A DNA stretch of 64,000 bases from Candidula unifasciata (taxonomy: Eukaryota > Mollusca > Gastropoda > Stylommatophora > Geomitridae): assembly GCA_905116865.2 (NCBI GenBank), contig CAJHNH020008101.1:192739-256738 (forward strand). Direction: 5' to 3'. Within the stretch, counting starts at the first letter, position 1. Each line of letters begins with the position of its first letter. Positions 1-64,000 of this stretch are shown here, one piece after another. The notes below the pieces were generated by a model. That model saw nothing but the letters and a program-made list of their open reading frames with translations. It searched no databases and was not told the DNA's origin. The translations under genes were made by a program, and so were the position numbers.

Positions 1-1013
1 GAGCTAAATGGTTATAAACTTGAGGCGGGTCGAGAAGCGACGGAGAGATAATGTCCATACAGACCTACAAACACTTAGTGTCACCAACTGGAAAGAGAAG
101 GCCAACGAGAGAAATGAATGGAGACGGGTGATATCTGCAGCAATGAACCTCAAGGGCTCGGAATGCTGAAGAATTAGATTTTTTAAAATGGTTATAGGTC
201 CTCTTACACACTGTGCACAATATTTGGGGTGGAAGGAATAGGCCTCAGACGCCTGTAGATCACATCAACGAGTGTTCATTGGTCCCAAAAAATAGGCTGC
301 TACTTCTCACCATATAGTAAAGATAACCGTGTGCAATGACGCTGGTTCACATCTCCCGACTTTACCTTTTTTTATATAGTAAATAACAGAACGGGAATTA
401 CTAGCATACTTCTTCAACACTGTCAGTTTAAAAAATAAAAGGTAACAGCCTCTTTTCCCGTCTATGGTTTATGGGGCATATGGTGTTAGTCTTGTGTTTA
501 TATGGGTGATGTTGTCATCATGACTCCTTGTCATGACTCTTTTACTTCCCAACACATTACTTGATTCCTATTTACGATGAATCGATCTGAGAGTCAAGGT
601 CTATGTTTTTCCTCCCCGATTCAGATGTGAAGGCAAAAGCTTTGGACCGGAGGGCGAGAGTCTAGCCATGGAGACTGACACTCTCAACTCAGGCAGGACC
701 ACCCAGTGATGGCTACAACTCTAAAAAAAAATTTATATGAATGTTATGTTTTGAAGCAACCGACATTTGTTTGTGAAAAACGCAAATATCATGGGGTTTC
801 ACATGAAAACACACTGTTCCGATCTTTAAAATATCACTGTGATTTCACCATATTCGTCTGCACCCTGACGTAACATGCTTAAAACTTTTGACATGACACA
901 CTACAATATTAACAGGTTAGAAGACAATGCTTTGGTTACTAGTCATTTCTTCCATACACTTGAAATTTTTATTTGAAGCACCCCCCCCCCCTCCTTTTCC
1001 CCCTTCGGGGTTT

Positions 1014-1256
1014 CTCTGTGGCGAAGTGGTCAAGCCGTTTGCCTCGAGCTCTAGAGGTCGTAGGTTTGCTCCACGGCTGGCATTTCAGTTCAGGATCGAA
1101 ATTTTTTTATGGAGATTTCTGGGGATCATCGCTGCAGCTACAGAGTTCTGTCTCTGTGTGGCCCAACAGCAGGCGGCTAACCTTTCTGCGGAGAGAGACA
1201 TGTGGGATAGCACACGCTGCAATGAAGTTAATCCTCTCGACTTCAACTTTTAACTT
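1014..1256 (+). mobile_element. tRNA-headed SINE-like element
   Basis: The left end reads like a tRNA promoter: an A-box-like stretch with GTGGCGAAGTGGTCAAGCCG and about 30 bases later a B-box-like GTAGGTTTGCTCC. An unrelated body of about 170 bases follows. This layout is typical of tRNA-derived SINEs. It sits in the intron and shares its orientation with the ETS gene. No flanking target duplication was recognised, and the exact family is unknown. Confidence 0.45.
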
Positions 1257-1437
1257 TAACCTTTAATTTGAAGCCTCCTCGAAGGGATATTTATTTTCAA
1301 AGAAGGTATCAGATTATTACTTATGATAGAATAAATAAATGTAATAACTATCCGAAAAGAAGATAGATGAATAGACTGTCCTTGGACTAACCAAAGAACG
1401 TAGTGAGTTGCTCCATACCGAAAGAGTCTATAATTTA

Positions 1438-1458
1438 CATCTTTTCTGTTTTCACCAG
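1438..1458 (+). other. 3' splice site of the ETS exon
   Basis: A pyrimidine-rich run (CATCTTTTCTGTTTTCACCAG) ends in AG at 1457-1458. The open ETS reading frame starts right after it, with two bases of a split codon. In vertebrate ERG and FLI1 the last coding exon also begins at the G-S-G-Q-I-Q-L-W-Q segment, so both position and phase fit family knowledge. Confidence 0.8.
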
Positions 1459-2039
1459 GTTCCGGCCAAATCCAACTGTGGCAGTTCCTTCTGGAGCTGC
1501 TCTCCGATTCGGCCAACGCGGGCTGTATCACGTGGGAGGGCACCAATGGCGAGTTCAAGCTGGTGGACCCCGATGAGGTGGCTCGGAGATGGGGCGAGCG
1601 TAAATCGAAACCAAACATGAACTACGACAAACTGAGCCGGGCCTTGAGGTATTACTACGACAAGAACATTATGACCAAAGTCCACGGAAAACGTTACGCC
1701 TACAAGTTTGACTTCGCTGGGCTTGCTCAAGCCATGCAGCCATCTTCAACAGACCCATCGGCGTATAAATACCAACAGGACTACTTAATGTCTCCCTATC
1801 AATACCATCACCACCATCATCATCACCATGCGCACAATCAGAAACTGAACTATTTGAATCCTCACTCGCCGCTATCCAACTCAGCCACACCAAGTTTGTT
1901 TCCTCCACCTTCCAGCTACTGGCCGGGAAGTCCTGGTTCGAATCTTTACCACAATATTCCAAATCACCACATGCCCCCTCATCCTGGTCACATGGCACCA
2001 CCGCTACCCTACTACCCGTATGATCGATGGGAGGCGTGA
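1459..2039 (+). CDS. erg: ERG/FLI1-subfamily ETS transcription factor, last coding exon
   Basis: This exon encodes 192 full codons after a split first codon and ends at TGA 2037-2039. Residues about 2-85 form a complete ETS winged-helix DNA-binding domain that starts [15 protein letters not shown]. It contains the recognition-helix segment [13 protein letters not shown] with its two base-contacting arginines and ends KRYAYKFDF. The region after the domain (Q-A-M-Q-P, then Y-K-Y) matches the C-terminal arrangement of ERG and FLI1. Residues about 116-123 are eight consecutive histidines, followed by a Pro/Tyr/His-rich tail resembling the ERG transactivation tail. The product is a nuclear factor that binds GGAA sites. 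In the family it acts in mesodermal, blood or vascular development; that role is known from vertebrates and only inferred here. The Pointed domain and start codon lie upstream of the window. Whether the gene equals ERG or FLI1 cannot be decided, because invertebrates usually have one member. Confidence 0.95.
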
Positions 2040-2064
2040 AGAATAAGGTGCATGTAATGACATA

Positions 2065-2975
2065 GTACACAACGTGGTCGTATCTCCAGCTGGTATTCAA
2101 GAACATAATAAAAAACTTAGTCGTATCTCCAGCTGCTATACAAAAACACAGTGAGCAAAGTAATCTATCTCCAGCTGGTATACAAGAAAGATTTTAAAAC
2201 GTGGCATTTTTCTAGCTCTTCTAAATGTACAGAGAAAACAATATGTTCATATCTCTAGCTGGTTTACAAAAACATAGTAAACACCTTGGTCGTATCTCCA
2301 GCTGATATACAAGAAAAGAGCAGACAACATGATCGTATCTCCAGCTGGTATACAAGAACAGAGTAGACAACGTGGTCATATCTCTAGCTGTTATACAAGA
2401 CTAGAGTAAAATACCTGTTCGTATCTCCAGCTCTTTTACAATAACACAATAAATAACGTTGTCGTACTTCTAGCTGGTATACAAGAACAGAGTAAACAAC
2501 GTGGTCGTATCTCTAGCTGGTCTATGAGAATACAGTAAACAACGTGGTCGTGTCTCTAGTTGGTAAACAAGAACACAGTAAACAACGTGGTCGCATCTCC
2601 AGCTGGTGTACCAGAACACAGTAAACAACGTGGTCGCATCTCCAGCTGGTGTACAAGAACACAGTAAACAACGTGGTCGCATCTCCAGCTGGTGTACCAG
2701 AACACAGTAAACAACGTGGTCGCATCTCCAGCTGGTGTACAAGAACACAGTAAAGAACGCTTTTGTGTCTCCAGCATCTGGTATACAAAGACAACACAAT
2801 GACTTGTATTTCCAGTTAATATAGAAGAAAATAATCAACAGTGATGTCCAGCCAGTAGAGGAAAAAACATAATAACGTGCTGTGTAGTTCCAGTTGGTAA
2901 TTAAAGAGCCTAACCAACAGTGCATGTTTCTAGCCGATTTACATAGACAAAATCAACAACGTGGTGTACATTTGT
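2065..2975 (+). repeat. 43-bp minisatellite in the presumed 3' UTR
   Basis: About 21 tandem units contain TCGTATCTCCAGCTGGTATA followed by a CAAGAACACAGTAAACAACG-type segment. The six units at about 2500-2780 are nearly identical. Units towards both ends are progressively diverged, as expected of an array homogenised at its centre. The period is not a multiple of three and no coding function is suggested. The last partial unit is shared with the duplicated block that starts at 2934. Confidence 0.9.
2107..2112 (+). terminator. Candidate polyadenylation signal of the ETS gene
   Basis: AATAAA lies 68 bases after the stop codon, inside the first unit of the 43-bp repeat. Another AATAAA is near 2450. 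Because both fall in repeat units, the signal could be fortuitous and the real 3' end may lie further on. Confidence 0.3.
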
Positions 2976-3103
2976 CGCTATGTTATTATTGCATATCGCA
3001 GTGAAGATGATGACAACAAGCAAGATTCCGTTTCCCTGTACAGGTTGGTGGACATGAGGAATGCAACCTGGAGTAGCCAGTTATGAACATTTCACAAAGA
3101 GCA

Positions 3104-3374
3104 AAAGTAAAGTAAAGGGTCCTTTTCCACGCCCTCGGGCTATTGGGCATATAGGGCTAGACCTATATTTTATAGACTAGACCAGTCAGCCCTTGGTGGT
3201 ACATGTCAGTATCACGACGGCCGCCTTTAATTCCCATGACTTTACCTGGTACCCGTTTGAAGCTGGGTCTACCTCGGAGCCAAGATTTTGTTGAAAAATC
3301 TGTCTCCATCAGGACCTGAAACCACGACCTTCTGATCCGCAGATGAGCGTCTTGTCGCTACACCATGGCAACAC
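3104..3374 (-). mobile_element. SINE family A (CTTTACTTT-tailed)
   Basis: Read on the minus strand, a tRNA-like head is followed by a core with CCAGCTTCAAACGGGTACCA and a tail of repeated CTTTACTTT. The same core recurs at about 12246, 19499, 27755, 28804, 60026 and 62492, with partial copies at 20519 and 21549. It is therefore a dispersed short element of about 270 bp. The copies differ by several percent, so the family is not recent. The copy at 12246-12520 is part of the segmental duplication. Confidence 0.75.
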
Positions 3375-3534
3375 CCCCACCCCCTTCAAGGGCACAATGG
3401 TAATCTGGTTAATGAACACAGGACAAGCTTATCAGTCGCTTTACTCTTGTGGAGCTAGCTATTGAGGAAGAAATCGTGGTACCTATGGATCTGTCCGGGG
3501 TGCTGTGATGATAGTCCTCACTAATCATTTACTA

Positions 3535-3695
3535 ACGCCACGCTGCATAGACTTTAAGAAGAAGACAGGAGACAAAAGTCTGTGGTTAGACATGACTACC
3601 AACGCCACACAGCATGGACTTTAAGAAATAGACAGGAAACAGAACGTGTGGATAGAGCCAAAACCACATAGCATTGACTTAGAAAAAGAAGAAGT
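3535..3695 (+). repeat. Tandem copies of a LINE 3' tail
   Basis: Three tandem units of about 70 bp contain ACTACCAACGCCACACAGCA and a run of A/G with AAGAAGAAG. The same words end the LINE fragment at 61255-61470, where they are the final codons and tail. The units therefore look like a locally multiplied LINE 3' end. The copy in block B2 is at about 12675-12845. Confidence 0.6.
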
Positions 3696-3984
3696 TTACA
3701 CGGCTTTGATTTAGGTAAATACTCTTAATAACCTTTGCCCGTCCACTCTTCTGCTTTTGAGGACTATGTCTAACTGCCTCATTTGACATGATCATAGTTT
3801 TTGTAAATGATCACTTTTGAGTGTCGACAATTTACTCAAACAATTCACAAATATGTTCCTAATAGAACACGTACAAATGGAATCTCAGTAAACGGAATAA
3901 CGGATGAATATTCGTATATGTTTGTACAAGAAACACAGGCGCTATATTCTTTGCATTTTAACCCATTTTTTTAAATAATGCGAC

Positions 3985-3989
<5 letters not shown>

Positions 3990-4034
<45 letters not shown>
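3990..4034. repeat. (CA)n microsatellite
   Basis: An uninterrupted CA tract. The paralogous block at 12079-13790 has a clearly shorter version at about 13142-13166, so this tract has changed length since the duplication. Confidence 0.95.
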
Positions 4035-4039
<5 letters not shown>

Positions 4040-4684
4040 ACAATACATTGCACAGTTAGATCATGGGGTAAAATTAACGTTGGTCTCCCAATTTACACAG
4101 CACTACACACTAGCTCATTTATGATTTGTCGACCTTGAGCCACACATCCTTGAGACAATGGTACGGGGGTTTTCTGCAATGCCGTTGTTATCGCGTGCTG
4201 TATATTTAAGCACGCCAGCACTTTTAGGTTTCCAAAGACATGGACAAACTGGGTCTAACACACAACTCCCCTAGAGGGAGCTGCAACCTACGTCACATGC
4301 ATTCTGTTTCTCGAAAGAAAAACGTAAATGCAAGGAAACCTAAAAAGCAAACAACAGAGCGGTACATTCTTAACCTCCAGGAAAGTAGACCAGCCCAACA
4401 AAGTTGTAAATGAAACGTGACCTACTTTCTCTGGGGAGACTTACGTAGAACTAACCGAAAATGGCACACTTTGGCTGCATCTTATCAGGAACCTTGCTAC
4501 ATAATTTATTCAACATACACTGAGTCTGCAGTCTTCTTCTCGTTGCGAATTTCTTACCACTGTCGGAAAGTAAAGAAACCCGTATAATGTATGGCATACG
4601 ACTGTGAATTGCTAACAGCTTATTAGTAGCAATTTATAAGTCAAGAAGGATCCACTTCACTGAACATGGTTTTATCCCCTATGG

Positions 4685-5177
4685 CTTGGTCTCTTTCCGC
4701 AGAACGGTTAGCCACCTGGAGAAAGCTTGGGCTGGGAAGCTCTATGGACGAACCTGTCCCAGTATGTCTTAGTGACAGGTAACTGGTGTAGTGTTCTGTA
4801 TCACAGATATCACTATTACAATATTATTCCTGTGATGCTTACATGTGGATATATATGTAATTATCAATGTAATTATAATCGCAAACTGGATTTATTACAT
4901 GTGTTGACATATCACGTGTTTTGTGTTGACAATTTTTTGAAGCGTCTGACGTTTTATTTCTGGTTTAGGTTATGTTTATTCAACTAATCAACATCATGGC
5001 ACAGGGGTCTATCCCATAAGTGCTCCGTTCTACTTCTAATTCAAGCTGTAGTCTAAAGATTCTCAGCACAGTGCACGAAGTTTCCTGAAGGATCCTGAAA
5101 TATTTTGGGTAGATTTTAAACTCCAAATTGTGACCAGGCAGCGCCGCTAGGCTACTATTTTCGATTTACAACTGCAA
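4685..5177. other. No gene seen
   Basis: Short open frames occur here but none has a recognisable product. The sequence is AT-rich and appears unique within the window. Confidence 0.5.
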
Positions 5178-5347
5178 AGGGATTTTTTTAACGTACGTAG
5201 CAATACACAAAGGCGTCCGATCTCACTATCCAGAGACCAGGGGAAATTACTAGAAGTTTGCGTGAAATAATCCTAGTCTTCACCGGGGCTTAAACCCGGG
5301 ACCTCCAGCACTCGGGGCGAACGCATGCCTCGAGACCACTCCGCCCC
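5178..5347 (-). mobile_element. SINE family B, tRNA-like head
   Basis: On the minus strand it starts GGCGGAGTGGTCTCGAGGCA, which is A-box-like, and has a B-box-like GGTCCCGGGTTTAAGCCCC about 40 bases later. A short body with GTCTCTGGATAG follows. A related copy lies on the plus strand at 19925-20090. The promoter spacing fits a tRNA-derived SINE. A poly-C run follows immediately on the right. Confidence 0.65.
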
Positions 5348-6120
5348 CCCCCCCCCCAACCCCCACGTTTTATTTCTAATGTGTGCAAGATTGGACGAAT
5401 TCTCCAATTTATTTGTCATCATCATCATTGTCTTCCACTGTGTATGCCAAGTGTTGTGGGAAGGGATTAAGTGGTGTTCTATGGCATTACTGGAGCAGCA
5501 GTATCCTAGTGGTTAAACTTTTTCATGCCACCGGAAAGTAAACACAACAGGCTTTGACCATAACACGTACTGAGCTATAAAAATAAGATAACAAGATATA
5601 CAACCAAACGACAAGTCGAACCAGTCAGCATCACAATATTCCAAGCACATACGAAAAGTGAACGCTTTTATCAGCACATACATACACATTCAATACGACA
5701 AACACACACAAACATCACTTAACTGACGAATCACCTATAGAAATAGCGTTTCTGCCTGGACAATCCATCACTATATGTCTACACATACACATACATATAC
5801 ACACACACACTCAACACACACACACACACACACGCACACAAATTGTGAACACGGTCCTTCACTAATTTAATTGCTGACCAGCTTTCTATTATCAGTTCGG
5901 GTTAATGAAAATTTTATGTTATGTCTGCAATTCCCCCCCCCCCCCACCCCCCTCCCAACCCCACCCCCACACACACACAGTTACTCTCCTTTAAGATTTT
6001 TTGAGGTTTAGCTGCCTTGTTGGTAACTTATAATGCTGCATTCCAACATGCCCAAACCATGTGACCTTTCCTTTGTGCTTTTTGGCACAAGTTGTATGTC
6101 CCACAACACGTCTGGTAGTG
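5348..6120. other. Low-complexity intergenic sequence
   Basis: It contains C-rich runs at about 5341-5365 and 5934-5972 and interrupted CA/ACAT tracts at about 5780-5840. No supported gene or known element was seen. Confidence 0.5.
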
Positions 6121-6170
6121 CCGTGTATTGCTTCGTCTCTGGTGGTTACATTAGTGGCTTTTATAATATA
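6121..6170 (+). repeat. Solitary unit of the 51-bp repeat
   Basis: Fifty bases match the unit of the array at 8384-9302 with only about two differences (GTGTATTG here, GTTTATCG in the array). The next bases start the composite repeat element that separates it from the main array. Confidence 0.9.
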
Positions 6171-8383
6171 CTAGCTGTACCCGGCCACGCGTTGCTGTGG
6201 CATAGTTTGGCTAAATGGAAATAAAAGAAAATAGAAATCGCACTTGTCTAATACAATCATTGTCTGCTCAGATAAGAAATAGTCTTTGATCTCCACCACA
6301 CCCCCCCCCCTCCACAACTAAATCCACCTACTACCCTCTCCGTCATCAAAGGTTTTTGGAAAAGAAAGACAATGGAAATCGCACCTGTCTAATATAATTA
6401 ATGTCGCAATCATTCTCTGCACATTTATATAGAGATAGTCTGGTTCTCCAACTTTAGAACACGCACCATATAATTGTATCTTTATATTAGTGGTCGTCTA
6501 AATGGTGCTATTAGCACGGTAACAAAAGTGGTTATTTGGTTATCTCATGCTAAAGCTGTTTGTATTTTTATAGGAGACGGAAGTAAAGCTACAACTGTAC
6601 TTGTAAATAACAAAGTAAGTCGTAAAAAATAGAAAAGCGGAGGTAGCGTTGGTAAAATATAAACAAATTAGGTAATGAGAACTTGAAAATCAAGTGTAAA
6701 GCTCTTTAAGTTCTCTTAAATTTAAGTCATTACCCCCCTCCCCTCCCCTTTTCCACCGACTACTGCTCTCTCCCTCTTCGAAATATTTGAAAATCATTAC
6801 CTGGCGATATTTTGTTGTTGCTGTAACTGACATTGACATCCCTGTCCATCTGGACTAAAATGGGGAGCAGGAATTGTAATAGCTAGTGAATGGGGCTAGT
6901 GTAATATTTACCACATCATCCTTCAAGTACCAGTACTACTACTAAAATAATGTCACTGCTATCTGTGTTACCATCGGAGTAGACAGAGAGTCGTGAGCCA
7001 GAAGATTTGGTTCCGCATGGCTAGTACTGTCGCCACAGACTGGTCAGGTTAGGATGTATAATTTCGCTTCCCGACAGAAGAACACCATAACCTTAGCGGC
7101 GGTCTTCACATGAGAGCACTATGATGTAACAGCCCTGGTGTAACAACTATTACTGCTGCTGCTACTTTAAGTGGGTAAAGCAGTTACTGTTACTTAAAGC
7201 TCTCTCAGTAAATAGTTTGCCCCCCCCCCCCCCCCCCCCAAATTCACCGACAACTCTTTCTCTCATTGAAGTAGTTGGGAGGAAGAAAAAAAAAAAACAC
7301 TTGAAAAGCAAATGAACACAGGAAAAAAACACCATAATTAGGAAATGAACGCCATGGTAAACAGCAACGCTTAAAATTCCAACGCAGATGAAATAACTAA
7401 ATCTAAAAAAAAAATAAATGAAAATCTAAAAAATTTCAGCGTAACCATGCAATCGGAAAGTTTTAAAATGGAATCATAAGTATGCGAAATGGTCACATTT
7501 AATTATCAAACGGTTTACCCATTTACTTGTCTTTTTTTAATATTAAGGCAACATGGCTAGTGCTGTCACCACGACAGAGCAGATGAGGATATTATTTTAG
7601 TCCGGGGTTAAAAAAAAATATTAACTACTGTGGATTCGAACCCAGGTCTCCCGCACAGGAACCCAGTGTTCTAACCATTCGACCAAGCAGCCAATTAATC
7701 GGATAAACGAAAAGAGAACTTAACTATTATAGATATGTGTCCCTACTACTGAGTCCTGATTAAAACACAGTTCAAAACCGCAGGCAATTGTTTTCTCGTA
7801 GACAGATACTCCAGATATATTAATGAAACGGCACAACAATAGAAATCGCACGTGTCTAACACGGTTAATGAAGTTAATGTCGCAGTCAATGTCTGCGCCG
7901 ACGTCGAGATAGTCCTTGATTGCCCCCCCCCCTCCCCCCCCCCCCATCCCCCCATCGAAGGTTGTTTGAAAAAAAAACAGAAAATAGAAATCGTGTTTAA
8001 TATGGTTATTGTGGCAAATATAGAGATAGTCTTGTTTAATGTACCACGTCCTACTCTATGTATTAGAGAAGGCGTTGGCTGCACGTAACTCGCCGGCAAA
8101 TGGCGGAAGCCTTGCGTTCTGACTACGGCGGCGCATGCGCAATTGCTAACGTGGCTATAATTAGAAATCACTAAAGTTATAAATATTAGTTTCGAATATT
8201 ATGGCTTAATATGTGGTCACCTATCTCTAACAGCGACAGGTTGAATTTCAAACCACGATGGTTCAAAATCCGGTATCAAAACAAACATATCCTCAAAATT
8301 TCAGCTAAATCGGTTCAGTAGTTTCCAAGTCTATAGGGAGCAAACAAACACACAAACATTGATTTATATATATATATAGATCT
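6171..8383. mobile_element. Composite repeat element inserted beside or within the 51-bp array
   Basis: The left edge CTAGCTGTACCCGGCCACGC and the right edge with CAGCTAAATCGGTTCAGTAG, then CAAACAAACACACAAACA and a TA-rich tail, resemble paired ends of a dispersed retroelement class. That assignment is from memory and uncertain. Inside, a module with AGAAATCGCAC and GTCTAAYACR occurs at about 6235, 6375 and 7842, each near poly-C runs. A family C SINE sits at 7547-7692 and a partial one at about 6990-7110. No long reading frame is conserved. It may be one element carrying internal repeats, or several nested ones. Confidence 0.45.
7547..7692 (-). mobile_element. SINE family C, tRNA-like head
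   Basis: The minus strand begins GGCTGCTTGGTCGAATGGTT and has CCTGGGTTCGAATCC about 35 bases later. These are good matches to pol III A and B boxes. A body with ATGGCTAGTGCTGTCACCAC lies at its far end. Related copies are at 10911-11050 and 29905-30060, with a partial one near 6990-7110. The tRNA-like part could be mistaken for a tRNA gene, but it cannot fold through a full acceptor stem and is fused to a body. Confidence 0.65.
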
Positions 8384-9302
8384 GTTTATCGCTTCGTCTC
8401 TGGTGGTTACATTAGTGGATTTCATAATATATCCGTTTATCGCTTCGTCTCTGGTGGTTACATTAGTGGCTTTTATAAAATATCCGTTTATCGCTTCGTC
8501 TCTGGTGGTTACATTAGTGGCTTTTATAATATGTCCGTTTATCGCTTCGTCTCTGGTGGTTACATTAGTGGCTTTTATAAAATATCAGTTTATCGCTTCG
8601 TCTCTGGTGGTTACATTAGTGGCTTTTATAATATGTCCGTTTATCGCTTCGTCTCTGGTGGTTACATTAGTTGCTTTTATAATATATCCGTTTATCGCTT
8701 CGTCTCTGGTGGTTACATTAGTTGCTTTTATAATATATCCGTTTATCGCTTCGTCTCTGGTGGTTACATTAGTGGCTTTTATAATATATCCGTTTATTGC
8801 TTCGTCTCTGGTGGTTACATTAGTGGCTTTAATAATATATCTATTTATCGCTTCGTCTCTGGTGGTTACATAAGTGGCTTTTATAATATATCCGTTTATC
8901 GCTTCGTCTCTGGTGGTTACATTAGTGGCTTTTATAAAATATCCGTTTATCGCTTCGTCTCTGGTGGTTACATTAGTGGCTTTTATAATATGTCCGTTTA
9001 TCGCTTCGTCTCTGGTGGTTACATTAGTTGCTTTTATAATATATCCGTTTATCGCTTCGTCTCTGGTGGTTACATTAGTTGCTTTTATAATATATCCGTT
9101 TATCGCTTCGTCTCTGGTGGTTACATTAGTTGCTTTTATAATATATCCGTTTATCGCTTCGTCTCTGGTGGTTACATTAGTTGCTTTTATAATATATCCG
9201 TTTATCGCTTGGTCTCTGGTGGTTACATTAGTGGCTTTTATAATATATCCGTTTATCGCTTCGTCTCTGGTGGTTACATTTGTGGCATTTACAATATATC
9301 TC
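8384..9302 (+). repeat. 51-bp minisatellite, 18 units
   Basis: The unit includes CGCTTCGTCTCTGGTGGTTA and CATTAGTGGCTTTTATAATA. Spacing is exactly 51 bases between the units checked. Variation between units is limited to a few positions (GTGG/GTTG, ATAT/AAAT). Because 51 is 17 codons, all plus frames stay open for long distances and give repeated 17-residue peptides such as YPFIASSLVVTLVAFII. This is probably a consequence of the period rather than evidence of a gene. Confidence 0.95.
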
Positions 9303-9530
9303 TTGTCACACTGCCATGAAAAACTGCGTTTTCATCCAAGTTCTGCCAGAATAAACCTCGTTACTGCTCATAATAAAATACAGACTACGGTTACTCACCA
9401 CTGGTCAACAGAACATGAGATGTGTAGTGGTAACAATCATGACATATATATACCTTGTCTAATCCTGTTCTAGTCCTGGGGGAGCTAAACCTCCTTTTAT
9501 TTTTCCAGTGGGTCAAGCTAGGGAGGATTT
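9303..9530. other. No gene seen
   Basis: Short unique stretch between the 51-bp array and the hairpin. The word GGGAGGATTTA occurs at about 9521 and again near 9665, bracketing the hairpin. Confidence 0.5.
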
Positions 9531-9616
9531 ATCGAGTAAGAGAAAGTGTATTGATCGGCACTCATAGAAAGAAGTAGAAAGATGAGTGCCGATCAATACA
9601 CTTTCTGTTGCTCGAT
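9531..9616. repeat. Near-perfect hairpin (inverted repeat)
   Basis: A perfect 23-bp inverted repeat pairs 9543-9565 with 9582-9604 around a 16-base loop. With two mismatches the pairing continues out to ATCGAG (9531-9536) and CTCGAT (9611-9616). The whole is an 86-base structure. It could be a tiny foldback or MITE relic, or a transcribed hairpin. Nothing nearby suggests a terminator role. Confidence 0.9.
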
Positions 9617-9702
9617 TAATTCATAATATTTAACATCTTCAAAGTTTCCCCCTCTGTTTATTTATAGGGAGGATTTAGCATTATTTAAGTTAGCTATTAT
9701 TA

Positions 9703-9705
9703 GTA

Positions 9706-9740
<35 letters not shown>

Positions 9741-9753
9741 TTTATTAATATTA

Positions 9754-9800
<47 letters not shown>
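9703..9800. repeat. (ATT)n microsatellite
   Basis: About 30 ATT/TTA trinucleotides with a few interruptions. Confidence 0.95.
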
Positions 9801-10084
9801 TGAGTGGCAACAAATATAATTTTACATTAGAAATCATATAAAACGCATTACAAAAATTAAACACCAGAACGTCTGTATACCCACGGTTAGAGGGATCACT
9901 AAACTCGCAACTTTTCTAAGGAGGGGCGGATATCAGTAGTACCTTTCGGTTTGCACATCGTCAATGGGTCTCTTATTGGTACTGTTTATCCAGCCAAGCA
10001 CCCCTAAAAGGGTTGTAATAGCTATGTCTTTCGTATCGCTTGATATCCACAACTATGGATGCGGACAGAATTCGTCTCAAGTTA

Positions 10085-10310
10085 TTTAAGCTAAGTTGAG
10101 TTGAGTCAAGTATTGACATCACAGCACTCGGGGCATTTCCATGCGTGCTCCGTCCTCATCTTCAGCAGCCAGCGCAGAGTTCCAATACTGATGGTACCCG
10201 TCACAGTCTGGGTATATGTCCGTCTTACCTTTCCACTGAGTGTAGTGAGCCGACCAGACCCTCTGCTTACACCCAGGTACCTCATTCTACCCAGGCCATA
10301 ATAAATAATT
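10085..10310 (-). mobile_element. 3' end of an RNase H-bearing LINE, fragment
   Basis: This matches the end segments of the larger copies at 15485-16190 and 37325-37700. It shares GAGTTGAGTCAAG, GACATCACAGCACTCGGG, AGAGTTCCAATACTGATGGT and GAGTGTAGTGAGCC. On the minus strand it would encode the C-terminal tail of the LINE ORF, ending near CCDVNS. Only about 225 bp remain, so it is severely 5'-truncated. Confidence 0.65.
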
Positions 10311-10910
10311 CAAGCAAATGTCACTATAAGTTACACAAATTTGTATTCACCAAGCATAGGTCGAATAACAAACATAGCAACAATTTAAAAATAAAACAGA
10401 AGATCGAAAGGATTTGTCTAGAATACACGAACATTTAAAATAAGAGATTTGATTGGTAAGTTCCATTGTGTTACACATCATTCACATCAATAAAAATTCG
10501 CATTCTAGTGTATTCTAGACAAAACATTACGGTCTGCTTTGTTTGTAAATTGTTGATGTGTTTGGTATTCGACCACTTCTCGGTTAATATAAATTTTTGT
10601 AATCTGAGTGTTCCCAGTTCATCTCCAGCTTCTTTGTCTTTTTGCAGTCGTTGTCCAGACATTTCTCTGACTTTTTAAAATTTGTTACATTTTATTTTCA
10701 TGCCCCCCTCCCCCACCCCTCTCTCCCCTATATTTGTTTTCAGATGCATTTAACCTTCGTTCTATGTCTTTGGTAATTCTCCAACTTTCACTGACATATG
10801 TTAGGATTGAGATAACATTAGATCTCAAGATTCGTTGTCTGGTCTTAAAGCTGTATGACTGTCTGCATTTGAAAGATTTCCTAGTGATAAGGATTTGAGT
10901 CCGAGGTTTT
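10311..10910. other. No gene seen
   Basis: AT-rich with short unsupported frames. The words TGTATTCTAGACAAA (about 10510) and TTTGTCTAGAATACACGAA (about 10412) form a loose inverted pair. No known element was identified. Confidence 0.4.
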
Positions 10911-11043
10911 AGGGCCGCATGGCTGCAGCCGCTACAAACTGTGTAGGTTAGGATTTTATGTTTGCCTCTAACATAAACCTATCGCCTTACACAGGATTGG
11001 AGCCTGGGTCTCCCGACTAAAAGTCCAACATTTTTACCCGCTG

Positions 11044-11050
<7 letters not shown>
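10911..11050 (-). mobile_element. SINE family C, diverged copy
   Basis: It shares the CGCATGGCTGCAGCCGCTAC-type body end and the GAGCCTGGGTCTCCCG B-box complement with the copy at 7547-7692. Its head lies at the left edge of duplication block A, whose first copy starts at 11044. Confidence 0.5.
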
Positions 11051-14861
<3,811 letters not shown>

Positions 14862-15484
14862 GTGGTACTACTAAAACTTACAGTGCGGTTTATTGTAAAG
14901 AAAAATATTACAAGTAACAGACACAGACGGGAGGTAATACATACAGAAAACCACATGCGAAGTACATATTTTGTGTGCACACAATGCTTTTACTAAGCAG
15001 TAATGCTAACTATGGCATATAATGTATTTTTCGTATCATGACTTTATATCTATCTTCCTTTTTTTTAATTTCTAGGTACCAGTAAATGCATGTCAATTTG
15101 TTTAACAAGCATAACATGCATTATTAAACTATACAATTGTATGTTTAAAAACAGCAAGCTCCGATACTATAAGTTTTTACCCCTATAATAATACCACATG
15201 GCAACAGATATTATAGCAGATTTTACCCGGAACAAAACAATGGACACCTCATTAAAAGAACCCTTCTCTTGGGGCTTTCAATTAAAGCTAAAATTAGTAA
15301 CCCGCCATAGGAGGTTAAAAACCGCAACGGGAGACAGAACGCCCCTAGCCGGCTCATGGGGGGAGGAAGGACAATAGAAGACTGCTGCTATGAAACAATA
15401 AACTGCGGCTAATCACTGGGAGGTTTCTGTCCCCTTGTTCACGTGTTATCATTGAGGTTATGGTTTGAATATCGTAATTAGGCA
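14862..15484. other. No gene seen
   Basis: The first bases (TTGTAAAGAAAAATATTACA, GACACAGACGGGAGGTAATA) weakly echo a stretch inside block A near 14116-14165, suggesting an older local duplication. The rest appears unique and AT-rich. Confidence 0.45.
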
Positions 15485-16190
15485 TGAGTTGAGTTCAGTT
15501 GAGTCAAGAATTGACATCACAGCACTCGGGCATTCCCATGCCTGTTCCGTCCTCAAACGTCAGCAACCAGCACAGAGTTCCAATACTGATGGTACCGGTG
15601 ACAATCTGGTTATGTGTCCACCTTACCTTTCCTTTCATTGTAGTGAGCCTGCCCGACCCTCTGGTTACCCTCATTTTCTCCAGGCCATAATAATCTTGTT
15701 TCGCTACTGATTCCATTACTTGTTCCCTTGTCATGTATAAATTCACCACACTGTGGCAAAAATCCAGCCAATTTGTCTGCCTGTTCATTACCAACCAAGC
15801 CGGCATAGCCTAGAGAAAATATCCAAAGTATGCTCACTACGAGTGACCTTTACAGTGAAGCTTGCCACTCTGCTCAAAGAATCCCTGTCTTCACCCTTCT
15901 CAACATGCTTTCAGAGTCTGTTACAATTACGACATGTGCATGCATCTTGTTCTCTAGCAAGCAGAGAGATGCGATTACCGCCTCCACCTCCATTCTCATG
16001 TTGGATGTTGTGATGTCACATGCTATGCTGTCTTGCACTAAATATTTCCCATTGGCTTTCGCTACGAACCCCAAGGTACTTCTCTTTCCTCTCAACACCA
16101 AACAATCTGTATAGATAATCAGATCACATGGGCGTAAACAGTCGGGAAAAAACTGTTTAATGGACCATAGAATATGTCGACTGCTCAAAG
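15485..16190 (-). mobile_element. LINE 3' end with RNase H domain, decayed
   Basis: On the minus strand, from about 16188 down, the translation shows RNase H-like order. YTDCL stands at the first-aspartate strand (family D-G/S), and MRMEVEAVIASLCLLENK provides the glutamate helix. VVIVTDSESMLRRVK provides the next catalytic aspartate. After a frameshift comes GLVGNEQADKLAG, which resembles the usual last RNase H motif. A tail ending ECCDVNS follows. The first catalytic aspartate and neighbouring glycine appear altered, and frames are broken, so it is inactive. RNase H after RT is typical of several non-LTR clades; the clade is not assigned. Copies of the same end lie at 10085, 30361, 36590, 37325 and 39830. 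Confidence 0.8.
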
Positions 16191-16504
16191 AATTAGGTAA
16201 AACATGGTATAAAATTGTATTTTAGAGGTTTTTTGTAAAACATTGTATTGAATAAATGATGGTCCTCTTTAGTTGTAGACAATAACATAACTCACCCTAG
16301 ATTACACGTGACTTAGCCGTAGTGTGGTGCCCCAATATAACTGAAGCGGTTTCTCGGATTGATTTCTACGTGTTTGATTCTCATTTTTAGGATGTTTATA
16401 CTACAGTCTACAATCCTGGAGGAGAAAACTAGAAAAAGAAACATTTTTTTCCAAGTCGGTTGTGCATAAACAGGTTAAAAGAAACACGATCGAGATATTA
16501 CTTT
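16191..16504. other. No gene seen
   Basis: AT-rich spacer between the RNase H LINE remnant and the coding-like tract. Nothing recognised. Confidence 0.4.
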
Positions 16505-17366
16505 AAAAAAAAAGTTGTATACCCATTTTCCCATTCATCTATCTCTGTCATACACTGGGCTGTCAGCTCAAGGTCTTTTATGTTTTCCCAATGCTCAGTT
16601 GTCAGATTACTGGGCGTCACCACAAATTGTTTCACAGCCCCTCAAGGATAATGCAGTGTTGCAGCGGTCTTGTGTTCTGGTCGTTGCAAGACACGAAGAT
16701 AACTGGCAGACAGCGGTATGGTTCATATCTTATTCCTGTATGTGTTTGTTAAATGGACAATGACAAATGCTTATCCGAAAGAAAGCGACATTGTTCTATT
16801 CATGTGTCTGTGGGAGTCTGTTACATGGTGATAACGATTGTTGTTTTTTTTCCAAAACTGTTAATGAGAGTTTTGACATCGGGAAAGAAGAACAGATAGA
16901 AGGTCTCTTGTTTCGCATTGCCTTCCGTGACTTTTCATCGTCCTTGATGATGGTGTCCACTGCAGCTGAGTTTTCTAAAATTGTTGTGGACAGTTCAGCA
17001 AGTTCTCTTTAAGACTTTATAGAGTGCTTTCAGTAGTTTCGCCCTCTATAGCTAGTCTAGCGAAGCGAATAACGATGAAAGACAAACCATCCTACCTCCA
17101 TTTGTTTGCATCTTGTTAAAGTACTGTTTTGCTATCGATAGGGATGAGAGATCTGCCTTTAAGTTGGAGCAAGACGATGCAGTGGGAGCTGTTGCTGGAA
17201 CGGTTCGTCTTGTGGGGCTGCCAGGGACACAGTTGTAGCTTCTGTGTGCTCCTCCATTCATCATTGCCTCCCTGCTGATCTGTCCACGTAAATTCTTGTC
17301 CAGGTCTCCTATGAGAACATGCCCCTGGAGTGTTTCCTTCTGATAGCTTTCTTCACCACGTGGCAT
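16505..17366 (-). pseudogene. Coding-like tract, unknown gene or pseudogene
   Basis: Three stretches on the minus strand read like protein. From 17366 to about 17090 there is an open frame starting MPRGEESYQKETLQ with SPTRRTVPATAPTASSCSNL and SLSIAKQYFNKMQTNGG. From about 17007 to 16795 there is RELAELSTTILENSAAVDTI, later RNKRPSICSSFPMSKL. From about 16640 to 16510 there is VVTPSNLTTEHWENIKDLEL. They lie in order but in different frames. The first could end at a GT donor (GGAG|GTAGGATG), giving an intron of about 85 bases before the second. I do not recognise the protein. It could be exons of a host gene, a decayed pseudogene, or chance. Confidence 0.3.
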
Positions 17367-17803
17367 CTTTGTTTACCAAGTTAGGGTTGGAGGTTGAGAC
17401 ATTTAATATCATCGACTCTGGGTCCCAGAGATCACAGAGCAGCTCTTCTGTTTTTCAGCTGTTGTTACATTTTTTTTTCTACTAATCTGAATGCACAATT
17501 TGATTTTTAGATTCGTTTTTGATCTATGGTTTAACCTGGTGAGCTTATTTTGTGGGTTTCCCACTGGCGTCAGTTTCTCGTGCGAAGGGTAGTTCGCGAT
17601 ACTCTTCAGTTTGTTTCTTGTCTTTCTTTTGCCTTTCTTCTAAATGGAGAATGTTGACCGCCTTTTTCTTTTCTTCAGTGGACGTAGATTAAAAACAAAC
17701 ACCTACAATTGTACGCAGACATAGTTTGTGAGCTGCATCAAGTTTTGTGTGTCTGTGTGAATGGGCTGCTGGTATCTTCGGTGATAATGCATATTCGAAA
17801 TTT

Positions 17804-17857
<54 letters not shown>

Positions 17858-18611
17858 CAATGTATACCAGCTTCTGATTGTGACAGTTGACTGCCTACGT
17901 GATGAAAGACACTTTCTTAATCACATTTTATTTCTCCTTTACCTTTCTGTTATTTCCATTATGTAATGTGTCTACGTCAGACGACTGTCAAGCTTTGGAA
18001 GGCCAGAGTTTTGGATCAACGGCATTCTTGAATTTAGAATAATCCTAACGTAATCTATAACTGCTGAACAGAAGGTATCCTGGTGTTTATCTTGCTTGAT
18101 TGTCATCGAAAAATGTCCCACTGAGGCTCTGTGCGTCTAACCTCTAAGTTGCAAATCGAGATGGAAAATACAGAACAAAATTAGACATTTTAATTTAATT
18201 TCATTGTCTAGTGCATTGTTTTACACAAGTTCGCCGTTCTGTATTTCATCTCATGTAGTCTAAATTTATATTGCAATATTTATTCAAATTATAAAAGAAT
18301 GTGGCCAACGATCTATTTTTTGTTTCAACATTGTATCAGATCGTAGTTCACTGCGCTAATGAGGTATTTTAAATAACATAATATTAAATCATGGTCTCTC
18401 AAGGTATTGGATGATTTTCTTATTGTATAGGTGTTTGCAAAACTAATTCTGATCAGCGTAATGACTGAAGTGGGGTCAATATCGTACAAGACAAAAACAC
18501 GAACCACTAGGCCATCAAGGAAAAGACAAACTGTCAGGTTCTGCTTCTTTTATCTTCTTCTTATCGTTCATCAACTGTGAATTCCTGCAGAAAGTTCTGG
18601 TTGTTCGTCAA
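17367..18611. other. No gene seen; contains (CT)n
   Basis: The stretch is AT-rich, with a pure CT tract at about 17804-17854. The apparent small open frames near it are driven by that tract. Nothing else recognised. Confidence 0.5.
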
Positions 18612-18643
18612 CCCCCCCCCCCCTTTTTTTTTGGGGGGGGGGG
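18612..18643. repeat. Homopolymer hairpin C-run, T-run, G-run
   Basis: About 12 C, 9 T and 11 G follow each other directly. The C and G runs can pair with the T run as loop. It may be real, but homopolymer lengths are error-prone in assemblies. Confidence 0.8.
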
Positions 18644-18649
18644 TTTGTT

Positions 18650-19498
18650 CTAGAACTTGTATTTTGCGTGCACATTCGGTTTACATATCTGGCTTATCTG
18701 TAGGCCTTTGTAGACTGTTGGTTCTTCGACACTCAGGCAGATTCGCTCCGACTTCGGAGAAAACATCCCTCTTTAGTCATTTTCTACGACATGACTGTTA
18801 GGAAGGCAGGGGTCTATTCATTTTGTGTGTGCCCCAAATTGGGCCTTGGAAAACACTCGGAGATATCGCATGATGAAAAACAAAAGTTTCACAACTTTAG
18901 GAAAACAAAGCATGAAAGAAAAATTACCACACGTGTCTAATTGACACTTAGTCAATGATGGCAAACATTGAAGAGAAAATTTATATGCGCGGGCAAATTT
19001 AGAAGTACCCGTCACTGAATAAATGGCTTCATCTTTATTACGTCGGCTGGCTAATCGTAATGACAGCTCCAGGCTTGTCAGTGTTTGCCTGCTTTTTATT
19101 GTATTGCACTAGAAGACGATCTTTGACCCAGCCTTCCTGGCAACGGGTAATTAAACTCACACATCTCTGGCTGGAGCTCAGTGACGGAGAGGAAGAACAC
19201 AACAAATATTTTCATATCCTCATTTTGGCAGTTACACTTTGGTCATTGAAGACAGGGATAAAAATTCCTTTGTGAAAATGTGATTCTAGGACGGTAACTT
19301 GAGTTTGGCTTGTCAATGATGGTTTCTGAACTCGACAAATAAATTCTCATCAAGGAAATTAGACGATTTCAGGTTGGTCAAGCATCAAGTTGACCATATT
19401 TTTCCCCCGTGGAATGACTGCTTTTTGCAAGGCTGGTGGATTTAACTGAATCAATAGTAAAGGAAAGGTCCAAGTTTCCAAGCCTCGTAGCATACATG
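18650..19498. other. No gene seen
   Basis: Open frames on both strands are short and have no recognisable motif. The sequence appears unique within the window. Confidence 0.45.
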
Positions 19499-19750
19499 AT
19501 AAAAGTAAGTAAGGGACCAATTTCGACGCCTTCAAGCCTGTTTGGCATAAAGGGCTAGACCTATATTTGATAGCCCGATTGGGTACTCGGGTGGGTCACG
19601 CGGTCAATATCATGCCGGCCGCCTTTACTTAACAGAGCTTTACATGGCACCTATTTAAGGCTAGGTCCACGAAGGACTTTCTAAAGCTGTCTGGCTATGC
19701 CAGGACCTGAGCCCACGACCTTGAAATCTACAGGCTAACGTCTGCCGCGG
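19499..19750 (-). mobile_element. SINE family A copy
   Basis: It has the AAGTAAGTAAGGGACC tail complement, GGGCTAGACCTATATTTGAT, GTCAATATCATGCCGGCCGC and a head end near CTACAGGCTAACGTCTGCC. It is more diverged than the copies at 27755 and 28804. Confidence 0.7.
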
Positions 19751-19924
19751 CTTCTATAATATATAGTGCTAAGGCTTTTTTTAAATCACAGATCGGCCCT
19801 TTGCGGATTATGTGGTTATACACACACCGGCCACCTGTGGTGGCGTAAAGGTTAGACGCCTGCCCATCCACTAGAAAGCGCCAGGCTCCAATCCGTATGC
19901 AGCCTCACCATGGAAGGGACTATG

Positions 19925-20090
19925 GTCTCGAGGAATGACATCCGCCTCGAGTTCTGAAGGTCCCGGGTTCAAATCCAGGTGAAGGCTGGGATTTTTTCAC
20001 GTTGACTTCAAGTAATTGTCCCTGGTCTCAGGGCAGAAAGATCAGACGCCCGTGTGTATTGTTGCGCACGTAAAAAATCAAAAAGAATAG
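19925..20090 (+). mobile_element. SINE family B copy
   Basis: Plus-strand relative of 5178-5347. It shares GTCTCGAGGAATGACATCCG, a B-box GTCCCGGGTTCAAATCC, a body with AATTGTCCCTGGTCTCAGGG and AGACGCCCGTGTGTATTGTT. The upstream bases 19840-19900 include another tRNA-like stretch (GTGGCGTAAAGGTTAGACGC), which may be a second, diverged element. Confidence 0.6.
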
Positions 20091-20517
20091 CCTAACGGTG
20101 CTAGCCGGGCGAAATGTGGAGTTACATATCAACCATAAGAAGTTCAGGATCCTCGCCGGTGCTACGGAGTTCGTGCACTGCCCTGAGGTTCTTTGGACTG
20201 AGGCTTGAGCTACAAGTAGAACGGAGTACCTACGGGTTACCACCCTTGTGCCATGATGTTGGTCTTTGGTTTAAACCATAAACCAAACCAAACCAGCCTC
20301 AGTATGTGTAAAATAAATTGACCTTTGCACCCAGCTTAAGCCAGCGTAAACTATATACCACAGGTAAAGTCCTGGGAAGTGAAGGCCGCCGTCGTGATGT
20401 TGACCACATCTTTCATCGACCTCCGATTGGTAACATAAATATGATTCCATCACCAAACGCTCGAAGCGCCGTGGCCTAAATAAGACCGTTCGCTTACTTA
20501 TAATATTGTACTTTCAT
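20091..20517. other. No gene seen
   Basis: It contains GGTTTAAACC with palindromic surroundings near 20270-20295. No supported gene. Confidence 0.4.
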
Positions 20518-20518
20518 T

Positions 20519-20650
20519 AAAGTAAAGAACCTCTTTTGCACTCCCTCAGGCGTGTGGGGCAAATAGGGCTGGACCTATTTGCATAGACCCACTTAGTGGG
20601 TGATGTGGCAGGCACCAACCCGGCCACCTTTACTTTCAAGGAATATAGGA
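20519..20650 (-). mobile_element. SINE family A, tail half only
   Basis: The tail and core (GTGGGTGATGTGGCAGGCAC, CCGGCCACCTTTACTTTC) are present but the tRNA-like head is missing. A LINE fragment follows about 40 bases later, so the head was probably lost to that insertion or to truncation. Confidence 0.6.
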
Positions 20651-20689
20651 CTTTTTGAAGTCGTTTTTTTTAAAGAGATACGTATTTTT

Positions 20690-21060
20690 TTTTTTTTTAC
20701 CAAAAAGAATGCACAAAAGCTATCCACCTTCCACCACACATGTCTACGTAGAATTGTCAAAAGTTTCTGGCCAGACACAATCTCAAATACTAATCTACTT
20801 CAAGTCACAAACCAAGAAACTCTAGACAGTATGATAACCAAGAGACGATGGAAATGGCTTGCCAAAACAGATCCCACATGGAAGGAAAAAGAAAAAAAAA
20901 AAAGCTCCCAAAAACAACATGGAGACGAACGATGGAAAGTGACATGATTGCTGACATGGAAAACTGCACTGAAGATTGCACAGGACAGGAGAGCATGGAA
21001 AGTCCTTTCTGCAGCCTTATGTGCCTATAGGCATAAATAGAAATAATGACGATGATGATT
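20690..21060 (+). mobile_element. LINE 3' end fragment
   Basis: Plus-strand frames give HHTCLRRIVKSFWPDTISN and ITKRRWKWLAK, then, after a shift, KKKKLPKTTWRRTMESDM. These correspond to the C-terminal region after the RT of common animal LINEs (family pattern: LRRI, W/P-D-x-I-S-N, RRWKWLGH, GRPKTTWRR). It ends with a GATGATGATT tail. Frames are shifted by A-rich runs, so it is dead. The clade is not assigned. Confidence 0.7.
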
Positions 21061-21548
21061 AATTTCTTTGATGTTTAGATTGTCGTTCTATGATTTATAC
21101 ATTTTCTTTTCTACGATTTATAGTTCATCTTTTTATGATGCTTATATTGTATTTCTATGATATATAGACTACAGTTATGCTGTATAAGATTGTTTATTTA
21201 AGGTGTAGACTGTCTTTTCATGGTATGTAGATGTCTCTTTTTTATGTACAGGCTATCTTGAGTGTAAGTAGGTAAAATTTGATGCCCTTTCCTAAGCCAT
21301 TTACAAAGGCGGCTAGACTAGTAGTGTAACTACCTGGTCGATGTTCTAGCCTTTATCCATACTTCCTGAGATGTTTGTTAAGTTTTAGGATGGGTCGTCC
21401 TGCAAGTCTTAGTGATTTTTTTTTTAAAACCCAGCGATGAGTTTTCGATCCCAACGAATTTTAACAGACAGACACACTGCTCTACGGCGACTCAAAATTA
21501 CTCAGTTCGTTATGTGTTGTTTGTTACAACATTATCTTCTCTTTCATG
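21061..21548. other. No gene seen
   Basis: AT-rich sequence with loosely repeated words of the type TCTATGATTTATAGA and TTTTATGATG (about 21070-21260), possibly a very degenerate short tandem repeat. Confidence 0.4.
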
Positions 21549-21692
21549 TAAAAGTGAGTGAAGGTCCCTTTTCCACGCCTTCAGGCCTATTGGGAATATA
21601 GGGCTAGACCTATATTGTTATTGACCTATCGGCACTTGGTGGGTGATGTGGTCAGCATCACGCCGGCTGCCTTTACTTCCCAGCCAACGCCA
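21549..21692 (-). mobile_element. SINE family A, tail half only
   Basis: It matches the tail and core of family A (CCCTTTTCCACGCCTTCAGG, GGTGGGTGATGTGGTCAGCA, CGCCGGCTGCCTTTACTTCC) and stops before the head. The truncation point is near that of the 20519-20650 fragment. Confidence 0.65.
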
Positions 21693-23106
21693 CGACGACT
21701 CCCTTTTTATTTCAAATTAATTTTTTCCCTTATGTTTTCTTACATGACTTTTACGGTTTCGGACGTCGAGGGTGATATGTTTCTTCTTCTTTCTTCTCTG
21801 GCAGCCTAGACCATAAACACTTAGTGTTTTTGTAGAGTTTGTCTTATGTTATCTTGCCATTTGATTCTTGCTGCTTTGTGGGTATATCTAAGCGAGTGAA
21901 CTATCTTTTTACTGACAGAAACCGAGCTACATGGATTAAAATTCCTCGCAATGGAGTCAGTTCACTGAACATGTTACCTTCATATTCGTCCCAGGGCATG
22001 AATGTGTTGTTGATAATGAAAGAGCTGATAGACCGACAGGTGCTCCATTAATTGATCACGCAGACATTGTCATTGTCCTTAGAGATATAGGACGTTCTGA
22101 GGATTTTAGAAGCAACGTGTCCACATCACTGCTAAGAATACGAGAATTTGGAGTAAAGATTGGCACAGCCAAGCACAATAAGCACACGGGACACACATGA
22201 AGTCTTGTTAACCAACATAGGACGAAAATTCTGAGACACGAAAGATAAAAGTGTACAGGAAAAAAAAGACTTTCTGCCCATTTTCTCTCCAGGCTTCCTG
22301 CGTGCCGCATGCAACCGCGCGATGCTGATGAATATATAGTGATGTGAATTTGAGCGCCTATGGATGTGTCTGGAGTGCTGTGAAGATAATCAAACTCATA
22401 ATTCATAACTCACACTTTAAAAAGCTTTACAAACTTAGGCCCTCACTGACTCAAAATTCGGCATTGGATAATGTCATACATACAACTGGATCCCCACTGG
22501 AACTGTGAAGTGTGTGCATTGTGCTTGAAATCTCATTGTGCCATCTATGGACAGAGGCAAGAGTACTCACTGCCATTTCCGTTTGCAGTAAAAGAGATCT
22601 ATTGACGAATCAAATCAAACAGATAGCTTACATATAGATTTGTATCATGCCGTATATTTTATCCCTCCCACAACTGTTATCTTATTTTGGTTTCAATTCA
22701 GAAAGCTAAAACGAAAATTCTGAGACACGAAAGATAAACGTGTACAGAAAAAAAAAAGGCTTTCTGCCCATTTTCTCTCCTGGCTTCCTGCGTGCCGCAT
22801 GCATCCAGTCCCTAGACCGGAAGCAGTCGCGGGGACACTCTTCCGGCGTTCAGCTTGCGCACTTTGTTTAAAAGAAACTGGCCCTAATGTATTTGCTGAC
22901 GTCATTTCCTGTATGTTTGGAGCAATATAATTCTATTGGCGGAGGCAGAAGAGGGAAAATGGAGGTTTTAGTTCTCGTGTTGTGGAACAGCCAACAAATA
23001 ATGGTCCATTCAGTTCATTGAAGTAAAAAACGCATTGTTCACTGTCTGTAAATTAAATTGGCTTCTCTAGCTCCGTGTGATAGCATATTACCTTGCACGT
23101 CGAATG

Positions 23107-23107
<1 letters not shown>
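21693..23107. other. Intergenic stretch with a local duplicate
   Basis: About 95 bases at 22218-22315 recur at 22715-22806 in the same orientation (ATTCTGAGACACGAAAGATA, TTTCTGCCCATTTTCTCTCC, GCTTCCTGCGTGCCGCATGC), with a few differences. They could be two copies of one short dispersed element or a local duplication. No gene recognised. Confidence 0.55.

Positions 23108-23180
<73 letters not shown>
23108..23180. repeat. (TA)n microsatellite
   Basis: About 35 TA units without interruption. Confidence 0.97.
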
Positions 23181-23184
<4 letters not shown>

Positions 23185-23589
23185 GCCAACGGCTTCGGGC
23201 TGAGGAGCGCATTAGGGAGTATACTAGCCTTATCCTAGGAAGAGAAAATGCAACCTGAAAACTTTGTGTTATGGCAGGGCAGACTAGGCCCTTACCCTTG
23301 GCTGGCAGCTCGTCTAGAAGGGAAGCTCCGACAAGCGAACAGATAGAGCATTGCTCTTCTGATCCGACAGCTTCTGCAACCTGCCTCGTTTCAAACGTAC
23401 TGGTTTTACCTTTCCTTTGGAGTAGACAATGCAGGTTAGGGAAAGGATCATTATGCATGGGCAGCATATGGTCTCTACAATACTGCCCAGGCTTTGTGCT
23501 ATTGAGAGAGGAACTTCATCCCTGGCCTTAATCGGTCTTAGAAACAAATCAAGAGGCAGCAGTTACGGGTTATAAGTCCTTGTCAGTTG
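23181..23589. other. No gene seen
   Basis: Open frames overlap on both strands (to about 115 residues) with no recognised motif. Because they overlap and the minus frame runs into the TA tract, none is supported. Confidence 0.4.
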
Positions 23590-23814
23590 GCGTAGACAGG
23601 GGCGCCACGGGTTGCCTACGACGGTGGGAGACATCTTCAAATTTCACTGATTAACTACCGCCCGCTTCAAGCTGGACAGCCCCCAGCCAATAAGATGTTG
23701 ATCCGCCACAGCTTGTATGCTTTAATGGGTGCTTGGAGCTAGGAAAAAATCCGAACTGCAGGTTGTAAAACCAATGCACCAGGCAATAAAAAGAAACATA
23801 ACCCCAAACTTCGA

Positions 23815-24540
23815 CTTGGCTCTTGGAACGTGAGGGCCATGTGTACAGGGTTTTCCACTGACCTGTAAATAATATTGATGTGAGAAAAACGGCTATCATT
23901 GATGCCGAACTCAACAAATTGGACATAGATATTGCTGACCTACAGGAAACCCGTCTGCCAGAGGATGGGTCTATAAGAGAAAAAATTATATCCATTTTTC
24001 TGGAAAGGCAGAGGCCAGGAAGAAATCAGGATGTATGGAGTGGGATTTGCAGTAAAGAAATCACTGTTAGGATCAGTTGAGAGTCCAACTGGAGGAAGTG
24101 ACAGAATATTACCCCTACGATTGTCTACCTCAAGCGGTTTTATTACCCTTGTTACTGCATATGCACCCAATCTAACGTCAACAGAGGACGCAAGAGATTC
24201 TTTTTATCAGGAACTCGATAACGCAGTGAAATCAATTTCTAAATCTGACAGCAACTATGTACTTGGTGATTTTAATGCTCGCGTAGAGTCACACTCAAAC
24301 TCATGGCCAGTTTGTCTTGGAAAAATATAATGTTGGCCATTTGAATGAAAATGGGCAGAGACTACTGGAATTCTGCATTAGAGGTGACTTGTGCATCACA
24401 AACTCCTTTCTCAAAACTAAAGACCGCCATAAGGTGTCATGGAAACATCCATGATCTGGCCACTGGCACCAGCTGGACCTTATTCTCACAACGAGGCAGC
24501 ACTCAAACTCTGTAACACTAACTCACAGCTACCACAGTGC
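23815..24540 (+). pseudogene. APE-like endonuclease domain of the LINE, broken
   Basis: Segments in three frames together cover the EEP endonuclease fold. They run from LGSWNVRAM through the catalytic-glutamate strand (LQETRLPE), YAPN and GDFNAR to a final HSADCDTDLSLV, in place of the usual S-D-H. A stop and shift fall after the first motif and others near 24010 and 24320. The domain would nick the target DNA during retrotransposition. Confidence 0.75.
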
Positions 24541-24772
24541 TGACTGTGATACTGACCTTTCCCTAGTTGCTGCAAGAGTTCGGATGAAACCAAAGAGAAT
24601 TTTCATTTCAAAAAATAAATATATCCCTAGGTTAAATATTTTCAAAACTAAAATCTTGAATTTGAATGGGGAGGTTATTAATGACAAGAAGAAGCAGCTA
24701 GATAGATGGGTGGAACATTAGCTGGACCTTTACTCAGTTGATACTAAACTAGCAGATGGTGCTCATAATGCC

Positions 24773-26980
24773 ATGGAGACGCTCCCAAATCTTGACTATC
24801 TGGACACATTTCCAACAGTTGTAGAAGTTGGGAATGCTATTGGTGAATTGGCTTCAGGCAGAGATGAAATTCCTATTGACATCATCAGGAGTGGGAAAGC
24901 CATTCTTACCCCACACATCCATCAGCTAATAACACTCTGCTGGCAAGAGGGAGATATTCCGCAAGATTTCAAAGATGCAAGCATAATAACTATGTACAAG
25001 AACAACGGTGATCAGAGTGACTGCAATAACTACAGGGGAATACCACTGCTGTGTACTGTTGGAAAAGTGCTTGCGAGAATTGTTTTGCGAAGACTTGAGA
25101 TCCTGGGTGATCGCCTTTACCCAGACTCCCAGTGTGGCTTTCGTGGGAACCGATCTACCACTGATATGATATTTTCATTACGAAAGTTGCAGGAAAAATG
25201 CGCCAACAAAATCAACCACTGTATGTTGCTTTTATAGATCTTCTTCTTCTTCTGTCTTTCTATCCCCCAATGAAGCCAACTCCCTCAACCAACTCACGCC
25301 AAGTCGTTCTATCCTTCGCCATTGCATGGAGCTCTCCCCATGTCCTCCCCATCTTTCTAACTTCATTCTCCAGCTCTCTTCTCCGTGTGTTTTTTGGCCT
25401 TCCTTTATTCCTATGCCCGTGTGGGTTTCAATGCAAAGACATACTAGTTATGCTGTTCTCCTGTTTTCTCAGTGTGTGTCCTATCCAACGCCAGCGTCTT
25501 TTCCTCACCTCTTGGTCCACTTGAGCCTGTTTAGTTCTCTCCCACGGTTCTATATTAGTTATTCTATCATACCATTTAATTCCCTTTATTTTGCGCAGGC
25601 ACCAGTTAATGAATGTCTGTAAATTATTAGTAATTGCCTTGGTTGTTCTCCATGTTTCCACCCCATACAATAGTACTGATTTGACATTAGAATTAAAAAA
25701 ATATTTAGTTTAGTATTTCTTTTAATTTCTTTTGACCTCCACAAATTCCTTAGTGCTATGAAAGTCCCTCTTGCCTTTTGTATTCTTATTTTAATATCTC
25801 TATCAGTTCCTCCATCTTTATCTACATTATTGCCTAAATAGCTGTACGACTCAATATCTTAGAGTGGGGTGCCATTAAGAGAAACCACATTACTATTTGC
25901 CTGATTTATTCTCATTATCTTATTTATAGATCTTACCAAGGCATTTGATTTGGTTAGTCGAAAAAGTATTTTCAACGCACTGAAGAAGATTGGGTGTCTA
26001 CCTACTCTATTGAGCATTACTGAGTCCTTCCTACCCTCTTTGGAATATACTTTTCACTTTTTTTGAAACATGCCTTTCGAGGTCAGGAGGGTGGTATTTT
26101 CATTCATTCTCGATCTGACGGTAGCCTTTACAATACTCGCAGTCTAAAGGCCAAAACCAGGATAAGAAAGGTACTTGTCAGAGAGCTGCTGTTTGCAGAT
26201 GATGCTGCAATAACCACCAACTCAGATGAGGAGCTGCAATGTTTACCTTCTGCCCTTGCTGATGTGTGCTGTGAATTTGGACTAACAGTCATCAGAAAAA
26301 AGAAGACACAGGTTATGGTGCAAGTTTTCAATAACAGACATACAGTCTACATTGACGGTGAAGAGCTTGAGACAGTAGACCATTTTACCTATTGCGGTTC
26401 CACAGTGAATAGTCAACTATCGCTGGACCAAGAAATCAACATCAGGATAGATAAGGCAGCAACAACAATGAGCAGATTGACAAAGAGAGTTTGGGAGAAC
26501 AGAAAGCTCACAATTAAAACAAAAACTCTTGTTTGTCAGGCTTGTGTTCTCAGCACTCTGCTTTATGGCAGTGAAACTTAGTCAAGCTATTTGCACCAGG
26601 GGAGACGGCTTAATAGCTTTCACATGCTATGCCTAAGAAGAATACTTGGCATTAAGTTTCATGACAAAATCACAAACACTGAAGTACTGGAAAGAGCAGG
26701 TACTATAAGTCTTTTCCATGCTCAGTCTATGAAGGCTCAGGTGGCTGGGTCACACCTGGAGAATGGAGAATGGCAGAGTCCCTAAGGACATCCTTTATGG
26801 TGAATTAAGGACAGGAAGACGATGTCCAGGCCGACCTCTACTACGTTATAAAGATGTGTGCAATCGGGACATGAATGATACAGGTATTGAGGCGGACTCA
26901 TGGGAACAAAATGCCATGGACGATGTTGTGTGTAATGGGTATATCAGGAAGGAATGAGACTAAAAAAAGAAATGATTGCA
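24773..26980 (+). pseudogene. Reverse transcriptase region of the LINE, broken and interrupted
   Basis: From 24773 to 25237 one frame covers the fingers. A shift before 25198 leads to PLYVAFIDL, where a 680-bp element is inserted. The frame resumes at 25923 with FIDLTKAFDLV. A stop near 26063 and a loss of the segment usually containing the SGVKQG motif follow. FADDAA is intact at about 26200. The C-terminal part continues with a stop after YGSET. The motif order identifies RT beyond doubt; the clade is left open. Confidence 0.85.
25243..25922 (-). mobile_element. Nested 5'-truncated LINE with (GAA)n tail and 12-bp target duplication
   Basis: The minus strand encodes YGVETWRTTKAITNN, RRWRWIGHTLRKQENSITSM and KGRPKNTRRRELENEV, ending in a GAAGAAGAAG tail. 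These are the C-terminal segments of another LINE family. It is flanked by TTTATAGATCTT at 25231-25242 and again at 25923-25934, a clean target-site duplication. Removing it rejoins the host RT motif A (FIDLTKAFD). The same family's 3' end occurs at 54760-54949 and a decayed piece at 53290-53560. Confidence 0.88.
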
Positions 26981-27145
26981 GAAAGGCTGAGAGCTGAGCG
27001 TCTAAAAAGAAACGGATTAAACACAAATGTTGTCAACAATGGTCCTAAAATCCCATTCTATCATTGTTGAAGACTGTTCTTGACACGGGCGGGTCTTGCT
27101 AGTCATACTCGCTATCGCCATGGGCTGTGAGTCTCATGTCTCCTC

Positions 27146-27536
<391 letters not shown>

Positions 27537-27754
27537 CTATCCAAAGGGCATTAATCTTTTATAATTAATTACAGTGTGTAAGATATGAATGTATGCGTGT
27601 ATGTGTGGCTGCGTTTCTCTGTTTGTGTGTGTGTATGTGCCTGTGTGTGTTTGTATGTGTATATATGTGTGTGCTTGCGCGCGAACGTGCGCATGCATTT
27701 TACCATCCATGCTTTTGTTTTTGACTTGATATTCCAAATATGCATATATTATCA

Positions 27755-28033
27755 GTAAAAGTAAAGTGAAGATCCCTTTTCAGGCCTTTCGGGGCATCGG
27801 GCATATGGGCAGAGCGTCCCATATTTTTACAGACCATCAGCACTCTGTGGGTACTGTGGTCAGCATTACGCCGGCTGTCTTTACTTTCCCAGGACAACCC
27901 ATCCTGGTACCCATTTTAGGCTGGGTCGACCTGCGACGTCCCATACAAAAATTCACGCAGCCTGCAGTGGGTTTCGATCGCGGTATGCTGGCTCACGAGT
28001 CGGACTCGCAACGCCTTAGCCACGGACGCCGCA
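27755..28033 (-). mobile_element. SINE family A copy, full length
   Basis: The minus strand starts GCGTCCGTGGCTAAGGCGTT (A-box region) with GCGATCGAAACCC as B-box-like segment. The core GGTCGACCCAGCCTAAAATG and a tail CTTTACTTTTAC follow. It forms an inverted pair with the copy at 28804-29070. Confidence 0.8.
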
Positions 28034-28166
28034 CGCATATAATTTCACATCAACATAAAATGCTTTATTGATAAAATACAACTGCTGTGTAAAAGATGTG
28101 AGTTTGGAAGAGCCGAATGTAAGACAGACCTGTCTGCCTAATTTGTGACCCTTCGAAAATAAAGTA

Positions 28167-28551
<385 letters not shown>

Positions 28552-28589
28552 CCTGCCTGCCCACCCTTCTGTCCGTCCGTCTATCCTTC

Positions 28590-28624
<35 letters not shown>

Positions 28625-28803
28625 CTGTCGGTGCCTCAAAACATCCATCCACCCTTCCACACATCCGTCCGTCCGATGGTCTATCTTTCTATCCATCTGT
28701 CTGTCTGTTCTTCTATTATTTCACCATTTTTTTTTTATTTTTTTTTCTTCTCTCTACATTATTCCATCTATCAATTCATTTAGCCTTACGTCAATATATT
28801 ATG

Positions 28804-29070
28804 AGCGGCGTCCGTGGCTAAGGCGTTGCGAGTCCGACTCGTAATCCAACGTACCGCGATCGAAACCCGCTGCGTGGTATGGGACGTCGCAGGTCGACCC
28901 AGCCTCAAATGGGTACCAGGATGGGCTGTCCTGGGAAAATAAAGACAGCCGGCGTAATGCTGACCACATCCACCGAGTGCTGATGGTCTGTAAAAAATAT
29001 GGGCGCTCTTCCCATATGCCCGATACGCCTAAAGGCGTGAAAGGGATCTTTCCTTTACTTTACTTTTACA
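28804..29070 (+). mobile_element. SINE family A copy, full length
   Basis: A plus-strand copy starting AGCGGCGTCCGTGGCTAAGG and ending CCTTTACTTTACTTTTAC. It is one of the best preserved copies. It lies in opposite orientation to 27755-28033, with the CTAT tract between them. Confidence 0.82.
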
Positions 29071-29146
29071 ATTTATTATGAGTATATTTCTCGTAAATGT
29101 TTCGTATTTCTATCTCTTCGTTTGTTTCTCGCCGCATCTCTTTCGT

Positions 29147-29281
<135 letters not shown>

Positions 29282-29904
29282 TTTCTAGACCAAATCTACC
29301 TAATTACCTAGATTTCTTGACTAACCACACGTCTGTCAGTCTGTCTGATGACTCGCCTGTATATGTGTATGTGTATTTGTATGTGTGTGTGTAGGTATTT
29401 ATATACTTAGCTGCAAATGTTACATGTGAATTTGATACAATGACAGTACAGTATGCAGAACAAATGGCCAGAATCTTAGACGGACCTTTGTGCGCCGTTG
29501 AAAATAAGCTCTGTTCATTCATTTGTCTAACTACATTGTATGGTTAGTCTCTGTGATATCTGTACATGTTAAGTGTTGTTGACATAATAATAGTATATAT
29601 GATTTGTTCAAATGATCCATAGCAAACACAGTGTATGTTCACCTGATGTGTGTCTACAGCTGCTTTTAATGTATATTAAAATATCATATACAATATATAC
29701 GATTAGGCTTGGCTGCATGAATACTAACATAGCTCTTGCCTAGTTAGTTCGCAACTAGTGTATCGTGTAGCATATTTGTGTAGGTCACTGCTGGTTGTGT
29801 TTACCACTTTCGCAGTGTAGATGTGGGGGGGGGGGAGGGTAAAAGTGGGGGGAAAGTGTGTGTGGGGGGGGGGAAAGGGGGGGGGGAGTCTCTGCGCCTG
29901 AGAA
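29282..29904. other. No gene seen
   Basis: TG-rich at the left, AT-rich in the middle, G-rich runs at about 29825-29887. No recognised element. Confidence 0.45.
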
Positions 29905-30060
29905 TTTAAATCCGCGTTGCCAGTGCTGTTGCCACGGAGTGTGCAGAATATGATTTTTTTTTTTTTCTGAGTGAAATAAAAATCTACAACAATACCGATG
30001 ATGGAAATCTGGTTCTCATACATTAAAGCCCAGCGTTCTTAACCGTTCGACCAGCCGACT
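29905..30060 (-). mobile_element. SINE family C, diverged copy
   Basis: It shares GTTGCCAGTGCTGTTGCCAC and the head complement (GTTCTTAACCGTTCGACCAGC) with 7547-7692. The B-box region has decayed. G-rich low-complexity sequence (30165-30320) follows. Confidence 0.5.
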
Positions 30061-30360
30061 TTTCAGTGAAGAATATACACAAGTTTTTTACAAAAACCAA
30101 TCTAGTGACATCAGTGATGCAGGTGAAAGACAAATAAGAAAAAAACCTGCTGGGAGTGGCGAGGGGTGGGGGTGGGGGGGGGGAGAGAAGAGAGAGAATT
30201 AGAGAATACGTTGAAGATGGTGGGATGGACACTGAGTGACCTAGAGGCGATGACAAAGAATGTGATAAATTGGTGGGAGTTGGTAAGGAGTGGTGGGGGG
30301 AAAAAGGGGGGGGGGGGTAATGTTGCACAGTGGATGAAAAATGTGAGCTAAGTTTCAAGA

Positions 30361-30475
30361 ACCGACGGTATAGCTATTGGGGCATTTCCATAAGCGTTTC
30401 GTCCCCATCTTTTCCAACCAACGAAGAGTTCCAACACAGATGGTATCTGAAACAGTCCGGCTTGCCTATTCTCTT
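30361..30475 (-). mobile_element. RNase H LINE tail, short fragment
   Basis: It matches the last 110 bases or so of the 10085 and 15485 copies: GGGGCATTTCCATAAGCGTT, CAACGAAGAGTTCCAACACA, then GATGGTATCTG. The match continues into the first unit of the 54-bp array. Confidence 0.6.
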
Positions 30476-31106
30476 GGTGTAGAGTGTAGGCCAGATTATC
30501 TGGTAACTTTCCCGTTGTACATTTCTCTGAGTGTGGAGTGTAGGCCAGATTATCTGGACACTTCACCGTTGTACCATTCTCTGAGTGTGGAGTGTAGGTG
30601 ACATCATCTGTACACTTCCCCGTTGTACCATTCTCTGAGTGTGGCGTGTAGGTGACCTCATCTGGTCACTTCCCCGTTGTACCATTCTCTTAGTGTGGAG
30701 TGTAGGCAACATAATCTGGTCACTTCCCCGTTGTACCATTCTCTGAGTGTAGCGTGTAGGTGACCTCATCTGGTCACTTCGCCGTTGTACCATTCTCTTA
30801 GTGTGGAGTGTTAGGCCACATCATCTGGTCACTTCCCTGTTGTACCATTCTCTCAGTGTGGAGTGTAGGCCACATCATCTGGTCACTTCCCTGTTGTACC
30901 ATTCTCTCAGTGTGGAGTGTGGGCGACATCATCTGGTCACTTCCCTGTTGTACCATTCTCTCAGTGTGGAGTGTGGGCGAAATCATCTGGTCACTTCGCC
31001 TTTGTACCATTCTCTTAGTGTGGAGTGTAGGTGACATCATCTGGTCACTTCACCGTTGTACCATTCTCTTAGTGTGGAGTGTAGGTGACATCATCTGGTC
31101 ACTTTC
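30470..31106. repeat. 54-bp minisatellite, about 12 units
   Basis: The unit contains TTCTCTGAGTGTGGAGTGTA and CATCATCTGGTCACTTCCC, then GTTGTACCA. Spacing is 54 bases, with one 55-base unit near 30800. The unit resembles the LINE-tail segment seen at 10235-10290 (GAGTGTAGTGAGCCGACCAG), so the array seems to be an expanded piece of that tail. Because 54 is 18 codons, spurious repeated open frames arise on both strands. Confidence 0.93.
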
Positions 31107-31324
31107 AGTAAAGGTGCGAAGAAGTAATGATTCTTCAGTCCTAAATAGTTTGCCGGTAACATTTCTGCGTATTGACTCATTCGGTCCCAATAAACCCACC
31201 ACAAAGTTCACGTGTTCCTACCTACAAGCCCAGTGAAGGCAAGATGCTCCGATTTTACTATTTTCTCTACCACCCCGTGGTCATCTCGTGCTAAATAGGG
31301 ACTTAAAGAGTGAAGCTATCAGAG

Positions 31325-31584
31325 CAGCAGTTCTCAACCTGGGGGGTCGCGACCCTTTCTGGGGGTCGAACGACCCTTTCTGGGGGTCCAACGACCCTTT
31401 CTGGGGGTCCAACGACCCTTTCTGGGAGTCGAACGACTCTTTCATAGCAGTCGCTTAAGATAAAAGACAATAACGTCCACTGAAGTTATGAAGTATCAAC
31501 GACAATGATTTTATGATTGGAGCTCACCACAACAAGAGATACTGTATTAAAGGGTCGCGGTATTAGGACTGTTGAGAAACAGTA
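31325..31584. mobile_element. hAT-like MITE with expanded internal repeat
   Basis: The left end CAGCAGTTCTCAACCTGGGG and the right end GTTGAGAAACAGTA are imperfect inverted repeats of the CAGnGGTTCTCAACC type known from hAT/Charlie-like MITEs. Inside, GACCCTTTCTGGGGGTC is repeated about four times. Near the right end TACTGTATTAAAGGGTCGCG matches the usual inner right end of such elements. The flanking octamers TATCAGAG and ACTTAGAG agree at only five of eight positions, so a target duplication is weak. It has no coding capacity. Confidence 0.6.
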
Positions 31585-31592
31585 ACTTAGAG

Positions 31593-33182
31593 TAAACATC
31601 ACTTGTGAACTGAGCTTATGATCTTAGACCAATATATTAGAGACCAATCGGCACTTAAACGGTGAATGAGTCAACTTTATACTGGCTGCAAATGCATACT
31701 GCTTTTACTTCCCATGATATTTCATTATGCTTAGTACAGTCTAGGACAACCTTGCAATCTTAATTTGTTTTTATTATTTGGTGCATATTTGAACCCTAAA
31801 CGCTTAGATGACTGCCAAGCTTGTTTCTACTGCGCTGGCTGTTTTTGACCTAAATTACTCATTGTTATTGATCGCACATCTTATCAGGGCCTCTTCATTA
31901 CAATATCTGAAAATATCATTCAACAAGTAATGATCTGTTCCATTCTCCAGTGAGCATTGTGCTAGAACAATTGTTGGGCGTCCAAAAATCACAAGGGACT
32001 CCAGTGGTTTCTTGTCGTCACGCACCAGTGGTTTACAACAAAGTTCACAATGGCTGCCACCTCATGCTGGCACACGTCGCATTATTTCCAATACCTGTTC
32101 GCCACGCTAGGTCGTGTGGGAAGACGATTACAAGCACTTATTAAAGGATTAGATTTGGTGATCATAAATTAGGAGGTTTTTTTTATAACCGCATTTGAGG
32201 ATAAAATCACTAGGACACTATTGTTCGCAACGGAAGTGAACAGACTTTTCAATAAGGTGAGCAATCGATAAATTAAGTGTCGTCTTCACGATGAAGGTTT
32301 GTTGCAAGGAATCTCCAACATTTTTCGCCTTCCGCTCTGAAAGTGGACCAGTGTTTAGCAGGCTAAAGGATTCCGAGCTGTCACCAAGGTTTTGGGCTTT
32401 TATCCTTACAGAGGTCGTTTCTGTAAACTAATTTGACATGTTCTCTAAACCCATGGGTAGCGACTCCAAAAGGGGTCGAGAAATGTTTTCTTTGGGGTCG
32501 TTGGGCAGTGGGGCTCTGGAAATGTTAAAAAGCGAAAGAAATAACAATAACATCATTGCGCCCTAAGAAGAGATTGGTTTGCGAAGTGCAGGAGCTGTCT
32601 GACAACAGTTTCATTCAAAATATTAGAAATAATGTGAATAAACATTATTTTTAATTATATATGCGAAACAGCTTAGGTGTGTTTTAGTTTACGCTTAGAG
32701 GAGCAATTGGGTAACTGCGTAATAAACATAAACAGACAAAAGATGATGTAACTGGTTATGTAATGTCCTGTAAATGATACGTTACAAACTTTCAACAGTC
32801 AACAGTCAAGTTCTCAATGGGAGACAGTGGTTATTGCCTCGCATTTACTCATATTGATATTCAGGTCAATATTTGATCTTCTTCTTAGCAATCTTCTGCT
32901 CTTCTATCAGAGTGTTTTAGTACACATTAAATCGCTTGATATATTTTTCGATTGTGATACCTTATCAAAGATATTTCCAATTTTTCTAGAGGTTAACTTA
33001 GTAGGAAACTTCGGTGAACGACTTACGAAAAACCACTGACCAACTAGAGAATTACACTGAACCAATTATAAAGGAACCTTAATGAACCACTTACAAATAC
33101 CATTGACTAAGTTGCCAGGTAGATTATGCGACTTATGGAATCCCTCGGCCCATAAAACCGTCCTCTAACCAGTCTACCTTTA
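31593..33182. other. No gene seen
   Basis: Unique-looking AT-rich sequence. At about 32455-32500 there is a GGGTAGCGACTCCAAAAGGG / GGGGTCG stretch reminiscent of another hAT-like MITE end, too weak to call. No open frame has a recognisable product. Confidence 0.4.
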
Positions 33183-33955
33183 CTGAGCAACTGGCATTTA
33201 ACACTATGATGTATCACCCGCTAACTTTTTTCAGTTTTTCCCTCTATACAAGTCATACCAACTTATGTGCAGACGTCCAGCTAACTCTCATTGTCCCCTT
33301 AACCACCTCCTGTAAATAGCTGATACAAATTAAACCTTCACTGGATCTCCTTCGTCCAACCATATGATATGACACCCGCAACTTTTTTTTTTTTCAATTT
33401 TTTCATCTATACAATCATACGACCCTATTTCCAAGCGGCCCAGATGGCTCTCGTTTAGCCCAAAAACCAGTCATGTAAACATCTGATACAACATAAACTT
33501 TCATTGAGTGGCCGGCAGTCACCCCTATGACGTTACATCCGCCACTTTTTGCAGTTCTTTACTATATACAAGTCCTACTACAGTATGTACAGTTGGCCCA
33601 GATTGCAGCCATTGACCCTAAAACACTAATTGAATAGCTGATACAAATTAGACTGTCATTGAACGGCGGGCATCCAACCCTATGACACCCGCCACATTTT
33701 TTCAGTTTTTCCCTCTATACATAATATATTACTCTATGTCCAGACGGCCAAGATGACTCTCATTGAGCTCTAAAACACTTCATGTGAATAGCTAATACAA
33801 CTTAAATATTCACTGAGCGTCCGGCATCCAATTCTATGACGTGCCTCCCGATATTTTTCTTCTTTTCAGTTTTCGCTTCATACAAGTCATGCTATTATAT
33901 GTCCAGGCGGCCCAGATGATTGTCACTGATCTCTAAAACACCGCCAGACGATACG
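33183..33955. repeat. Diverged tandem repeat, about 158-bp unit, five copies
   Basis: Five consecutive units share, in order, CCTATGACACCCGCCA, TTTTTCAGTTTTTCCCTCTA, TACAAGTCAT, a CAGACGGCCCAGATG-like stretch, CTCATTGA, TCTAAAACAC and ATAGCTGATACAAATTA. The units differ by perhaps 20-30 percent, so this is an old satellite-like array. No coding role is visible. Confidence 0.8.
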
Positions 33956-34710
33956 TTTATCCAGCATTTTTAGACAGCCAACAACAACCAACCTATTACT
34001 TATCTAGGTTAGAATGCTGGCCATATATAAACAGAAGCTGTCTACGATGACTTTGCTTTCCTGTGACATATATTTAATATTTATAATCCTAAAATTATTT
34101 TGCCTAATTTTTTTTTACTGAAAGGGGCGTAACTTAATATGTATTTAAAAAGGCACGTAACATATATTTGGTCGTAGCATATTTCGCTATTAAACTGTGT
34201 TTAGTTGATTTTTCTTGTTAACTACTAACTGTCATTGTATTTTATCATTGAAATAAAATAACCTATGTGTATTTTACCATATATAGTCTACTCATTGATT
34301 TATAATCCTCCTAATACAATTGAACGACTCTAATAAACAATGCCTATTCAAATTGTGTGCACCATAAACTATACACCATGTGTGTAAGTGAGAAGAAGGA
34401 GAAGCAAAAGCAAAGACATATCAACTCATCCCCTTGCAGGATGCAATTTTTCGTTATTTAAAGCCCTACTCCGGTTCTTGCAAGGGGCCGCAATGTAGCC
34501 CGCCCATAAAAAAAGGCTTTTGGCTGAACGCGGTTTCTGGGACCTGTCCACGGGTGATCCTCATCCACATGTTGGCACTTTGTTTCATCGGGTGTTTATC
34601 GCTTGTGTGATGTCCTGGTGGGGTAAAAGAATATAGGTAGATAGAAGCAAAAACCGAAGTAATCAACAAGAAGAAGAAAAAGAAGAGAAAAAATAGCAAC
34701 AACAAACAAA
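33956..34710. other. No gene seen
   Basis: AT-rich. An open minus frame enters from the GAA tract on the right but has no recognisable motif here. Confidence 0.4.
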
Positions 34711-34786
34711 GAATCTGAAGAAGAAGAAGAAAAAAAAAAGAAGAAGAAGAAGAAGAAGAAGAAGAAGAAGAAGAAGAAGAAGAAGA
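34711..34786. repeat. (GAA)n microsatellite
   Basis: About 22 GAA/AAG units. On the minus strand it gives poly-Ser or poly-Phe runs inside otherwise open frames. Confidence 0.95.
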
Positions 34787-36247
34787 CACAATCCATCGAG
34801 TGCCAGTTGGCGTATAAAAATAGGCATTTGGTAGCTGATAGGCAGTTGGCTTAAAACTTACTTTAGAAGCCGAAAGTGTGAACATTTCTGCACCAAAATC
34901 ATGAGAAAAGCCCCGGGCATCTTCAGATATAACACTGTTGAAGAATCGTGGTCTGTAATTCTCAGACGAATTGGCCATATTGATACTTGACTTGTAACCG
35001 CTGCCATTCATTGTTCTTTCCGTGTCCCCACTAACAAGCCAGATCAATAATGGCAGATCTTTAAGAAACGGCTGCCTCACAGCAGTAATGTGTCCACGCC
35101 TGTTTCAGGGGTTGATAATTACAGTTCTCTATTTCAACCCTGGGATTAGAGCTTGTCCCTCTGCTAGGCGCGTCCTTCATGTGGTGCAGTGGCTTCTAGA
35201 TGTATATTTGAGCAAAGAAATATTGGATTTAACCGTCGTAGACCAAGGCGTAATGGTCATTTGCAGGATTCGAGTTAGTTGGTATAACAGCTATCTCTAT
35301 ATACAATTTCTCTAACCATTGGTGCATGGAAATAGCTAGTTGGTAAAACAGCTATCTATATACAGTTTCTCGAAACATTGTTGCATGGCAGAAGCCAGTC
35401 AATATAACAGCTATCTTTATACAATTTCTCTAAATATTGTTGCATGGCAATCGATGGATGTGTCAGTCCCGTGGCTATACTCCCCCACCCCTCTTCCGCC
35501 TCTCAGCCCCAACCACAATAATATAAGTTCCCTTAAGTTGTTTCATGCATTAATATTATTTCAAATAAATTATAGCATTTATTTACTATTCCAATAAATT
35601 AGTAATATTACTTAATAATAATAACTATTTTTATTATTATTAAGCCCCTAAGCAATGCAAACGATGCTTGAGCACCCCCCCCCCTCCCCCACCCCCTCTC
35701 CCAACCCGTGCAAACGCCAGTAAAATATGGAGTTGGGTTAAGGCTCCATTCTCTATGTTTTCAATACGTCGGTGCATGAACAAGGCAGTTATTGTTAACA
35801 ATCATCGACACATATACGCCATTACCAGTTGATCAATGAAGACTCGAAAGCTTAAGGACGGGCATTATGAGGTTTATACAGATACAGTTGAAAGTTTCTT
35901 TGTCTGTTTTTTTCTGCATTCTTCTTTAAAAAGACATCAGCACCATGTTTTGAGGTTTACAGCGAGGCTGTGATGACCACACTTCTTATCCAAACACATT
36001 TAGATTCAGCAAACAGCTAATTGATCACCTTCTAGAACATGCATGTGAGGCAGCAAAAAGTCTCCTCTCTTCCCCTCAACCCCCCCCCCCCCCCCTCAAA
36101 CCCCCAAACTTTGCTCCAGTACCCACATGTGAAAGCGAAATTGAAAGAGTCGATCAGTCTGTTGATAAAGACTTCTGCTGAAACTCGTAACATACGGTTG
36201 TATCTGTATACGTTTTTCTTTTAAATATGCAGTTGGTTTCTGGCCTC
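34787..36247. other. No supported gene; one open minus frame
   Basis: The minus strand from 35080 to about 34790 stays open and reads, for example, RPRFFNSVISEDARGFSH and YQLPNAYFYTPTGTRW before running into the GAA-derived serines. I do not recognise it; it may be chance or an exon fragment. At about 35275-35450 a unit of about 60 bases with AACAGCTATCTNTATACA and TTTCTCTAAA is repeated three times. C-rich runs occur at 35675-35695 and 36080-36097. Confidence 0.35.
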
Positions 36248-36347
36248 TCAGGTAGATGTACTCAGGTAGATGTACTCAGGTAGATGTACTCAGGTAGATG
36301 TACTCAGGTAGATGTACTCAGGTAGATGTACTCAGGTAGATGTACTC
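36248..36347. repeat. 14-bp tandem repeat, 7 units
   Basis: Seven perfect copies of TCAGGTAGATGTAC in a row. No variation between units suggests recent expansion. Confidence 0.95.
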
Positions 36348-36398
36348 CAAGTGGGAAGAAAAGACCCTTAATTATTTAGATTTTACTACATGCTTGTT

Positions 36399-36620
36399 GG
36401 GGAGGCGTCTGTGGTTTAGGCGTCGCGAACGCGCTTCCTAATGCCTGGGTGCCGGGTTCGACCTCAGCTGCGGACAATTTGTCTTGCGTTGATTTCGACA
36501 GTGGTACTGAGAGCTGACCCTCAAAAAGGCAAGGTCAAACTACTGAAAGTAAAATGTTGCCAAAAAGAACCACAACAGCCAATCATTGCTGGGTATTGGT
36601 TCTGCGAGGAGAAGATAGAT
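36399..36620 (+). mobile_element. tRNA-headed SINE family E
   Basis: The head GGAGGCGTCTGTGGTTTAGG and the B-box GCCGGGTTCGACC fit pol III spacing. The body CAAACTACTGAAAGTAAAAT recurs at 38960-39060 and 39200-39300 without the head, there followed by GCAACGTCCTGTAAAGGATA. It runs into an RNase H LINE tail on its right. Confidence 0.6.
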
Positions 36621-36842
36621 TATTACGTTTTCAGGAGAATGGCGCTGGAAGTTGTTACCAGGGGACCTGGCGGACGCTCAACATCCAATGGAAAGGCGAG
36701 ACGGACAAACAATCAGATAGTTACTGTGCCATGGGAATTTGAACTCTTCGCTTGCTGCTGGTGGTGGGGACTGAACGCTTATGAGAGTGTCCCGAGTGCT
36801 GTGATGTCGATTCCTAATTCACCATTCACTGAAGTTATGTAA
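36590..36842 (+). mobile_element. RNase H LINE C-terminal fragment
   Basis: Plus-strand translation gives WRTLNIQWKGETDKQSDSYC and an end ESVPSAVMSI, equivalent to the last 80 residues or so of the copies at 15485 and 37325. Frames are shifted. The AGGAGAATGGCGCTGG motif is shared with 40485-40505. Confidence 0.65.
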
Positions 36843-36954
36843 GCTACTTTCATTGTTGGTGTATCTTGTGCTGAGGGTTCTTAACCACATACCAACAATG
36901 GGAATGTCGATGGTTCGGTCCTTGTGTGGCTGTATTGGGTGTCGATGTGGAAGC

Positions 36955-37106
36955 CTTCATAATGTTTGCGAAGGATATATTCTGATTTAATTATTGACGT
37001 TTTCTTATAGTTTCGTTGTCAAATATTTACAATGTCGATTTGCAGAGATGTTCAATGTAAACGTATTGGAGATAATAGCAATGTGTGATCCCCGTCTCCC
37101 CTGTTT
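36955..37106. repeat. Duplicate of 40141-40281
   Basis: About 140 bases (from TGTTTGCGAAGGATATATTC to AGCAATGTGTGATCCCCGTC) occur here and at 40141-40281 with few differences. In the right copy they interrupt the RNase H LINE between TDSQSML and GNKLADRLEG. Here they follow another tail fragment of the same LINE, so this segment belongs to, or travels with, that family. Confidence 0.85.
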
Positions 37107-37324
37107 GTGACTAGGACCGGGTTTACACTTGATGAAGCCCTAAGTTACACAAGGCCGTGAGACCATACCGTTTCAAATTACGCCAGCTAATCTAAAAAAA
37201 AAAATTAAATGTTTACAATTTTTAAATATATACATATATTGTCCCTGAATTATTTTTAAACCCACGTAATGAAGAATGTGTTTTCAAAGTGATATTAATT
37301 ACATTATCCTATAAAATCTTCTGA

Positions 37325-37700
37325 GTTCAGCTGAGTTGAGTCAAGAATTGACATTACAACACTCACCTGCATTCCCATACATGCTCCACACTCATTTTCG
37401 ACAGGCGGCGCAAAGTTCCAATACAATGGTACTGATCATAATTTCGTTATATGTCTGTCTTGCTTTCTTCTGAGTGTAGTGAGCCGGCTAGACAGTCTGG
37501 CTACACCCAGGTGCCTCATTTTCTCCAGGCAATAATAATATCTTGTTTCTCTACTCATTCCGTGGCTTGTTCGCAAAGGGCCTTGACCACATCTGCCTTG
37601 CTATGTATCAATTCAACACCCCAGTGATACAGATCCAGCCAAACTATCTGCCTGTTTTTTGCCCTGCACGCCGGCATGGCCTGAAGAAAATATTTAAAGT
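37325..37700 (-). mobile_element. RNase H LINE 3' end, decayed copy
   Basis: The minus strand reads GVELIHSKADVVKALCEQAT after a decayed G-N-E-Q-A-D-like region, then a tail with GTLRRLSK and MGMQ. It ends at the same GAGTTGAGTCAAGAATTGAC boundary as the other copies. Several frameshifts are present. Confidence 0.75.
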
Positions 37701-38274
37701 TAAAATCTTTTGAGTCATAACTTAATTAAAACTGCATTCCAAATTATTTATTTTTTTTAATCACATTTTCTGAAAAATCTGAACTTGTTTAGCTTCCTAC
37801 AGACTGTATGACACTAAGCTGTAACTTATTTAGCTCATTCCTAAACCCAGCACCGGTTGTGAGCTAAGGTGTGATTCCATAACAAAGGCGCCACCAACAG
37901 CTGAACCAGGTTTGTGTTAACAGCGTGGGGAGAAGACATAAAACGATCACCTCCTTGGCATTTATTTCCTTTCCACCTAAAGCTAGGTTTCCAATTTCCA
38001 AGGCACAAAATCTAACTGCCGCGTGCCGGCACGTGGGATAGCAAGAAGCCTAACACAGCACCTAACACCTCTGATTATGTGCACCTGATACTGGGTGTGG
38101 AGGTCGCACTCCTAGAAATGAGTGTTATTTTATGGGCGACGTGTGTCAGACAAACTAGCCTATAGTCAATAATCTCCAACTAATGACTGGTGTGTGTTAC
38201 ACTAGTAGTTAACAGTGGAATAAAAAAAAAACAATTTTATTATAGGTCTTAGCAGTTAGTTAGTTTTAGAAAGA
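37701..38274. other. No gene seen
   Basis: Unique-looking sequence without a supported frame. Confidence 0.4.
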
Positions 38275-38830
38275 AATGGCAAACTCATCATGTAGCAGGT
38301 CCCTTGCAGTACGTAGCTTTCATCACGGTTTGCCTGAAAGAAACTCGGTCTCTCGCCAGCTCTCCCGCACTTTCATACTTAAGGAGTCACTTATATCCTA
38401 TGCCTATCTTCGTGTTGGTCGGCCCTTGCCCCTCCTTCCTGGAACCATGCCTTCTGCTATAATTTTCTCCAATCCGTCGTGGCGCATGATATGAATAACT
38501 TATTTCAGTTTCCCAGACAGGATGCTGTTTATTAGCCAATCCTCTCTGATGTTCAGATCTTTCAAGATGTCAGTATTTCTCATCTTTTTTTGTCCAAGAT
38601 ATTCAGAGAATCTTTCTACAGCATTTCAGCTCAATAGCCCCTATTCTTTTGATTAAGGACTGGGAGATAGTCCACGACTCACATCCGTATGTTTCTACAA
38701 GGAAGATGCATGCTCTCAAAATTCTAATTTTGAGCTCCTTGCTGGTGCTTAACCATTGACTTTTTAGGCTGTTTAATCTTTGCATTGCTATGGTCATCCT
38801 CCTTTTAATTTATGTCAGTCTCCACTGCTT
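38275..38830 (-). mobile_element. LINE 3' end fragment, another family
   Basis: The minus strand encodes TIAMQRLNSLKSQWLSTSKE, KIRILRACIFLVETYGCESW and CCRKIL, then in shifted frames RRIGENYSRRHGSRKEGQ. A final part with RESWRDRVSFRQTVMKATYC lies near 38320-38380. This is the post-RT region and 3' end of a non-LTR element. It has several shifts and stops, so it is inactive. Confidence 0.75.
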
Positions 38831-38954
38831 TTTATTATAAAGCGTAGATATTCAAAGTTTGTGACATTTTCAATTTCTTCACCATTTTTTTTTTTTTTTG
38901 GTGACAGCCAGTGTAGCTTTTTTTTTTTTTTTTTTTTGGGAATAGTAATGTCGT

Positions 38955-39310
38955 AGTTTCAATAGCAAACTACTGAACGTAAAATTTGCCTAGAAAAAAT
39001 GATAAAAGCCAAACAATGCTGGGGTTGACTCTGCAACGTCCTGTAAAGGATATGTAACTAATTAAGCTTTGTGATTTATTACTGGCGAGTCTCTGTTAAA
39101 CTTTCTATTTCTATGACATAAAAAAATAATATTGTTTGTATCTGCAGTCTTGTCTTTTAGATTAAAGTTATTGTGTATTTTAGCTAATTAAGTTGTCCAT
39201 GCAGTGTAACTACTGGACGTAAATTTGCCTAGAACAACTACACAGTAGCCAGGAGCTGCTGGGGTTGGTTCTGCAACGTCCTGTAAAGGATACGCAACTA
39301 ACCTTTTATA
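38955..39310 (+). repeat. Two headless copies of the SINE E body
   Basis: Copies at about 38965-39065 and 39205-39305 share CTACTGRACGTAAA, TTTGCCTAGAA, GCTGGGGTTG and GCAACGTCCTGTAAAGGATA. They are spaced about 240 bases apart and could be a tandem duplication. Poly-T runs precede the first one (38887-38938). Confidence 0.7.
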
Positions 39311-39619
39311 TGCAGTTTACTGATGAGTCTACTGGCCACATTATTTGCCCTAATGTATAGTATTCTGGACAGCCATGGAGCATGTGTTCTGCTGTCTGTG
39401 GCACTATTCCACATGTTTATACGGCTGTACCAATTTCACTTTATAAAGACATGTTGCTAAGTAATCGAGTGTCCCCAGTTTTGAAGCGCAAGATACACGT
39501 TCTTATCTGTAAATAATATGATAGTCATCTTATATGGGCATTAGTGTCTTTGTGATTGATTTGATAATGTTTTTCTTCTGATGATAATTTGCTGATTCCG
39601 TCCCGTTGCTTAGCTGAAA

Positions 39620-39740
<121 letters not shown>

Positions 39741-39829
39741 CTAAATTTTCAGCCAGCATTCCTGAAGAGGGAGCTTTAGGTTATAATTGTGACTAGCTTC
39801 TGTGCTCCATATAAAATGGCTTAGCCTTG

Positions 39830-40535
39830 CTTGCAAGCAGGAGCCCTAAAAAGGATTCCTGCAGTGTTGATGCGATCAACGGGGACAGACCCAAATACTG
39901 TCCTGACCAGAGAAAATATATATTAATCAAGGACCATACTCAGGGACAAAAATCTGCTGCCGTGTCAGGCCAGCATGTTTCACAAGCCCATTTGGGGCCC
40001 TGGAAGCTTACATGGAGATGTTGACTCGGAAGTTGGTGGAGGTAGTCACTGATGCCTTCCTCTGGCTTGAGAATCAGCTGTACACACACTTCGTAACTAT
40101 TACTGATTCACAGAGCATGCTGGGGAAAAAAAGAGACTGGTATGTTTGCGAAGGATATATTCTCATTTAATTATTGAAGTTTTCTTATATATTCGTTGTG
40201 AAATATTTACAATGTCGATTTGCAGAGATGTTTAATGTAAACGGATTGGAGATAATAGCAATGTGTGATCCCCGTCTCCAAGCATCGCTTCAGAGGTCTC
40301 GGGTAGTTAACGTCTTTTTCATATTTTCTCAAGGATTATGTCGATGTATTGGGAAACAAGCTGGCAGATAGACTGGAAGGTTCTGCACCACTTGGTGATG
40401 AATTAATCTATGACAAGCTAGATGTTATGAGGGCCCTTTGTCGGCGAGTAAACAGTGCAAAGAGGCAGATATATTTTTGCGGTTTCAGGAGAATGGCGCT
40501 GGGAGGAGTTACCAGGGAATGTGTGTTTCAAAAGC
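39830..40535 (+). mobile_element. RNase H LINE, plus-strand decayed copy
   Basis: Around 39990-40130 the frame reads EVVTDAFLWLENQLYTHFVT then ITDSQSMLGK, the middle part of RNase H. After the duplicated 140-base segment at 40141-40281 the frame resumes with DVLGNKLADRLEGSAPLGDE and LDVMRALCRRVNSAKRQIYF. It ends at the shared GGAGAATGGCGCTGGGAGGA segment. Catalytic motif order is as in 15485-16190, on the other strand. Confidence 0.75.
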
Positions 40536-42159
40536 CTACGTGACGCCAAAAAAACAATAAAAAACATGTGACCAAGAGCATAGCAAAAATTACTCATATC
40601 ATTATAACAAATGAATGTTCTTGTTAACCAAACCCACAACATGACTTTCTTCAGTGAAATTTTCAGAGTGTTCTGGTGATGAGCTTGTGAAGATATTTCT
40701 TGGATCCTGGTTCACTGGAGTGAGGTTACTTCCAAGCATCAGGAACAGGCAATCTACTGTCTTTTGGACCCTGAGTCAGCAGGTTCAGGTTATAAGTTCT
40801 GCTTCTTACCCGAATCAGACTGAGAAATGTACACAATCAGCAGAAGAAGCCAGATGAGGTACTGGCATTGGGGCAATCAGCCAAAGGGATCAGGCTCTGT
40901 TCCTCTTTTTCGGATCCTTTGTAAGTAATGGGTACATAAATATGGGGTCAGATTGTAGAATCTCAGTAAACACAGTCTCTAAATTCATGATTCCGTTTCT
41001 GTCCTTCTCTTGAAATAGACAGGCTTCTCCTTCACACTGCACATCTAGTTTCTTACAAAGTGTACACTGTTATCAATGTACATAGTCCAGGGTGTAGGTT
41101 CCGCCTCTTTGATTTGGACAGTCTTCTCCTTACACCGCAGTAGTTTCTGACAGATTGTAGACTTTAATAACTACAATCAGCCCAAGGCCCAGAATCAAGT
41201 TTCTGCATCTCTTGGATTAGATTGCGTTTTCGATATTACCCCCCCCCCTCCCTCCCCCCCCCCCCCCCCCCATCCATACACAGTCCCTTGCAGAGCTAAG
41301 CTGGGCATTGTTATTGCCAGCCAGTGAGTTAATGGCTCAGTGTCTGCCTCTGTCTTGAATCGGTCAGCGTGAGATCTCCAACGACACAAACTCCTGCAGA
41401 CTGAGTACTGTCATTACCACCTCTATACCTGTAACAAATTAATCCAATCTAGATAAAATCCATTCTATGCCCCATAGGGAATACAGTACATGAATCATGA
41501 TGTCATATTTCTAGTTGAGTTATTCAGCATATTTAGACCCTCACCACAAGATAGAACCTCCACAACTGGACAGACTATTCCACTATTCTCCTGAGTGACT
41601 GGAATCTCCAAATATATTCCCTAAAAATGTCTACAAGTATCCGCACAATGACAGATGATAATTATCCCTCGTAAATAGGCCCTCAAAACGAGTTCACCCT
41701 TCATTACCCAAATATCCCATCAATTTATGCTGTTCCTCATGATACTACAGTACAAATATAATATTGTAATACATCACATATGGCTATCTTATCAAGTTCT
41801 TATATCTGTAAACAGATATTTCTCTCATGCCATCATTGCCCACACATAAGACCTTCAACAACAAAATAAGAACAATAAAGGTTCCAAGCACCCTTTACAA
41901 ATGAGCACAAGAATCAATCCATTCCACTTGAATAAAGAGTTACATATAGGCTTTCACAACCAACATGGGTTCTTCTACAGTATCAGAATAGGTTTTCTCA
42001 TGTCCTACCCATACGTATGGAGTCAAGACATGAACGTGAAGTAAAAGCACTAGGATTATCGCTAACATCGGGTATACAATTTCAGTGATGACCTGAACAT
42101 CTTCCACAGACATGGAGTGAACAGCGACAGCACAGCTCATTTAAGAGTTGATAGCAATA
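40536..42159. other. No gene seen
   Basis: AT-rich. Two diverged units of about 110 bases (about 40995-41100 and 41101-41215) share AGGTTCCG/TTGATTTGGACAGTCTTCTCCTT-like words. C-rich runs lie at 41240-41270. No supported frame. Confidence 0.4.
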
Positions 42160-43230
42160 ATTTAGGAGCACTGTGTGACCCAACACACTGCAACAACTGG
42201 AGAGGCACAACATTATTGTCTGTACCCGGAAAATCACAGTGTAGGGTGATATACAACTGAATAAAGACGTCAATAGACAAGAGTTTTATCGGAAGATCAG
42301 ACAGGGTTTAGAAATAGAAGAAACTTCTGTGATCAGATTTTCAATCTCAGAAATATTGTGGAACATGCTTTAGAATTGATTGCCACATTTTATATATACA
42401 TTTTATAGACTTTGAAAAGGTCTTTCTCAGTCTAGATTAAACAATAATGTAGGATTCTTGCTGGATATAGTTTACCAGATAAAGTCATAAACATATTTAA
42501 AGGACTCTGTGAAGGATACCAATGCTAGTTGGACCCATGGAAACAGAATACTTCAGGGTAACATCAGACGTCCGACAGGCCATTCTGTCACCTTTCTTGT
42601 TTCTATTAGTGATAGATTATGTTACGAAGAAAGCAGTCACAGGCACACGAACGGGCCTTCAGTGCGATCTTCTCGAACACTTGGAACATTTGAACTTTGC
42701 ACATGATATATGTGTCATCAGCCAAATTAAAGAACATCTGTAACAAAAAAAACAGATAAGATCACAGAAATAGCAAAACAGACATGGTTAAGAATCATGG
42801 TTGAGTGGAGACTGTTTGTCTCTGCCTTTTGTGCCTCTGGGCACGATTAGGATTGGTTGATTGTGTGAACCAAGCCATTTCATTCCAGAAAAATGATTGG
42901 CGATATGCAATATCAGGAATACGGTCACACTAGATAAAGTCGGCACAGAACGAATTATAAATTACATACAAAAACAGCAAATCAAACGGTTTGCCCACTT
43001 GGAGGGAATGACTTCTGATGTTATATCATTCAAGGCGCATACCAAAAGAGCAGACGGACGTAGAGCAAGAGGTAGACCATGAACTAGATGAGAAGATAAC
43101 ATCAGAGAAACTACAGCACCACGATGTATCTATGGTCGAAGCAGCCAGAAGAGCACGAAGCAGGACCTTTTATCTCCCTCGACACCCGAAGCGATAAAAT
43201 AGGACGTAAAGAAGAAGAGGAAGAAGATAC
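42160..43230 (+). mobile_element. LINE reverse-transcriptase fragment, decayed
   Basis: Plus-strand frames give CNNWRGTTLLSVPGKSQCRV, CDQIFNLRNIVEHAL, FIDFEKVF, then SPFLFLLVIDYV and LNFAHDICVI. In the last, the catalytic F-A-D-D has become F-A-H-D, so a metal-binding aspartate is lost. A C-terminal piece follows (about 42900-43080) with RIINYIQKQQIKRFAHLEGM and KRADGRRARGRP. Several frames are broken and parts between 42740 and 42890 are missing. Related to the LINE at 54030. Confidence 0.8.
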
Positions 43231-44032
43231 ATAAATTCTCTTACTAACAAAAGTTGTTATGCTGGCAATGAAGGTGAAAAGCCTTTCTCTGCAATCTCCA
43301 ACTAGAACTGCATGTCTTGCCATATTCATGTCCCTAACACGGTCTCTACAGACTTTAGCTTGTCAGTCCATTCTGCATTTCTACCCGTCTTGAGACTCGT
43401 CCTGGCTAGTATGCATTCCTAGAATACCTTTGCCGTGTCCCAAACTGGGCCGCTGATTGGAGGATTCAGTTTGTTTGGCGTTCTGTCATGGTTCTTTCAC
43501 ATCTTTGTGCCGCTTGATTTTAAGTAGTTTAATATTATTTAAAATAAACTTCTCTTTTTAAGGCGGCCAATCCTTCTGGTTGGAATTCGGAAATTCAAAC
43601 TCATTATTTGACAATCCCACACAAAAACAAATAATCCAAACTTTAAAGACTAGGTATGTTAATTAAACTAATTTTAAATGTGGCTAGTTGCAATAAATCA
43701 TTCTGAGCAGTAGACTTGGCTTCACTAACAACAAAACGGAGTTTGAGATTTGACGTTTTACAGTTGAGAGAATAAGTTTAATGGTTCCAGGTTGTATCCC
43801 ATATGCTCTTGTTCTTTCCGCATAATTGTTAACTGCCTGTCGCCCGCATTGGACAAAGCAAGAATCTGTAGCTCTGGGAAGATCCCCAACAATCTCATTT
43901 ACAATGCACTCATTAACCGAAATATACTGTCCTTCAAACTTAACCAACTACTTCTAGAGCTCGGTGCAAACTACGTTACCGTGTATCCATGGAAACTCAC
44001 GCGAAAGAGCAGCCTCAGCTAGGAGTAGGGGC
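43231..44032. other. Left flank of the giant palindrome; no supported gene
   Basis: A minus frame at 43947-43684 (87 residues) has no recognisable motif. Otherwise unique sequence up to the 6-bp target duplication ATTGTC at 44033-44038. Confidence 0.45.
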
Positions 44033-44719
44033 ATTGTCAGTAGTGGGGTAGCGTAATACAGGTATTATTTGGCCTAAGCCGCCTTCTTTATTCTTTGTAA
44101 AAGATGGCGGCCAAATCAGCTTGGTCTGTTCTGGCGGCTTTATATATCCTTAGTAAATATCGATCGGGCGGCTAATGACGGCACGCGTGCTTGGTTTAGG
44201 GAAAGGTATAGGAAATTGATACTTTGTAGATGCATTATTATCTTCATAACTGCAGGTGACAGGTGGCGTTATATAAATGGTGAGGTCAGGAACACTATTT
44301 AGGTGAGCAGCGGGGGGCAGGTAGGGCAGGGGACCCGGGGCGACAGGGCGACTAATAGAGTTGGTGCGGGTTTATGTGGGTGTCTGCATATGTGATTGTA
44401 TGAGGGAAGCCGTTTGAGACTTGCGATAAAGAAACCTAGGAAGGCGACGTGGTGACCGGGGATATATTAGAAAGGGCGGTTCGAGAGCCATCATCATCAT
44501 CTGTATCATGGGATCGAAGGTCGATCGCTCAGGAATGGTTTGAACTGTAGTAAAAAGGACGACAGAATGCTGGGTGTCTGGTAATACTGTTGAGGGTCGA
44601 AGAGAAGAGGCTAGAAAGGGCGACTCGAGCGCCATCATCATCATCTGTGTCATGGTATTGAAGGGATGGTTTGAGCTGTAGTAAAAAGGACAGAAGGGTA
44701 GCTGTCTTGTCATAGTGTC

Positions 44720-45140
44720 GAGGGCAGAAGAGAAGGGGCTTACCTGACATCGGTGAGCAGCGGGGCGTGCGGGGCAAGGGACCCGAGGCGGGTGTCTGGT
44801 AATACTGTTGAGGGTCGAAGAGAAGGGGCATAATTGGCAGACTATCTGACTTTGTAAATAAGTGGGCGAAGGTTCTGCATTCGTTGTCGGTATGTTGGGG
44901 TGTGGGTATTTTTAGGCGGACTGGTTTAAGGAAGACAAATATTTCTTTAGTGCAGGGCCAGATGTTGGTTAAAGTGGCGGATGACCGGGGATATATTAGA
45001 AAGGGCGACTCGAGCGCCATCATCATCATCTGTGTCATGGTATTGAAGGGATGGTTTGAGCTGTAGTAAAAAGGACAGAAGGGTAGCTGTCTTGTCATAG
45101 TGTCGAGGGCAGAAGAGAAGAGGCTTACCTGACATCGGTG
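44720..45140 (+). repeat. Left-arm-only expansion of about 410 bases
   Basis: The segment AGTAAAAAGGACAGAAGGGTAG to GACATCGGTGAGCAGCGGGG occurs twice in the left arm (about 44670-44765 and 45065-45150) but once in the right arm (about 50765-50860). Between the two left copies is sequence with no partner in the right arm (about 44830-44980). Either the left arm gained a duplication plus insert, or the right arm lost it. Confidence 0.75.
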
Positions 45141-46239
45141 AGCAGCGGGGCGGGCGGGGCAAGGGACACGGGGCGACAGGGCGACTAAAACGGTTGGTGT
45201 TGGTTTATGGGTTCTGTAATAGACGAAAAATTATAAGTGGGTTGTTAGCGGGAGATATATATGTTATAAAACGAAACAAGTTACGGGATATGAAAATAGA
45301 CATAGGCAGCAGTGACAGCCGGCAGAGGGGGAGGGGGCGTTTTAGGGTTTAGGTAAAGAAACCTAGAAAGGTGGTTTGATGACCGGGGATATATACTAAA
45401 GGGCGACTTGAGTGCCATCATCATCATCATCATCTGTGTCATGGGAGCGAAGGTCGACTGCTCAGGGATGGTTTGAGCTATAGTAAAAAGGAGAACGTAC
45501 AATAGAAGGGTGGGCGGCTTGTCATAGTGTTAGATGTTGATAGTTTAAGTTTTAGTAAAAAAAAGGAAAACTTTAACAAAGAGGCGACCGTTGTGACATA
45601 TTATTGGATATTGACCGATCAAGGAGGGTATGAGTTAAAATAAAAACAATATGGTAATTTATAGCAAAACGGCGACTCTTGTGACATATTGAGGAGGCCG
45701 ACCGCTTATGAAGGGTTTGAGTTGAAGTAAAAAGGGGACTTTATGGCAAAACGGCGACTTTATGGCAAAACGGCGACTTTTGTGTCATAGCAGCGAATGC
45801 CAACCGATCATTGAGGTTTTGATTTTAGGTAAAGATGGGAATTTATGGCAAAATGGCAACTTTTATGTCAACAATAATAAGGAATGCCGGCCGCGCAGAA
45901 ATAGTTTTAAGCTGTAGTAAAAAGGAAAACATACGACATTTGTCGTGTGTCTTATCATAGTGTTAGATATTGATAGGTTAGGGAGGGTTTAGTTGCAGTA
46001 AAAACGAAAGCGTTAACAGAAGGGCGACTTTTGTAACACATTATGGAAGGCCGGCCACTCATCCGTAGTTTAAATTGTAGTGGGAAAAATAGCAAAAGGA
46101 CGACAGGTGTGGCAAAGTGTCGGGTTCTGGCCGTACATATATGGTTGAGCTGTAGTTTTAAAAAAAAGGAGAACTGTTGTGTCATATTGTTAGATATCAC
46201 CGCTCATTAAGGGTTCACGTTGTAGGTCAGAGGCGGCGC

Positions 46240-46860
46240 TACCAGGCGACGAAGGTAGGCTGGGGCAATTTTAGGTGCCAAAAGGGCGCTATGTCTTTCT
46301 CGACAGACAGCGTAAACCACACACGAGACGTTACATGTCTTTCACTGGTCTTTACAAGGCAATAACTGAAGACGCCAGATAACCCGATCACTATCCTTGG
46401 GGCAAAGGGAAGCTGGGGCAATTTTGGGTACCAAAAAGGCGCTATATCTTTCTCGACGGACAACGTAAAGGACACACGAGACATCGCATGTCTTTCACGG
46501 GTCTTCACAAGGCGATAACAGAAGACGCCGGGTAACCCGATCACTATCCTTGGCGTACAAAAGTCACCCGATGTTTTTCTTCATAGGACACCGTAAGCCA
46601 CGGAAGAGAAAGAGCATATCTTTCACTGGTCTTGACAAGTCGTCACCTAAGGTTCCTATTAAGTAGCTAACTGTGCTTCTGACACAGCAAATCACTCGAT
46701 GGTTTTCTCTACGGGACACCACAAAGCACGCAAGAGACAGAGCATGTCTTTCACTGGTATTGTCAAGTCAGTTGCCGACGGTTCTTAGTAAGTAGTGCAC
46801 TGCCCCTGGGACCCAGCAACTACCCGATATTTGTCTTGACGAGACATCTTAGGTCACTTA
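46240..46860 (+). repeat. About 155-bp tandem units inside the left arm
   Basis: CCGATCACTATCCTTGG recurs at 46383 and 46538 (155 bases apart). Each unit includes a TCTTTCTCGACGGACA or TTTTCTTCATAGGACACCGT stretch and ATGTCTTTCACTGGTCTT. Four progressively diverged units are present. The mirror set is at about 49080-49700 in the right arm. Confidence 0.75.
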
Positions 46861-46864
46861 AGTC

Positions 46865-47000
46865 TTCCTCGTTGCTTCCGGCGTTGTCAGCGTCCTCGTT
46901 GTCGTCTTCCTTGTTGACTTCGGCGGGTCGTCGTCTTCGGCGTCATCGTCGCCTTTAATGTCGTCTTCGTCGTCGACTGCATAACCCAAGGTTTTTTACT
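46865..47000 (+). repeat. TCGTCG-rich segment inside the left arm
   Basis: Interrupted runs of TCGTCTTCG / TCGTCGTC over about 130 bases, unusual for the otherwise AT-rich window because of the dense CpG. The mirror copy is at about 48940-49075. Confidence 0.8.
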
Positions 47001-47980
47001 AACTGTCCCGGCTGCCTCGACACAATGCGACTTTAGGAAAACAGGAGACTCGTCGTCTTTGCAGTTGTCTTCCTCCTAATTTGCTCGTCTTCTGCGGTGT
47101 CGGCGCGTCGTAGGACAACGTTAGTCACTCGTTCACTAACCTCTCTTGGTAAGTCATTAATTAACATTGGTACTATGCGAGTCGCCAAGATGTCTTTTCT
47201 GTTGGGGAAACACTTGATGTCTTGGTCCTTTGATACATCTTGAATCACACAAGATATGACACACAGTTTTCACCAGCTGTCCCTGACGACTCGGACACAC
47301 AGTGGCTTTCAGAAAACACAAGGCAGCTTTTTAGAAGCCAGAAGGCTACTTCAAGAACCCAGAAGGCATCTTTTTACAAACCAGAATGTGACTTTAGAAA
47401 CCCAGAGGGATACTTTTTAGAAACCCGATGGTGACGTGTAGAAAATAAGAGACAATGGTTAGAAGTAGTGTCTTTTCCTTCTACTATATTTGTACAAAAC
47501 GCAGATAACCAACTAGTCGCCCTTGAAGCTAGATGTCCAAGCCTATTATCTGGATCGTCTACCAGGTTGTGCTACAGGAAAGGTTGTCTTACTGTAAACA
47601 TACAAAGCTTTTCGAGGGTTCTTCAAGAAGGCTGGCGCTCCGGCTAATAAACAAAGCATCCCACTGACGAACTGGCCATCGAAGTTGTTTCCTATAGTCG
47701 CCTCCAGGGTGGTACCATACATAACTATGCGAATTTTCATAAAGTGAAAGGGACGATTTAGAAAAATAGAGGGAGCGACTATCTTTATCCTCCGAGCGTC
47801 TCCAAGAGGCGCCTTGAGTTCTTTACACATACAAGTTTTATCAACTAGCTGTCACAGAAGCTATCTTACAAACTATTTGTCCCTTCTGAAGGCTGGCTCG
47901 TCAACGGTTGTCAACGGGCTGTCCTACCTACTAGCCCTCTATTTCGAGACCGACGCAGCAACCGTTGGTTGGGGCACAGC

Positions 47981-50900
47981 CCCTGCATCCGTCTCGAAAT
48001 AGAGGGCTAGTAGGTAGGACAGCCCGTTGACAACCGTTGACGAGCCAGCCTTCAGAAGGGACAAATAGTTAGTAAGATAGCTTCTGTGACAGCTAGTTGA
48101 TAAAACTTGTATGTGTAAAGAACTCAAGGCGCCTCTTGGAGACGCTCGGAGGATAAAGATAGTCGCTCCCTCTATTTTTCTAAATCGTCCCTTTCACTTT
48201 ATGAAAATTCGCATAGTTATGTATGGTACCACCCTGGAGGCGACTATAGGAAACAACTTCGATGGCCAGTTCGTCAGTGGGATGCTTTGTTTATTAGCCG
48301 GGGCGCCAGCCTTCTTGAAGAACCCTCGAAAAGCTTTGTATGTTTACAGTAAGACAACCTTTCCTGTAGCACAACCTGGTAGACGATCCAGATAATAGGC
48401 TTGGACATCTAGCTTCAAGGGCGACTAGTTGGTTATCTGCGTTTTGTACAAATATAGTAGAAGGAAAAGACACTACTTCTAACCGTTGTCTCTTATTTTC
48501 TACACGTCACCATCGGGTTTCTAAAAAGTATCCCTCTGGGTTTCTAAAGTCACATTCTGGTTTGTAAAAAGATGCCTTCTGGGTTCTTGAAGTAGCCTTC
48601 TGGCTTCTAAAAAGCTGCCTTGTGTTTTCTGAAAGCCACTGTGTGTCCGAGTCGTCAGGGACAGCTGGTGAAAACTGTGTGTCATATCTTGTGTGATTCA
48701 AGATGTATCAAAGGACCAAGACATCAAGTGTTTCCCCAACAGAAAAGACATCTTGGCGACTCGCATAGTACCAATGTTAATTAATGACTTACCAAGAGAG
48801 GTTAGTGAACGAGTGACTAACGTTGTCCTACGACGCGCCGACACCGCAGAAGACGAGCAAATTAGGAGGAAGACAACTGCAAAGACGACGAGTCTCCTGT
48901 TTTCCTAAAGTCGCATTGTGTCGAGGCAGCCGGGACAGTTAGTAAAAAAACCTTGGGTTATGCAGTCGACGACGAAGACGACATTAAAGGCGACGATGAC
49001 GCCGAAGACGACGACCCGCCGAAGTCAACAAGGAAGACGACAACGAGGACGCTGACAACGCCGGAAGCAACGAGGAAGACTTAAGTGACCTAAGATGTCT
49101 CGTCAAGAAAAATATCGGGTAGTTGCTGGGTCCCAGGGGCAGTGCACTACTTACTAAGAACCGTCGGCAACTGACTTGACAATACCAGTGAAAGACATGC
49201 TCTGTCTCTTGCGTGCTTTGTGGTGTCCCGTAGAGAAAACCATCGAGTGATTTGCTGTGTCAGAAGCACAGTTAGCTACTTAATAGGAACCTTAGGTGAC
49301 GACTTGTCAAGACCAGTGAAAGATATGCTCTTTCTCTTCCGTGGCTTACGGTGTCCTATGAAGAAAAACATCGGGTGACTTTTGTGCGCCAAGGATAGTG
49401 ATCGGGTTACCCGGCGTCTTCTGTTATCGCCTTGTGAAGACCCGTGAAAGACATGCGATGTCTCGTGTGTCCTTTACGTTGTCCGTCGAGAAAGATATAG
49501 CGCCTTTTTGGTACCCAAAATTGCCCCAGCTTCCCTTTGCCCCAAGGATAGTGATCGGGTTATCTGGCGTCTTCAGTTATTGCCTTGTAAAGACCAGTGA
49601 AAGACATGTAACGTCTCGTGTGTGGCTTACGCTGTCTGTCGAGAAAGACATAGCGCCCTTTTGGCACCTAAAATTGCCCCAGCCTACCTTCGTCGCCTGG
49701 TAGCGCCGCCTCTGACCTACAACGTGAACCCTTTATGAGCGGTGATATCTAACAATATGACACAACAGTTCTCCTTTTTTTTAAAACTACAGCTCAACCA
49801 TATGTGTACGGCCAGAACCCGACACTTTGCCACACCTGTCGTCCTTTTGCTATTTTTCCCACTACAATTTAAACTACGGATGAGTGGCCGGCCTTCCATA
49901 ATGTGTTACAAAAGTCGCCCTTCTGTTAACGCTTTCGTTTTTACTGCAACTAAACCCTCCCTAACCTATCAATATCTAACACTATGATAAGACACACGAC
50001 AAATGTCGTATGTTTTCCTTTTTACTACAGCTTAAAACTATTTCTGCGCGGCCGGCATTCCTTATTATTGTTGACATAAAAGTTGCCATTTTGCCATAAA
50101 TTCCCATCTTTACCTAAAATCAAAACCTCAATGATCGGTTGGCATTCGCTGCTATGACACAAAAGTCGCCGTTTTGCCATAAAGTCCCCTTTTTACTTCA
50201 ACTCAAACCCTTCATAAGCGGTCGGCCTCCTCAATATGTCACAAGAGTCGCCGTTTTGCTATAAATTACCATATTGTTTTTATTTTAACTCATACCCTCC
50301 TTGAGCGGTCAATATCCAATAATATGTCACAACGGTCGCCTCTTTGTTAAAGTTTTCCTTTTTTTTTATTAAACTTAAACTATCAACATCTAACACCATG
50401 ACAAGCCGCCCACCCTTCTATTGTACGTTCTCCTTTTTACTATAGCTCAAACCATCCCTGAGCAGTCGACCTTCGCTCCCATGACACAGATGATGATGAT
50501 GATGATGGCACTCAAGTCGCCCTTTAGTATATATCCCCGGTCATCAAACCACCTTTCTAGGTTTCTTTACCTAAACCCTAAAACGCCCCCTCCCCCTCTG
50601 CCGGCTGTCACTGCTGCCTATGTCTATTTTCATATCCCGTAACTTGTTTCGTTTTATAACATATATATCTCCCGCTAACAACCCACTTATAATTTTTCGT
50701 CTATTACAGAACCCATAAACCAACACCAACCGTTTTAGTCGCCCTGTCGCCCCGTGTCCCTTGCCCCGCTGCTCACCGATGTCAGGTAAGCCTCTTCTCT
50801 TCTGCCCTCGACACTATGACAAGACAGCTACCCTTCTGTCCTTTTTACTACAGCTCAAACCATCCCTTCAATACCATGACACAGATGATGATGATGGCGC

Positions 50901-51491
50901 TCGAGTCGCCCTTTCTAGCCTCTTCTCTTCGACCCTCAACAGTATTACCAGACACCCAGCATTCTGTCGTCCTTTTTACTACAGTTCAAACCATTCCTGA
51001 GCGATCGACCTTCGATCCCATGATACAGATGATGATGATGGCTCTCGAACCGCCCTTTCTAATATATCCCCGGTCACCACGTCGCCTTCCTAGGTTTTCT
51101 TTATCGCAAGTCTCAAACGGCTTCCCTCATACAATCACATATGCAGACACCCACATAAACCCGCACCAACTCTATTAGTCGCCCTGTCGCCCCGGGTCCC
51201 CTGCCCTACCTGCCCCCCGCTGCTCACCTAAATAGTGTTCCTGACCTCACCATTTATATAACGCCACCTGTCACCTGCAGTTATGAAGATAATAATGCAT
51301 CTACAAAGTATCGATTTCCTATACCTTTCCCTAAACCAAGCACGCGTGCCGTCATTAGCCGCCCGATCGATATTTACTAAGGATATATAAAGCCGCCAGA
51401 ACAGACCAAGCTGATTTGGCCGCCATCTTTTACAAAGAATAAAGAAGGCGGCTTAGGCCAAATAATACCTGTATTACGCTACCCCACTACT
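47981..51491 (-). repeat. Right arm of the giant palindrome
   Basis: Reverse complement of the left arm with few substitutions. In matched frames, for example, VWFTLSVEKD reads VWLTLSVEKD and HICTARTRHF reads HMCTARTRHF. A one-base indel lies near 51090. The innermost part (47991-48400) matches without visible change. The low divergence suggests a young element or ongoing conversion between arms. Confidence 0.9.
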
Positions 51492-51497
51492 ATTGTC

Positions 51498-52509
51498 TGC
51501 AAGCCTTTAACGGCACAAGAACCAATGAGCGAATGAATGAATGAATGAATGAATACATGAATGAATGATCTTCAAAAACAAATTGAAAGCATTACAGAGA
51601 TATCCATGTGCAATGAAATTGGTAGTTTACAGAGCAAAGCCAGTCACACCACTGTCTACCGATTTCTGTTAGATCTTCTCCTGTCGTCATCGGTGATCTG
51701 TAATATCCCTAAGCCAGAACGTCTGATCTGTGAACACATAAATCGAATACAGTGCAGACTACGGCGGTCGCTAAGTGCCAGATATTTACTGTCGTAACTA
51801 AAATATGATAATTCTCCACCAGCCATGTTGACACTGCTCACTTTAGTGGACCTGGACCAGAACGAAAGTGCCGTTAACTAAATTCAAAAGCCGTATTGCC
51901 AGGTAGGCGGCACTTTTGATCCGTTGGCATGAGAAAGTTGGTAACTTCACAGGCACAAAAGACCGTATCGATCAGCGGACGCGGCCTAAGAGTGTATTCT
52001 TGTTCTGGGCATTTACCGTCATTGATTTATCATTTTATAAACAGTCAGTTCAATCTGGCTTCGTTTCGTCTCGTCGATTTTCAAATGACTCTTGAAACTG
52101 TGAGATTTCACATCTTCTCTATAATTCTATTTTAGTAGCTGTTCGGCGTTAGGTAGAACTTAAGATTGGAGTAGCCACTGTTTCAAATATGCAGCACAAG
52201 TACTTCAGTACAAGTGACTGAGTCTTCAAGGCTAGACTGGACAATCATCTATCTACAGCCTGGAACACTGGAATCAAATTTAAAATGTCAAATAACAGTG
52301 TTTGACGGTGGCCAGTTTTTACTTTAGCTATTGCTGTCCTGACAGTCTTGGGCAAAGACAGGTGATGCGTTCCGAACATAAGTCTTGAATAAAGAAGAGG
52401 AAAGTGTTTACCGGAACTTACCGATACGCGAACTCTTCTGTGTTTGCATACTCATCGTTGCTGCTTTTCTTTTCTTACTCTTTTCTGTATACTTTATTTG
52501 TATATTATA
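51498..52509. other. Right flank of the palindrome; no supported gene
   Basis: A GAAT repeat lies at 51531-51566. The rest appears unique. Small frames (to about 78 residues) have no recognisable motif. Confidence 0.45.
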
Positions 52510-52880
52510 TTTAGATCCAATCGTCTAGACATTGTCCTGACATTGGATCAAGATGGACACGATACCGAAGAACTATCAGCTGCGTTGGGCTGTCGCCTAG
52601 CCCGCATGCCAGACTATCGCCTCCCAGAGTGAGTATTTTATGCTGAGCAAGGAAAAAGGTCCAAGGGAGGACAGAAAAAAAAAAACAACGCTGTAAGGAC
52701 ACTCTCAAAACAGCATTTAACTCTTTTGGCATTATCATAGCGACATGGAAGGCTGCTGCACAATACTATATTGGATGGCGTACATCACTCATGCATGGTA
52801 CAACAGCCTGCCAGGCAGCGGAGGTTGCACAGGCAGAAACGGAGGCAGACTAGAAAGAACCGTATTGCTTATCCCACACT
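52510..52880 (+). mobile_element. LINE 3' end fragment
   Basis: Plus-strand frames give CRLARMPDYRLPE, a stop, then FYAEQGKRSKGGQK and KDTLKTAFNSFGII. These correspond to the post-RT tail of a widespread LINE type (family pattern: G-H-x-x-R-M, then G-K-R-S-x-G-G-Q-K-K-R, then K-D-T-L-K). Frames are shifted at the A-run near 52675. A poly-C run follows at 52902-52918. Confidence 0.7.
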
Positions 52881-53289
52881 TACTGCGGCTTCCACCTCTT
52901 GCCCCCCCCCCCCCCCCACTCCCACTGCTCAAGAATATGTCTGGCTGATATTAGACTAATCAGATAACTTCGTACTCATAATCATTGATCATTGCTACTG
53001 TGGATGAAACGTGGTCTTCATCACTAGTGATAGACGAACAACAACAATTAAAGTTAGAGATACTAACAGCCTAACAGTGTAGCGACATTTTATCAGGTTA
53101 CCTGACAATGTATAGTTATTGTAATTCCTTTCACACTTTTATTGTTTTTACTTAGAGCGCCCTTGTATTTGACTTCGCTTTCTAAAGTGAATTTCTTTTC
53201 TAAATATCATAGCCTATCATGTGTCATTACTTTTTATAATATAGCGTGTGGTCATGGATGTGTCAAATGTTACATTCTTTGTCTGCCTT
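52881..53289. other. No gene seen
   Basis: A C-run, then AT-rich unique sequence. Confidence 0.4.
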
Positions 53290-53560
53290 TTCATTCCCCA
53301 GTAAAGCTTCTGCCCCGAGCCAAGTAGTCTTTTTCCCTTTATTGTTGCATTGAGCTCATACATTTCCTCTTCATTTTGTTAGCTTCATTCCACAGATACC
53401 TTTTGCAATTGCCCTTTTTCCTATGTCCCCGTGGATTCCACTGTAAAGACATTCTAGTTATACTGTTCTCAGGTTTACTCAACGTTTATCCTGCCTAGCA
53501 TCTTCGCTTCAACTCTTGATTCACTGGAGCACTTATAAACGCACCACAATTAATGGTTAT
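53290..53560 (-). mobile_element. LINE 3' fragment, GAA-tailed family, diverged
   Basis: The minus strand reads LSKPENSITRMSLQWNPRG then HRKKGNCKRYLWNEANKMKR, aligning with the C-terminal segment of the nested LINE at 25243-25922. It is more decayed and lacks the 3' tail. Confidence 0.65.
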
Positions 53561-54029
53561 TTCCACAACATATCGGCGCTTCAAGAACTTGATTTCAGCA
53601 GATAGTTTCAATAATATTGTTAATTATAACTGAGTCCTAACAACTTATAACACAGCCGCAGAAAGAGTAGAAAATATAGGCAAGTCTCTGATTTTCTAGC
53701 CCGACAGTCGATGGCTACAACTATAAGGCGTCCTCATTCTATATGCCATAAAATCATCACAATCAAGTCACGTGATATGCCTATTTCCGGAAAGCAGTCT
53801 CCGATTCCATCGATTTGATTGGTTAACACGGTAAGAGCCACGCCGGTCGGGCATACGATTTCATGACGACAAATATTTAGAGCGCTATTTTAACCTAGCT
53901 TTTAATGTCACTGAAATATAATATTCGCTGTGGAAATGTTGATGAATGATTTCAATGAATACGAAGGAACAGAAGAATGGCGCTAGATTTTAAATGAACA
54001 TTTTATGAAAATTGTGATGAATATTTGAA
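53561..54029. other. No gene seen
   Basis: Unique-looking AT-rich sequence without a supported frame. Confidence 0.4.
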
Positions 54030-55250
54030 CCCATGCTGTCTTTAGGGCAGAGGTACAACTGAACACATTTTCGCCATACGCAACATTTTAGAACAATGCA
54101 ATGAATGGCAGAGAAGTATATATATAAATTTTGTGGACTTTGAGAAAGCTTTTGACAGCGTCTATAGAGACAGTCTATGGAAAATTTTACGACATTATGG
54201 AATTCCAGAAAAAAAAAAAATAGTCAACATAATTGCTCTCTTCTATAAAAAATTTTCCTGCAGTATAAAAAATTACAATACATCTTTCCCGATAAAGACA
54301 GGTGTAAGACAGGGATGTGTTATGTCATTTCTCCTCTTCAACCTCGTGATTGACTGGATACTAAAGAACACAGTAGACAGAACATTGACAGGCATACGAT
54401 GGACTCCATTCGCCATGCTTGAGGACCTTGATTTTGCAGATGATATAGCACTCTTCGCCCGTGTGTCACCGGGGCCCTCACGGGAAGCAAAGAATGGTGA
54501 CACTGCACCCTACCAGGCATGTCGTAAGAGGCGACTACGGGTAGGGTTGGGCTTGAGGTTGGCTACCTCATCCTGTAAAAACCATAGCCACAAAAACCAA
54601 CCAACCATGGATAAGTCAAAAAGAGAAGCAAATAAAATCCAGCCAACCAAGATGAGGGGAGGCTCTTCAAATAGAAGAAGTATGACACGGTGTGGAGAAA
54701 GCCGTAAGGAGTCCAGATCGTTGACTTACCTCCTCTCAGCTAGGAAAACTGGAACCCACAGGGGCATAGGAATAAAGGAAGGCCAAAAAACACATGGAGA
54801 AGAGAGCTGGAGAATGAGGTTAGAAAGATTGGGAGGACATGGGGAGAGCTCCATGCAATGGCGAAGGATAGAACGACTTGGCGTGAGTTGGTTGAGGGCC
54901 TATGCTCCATTGGGGGATAGAAAGGCAGAAGAAGAAGAAGAAGAAGAAGATAGCACTCTTATCACATAAACATGAATATATACAACAAAAAAGTAACAAA
55001 CTATACAGCACATCAGAAATGGTGTGACTGAGAATAAATACAAAGAAAACTAAGATCATGACAAGCAGTCCAAACAAACAACCAGTGACCATAAATAACC
55101 AAACTCTTGAAAATGTAGAACATTTCACATATCTTGGAGTGTGGTGTCCCTGCCGGGAGGGACCGAAGAGGACATACAGTCACGTCTGAACAAAGCTAGA
55201 GCTGCTTTTAGAAGGATGAGCCAAATCTGGAAATCCAACAATTACTGCCG
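54030..55250 (+). mobile_element. 5'-truncated LINE reverse transcriptase with nested insertion
   Basis: From about 54045 the frames read TEHIFAIRNILEQCNEWQRS, then FVDFEKAFDSVYRDSLWKIL (motif A), KTGVRQGCVMSFLLFNLVID (motif B) and LDFADDIALF (motif C). The frame is split at motif C by the element at 54456-54949. It resumes with shifts as SPNKQPVTINN, then SLPGGTEEDIQSRLNKARAA and FRRMSQIWKSNNY. Catalytic aspartates are present, but stops after the junction show it is dead. Related to 42160-43230. Confidence 0.88.
54456..54949 (+). mobile_element. 494-bp internally deleted LINE insertion with 11-bp target duplication
   Basis: It is flanked by ATAGCACTCTT at 54445-54455 and 54950-54960. The right part (from about 54762) is nearly identical to the 3' end of the nested LINE at 25243-25922, including the GAA tail. 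The left part (CGCCCGTGTGTCACCGGGGC to about 54760) resembles a LINE 5' leader. The whole coding middle is missing. It therefore looks like a short non-autonomous derivative made from the two ends of one LINE. Confidence 0.85.
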
Positions 55251-55369
55251 AGGAACTCAACTCCTTTGTTTACATTGCCTCTCTTTTTCTCCTTCTTGTA
55301 GCCCATGCCGTATGGTGAAGGTAACCATGTCCATACAAAACCTTCTGTCTCGTTTACTTTCAATCAGTT

Positions 55370-55705
55370 TTAACATAGATAATCTTCCATGATCTGATGT
55401 CAAACTTTCTAGCATCTTCTCGATCTACATTTGCTTCTGTTACCCTCCAACTTTCCCAATGCCACGGTGTACTCCAATTTTAACATAGATAATCTTCTAT
55501 GACCTGATGTCAAACTTTCCAGCATCTTCTCAATATACATTTGCTTTTTTTACCCTCCAACTTTCCCAATGCCACGGTGTACCCCAATTTTAACATAGAA
55601 AATCTTCCATGACCTGATGTCAAACTTTCCAGCATCTTCTCGATCTACATTTGCTTCTGTTACCCTCCAACTTTCCCAATGCCATGGTGTACTCCAATTT
55701 TCTTC
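55370..55705 (-). repeat. 110-bp tandem repeat, three units, from a LINE 3' end
   Basis: The unit begins AATCTTCCATGATCTGATGT at 55381, 55491 and 55601. It contains AGCATCTTCTCGATCTACAT and CCCTCCAACTTTCCCAATGC. The minus strand encodes VALGKLEGNRSKCRSRRC, similar to the GKLEG-RGRQR tail of LINEs, so a LINE end appears to have been tandemly multiplied. Confidence 0.8.
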
Positions 55706-56308
55706 TTGACATGAGCAAAGCATTTATATGGTTTTCTCCTGATTAGGCAATCAATTGTCTCTGCCAGTCGGTTTCTTTCAAGACGTTTTCATTACTCCAA
55801 AGACCCAAACTAGTAACCAAGGTGCAAACAATACGAAATGGGCAAAACTATAGGTATACCACATACAGCGGTAGTAGCCATTTAAGGCTGGTTGACCTAG
55901 GACCAAGGGTCATTTTTTAAAAACAAGTCTAGTTTCGTTGGGATCTGAACCCATGCCCTTCCAAACCACAGGCAAGCACCCGAGGGCACCACTACGGCGC
56001 CTACCTTGAGTATGTGTGCGAATATACATATACATGTGTGTGTATGCAAAGACGTATACGTGCATTCCCACGTGGGCGTGTAAACGTGTATGTTATGCGC
56101 GTGTGTGTAATTGTACATATATGTCTATATATGTGTGTGGGTGTGTATAGCGCATACCACCTCCTCGCCAACAACCAATCACCGAATACTAGAGTACCGG
56201 TCCTAGCCACTAGTTTTAGTTCAATTTCGTAGCCAACATAACTGGCAACCACAAAATCAGATCACAATAATAACTGATACGGATCGCAGTAGGTTTGAAC
56301 ATGGTCGA

Positions 56309-56348
<40 letters not shown>

Positions 56349-56807
56349 TTTTTTTTTAAATAGATGGATGGATTTATGTGTTCAAGGTATTCTCATCATT
56401 AGTCTATAAAACCATATCTCCGCCGCTTCCAAATCTTTTAACTATTTTTCCAGCTGTATGTGATTCACTTCCATATATCAGGATATGATTTATGTAGCAC
56501 TTGAAAATTCTCAACACAACCACTTACATGAAGAATTCAGTAGTAAATTATGACACAAATATTTATCGACACCTTTACCGAAACCGTGAGTAACTTATAT
56601 TTTTAAAGCGAGAATCAGAGGCGCTGACACATGGATTCATTCAACTTGGACACCCCCCCCCCCCCCTTTTCCCCCCGTTTTCCGCGTTTTTTTTTTTTCT
56701 TTTTTCAAACATTTTGTTAGGAGGCTAAAAAATCATCTTTAACTATGTAAGAAATGCACTGTAAACTTAAATTTATACACTTCATATTATTTTAGGTTAC
56801 CATTATA
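55706..56807. other. No gene seen; GT tracts
   Basis: Around 55890-56005 there is a stretch with TTGGGATCTGAACCCATGCC and GAGGGCACCACTACGGCGCC that may be a decayed tRNA-like SINE head. A GT tract lies at about 56314-56344 and a C/T-rich run at 56652-56705. Confidence 0.4.
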
Positions 56808-56950
56808 GTGTTACCTCGGTAAACATTCGTTTTGGTATACGTTCAAATTGGTATAGGTTCAATTAGGACGCGAAAACTTTTGCTTAGTAAACGATCTTTG
56901 CTTTGAATACAAACAAGTATAAGTAGAGTCACGACCCTATGCGCTAACTT
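56808..56950. mobile_element. Possible Tc1/mariner- or pogo-type terminal sequence
   Basis: ATAGTGTTACCTCGGTAAAC followed by ATTCGTTTTGGTATACG resembles the ends of pogo/Tigger-like elements, which often start C-A-G-T-G-T-x-x-C-C-T-C-G-G. I did not find a convincing partner end, so this is a weak call. Confidence 0.25.
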
Positions 56951-57940
56951 TGTTTACCTTTTTGTGGCAAAGTCGCCGATAGATGCCAAGTAATTTGCAG
57001 AGACGTATCACCCGAACAAAGCCAAAACAAGCCGTAGTAGCCTTGTCTGAGATGATAAGGCAATGTCATATTTCTGAAACATCCTGAGTAAAAGGCAGAA
57101 GCAACGTGCTTTGGACAGATTTGTAGTAACAATCAAACGTGGTGAGTCTCAACTAGGTCAAAGTAGCGAAATGAGACAGGAAAAAAAATGAAACACACAC
57201 ACACACACACACACAAACTCACACACAGATGCACACACGCTGCACGTACGCAAGCCCTCACATACGAACTCACGCACACACGTACACGCGCCCGCACACA
57301 CAAAAACATAAACACACACACATCAACCCCCTCCCCTTAAATAACAACCCCATTCATCCCCCCCCTCCCCCATCCATACATTCTCAACACCATATTAGTG
57401 ACGCGACTTTTCTCGGGACAATAAAGTGAGTTTAAACGTGCATTTATTTATGTAACTGCTTCTATATTTTAGACAGTATATTCATTATTTTATACAATTC
57501 CATCAATGTATAAAATATGCCAATAACAATAAATTTTTTTCCACGAGAACCTATTACACTGGTCAACAGCTTTTCAAAAGTTTTTTGTACCAGAATCTAA
57601 GTACCTAATTTATCATTGATTTTGAAATGTTGATTTCAAGTATCATAATGATATTTACCCACTGGCTCTAATTATTATTTTTCTTTTTTTTTTAAATAGG
57701 TTTTTTTTTTTTTTTCTAATAAGGAATTTATGACCAATTTACATTACAGCAATACAAATAATGAATGCTTTTTTAGAAATCCCGGAGTGAACAGTTAAGT
57801 CTTTATATTTTAGCTTCATAAAATTAATTGTTGCATACTTAGTTAATAGATATTTCAAAATAATATGATAAAAACAAAAAATAACAAATATTCTAAGTTC
57901 ACATATATTGTTTTAAAAAGAAAAATTTGAACCCTTTCCG
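56951..57940. other. No gene seen; CA and C-rich tracts
   Basis: It contains a CA-rich stretch at about 57193-57325, C-runs near 57357-57370 and T-runs at 57675-57716. The remainder is AT-rich with no supported frame. Confidence 0.4.
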
Positions 57941-59925
57941 TCATTTTTCAGGCGCTGTTCGAGCTCTCTTTGCTTGCATCTTGAATTCAATCGACGAGAT
58001 GTCTCTTGTCACAGTCCATCAGTAATCAGCCAGCATTGAAAGGCTGCAATTGTCTTGATACCTTGTCTCCATAGCAGTAGTGTCTTGATGAAATGGCTCG
58101 CCATGCTCATCACTGACCGCTCTATAGTTTGACGTGAAGCAATCCCGGCGAGAATGAAGAAAATGAATTTTGAAAGACATTTTGCAGCCAAGACTCACAT
58201 ACTCCCTGAAGAGATTTTCTACAGTCTCTTTGTAATTATCAGATCTGTTGTTTTCAAGACAATTGTCTGCTTCTTTATTATTATCATACCCCCAGATGAC
58301 GTCAAAGAACAGTCAAACATTTTAGACGGTGGTAAGACTGAGTTTCCCGGCTTTCTAATGCTTTAAACGACCCCAAAACATACAGAACTGGCCCAAACCC
58401 CAACCTACCTACGTTCCACGAGACAGTGCAGCCTAGGTCCCACGAATGCATACAGCCTAGGTCCCACGAATGCATACAGCCTAGGTCCCACGAATGCATG
58501 CAGCCTATCAATCACCCTCTGAAATATTAGACTGTCCCGTGACTAGTGGGTTTCACCTGTTTGGGGTAGGATATTAATAAAGAACTAATTAAAGCACCAC
58601 TGGCTTAAATGCTAGCCATTGGGCTTTTTCCTTGCCATACACCACGCAAAGAGACTTCTCATAGTGAAGAAGTTCTTCGAGTTTGTGAACCAACATATAC
58701 TTACTCTTTGAATTAAGCTTCAATAAGCCTGGGACATTTTCTGATGAAATATTTGAAAGCATCTTCTATTTTCTAAATGGCCTTGAACAACTTTTTTATG
58801 AAACCCAGCCTAATGTGCAAGGGTGGCAACAAAATCTTACTGGTGTCGACAAGTGTAGTGTTTTCGACGCTCTTACTGCCAGAATGCCATAACCGCCTGA
58901 TTGGCCAATGATTTCTGATGCAATGGCCATGTCGTATACAGCTATCCCGTTCACAGAAAAAGCAGCAGTGCTTGGTATGTACACCCTGTAGTTCAAGCAA
59001 AGGAGAGACCACTTTTAAAAGGCCGCAAAGTGACCTGTGATGATGATTGTGGTTTATACACTTTAAAAGTGTTCATAATTTTCTTTCATGTGAACTGCGT
59101 AACCAACTAGAATTGACGATAATACATTAACATTTCTCAACCAAAACAGCTTTAAGACTCGTCTTGGATGAATCAATGAAAAGCCTCCACTCTTCCAGTT
59201 TGTGACTGAATTTTTAGGGCTGTCATTAGCCCATGAATGTTGTGTCTTATCTGAAAAAAAAAATTTTTTAAGTGGCTTCTGGTGGTTCCTATACACAGAA
59301 ATTGCAACATCTTCTGCTAGAAGATTCCCCTGTTGCAACTTGGAACCCAGAAGCTCCGATTTATTCTTCGGTAAATTAAGATCTCTTACAGGATCATTCA
59401 GTTTACTTTGGGTTATTAAGTGTGGTTTAGTGGATGTATTTTGCAAAAAATCTGGGTTGCTTGAGGTTGGTGGTTAAGGCCTCCTTTTTTCATCAGTGAA
59501 AGGATGTGAAAATAATTATGGTACTTTGGATACTGGTAGGTCATCGACGTGTGGTACCAGACAGAGGGGGTGCTATGATACTCCAGAGTCCATATCTTCT
59601 ACCTTAATATGCCTTTCCAAAATGGAGTGACCATGCAAAATTAACAGTTGCTGAAATAGTCAGTGGGCTCTCTCCAAATCATTGGGACTGTAAAAGACAT
59701 AGCTTGCCTTTTGCCAGTCAACCATAGTTAAAGATTTGCTAAACATGAATTACAGCATATGTGTGGTGTGCAGCTCTTATCTTGATCTCATATTCTGCAG
59801 GCAAAATACAAACTGTATGCCTTTTTAGTCACTTTAGTTATTTTTCGTTTTGTGTGAGAAATTTGACTTTACCACAAACCTTACAAAAGTTATCAACGTT
59901 GCTGACACATGCCCAATGCATTTCT
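57941..59925 (-). pseudogene. Full-length but decayed copy of a multi-copy ORF family of unknown function
   Basis: Read on the minus strand, conserved pieces appear in order. Near 59920 is NVDNFCKVCGK with a CxxC pair. Near 59670 is MSFTVPMIWREPTDYFSNC. At 59446-59063 is LITQSKLNDPVRDLNLPKNK then SELLGSKLQQGNLLAEDVAI and VGYAVHMKENYEHF. Near 58840 is KILLPPLHIRLGFIKKLF. Near 58110-57990 is a H-G-x-x-F-H-Q-D-x-x-x-M-E-x-R-Y-Q stretch, then MLADY and TVTRDISSIEFKMQ, with a stop at 57941. From memory this order matches an uncharacterised protein found in many copies in arthropod, cnidarian and mollusc genomes. Function unknown; multi-copy occurrence suggests a mobile or virus-like origin. Frameshifts and stops are frequent. 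A 24-bp tandem repeat has been inserted or expanded at 58427-58505. Confidence 0.7.
58427..58505. repeat. 24-bp tandem repeat, about 3.3 units
   Basis: The unit contains GCCTAGGTCCCACGAATGCA then TACA. It lies inside the decayed ORF copy. A single related stretch (CAGCCTGTGTCGCACGAATG, then CATGCAGC) occurs at about 62148-62175. Confidence 0.92.
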
Positions 59926-60025
59926 AACTATGAAAGTATTAATAAAGACAAAGGCACAAGCTAATAATGGCAAAACTTTGTCAGATAAAATATTTATACA
60001 CAAAAGTGATGTAATCTTAGGTAGG

Positions 60026-60307
60026 TAAAAAAAAGTAAAAGTAAAGGACCCTTTTCAGCGCCTTTAGGCGTATAGGGCATATAGGGCAAGACCTAAATTT
60101 TTATAGACCAATCGGCACAAGATGGGTGACGTGGTCAGCATCACGCCGGCCGCCTTTACTTCCCGGGACTACACCCGGTACCCACTCAAGGTTGGGTCAC
60201 CCTGGGAGCCAAGGTCATTTTTTTTTAAAGTCCGGCTACACCACGGAGCGAACGCACTACCTTCTGATCCGCGGTGAGCGTCTACCCGCTCGGCAACAGC
60301 GACTCCT
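60026..60307 (-). mobile_element. SINE family A copy with target duplication
   Basis: The minus strand starts GGAGTCGCTGTTGCCGAGCG, runs through the family core and ends in CTTTACTTTTACTTTT. ATCTTAGGTAGG stands immediately left of the tail (about 60014-60025) and immediately right of the head (60308-60319), a 12-bp target duplication. The right copy is also the first part of the 23-bp array. Confidence 0.85.
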
Positions 60308-60692
60308 ATCTTAGGTAGGACTGCACTCCCATCTTAGGTAGGACGGCACTCCCATCTTAGGTAGGACTGCACTCCCATCTTAGGTAGGACTGCACTCCCA
60401 TCATAGGTAGGACTGCACTCCCATCTTAGGTAGGACTGCACTCCCATCTTAGGTAGGACGGCACTCCCATCTTAGGTAGGACTGCACTCCCATCTTAGGT
60501 AGGACTGCACTCCCATCTTAGGTAGGACGGCACTCCCATCTTAGGTAGGACTGCACTCCCATCTTAGGTAGGACTGCACTCCCATCTTAGGTAGGACTGC
60601 ACTCCCATCTTAGGTAGGACTGCACTCCCATCTTAGGTAGGACTGCACTCCCATCTTAGGTAGGACTGCACTCCCATCTTAGGTAGGACGGC
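60308..60692. repeat. 23-bp minisatellite, about 17 units
   Basis: The unit is ATCTTAGGTAGGACTGCACT plus CCC. Variation is mainly ACTGCAC/ACGGCAC and one CATAGG. It abuts the SINE head end directly. The last unit reads GGTAGGACGGCAACAG, and GGCAACAG is also the sequence just inside the SINE end. Confidence 0.95.
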
Positions 60693-61254
60693 AACAGTAA
60701 CTTATGGTTACAGTTTTACTGGTCATCAGAAAAAAAATATGCAACCGATTACAGTGAAAAAACCACGACTAAGACTAAAACTATATTTTACAGTTTGGAA
60801 ATTTACCCGCAAAATTAGTATTATAATTCACACTGACATCTTGAACACATGAGCATATTTATACATAGTCAGAGTGTTCTTCTACTGTATTTAGACTCCC
60901 CCGTCCTATATTTTAGAGAAAGCCGAAAGGGAATTAAAGAAACTGTGGAGTCATCGGCTCGCAGTGAAAGTATTCTTTCCACAAAACCAAACTGTTGGAT
61001 ATACCGTGTAGTCATTGCTGAAAAAAACAAAAACAATAATAATACAAATTGCACTGAGTCAGATTATGTCGCCCATGCAAGAGATGGATATATGGAATAT
61101 TGCAGGTCGTAAATAAACTGTAGACACACAATGCCTCCCACCCGATGTCTGATCAAAATCTAAAATAAAGAGCATTAAAAAATGAAATTAAAAAAAAAGT
61201 GTTGTGATTTTTAATGTAAAAGAAACTGACTCGCGAAGATAACTGATAGCCCAC
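60693..61254. other. No gene seen
   Basis: AT-rich. Two overlapping frames on opposite strands (61-87 residues) have no recognisable motif. Confidence 0.4.
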
Positions 61255-61470
61255 ATCAGAAAGGGTCAGTCTATATACATTCTTTGCTCATGTGATGAGA
61301 GGGAGAAAACTGAAGTACATCGTGACAGCAGGAAAGCTGTAGGAGAGGACAGGCAGAGGGAGACAGAGAGAAAAGATGCTGGACAGTCTGACATCAAAGC
61401 ATGGAGTATCAGAAGGTTGTGGGTGGACTTGACTACCAACGCCACACGGCATAGATGTTTAAAAAGAAAG
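61255..61470 (+). mobile_element. LINE 3' end fragment
   Basis: The plus strand reads FAHVMRGRKLKYIVTAGKL, then GRGRQREKMLDSLTSKHGVS, and after a shift WVDLTTNATRHRCLKRKKK with an AAAGAAAG/AACAAC tail. This is the post-RT tail and natural 3' end of a LINE. The NATRH end is the source-like form of the tandem tails at 3535-3695. Confidence 0.72.
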
Positions 61471-62491
61471 AAAAAAACAATAACAACAACAACAAATTAC
61501 TGTTACTTCTCCTTGTTGATGAAAAATGTATCCTTAAAAGATTACACAAGAAACTTGTGGCTGGTTCCTTTTTATGCGAAAACTATACATTTAAAACAAC
61601 AGAACCACCTCAAAACACCCCACAACCAAATGAGGCAGAAGAATAACATGTCAAAATAAACTCAAATAAAAAATATCTGCAACAAACTGGGCAATTAAAA
61701 CTGAGACAGACTAAAGGAAACACCGCAGTGCCCTTAACCACAACTGTTGTGATGCTGCCTCTTAGCTCTAATGCCCACAGGAAGCCCAGCGAATATGTCA
61801 CCTTCTTTGTCCAGCAATCAATCACCACCACAAGAAGTCCCTTAAATCCGCGGCCACAAACCCGGCTATTTGAGCGCCGTTAAGGAGAGGATTAGTATGA
61901 TTTCTTCACGTCAGGAATTAATCCTTCATGGACATGTCAACTTCAATTGCTTAGCAGACGATATTCCAGTCACGTGAGGAACCCACGTCATGCTGGTGAT
62001 GAAGGTTTCTAGACTTTGTCGCCAGTTAAAATAAAAATTCATTTCATTTGTATTGAAAAACTGTCTCATTTCTTGTTCTTGTGCTTCTTGGTTTTATTCT
62101 TGTTTTTCTTTTTCTTAAGCAACATTTATGACATGCCTGACAAGGTGCAGCCTGTGTCGCACGAATGCATGCAGCGTATAAAAAAACAAAAAACATATTC
62201 TGACATGGTAAAGATTCAAAAGAGGTGAATTATATACAACTATCATAGGAAGTGCTGTGTGATATTACACTGAAAGGGGGTGGGAAGTGGGAATTGGTGG
62301 TAGGGGTGGGGAGCCGGGGAGGGGGGGGGGGGGGGGGTTACTTCAGATGACTGATGGCCAGGGTCAGGGTCGCCGTCACAAAGTAGCAGTTTCAAGGCCG
62401 GGAAGGGCGCCAAGGGCTCAGCCCGCTAAAGTTTCTTTTTTTCTAAATTAGAGAAACGGCTCGTTGTTTAGGTGTTCAAAAGTATAGTAAT
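61471..62491. other. No gene seen; G-run
   Basis: AT-rich with a G-rich run at about 62270-62338. It includes a single unit resembling the 24-bp repeat of 58427-58505 at about 62148-62175. No supported frame. Confidence 0.4.
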
Positions 62492-62765
62492 AGTAAAGTA
62501 AGTAAAGGAACCTTCTCCACGCCTTAAGGTGTAGAGGGCATATAGGGTAGACCTATATTTTATAGACCCATCCGCACCAGATGGGCGATGTGGTCAGCAT
62601 CACTCCGGCCGCCTTTACTTACCAGGACTGCACCCGGTACCCTTTGAAGGCTGGGTCGACCTGGGAGCCAAGGTCATTTTTTTAAAAAGTCCTCCTCCGC
62701 CAGGGAGTGAACCCAAGACTTTTCGATCCGCCTGAAGCGTCTAGCCGCTCCGCCATGGAGACTCC
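62492..62765 (-). mobile_element. SINE family A copy
   Basis: The minus strand runs from GAGTCTCCATGGCGGAGCGG (head, A-box-like) through the core to a CTTTACTTACTTTACTA tail. It is close in sequence to the copy at 60026-60307. Head and B-box-like region (GGTTCACTCCC) are partly preserved. Confidence 0.78.
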
Positions 62766-64000
62766 CTATAATAATCGTAATAATAAAAATATTAATAATA
62801 ATAATAACAGCAAGAAGAATACTAATAATTTGCTGCATGGTGAAGGTGCCTAAGCTCCCAGGTTACTGTCCAAAAAAGGAGTATGTGCGTGCCATTGTAT
62901 GCCCTCCGGACTGCTGCCTGCAAAGTGTTGTGACGAGCTGGTCTGGACAGCTGTTTCTGCCCTTTTAAGTATTGCTGTGTACTAGTAATGTTATTAAATT
63001 TTCTTACCTTTTTCCTATTGCTTCATTGTAGCAAAATTATATTTAAAGAGTTGAAAGGTATAAAAGACGAATGATGAGTAGGCAAGAGGTAACTCAAGAG
63101 TTACTTCCTCCTTTTTAAGGACTTCCTATTTCCTTTTCAAATCAGAAATTGAAAAGTTCAGACTAAAGATGTTAGTCAGCCTGTGGTCCAATTTTCTGTT
63201 TGAATTCCCTACCAGGGGTGAGTTAATAAAATTAGTTTAATTAGATCTATCGATACTATTCCTCTGAATTTATTTTATCTGCTGAACTCTGAAATTTAAT
63301 GCCCACATGGTGGGAGAAATCCTTGTGAAGTCCCTTATCCTTACTAACCACGTTTATAATTTAGTATATACATGTATGCAAACATATGATCTAGTTGATG
63401 ATTGAAATAATGTTTATTTGATACTAGAAACGTGCATTGGTATTTTTAATTATTATAATTATATTAATTAAGTGAGAATGTATGTCCTCGTGTGAAATCT
63501 CGGCCAGTTCCGGTTTCCAGCATGGTGAGACAATTAAAAAAGAAATGAAGTGTATATTCATTATACCTAATCCTTACTAAGTTGATTTTACCTCATGGTG
63601 ATATTAGCTTGATAAATCACTGTATAGCTTTAATTTAGATTTGGTCCAGATAATTCTGAGACTGGTTTAAGAGCTTGAAAAGTGAATAACACAGTGGGGC
63701 TGAATTTAATATTCACACTGTCAGAGAAGAAGAGAGATGTATGGCCCATGCTTGTAATTATTATTGTTGTACATATATTTCCCCATTACTAGGAATATAT
63801 TTCAGTTCTACAGCAGGTGGACTTACAATTGTAATAATTATATTTCACCCTTTTTAACTTCTAAACTCTACTGAATAAGATTCAGCACCTGTGTGGATTT
63901 AGATTTAAACTGGAGTGAGTGTTGTATATTTTATGTTAATACTGTGACAGAAGGAAAGCCCATTGTCATCTATGGGTATATTTTGACATCTATCCCAGGA
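62766..64000. other. No gene seen
   Basis: AT-rich sequence with an ATA/AAT-rich tract at 62768-62830 and a small inverted pair (GAGGTAACTC, then GAGTTACTTCCTC) at about 63086-63112. No gene or known repeat was recognised up to the window edge. Confidence 0.45.

Follow-up and report, generated by a model that had tools for sequence, protein, structure and literature searches.

What kind of element is almost wholly one inverted repeat, is flanked by a target-site duplication (TSD) and yet has no gene that we could recognise? The question is raised by the window, a 64,000-nt stretch of the Candidula unifasciata genome, in which a 7453-bp element at 44039-51491 forms a near-perfect palindrome with a 24-nt centre (Table 1). 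The element begins with AGTAGTGGGG and ends with CCCCACTACT. A preliminary description of this DNA gave arms of about 3.5 kb with a few tens of bases between them, and a flanking ATTGTC on both sides as a perfect 6-bp duplication. We measured arms of 3.5–3.9 kb and a 24-nt spacer, and the sequence agrees with the duplication.

Table 1. Coordinates of the palindromic element and its parts in the window.
Feature	Position	Strand	Remarks
Target-site duplication ATTGTC	left 44033-44038, right 51492-51497	n/a	perfect, 6 bp
Left arm	44039-47958	+	3920 bp; no gene recognised
Right arm	47983-51491	-	3509 bp
Terminal motif (AGT)2, left end	44039-44044	+	
Terminal motif (AGT)2, right end	51486-51491	-	ACTACT on + strand
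Arm part common to terminal repeats of the 8.2-8.3-kb gene-bearing elements	44039-44611	+	
AAGATGGCGGC motif	44101-44111	+	mirror copy at 51419-51429
~70-bp module	44498-46233	+	12 diverged copies
Direct repeat, 155 bp	44612-44766 and 44997-45151	+	two same-sequence copies
~67-bp module	46292-46767	+	4 copies, within 153-bp and 128-bp tandem repeats
Palindrome centre	47959-47982	n/a	24 nt; CAACC-GTT-GGTTG + GGGC-ACA-GCCC

The two arms are equal at 3490 of 3507 aligned sites (99.52%), with 17 substitutions between them, and have two larger length differences, stretches of 394 bp and 19 bp that are present in the left arm only. The 155-bp direct repeats bound most of the stretch that the right arm does not have. 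The inverted repeat does not run past the element: in about 1 kb of each flank we found no inverted similarity except for one 20-mer (E 0.13), and a search of the window for the 20-bp terminus that allowed 3 mismatches hit only the two element ends (shuffle mean 0.01). Near-perfect palindromes can be artefacts of assembly or library preparation, such as fold-back chimeras. We regard this as extremely improbable here, given the unrelated flanks, the exact TSD and the differences between the arms. In addition, face-to-face arms are present in 18 of the 40 contigs listed, and five palindromes (the window element, C924, C1079, C1675 and C2877) have both ends and a perfect TSD.

The palindrome had been described as encoding no protein, and three kinds of search recognised no gene in it. 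Pfam, applied to 10 of the 24 frames of at least 75 aa, gave nothing at the cut-off (best E 0.055); several of the other 14 mirror the scanned ones. A homologue search with two frames found nothing at E 1 or better, and tblastn of seven proteins from a sister coding element and four PolB queries against the palindrome found nothing at E 1e-4. Of the Maverick/Polinton genes (pPolB, rve integrase, ATPase, protease and capsid), co-terminal elements carry the set, with a PolB-like gene and probable capsid genes, and none was found in the window element, which we therefore file as a gene-less derivative and not as an autonomous Maverick. Its length also lies outside the 15–20 kb given for Mavericks (PMC4028283). 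These are usually described as one virus-like element. Comparison of the palindrome with a phage collection, viral contigs and Rfam gave no meaningful match; one viral contig matched the first 16 bp (L001), but its frames look phage-like and we took the match as chance.

Other copies with the same ends and 6-bp duplications had been predicted, and this is what we found. We counted 55 exact matches to the 19-bp terminus in the snail genome (reversed control: 0), and the TSD is a perfect 6 bp in 21 of the 25 elements with both ends read (22 of the 26 rows in our table, where C3510 is listed twice). Among the four without one is C5983, which has inverted flanks instead. AGTAGT/ACTACT ends are present in all 26 rows, the 25 elements having been partly chosen by the same terminus. 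In vertebrate data from part of a published survey, (AGT)2//(ACT)2 is the commonest Maverick end motif and the TSD is 6 bp (PMC8097293). The window element resembles Mavericks in all of its 6-bp TSD, this motif and its terminal inverted repeats. Some other superfamilies, such as Dada and IS3EU, make 6-bp TSDs too, and long terminal repeats with modules would suit one of these or a P-type foldback. We think that very improbable, because co-terminal elements have an rve integrase with a chromodomain and virus-type packaging genes.

Three kinds of element have these ends in common: coding elements of 8.2–8.3 kb without PolB, an element of 11.8 kb that carries a PolB-like gene, and the gene-less palindromes. 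The outer part of the arm (Table 1) is about 93–95% identical, across most of its length, to the terminal repeats of L011-L015; in L016, L017 and L020-L022 it is more diverged or present in pieces only. The 8.2–8.3-kb kind has genes for an ATPase, an integrase, probable capsid proteins, a protease and PC4, and the polymerase is absent. Pfam domains above the cut-off were rve (1.5e-12), Chromo (2e-9), Pox_A32 (6.9e-6) and Peptidase_C5 (3.7e-5), with PC4 under it (E 2.9e-4). Longer co-terminal copies with integrase and capsid genes had been expected, and integrase, ATPase, protease and probable capsid genes were present, complete or partial, in 10 of the 10 fetched 8.2–8.3-kb loci. Integrase and ATPase without PolB is also the arrangement of the Tlr elements of Tetrahymena, which have an RVE integrase and an ATPase without pPolB and a helicase instead, as far as an excerpt tells (PMC4028283); the snail family differs in having a PolB-like gene on a co-terminal element.

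In L056, a relative of the palindrome arms, the PC4 gene and the tail of the protease gene known from the 8.2–8.3-kb kind stand on both arms, which suggests that the outer part of the palindrome is an inverted duplication of the right end of that kind. The junction of this sequence with arm position 2010 is common to L056 and L028, and the inner half-arm, from about position 2010 to the centre, matched nothing in the coding elements that we fetched.

The centre is predicted to fold into two mini-hairpins, which make a T-shaped tip on a GCAG/CTGC stem (47955-47958 / 47983-47986). Seven distinct loci whose tip is complete (the window, L010, L018, L019, L024, L034 and L036) have the same 24-nt core; the tip is partly deleted in L035, and the loop side is missing in L023, L026 and L028. 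This conservation is suggestive at most, with a chance of identity that is not negligible at 5–12% arm divergence. In a post hoc test, the T fold was rare, occurring in 28 of 200,000 shuffles and in 2 of 56,511 window 24-mers outside the element. A T-shaped fold, in which one stem bears two mini-hairpins, is also known from the inverted terminal repeats of parvoviruses and AAV. We draw this comparison only for how such a tip might work, as the snail tip is only 24 nt and stands at the centre of the palindrome.

A polymerase had been predicted on a longer co-terminal copy as well, and a candidate is the PolB-like gene inside the 11.8-kb element (C273:171237-183017). We read 3.75 kb of this element and both ends, and the C-terminal part of the polymerase would be within the remaining 8 kb. 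We call the gene PolB-like on one partial similarity and on sequence motifs: one of its pieces matches a PolB from this genome that Pfam does recognise (1e-9). A piece with the exonuclease region matched the other PolB at no better than E 0.02. Pfam did not recognise the gene, and a search of solved structures gave no polymerase. It seems to lie between two AGTAGT ends without capsid or integrase genes. Polymerase and capsid/integrase genes appear to be on separate co-terminal elements, unlike the single Maverick of 15–20 kb, and this goes past the idea of the preliminary description. The PolB at C6094, the first that Pfam gave, is part of a different Maverick lineage that has an integrase of its own, and what we read of C6094 and C2325 showed no end shared with the palindrome family.

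Undivided relatives do exist in this genome, with a capsid-like gene, an integrase and a PolB match within a few kb (C131, C897, C5219 and C2319), and the C131 integrase is 97% identical to that of the PolB-less type. The split may therefore be non-functional, with PolB-less and PolB elements as independent defective remains of undivided Mavericks; we see this as quite possible, if short of probable. The fetched PolB-less copies had the same length and gene set in ten of ten cases, unlike the spread that random deletion would leave. Our tallies, based on the 117 integrase and 110 PolB matches listed, also speak against it. Among these, the 14 PolB matches of at least 85% (in 11 contigs) have no listed integrase within 12 kb, and in 4 of these contigs the exact 19-bp terminus lies at most 12 kb from the PolB match (about 0.01 expected); an integrase match of at least 90% is present in 44 contigs, with a listed PolB match within 12 kb in one of them (C131). 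An absence among the matches listed is no proof. The family resembles a viral genome that was split into parts, together with hairpin hitch-hikers. Tentatively, and with somewhat less than even confidence, we propose a multipartite Maverick family in which an element with capsid, packaging and integrase genes and a PolB element have the same ends for replication and integration, and gene-less palindromes live off both and replicate as hairpins closed by the T-tip, in the manner of a parvovirus telomere.

The window element itself is probably a gene-less satellite member of a Maverick/Polinton family, and we propose the following replication mechanism for it. PolB from a co-terminal element would begin to copy from the AGTAGT ends, primed by a terminal protein. 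The displaced single strand would fold into a hairpin of 3.5–3.9 kb, the paired ends would again serve as an origin, and copying through the hairpin would restore the near-perfect palindrome. The integrase of the 8.2–8.3-kb element would then insert it by a 6-bp staggered cut. The palindrome may go back to an inverted duplication in which the right end of an integrase/capsid-type element took part, much as snap-back defective genomes arise in protein-primed viruses, and may have lost its genes later. We infer protein-primed replication of the family from the repeated-triplet ends and the PolB-like gene. The preliminary description had suggested a hairpin-only Maverick/Polinton derivative, and this reading is supported by the shared ends, the 6-bp TSDs and the Maverick genes on co-terminal elements.

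We also considered an ordinary foldback-like non-autonomous derivative that uses only the Maverick integrase and has no hairpin replication, its arms being alike through gene conversion or because it is young. An integrase is enough to explain shared ends and TSDs, single-arm copies look like simple deletions, chromosomal gene conversion could also homogenise arms, and tandem modules with unequal arms resemble Galileo-type foldbacks as described in part of one paper (PMC3573991). We judge it unlikely. The arms were nearer to their own partner than to arms of other elements in all three palindromes compared (99.52, 99.90 and 99.84% within, 87.6–98.4% between), and the arms within L026 are 98.27% identical over 3002 bp; such an excess within elements fits protein-primed copying through a self-folded strand. 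Gene conversion does not look efficient in the coding copy L015, where the terminal repeats have diverged (95%, TSD 5/6). Inverted duplication of Maverick genes recurs: among the matches listed, copies less than 10 kb apart are in opposite orientation in 11 contigs and in the same orientation in 4, with C534 in both. The repeated short ends suit sliding-back initiation, which requires them according to an excerpt (PMC4150772).

Like the foldbacks FB and Galileo, the snail element is built of modular inverted repeats of great length that contain tandem modules. FB makes TSDs of 9 bp and Galileo of 7 bp, and complete Foldback/Galileo copies have a P-type transposase, whereas the snail family has 6-bp TSDs and co-terminal coding copies with a Maverick-type rve integrase. 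The first Galileo copies were long terminal repeats only, in the same partial source (PMC3573991). With Mavericks, the family shares relatives that carry an rve-chromo integrase, an A32-like ATPase, an adenain-type protease and a PolB-like gene. The window copy differs from them by its lack of a recognised gene and by being almost wholly inverted repeat with arms of 3.5–3.9 kb; terminal inverted repeats of intact vertebrate Mavericks are given as 46–1447 bp (PMC8097293, in part). Snap-back genomes of pGKL1 and adenovirus are palindromic derivatives as well, with the protein-primed end origin that we suggest for the snail element, but they are free replicons, whereas the snail palindrome sits in the genome of an animal in repeated, integrated copies. 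In 1985 Kikuchi reportedly described hairpin plasmids of Kluyveromyces lactis that stem from pGKL1, and Daniell is said to have found self-complementary incomplete adenovirus genomes in 1976, both being formed by inverted duplication of one end.

In the open-licence literature we found no palindromic or split Maverick (subscription papers were outside our scope), and the repeated occurrence of palindromes and the polymerase/capsid split are new points. If our reading is true, the separate polymerase and capsid/integrase elements would together make up an integrated multipartite DNA element in an animal, and the palindromes would stand as chromosomal records of satellite-like, defective genomes. 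Protein-primed Maverick replication in animals would become testable from genome sequence alone, because snap-back palindromes and arm homogenisation in each cycle are its expected fingerprints. Long palindromes, if spread by an integrase, would in addition tend to destabilise the genome.

A minor observation concerns the AAGATGGCGGC motif near both ends of the window element, which we take to be of the YY1 type.

The element in the window proved to be a near-perfect palindrome of 7453 bp with termini AGTAGTGGGG and CCCCACTACT, and ATTGTC on each side confirms the inverted-repeat element with a perfect 6-bp target-site duplication (TSD) of the preliminary description. Its left arm (3920 bp) and right arm (3509 bp) are separated by 24 nt and are 99.52% identical (3490 of 3507 aligned sites). 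Stretches of 394 bp and 19 bp occur in the left arm only; the longer is located at two 155-bp direct repeats of identical sequence and holds sequence with no counterpart across the centre, which is more simply explained by loss from the right arm. The arms contain 12 diverged modules of ~70 bp and four of ~67 bp, and a comparison of the flanks did not find the inverted repeat continuing into them. In line with the claim that no protein is encoded, we recognised no gene in the element with a Pfam scan of ten of its 24 frames of at least 75 aa, homologue searches with two frames or tblastn with the family proteins. Near both ends lies AAGATGGCGGC, which we take to be a YY1-type motif and perhaps a promoter (by chance, 0.07 occurrences of the pattern AANATGGCGGC would be expected over the window).

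We searched the genome (1.34 Gb, 7176 contigs; the window lies at C6988:192739-256738) with the arm's first 200 bp and found at least 48 matches (best 40 of 533 candidates scored). There are 55 exact occurrences of the 19-mer AGTAGTGGGGTAGCGTAAT, spread over 35 contigs, and none of its reversed control. Twenty loci were fetched, of which 15 have both ends and L023, L025, L026 and L029 only one; L027 was excluded from the end count because its second end is unclear. Nine further end pairs and the window element brought the TSD test set to 25 elements (26 table rows, as C3510 is entered once for each of two possible right ends, which share a TSD). All 25 have AGTAGT/ACTACT termini and 21 have a perfect 6-bp TSD, so the further copies that had been predicted, with the same ends and 6-bp duplications, do exist. 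The hexamers differ in 20 of the 21 perfect cases, TACATT being common to C273 and C779. The imperfect cases are C211 (within a GATA repeat), C3091 and C6094 (5/6) and C5983 (inverted flanks). In vertebrate Mavericks, 5'-(AGT)2//(ACT)2-3' is the commonest end motif and the TSD is 6 bp long (PMC8097293). Its ends and TSD place the window element with the Mavericks; at 7.5 kb, and with no gene recognised in it, it counts as a gene-less derivative and not as an autonomous member. Foldback elements are alike in anatomy only.

Two fetched loci have unusual ends. L024, a single-arm copy, has 157-bp mutually inverted flanks in place of the direct 6-bp duplication, as if from a hairpin-capped break. 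L016 has a duplicated terminus: its two right ends are 378 bp apart, and the flank CACCTCTTCTTC comes after both.

Gene-bearing sisters of 8.2-8.3 kb with terminal repeats of 845-1041 bp make up ten of the fetched loci (L011-L017, L020-L022; L016 is 8.66 kb when the outer right end is taken). In L021, frames pass the Pfam cut-offs for rve plus Chromo, for Pox_A32 and for Peptidase_C5, and match Adeno_IVa2 and PC4 below them. Its 465-aa frame is probably the major capsid protein, judging by place and by a weak match (5e-5) to its putative counterpart in another Maverick of this genome; a 274-aa frame is, by place only, a candidate minor capsid protein. Seven L021-type genes are matched, whole or in part, in all ten loci, and the PolB-like pieces described below match none of them at E 1e-4. 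Longer co-terminal copies with Polinton genes had been predicted, and these ten loci and the C273 element, with its PolB-like gene, are such copies. Genome-wide, the integrase has at least 117 matches (best 113 of 1070 candidates scored) and the capsid-like frame at least 108 (best 97 of 336).

L025 (C4145) and L027 (C649) have the shared terminus at one clear end, beside distant gene relatives (capsid, integrase and protease at 34-54% identity; the exceptions are PC4 at 78% in L025 and the ATPase at 99% in L027). The ends are therefore common to more than one gene lineage, and from these sequences termini and genes appear to have been exchanged between Maverick lineages. A second lineage lies on C6094, with PolB at Pfam 2e-33, an integrase ~45% identical to that of the first, and capsid-like and protease-like frames near.

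The polymerase-bearing sister is an 11.8-kb element on C273 with the family ends and TSD TACATT. Its adjacent pieces L075, L076 and L077, read separately, are open on one strand, with an open frame of 1402 aa, and contain what look like PolB exonuclease motifs and a motif-A region, GYDANALYLW. The gene had no Pfam call and gave weak zinc-finger matches or none against solved structures. Against the Pfam-called (2e-33) PolB of another Maverick in this genome, L077 reached E 1e-9 and L076 only 0.02. There are at least 110 genome matches (best 104 of 188 candidates scored), and 14 of those listed, in 11 contigs, have at least 85% identity. The exact 19-bp terminus lies within 12 kb of the match in four of the 11 (C273, C2043, C2724, C3654; ~0.01 expected), at distances similar across contigs, both ends being seen in C273 only.

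The gene sets appear to be split. Among the matches listed, which are best-scoring candidates only so that absences are not proof, no integrase lies within 12 kb of the PolB-like gene in any of the 11 contigs, and just one (C131) of the 44 contigs with an integrase at ≥90% has a PolB match within 12 kb. Nine of the 11 contigs have no capsid match among those listed (C273, C2007, C6981, C4205, C3239, C2724, C4032, C500, C3654); the listed ones are 20 kb away in C2043 and ~0.47 Mb away in C224. Capsid-like, integrase and PolB matches occur together in the undivided relatives C131, C897, C5219 and C2319.

A search with 496 bp from the arm's loop side, adjoining the centre, gave at least 63 matches in 40 contigs (best 40 of 90 candidates scored). 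In 18 of these listed contigs two arms are placed face to face, with both sides >450 bp in 10 and a 23-24-nt gap in 10. For five palindromes (window, C924, C1079, C1675, C2877) both ends are present and the TSD is perfect. The centre CAACCGTTGGTTGGGGCACAGCCC makes two mini-hairpins with no unpaired junction base, and its 9 pairs were reached by 28 of 200,000 shuffles and 2 of 56,511 window 24-mers in a post hoc test. Seven distinct loci share this 24-nt core without a difference (window, L010, L018, L019, L024, L034, L036; L032, L033 and L037 are repeat readings of three of these and are uncounted), and in L035 it is partly deleted. The loop side was not found in L023, L026 or L028. The single-arm copies L010, L024 and L036 retain the tip and part of the opposite arm, and so look like deletion derivatives.

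The outer 573 bp of the arm match the terminal repeats of the 8.2-8.3-kb sisters. In L056 (C2185) each arm continues outward into the sisters' protease tail and PC4 gene, and in L028 their PC4 region is joined to a palindrome arm; both have the same junction (sister position ~6619, arm position 2010). These joins indicate that, within the palindrome, the capsid/integrase element's right end has been duplicated in inverted orientation.

Arm identity within elements is 99.90% in L018, 99.84% in L019 and 98.27% over 3002 bp in L026. Between elements it is 87.6-92.3% for the window against the others and 98.2-98.4% for L018 against L019. With purely double-stranded copying, we would expect arms at least as different as copies. 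Chromosomal conversion could also even out arms, and L015, with terminal repeats at 95% and a decayed TSD, suggests that it is not efficient. Where a Maverick gene has copies <10 kb apart, these point in opposite directions in 11 contigs and in one direction in 4, counting all listed integrase and PolB matches and 54 capsid matches of multi-match contigs. Some inverted pairs of capsid-like or PolB-like genes, at most ~3 kb apart, are coding palindromes.

Sliding-back initiation by a terminal protein needs short terminal repeats (PMC4150772). Because of the arm homogenisation, L015, the inverted pairs and the short terminal repeats, we favour protein-primed replication from the short-repeat ends, in which a single strand would fold back on itself and be copied, homogenising the arms each cycle. 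The palindromes would arise and replicate in this way, with the sisters' PolB and integrase helping in trans. Closest to the proposed mechanism are the pGKL1-derived hairpin plasmids and the self-complementary genomes of adenovirus. We found no palindromic or split Maverick in the open-access literature, and the apparent split of the gene sets and the recurring palindromes are the new points.

Positions of the features in the window and in other contigs of the genome
Feature	Sequence	Position	Detail
Palindromic element	window	44039-51491
155-bp direct repeats	window	44612-44766; 44997-45151
AAGATGGCGGC	window	44101-44111; 51419-51429
Polymerase-bearing sister	C273	171237-183017
Terminus, C-terminal side of PolB-like gene	C273; C2724		3165; 3050 bp away
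Terminus, N-terminal side	C273; C2043; C3654		7419; 7202 (nearer of two); 5622 bp away
L024	C5983	334700-343420	element 4495-8504
L016 right ends	L016 (C3510)	8485; 8863
L028	C6094	566957-570198
Second lineage (L052, L040, L053)	C6094	546000-561699
Gene copies, opposite orientation	C6006, C6243, C2043, C224, C3428, C4091, C4252, C520, C534, C2368, C6094
Gene copies, same orientation	C1989, C534, C6872, C4342
Coding palindrome	C2368	423600-427738
Coding palindrome	C6094	441762-443736
Coding palindrome	C224	~2.68 Mb
Coding palindromes	C4252, C3428, C4091
CTGT arrays	window	11887-12079; 14633-14860	48; 57 units
Duplicated segment	window	11027-12079; 13769-14825	99%
Ets-domain exon	window	1434-2039
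43-bp tandem array	window	2060-2759

Elsewhere in the window, two pure CTGT arrays adjoin a duplicated segment. The Ets-domain exon, whose protein has 98% identity to a Bradybaena similaris protein and so points to a land snail near that species as the host, belongs to an ERG-like gene and is followed by a tandem array.
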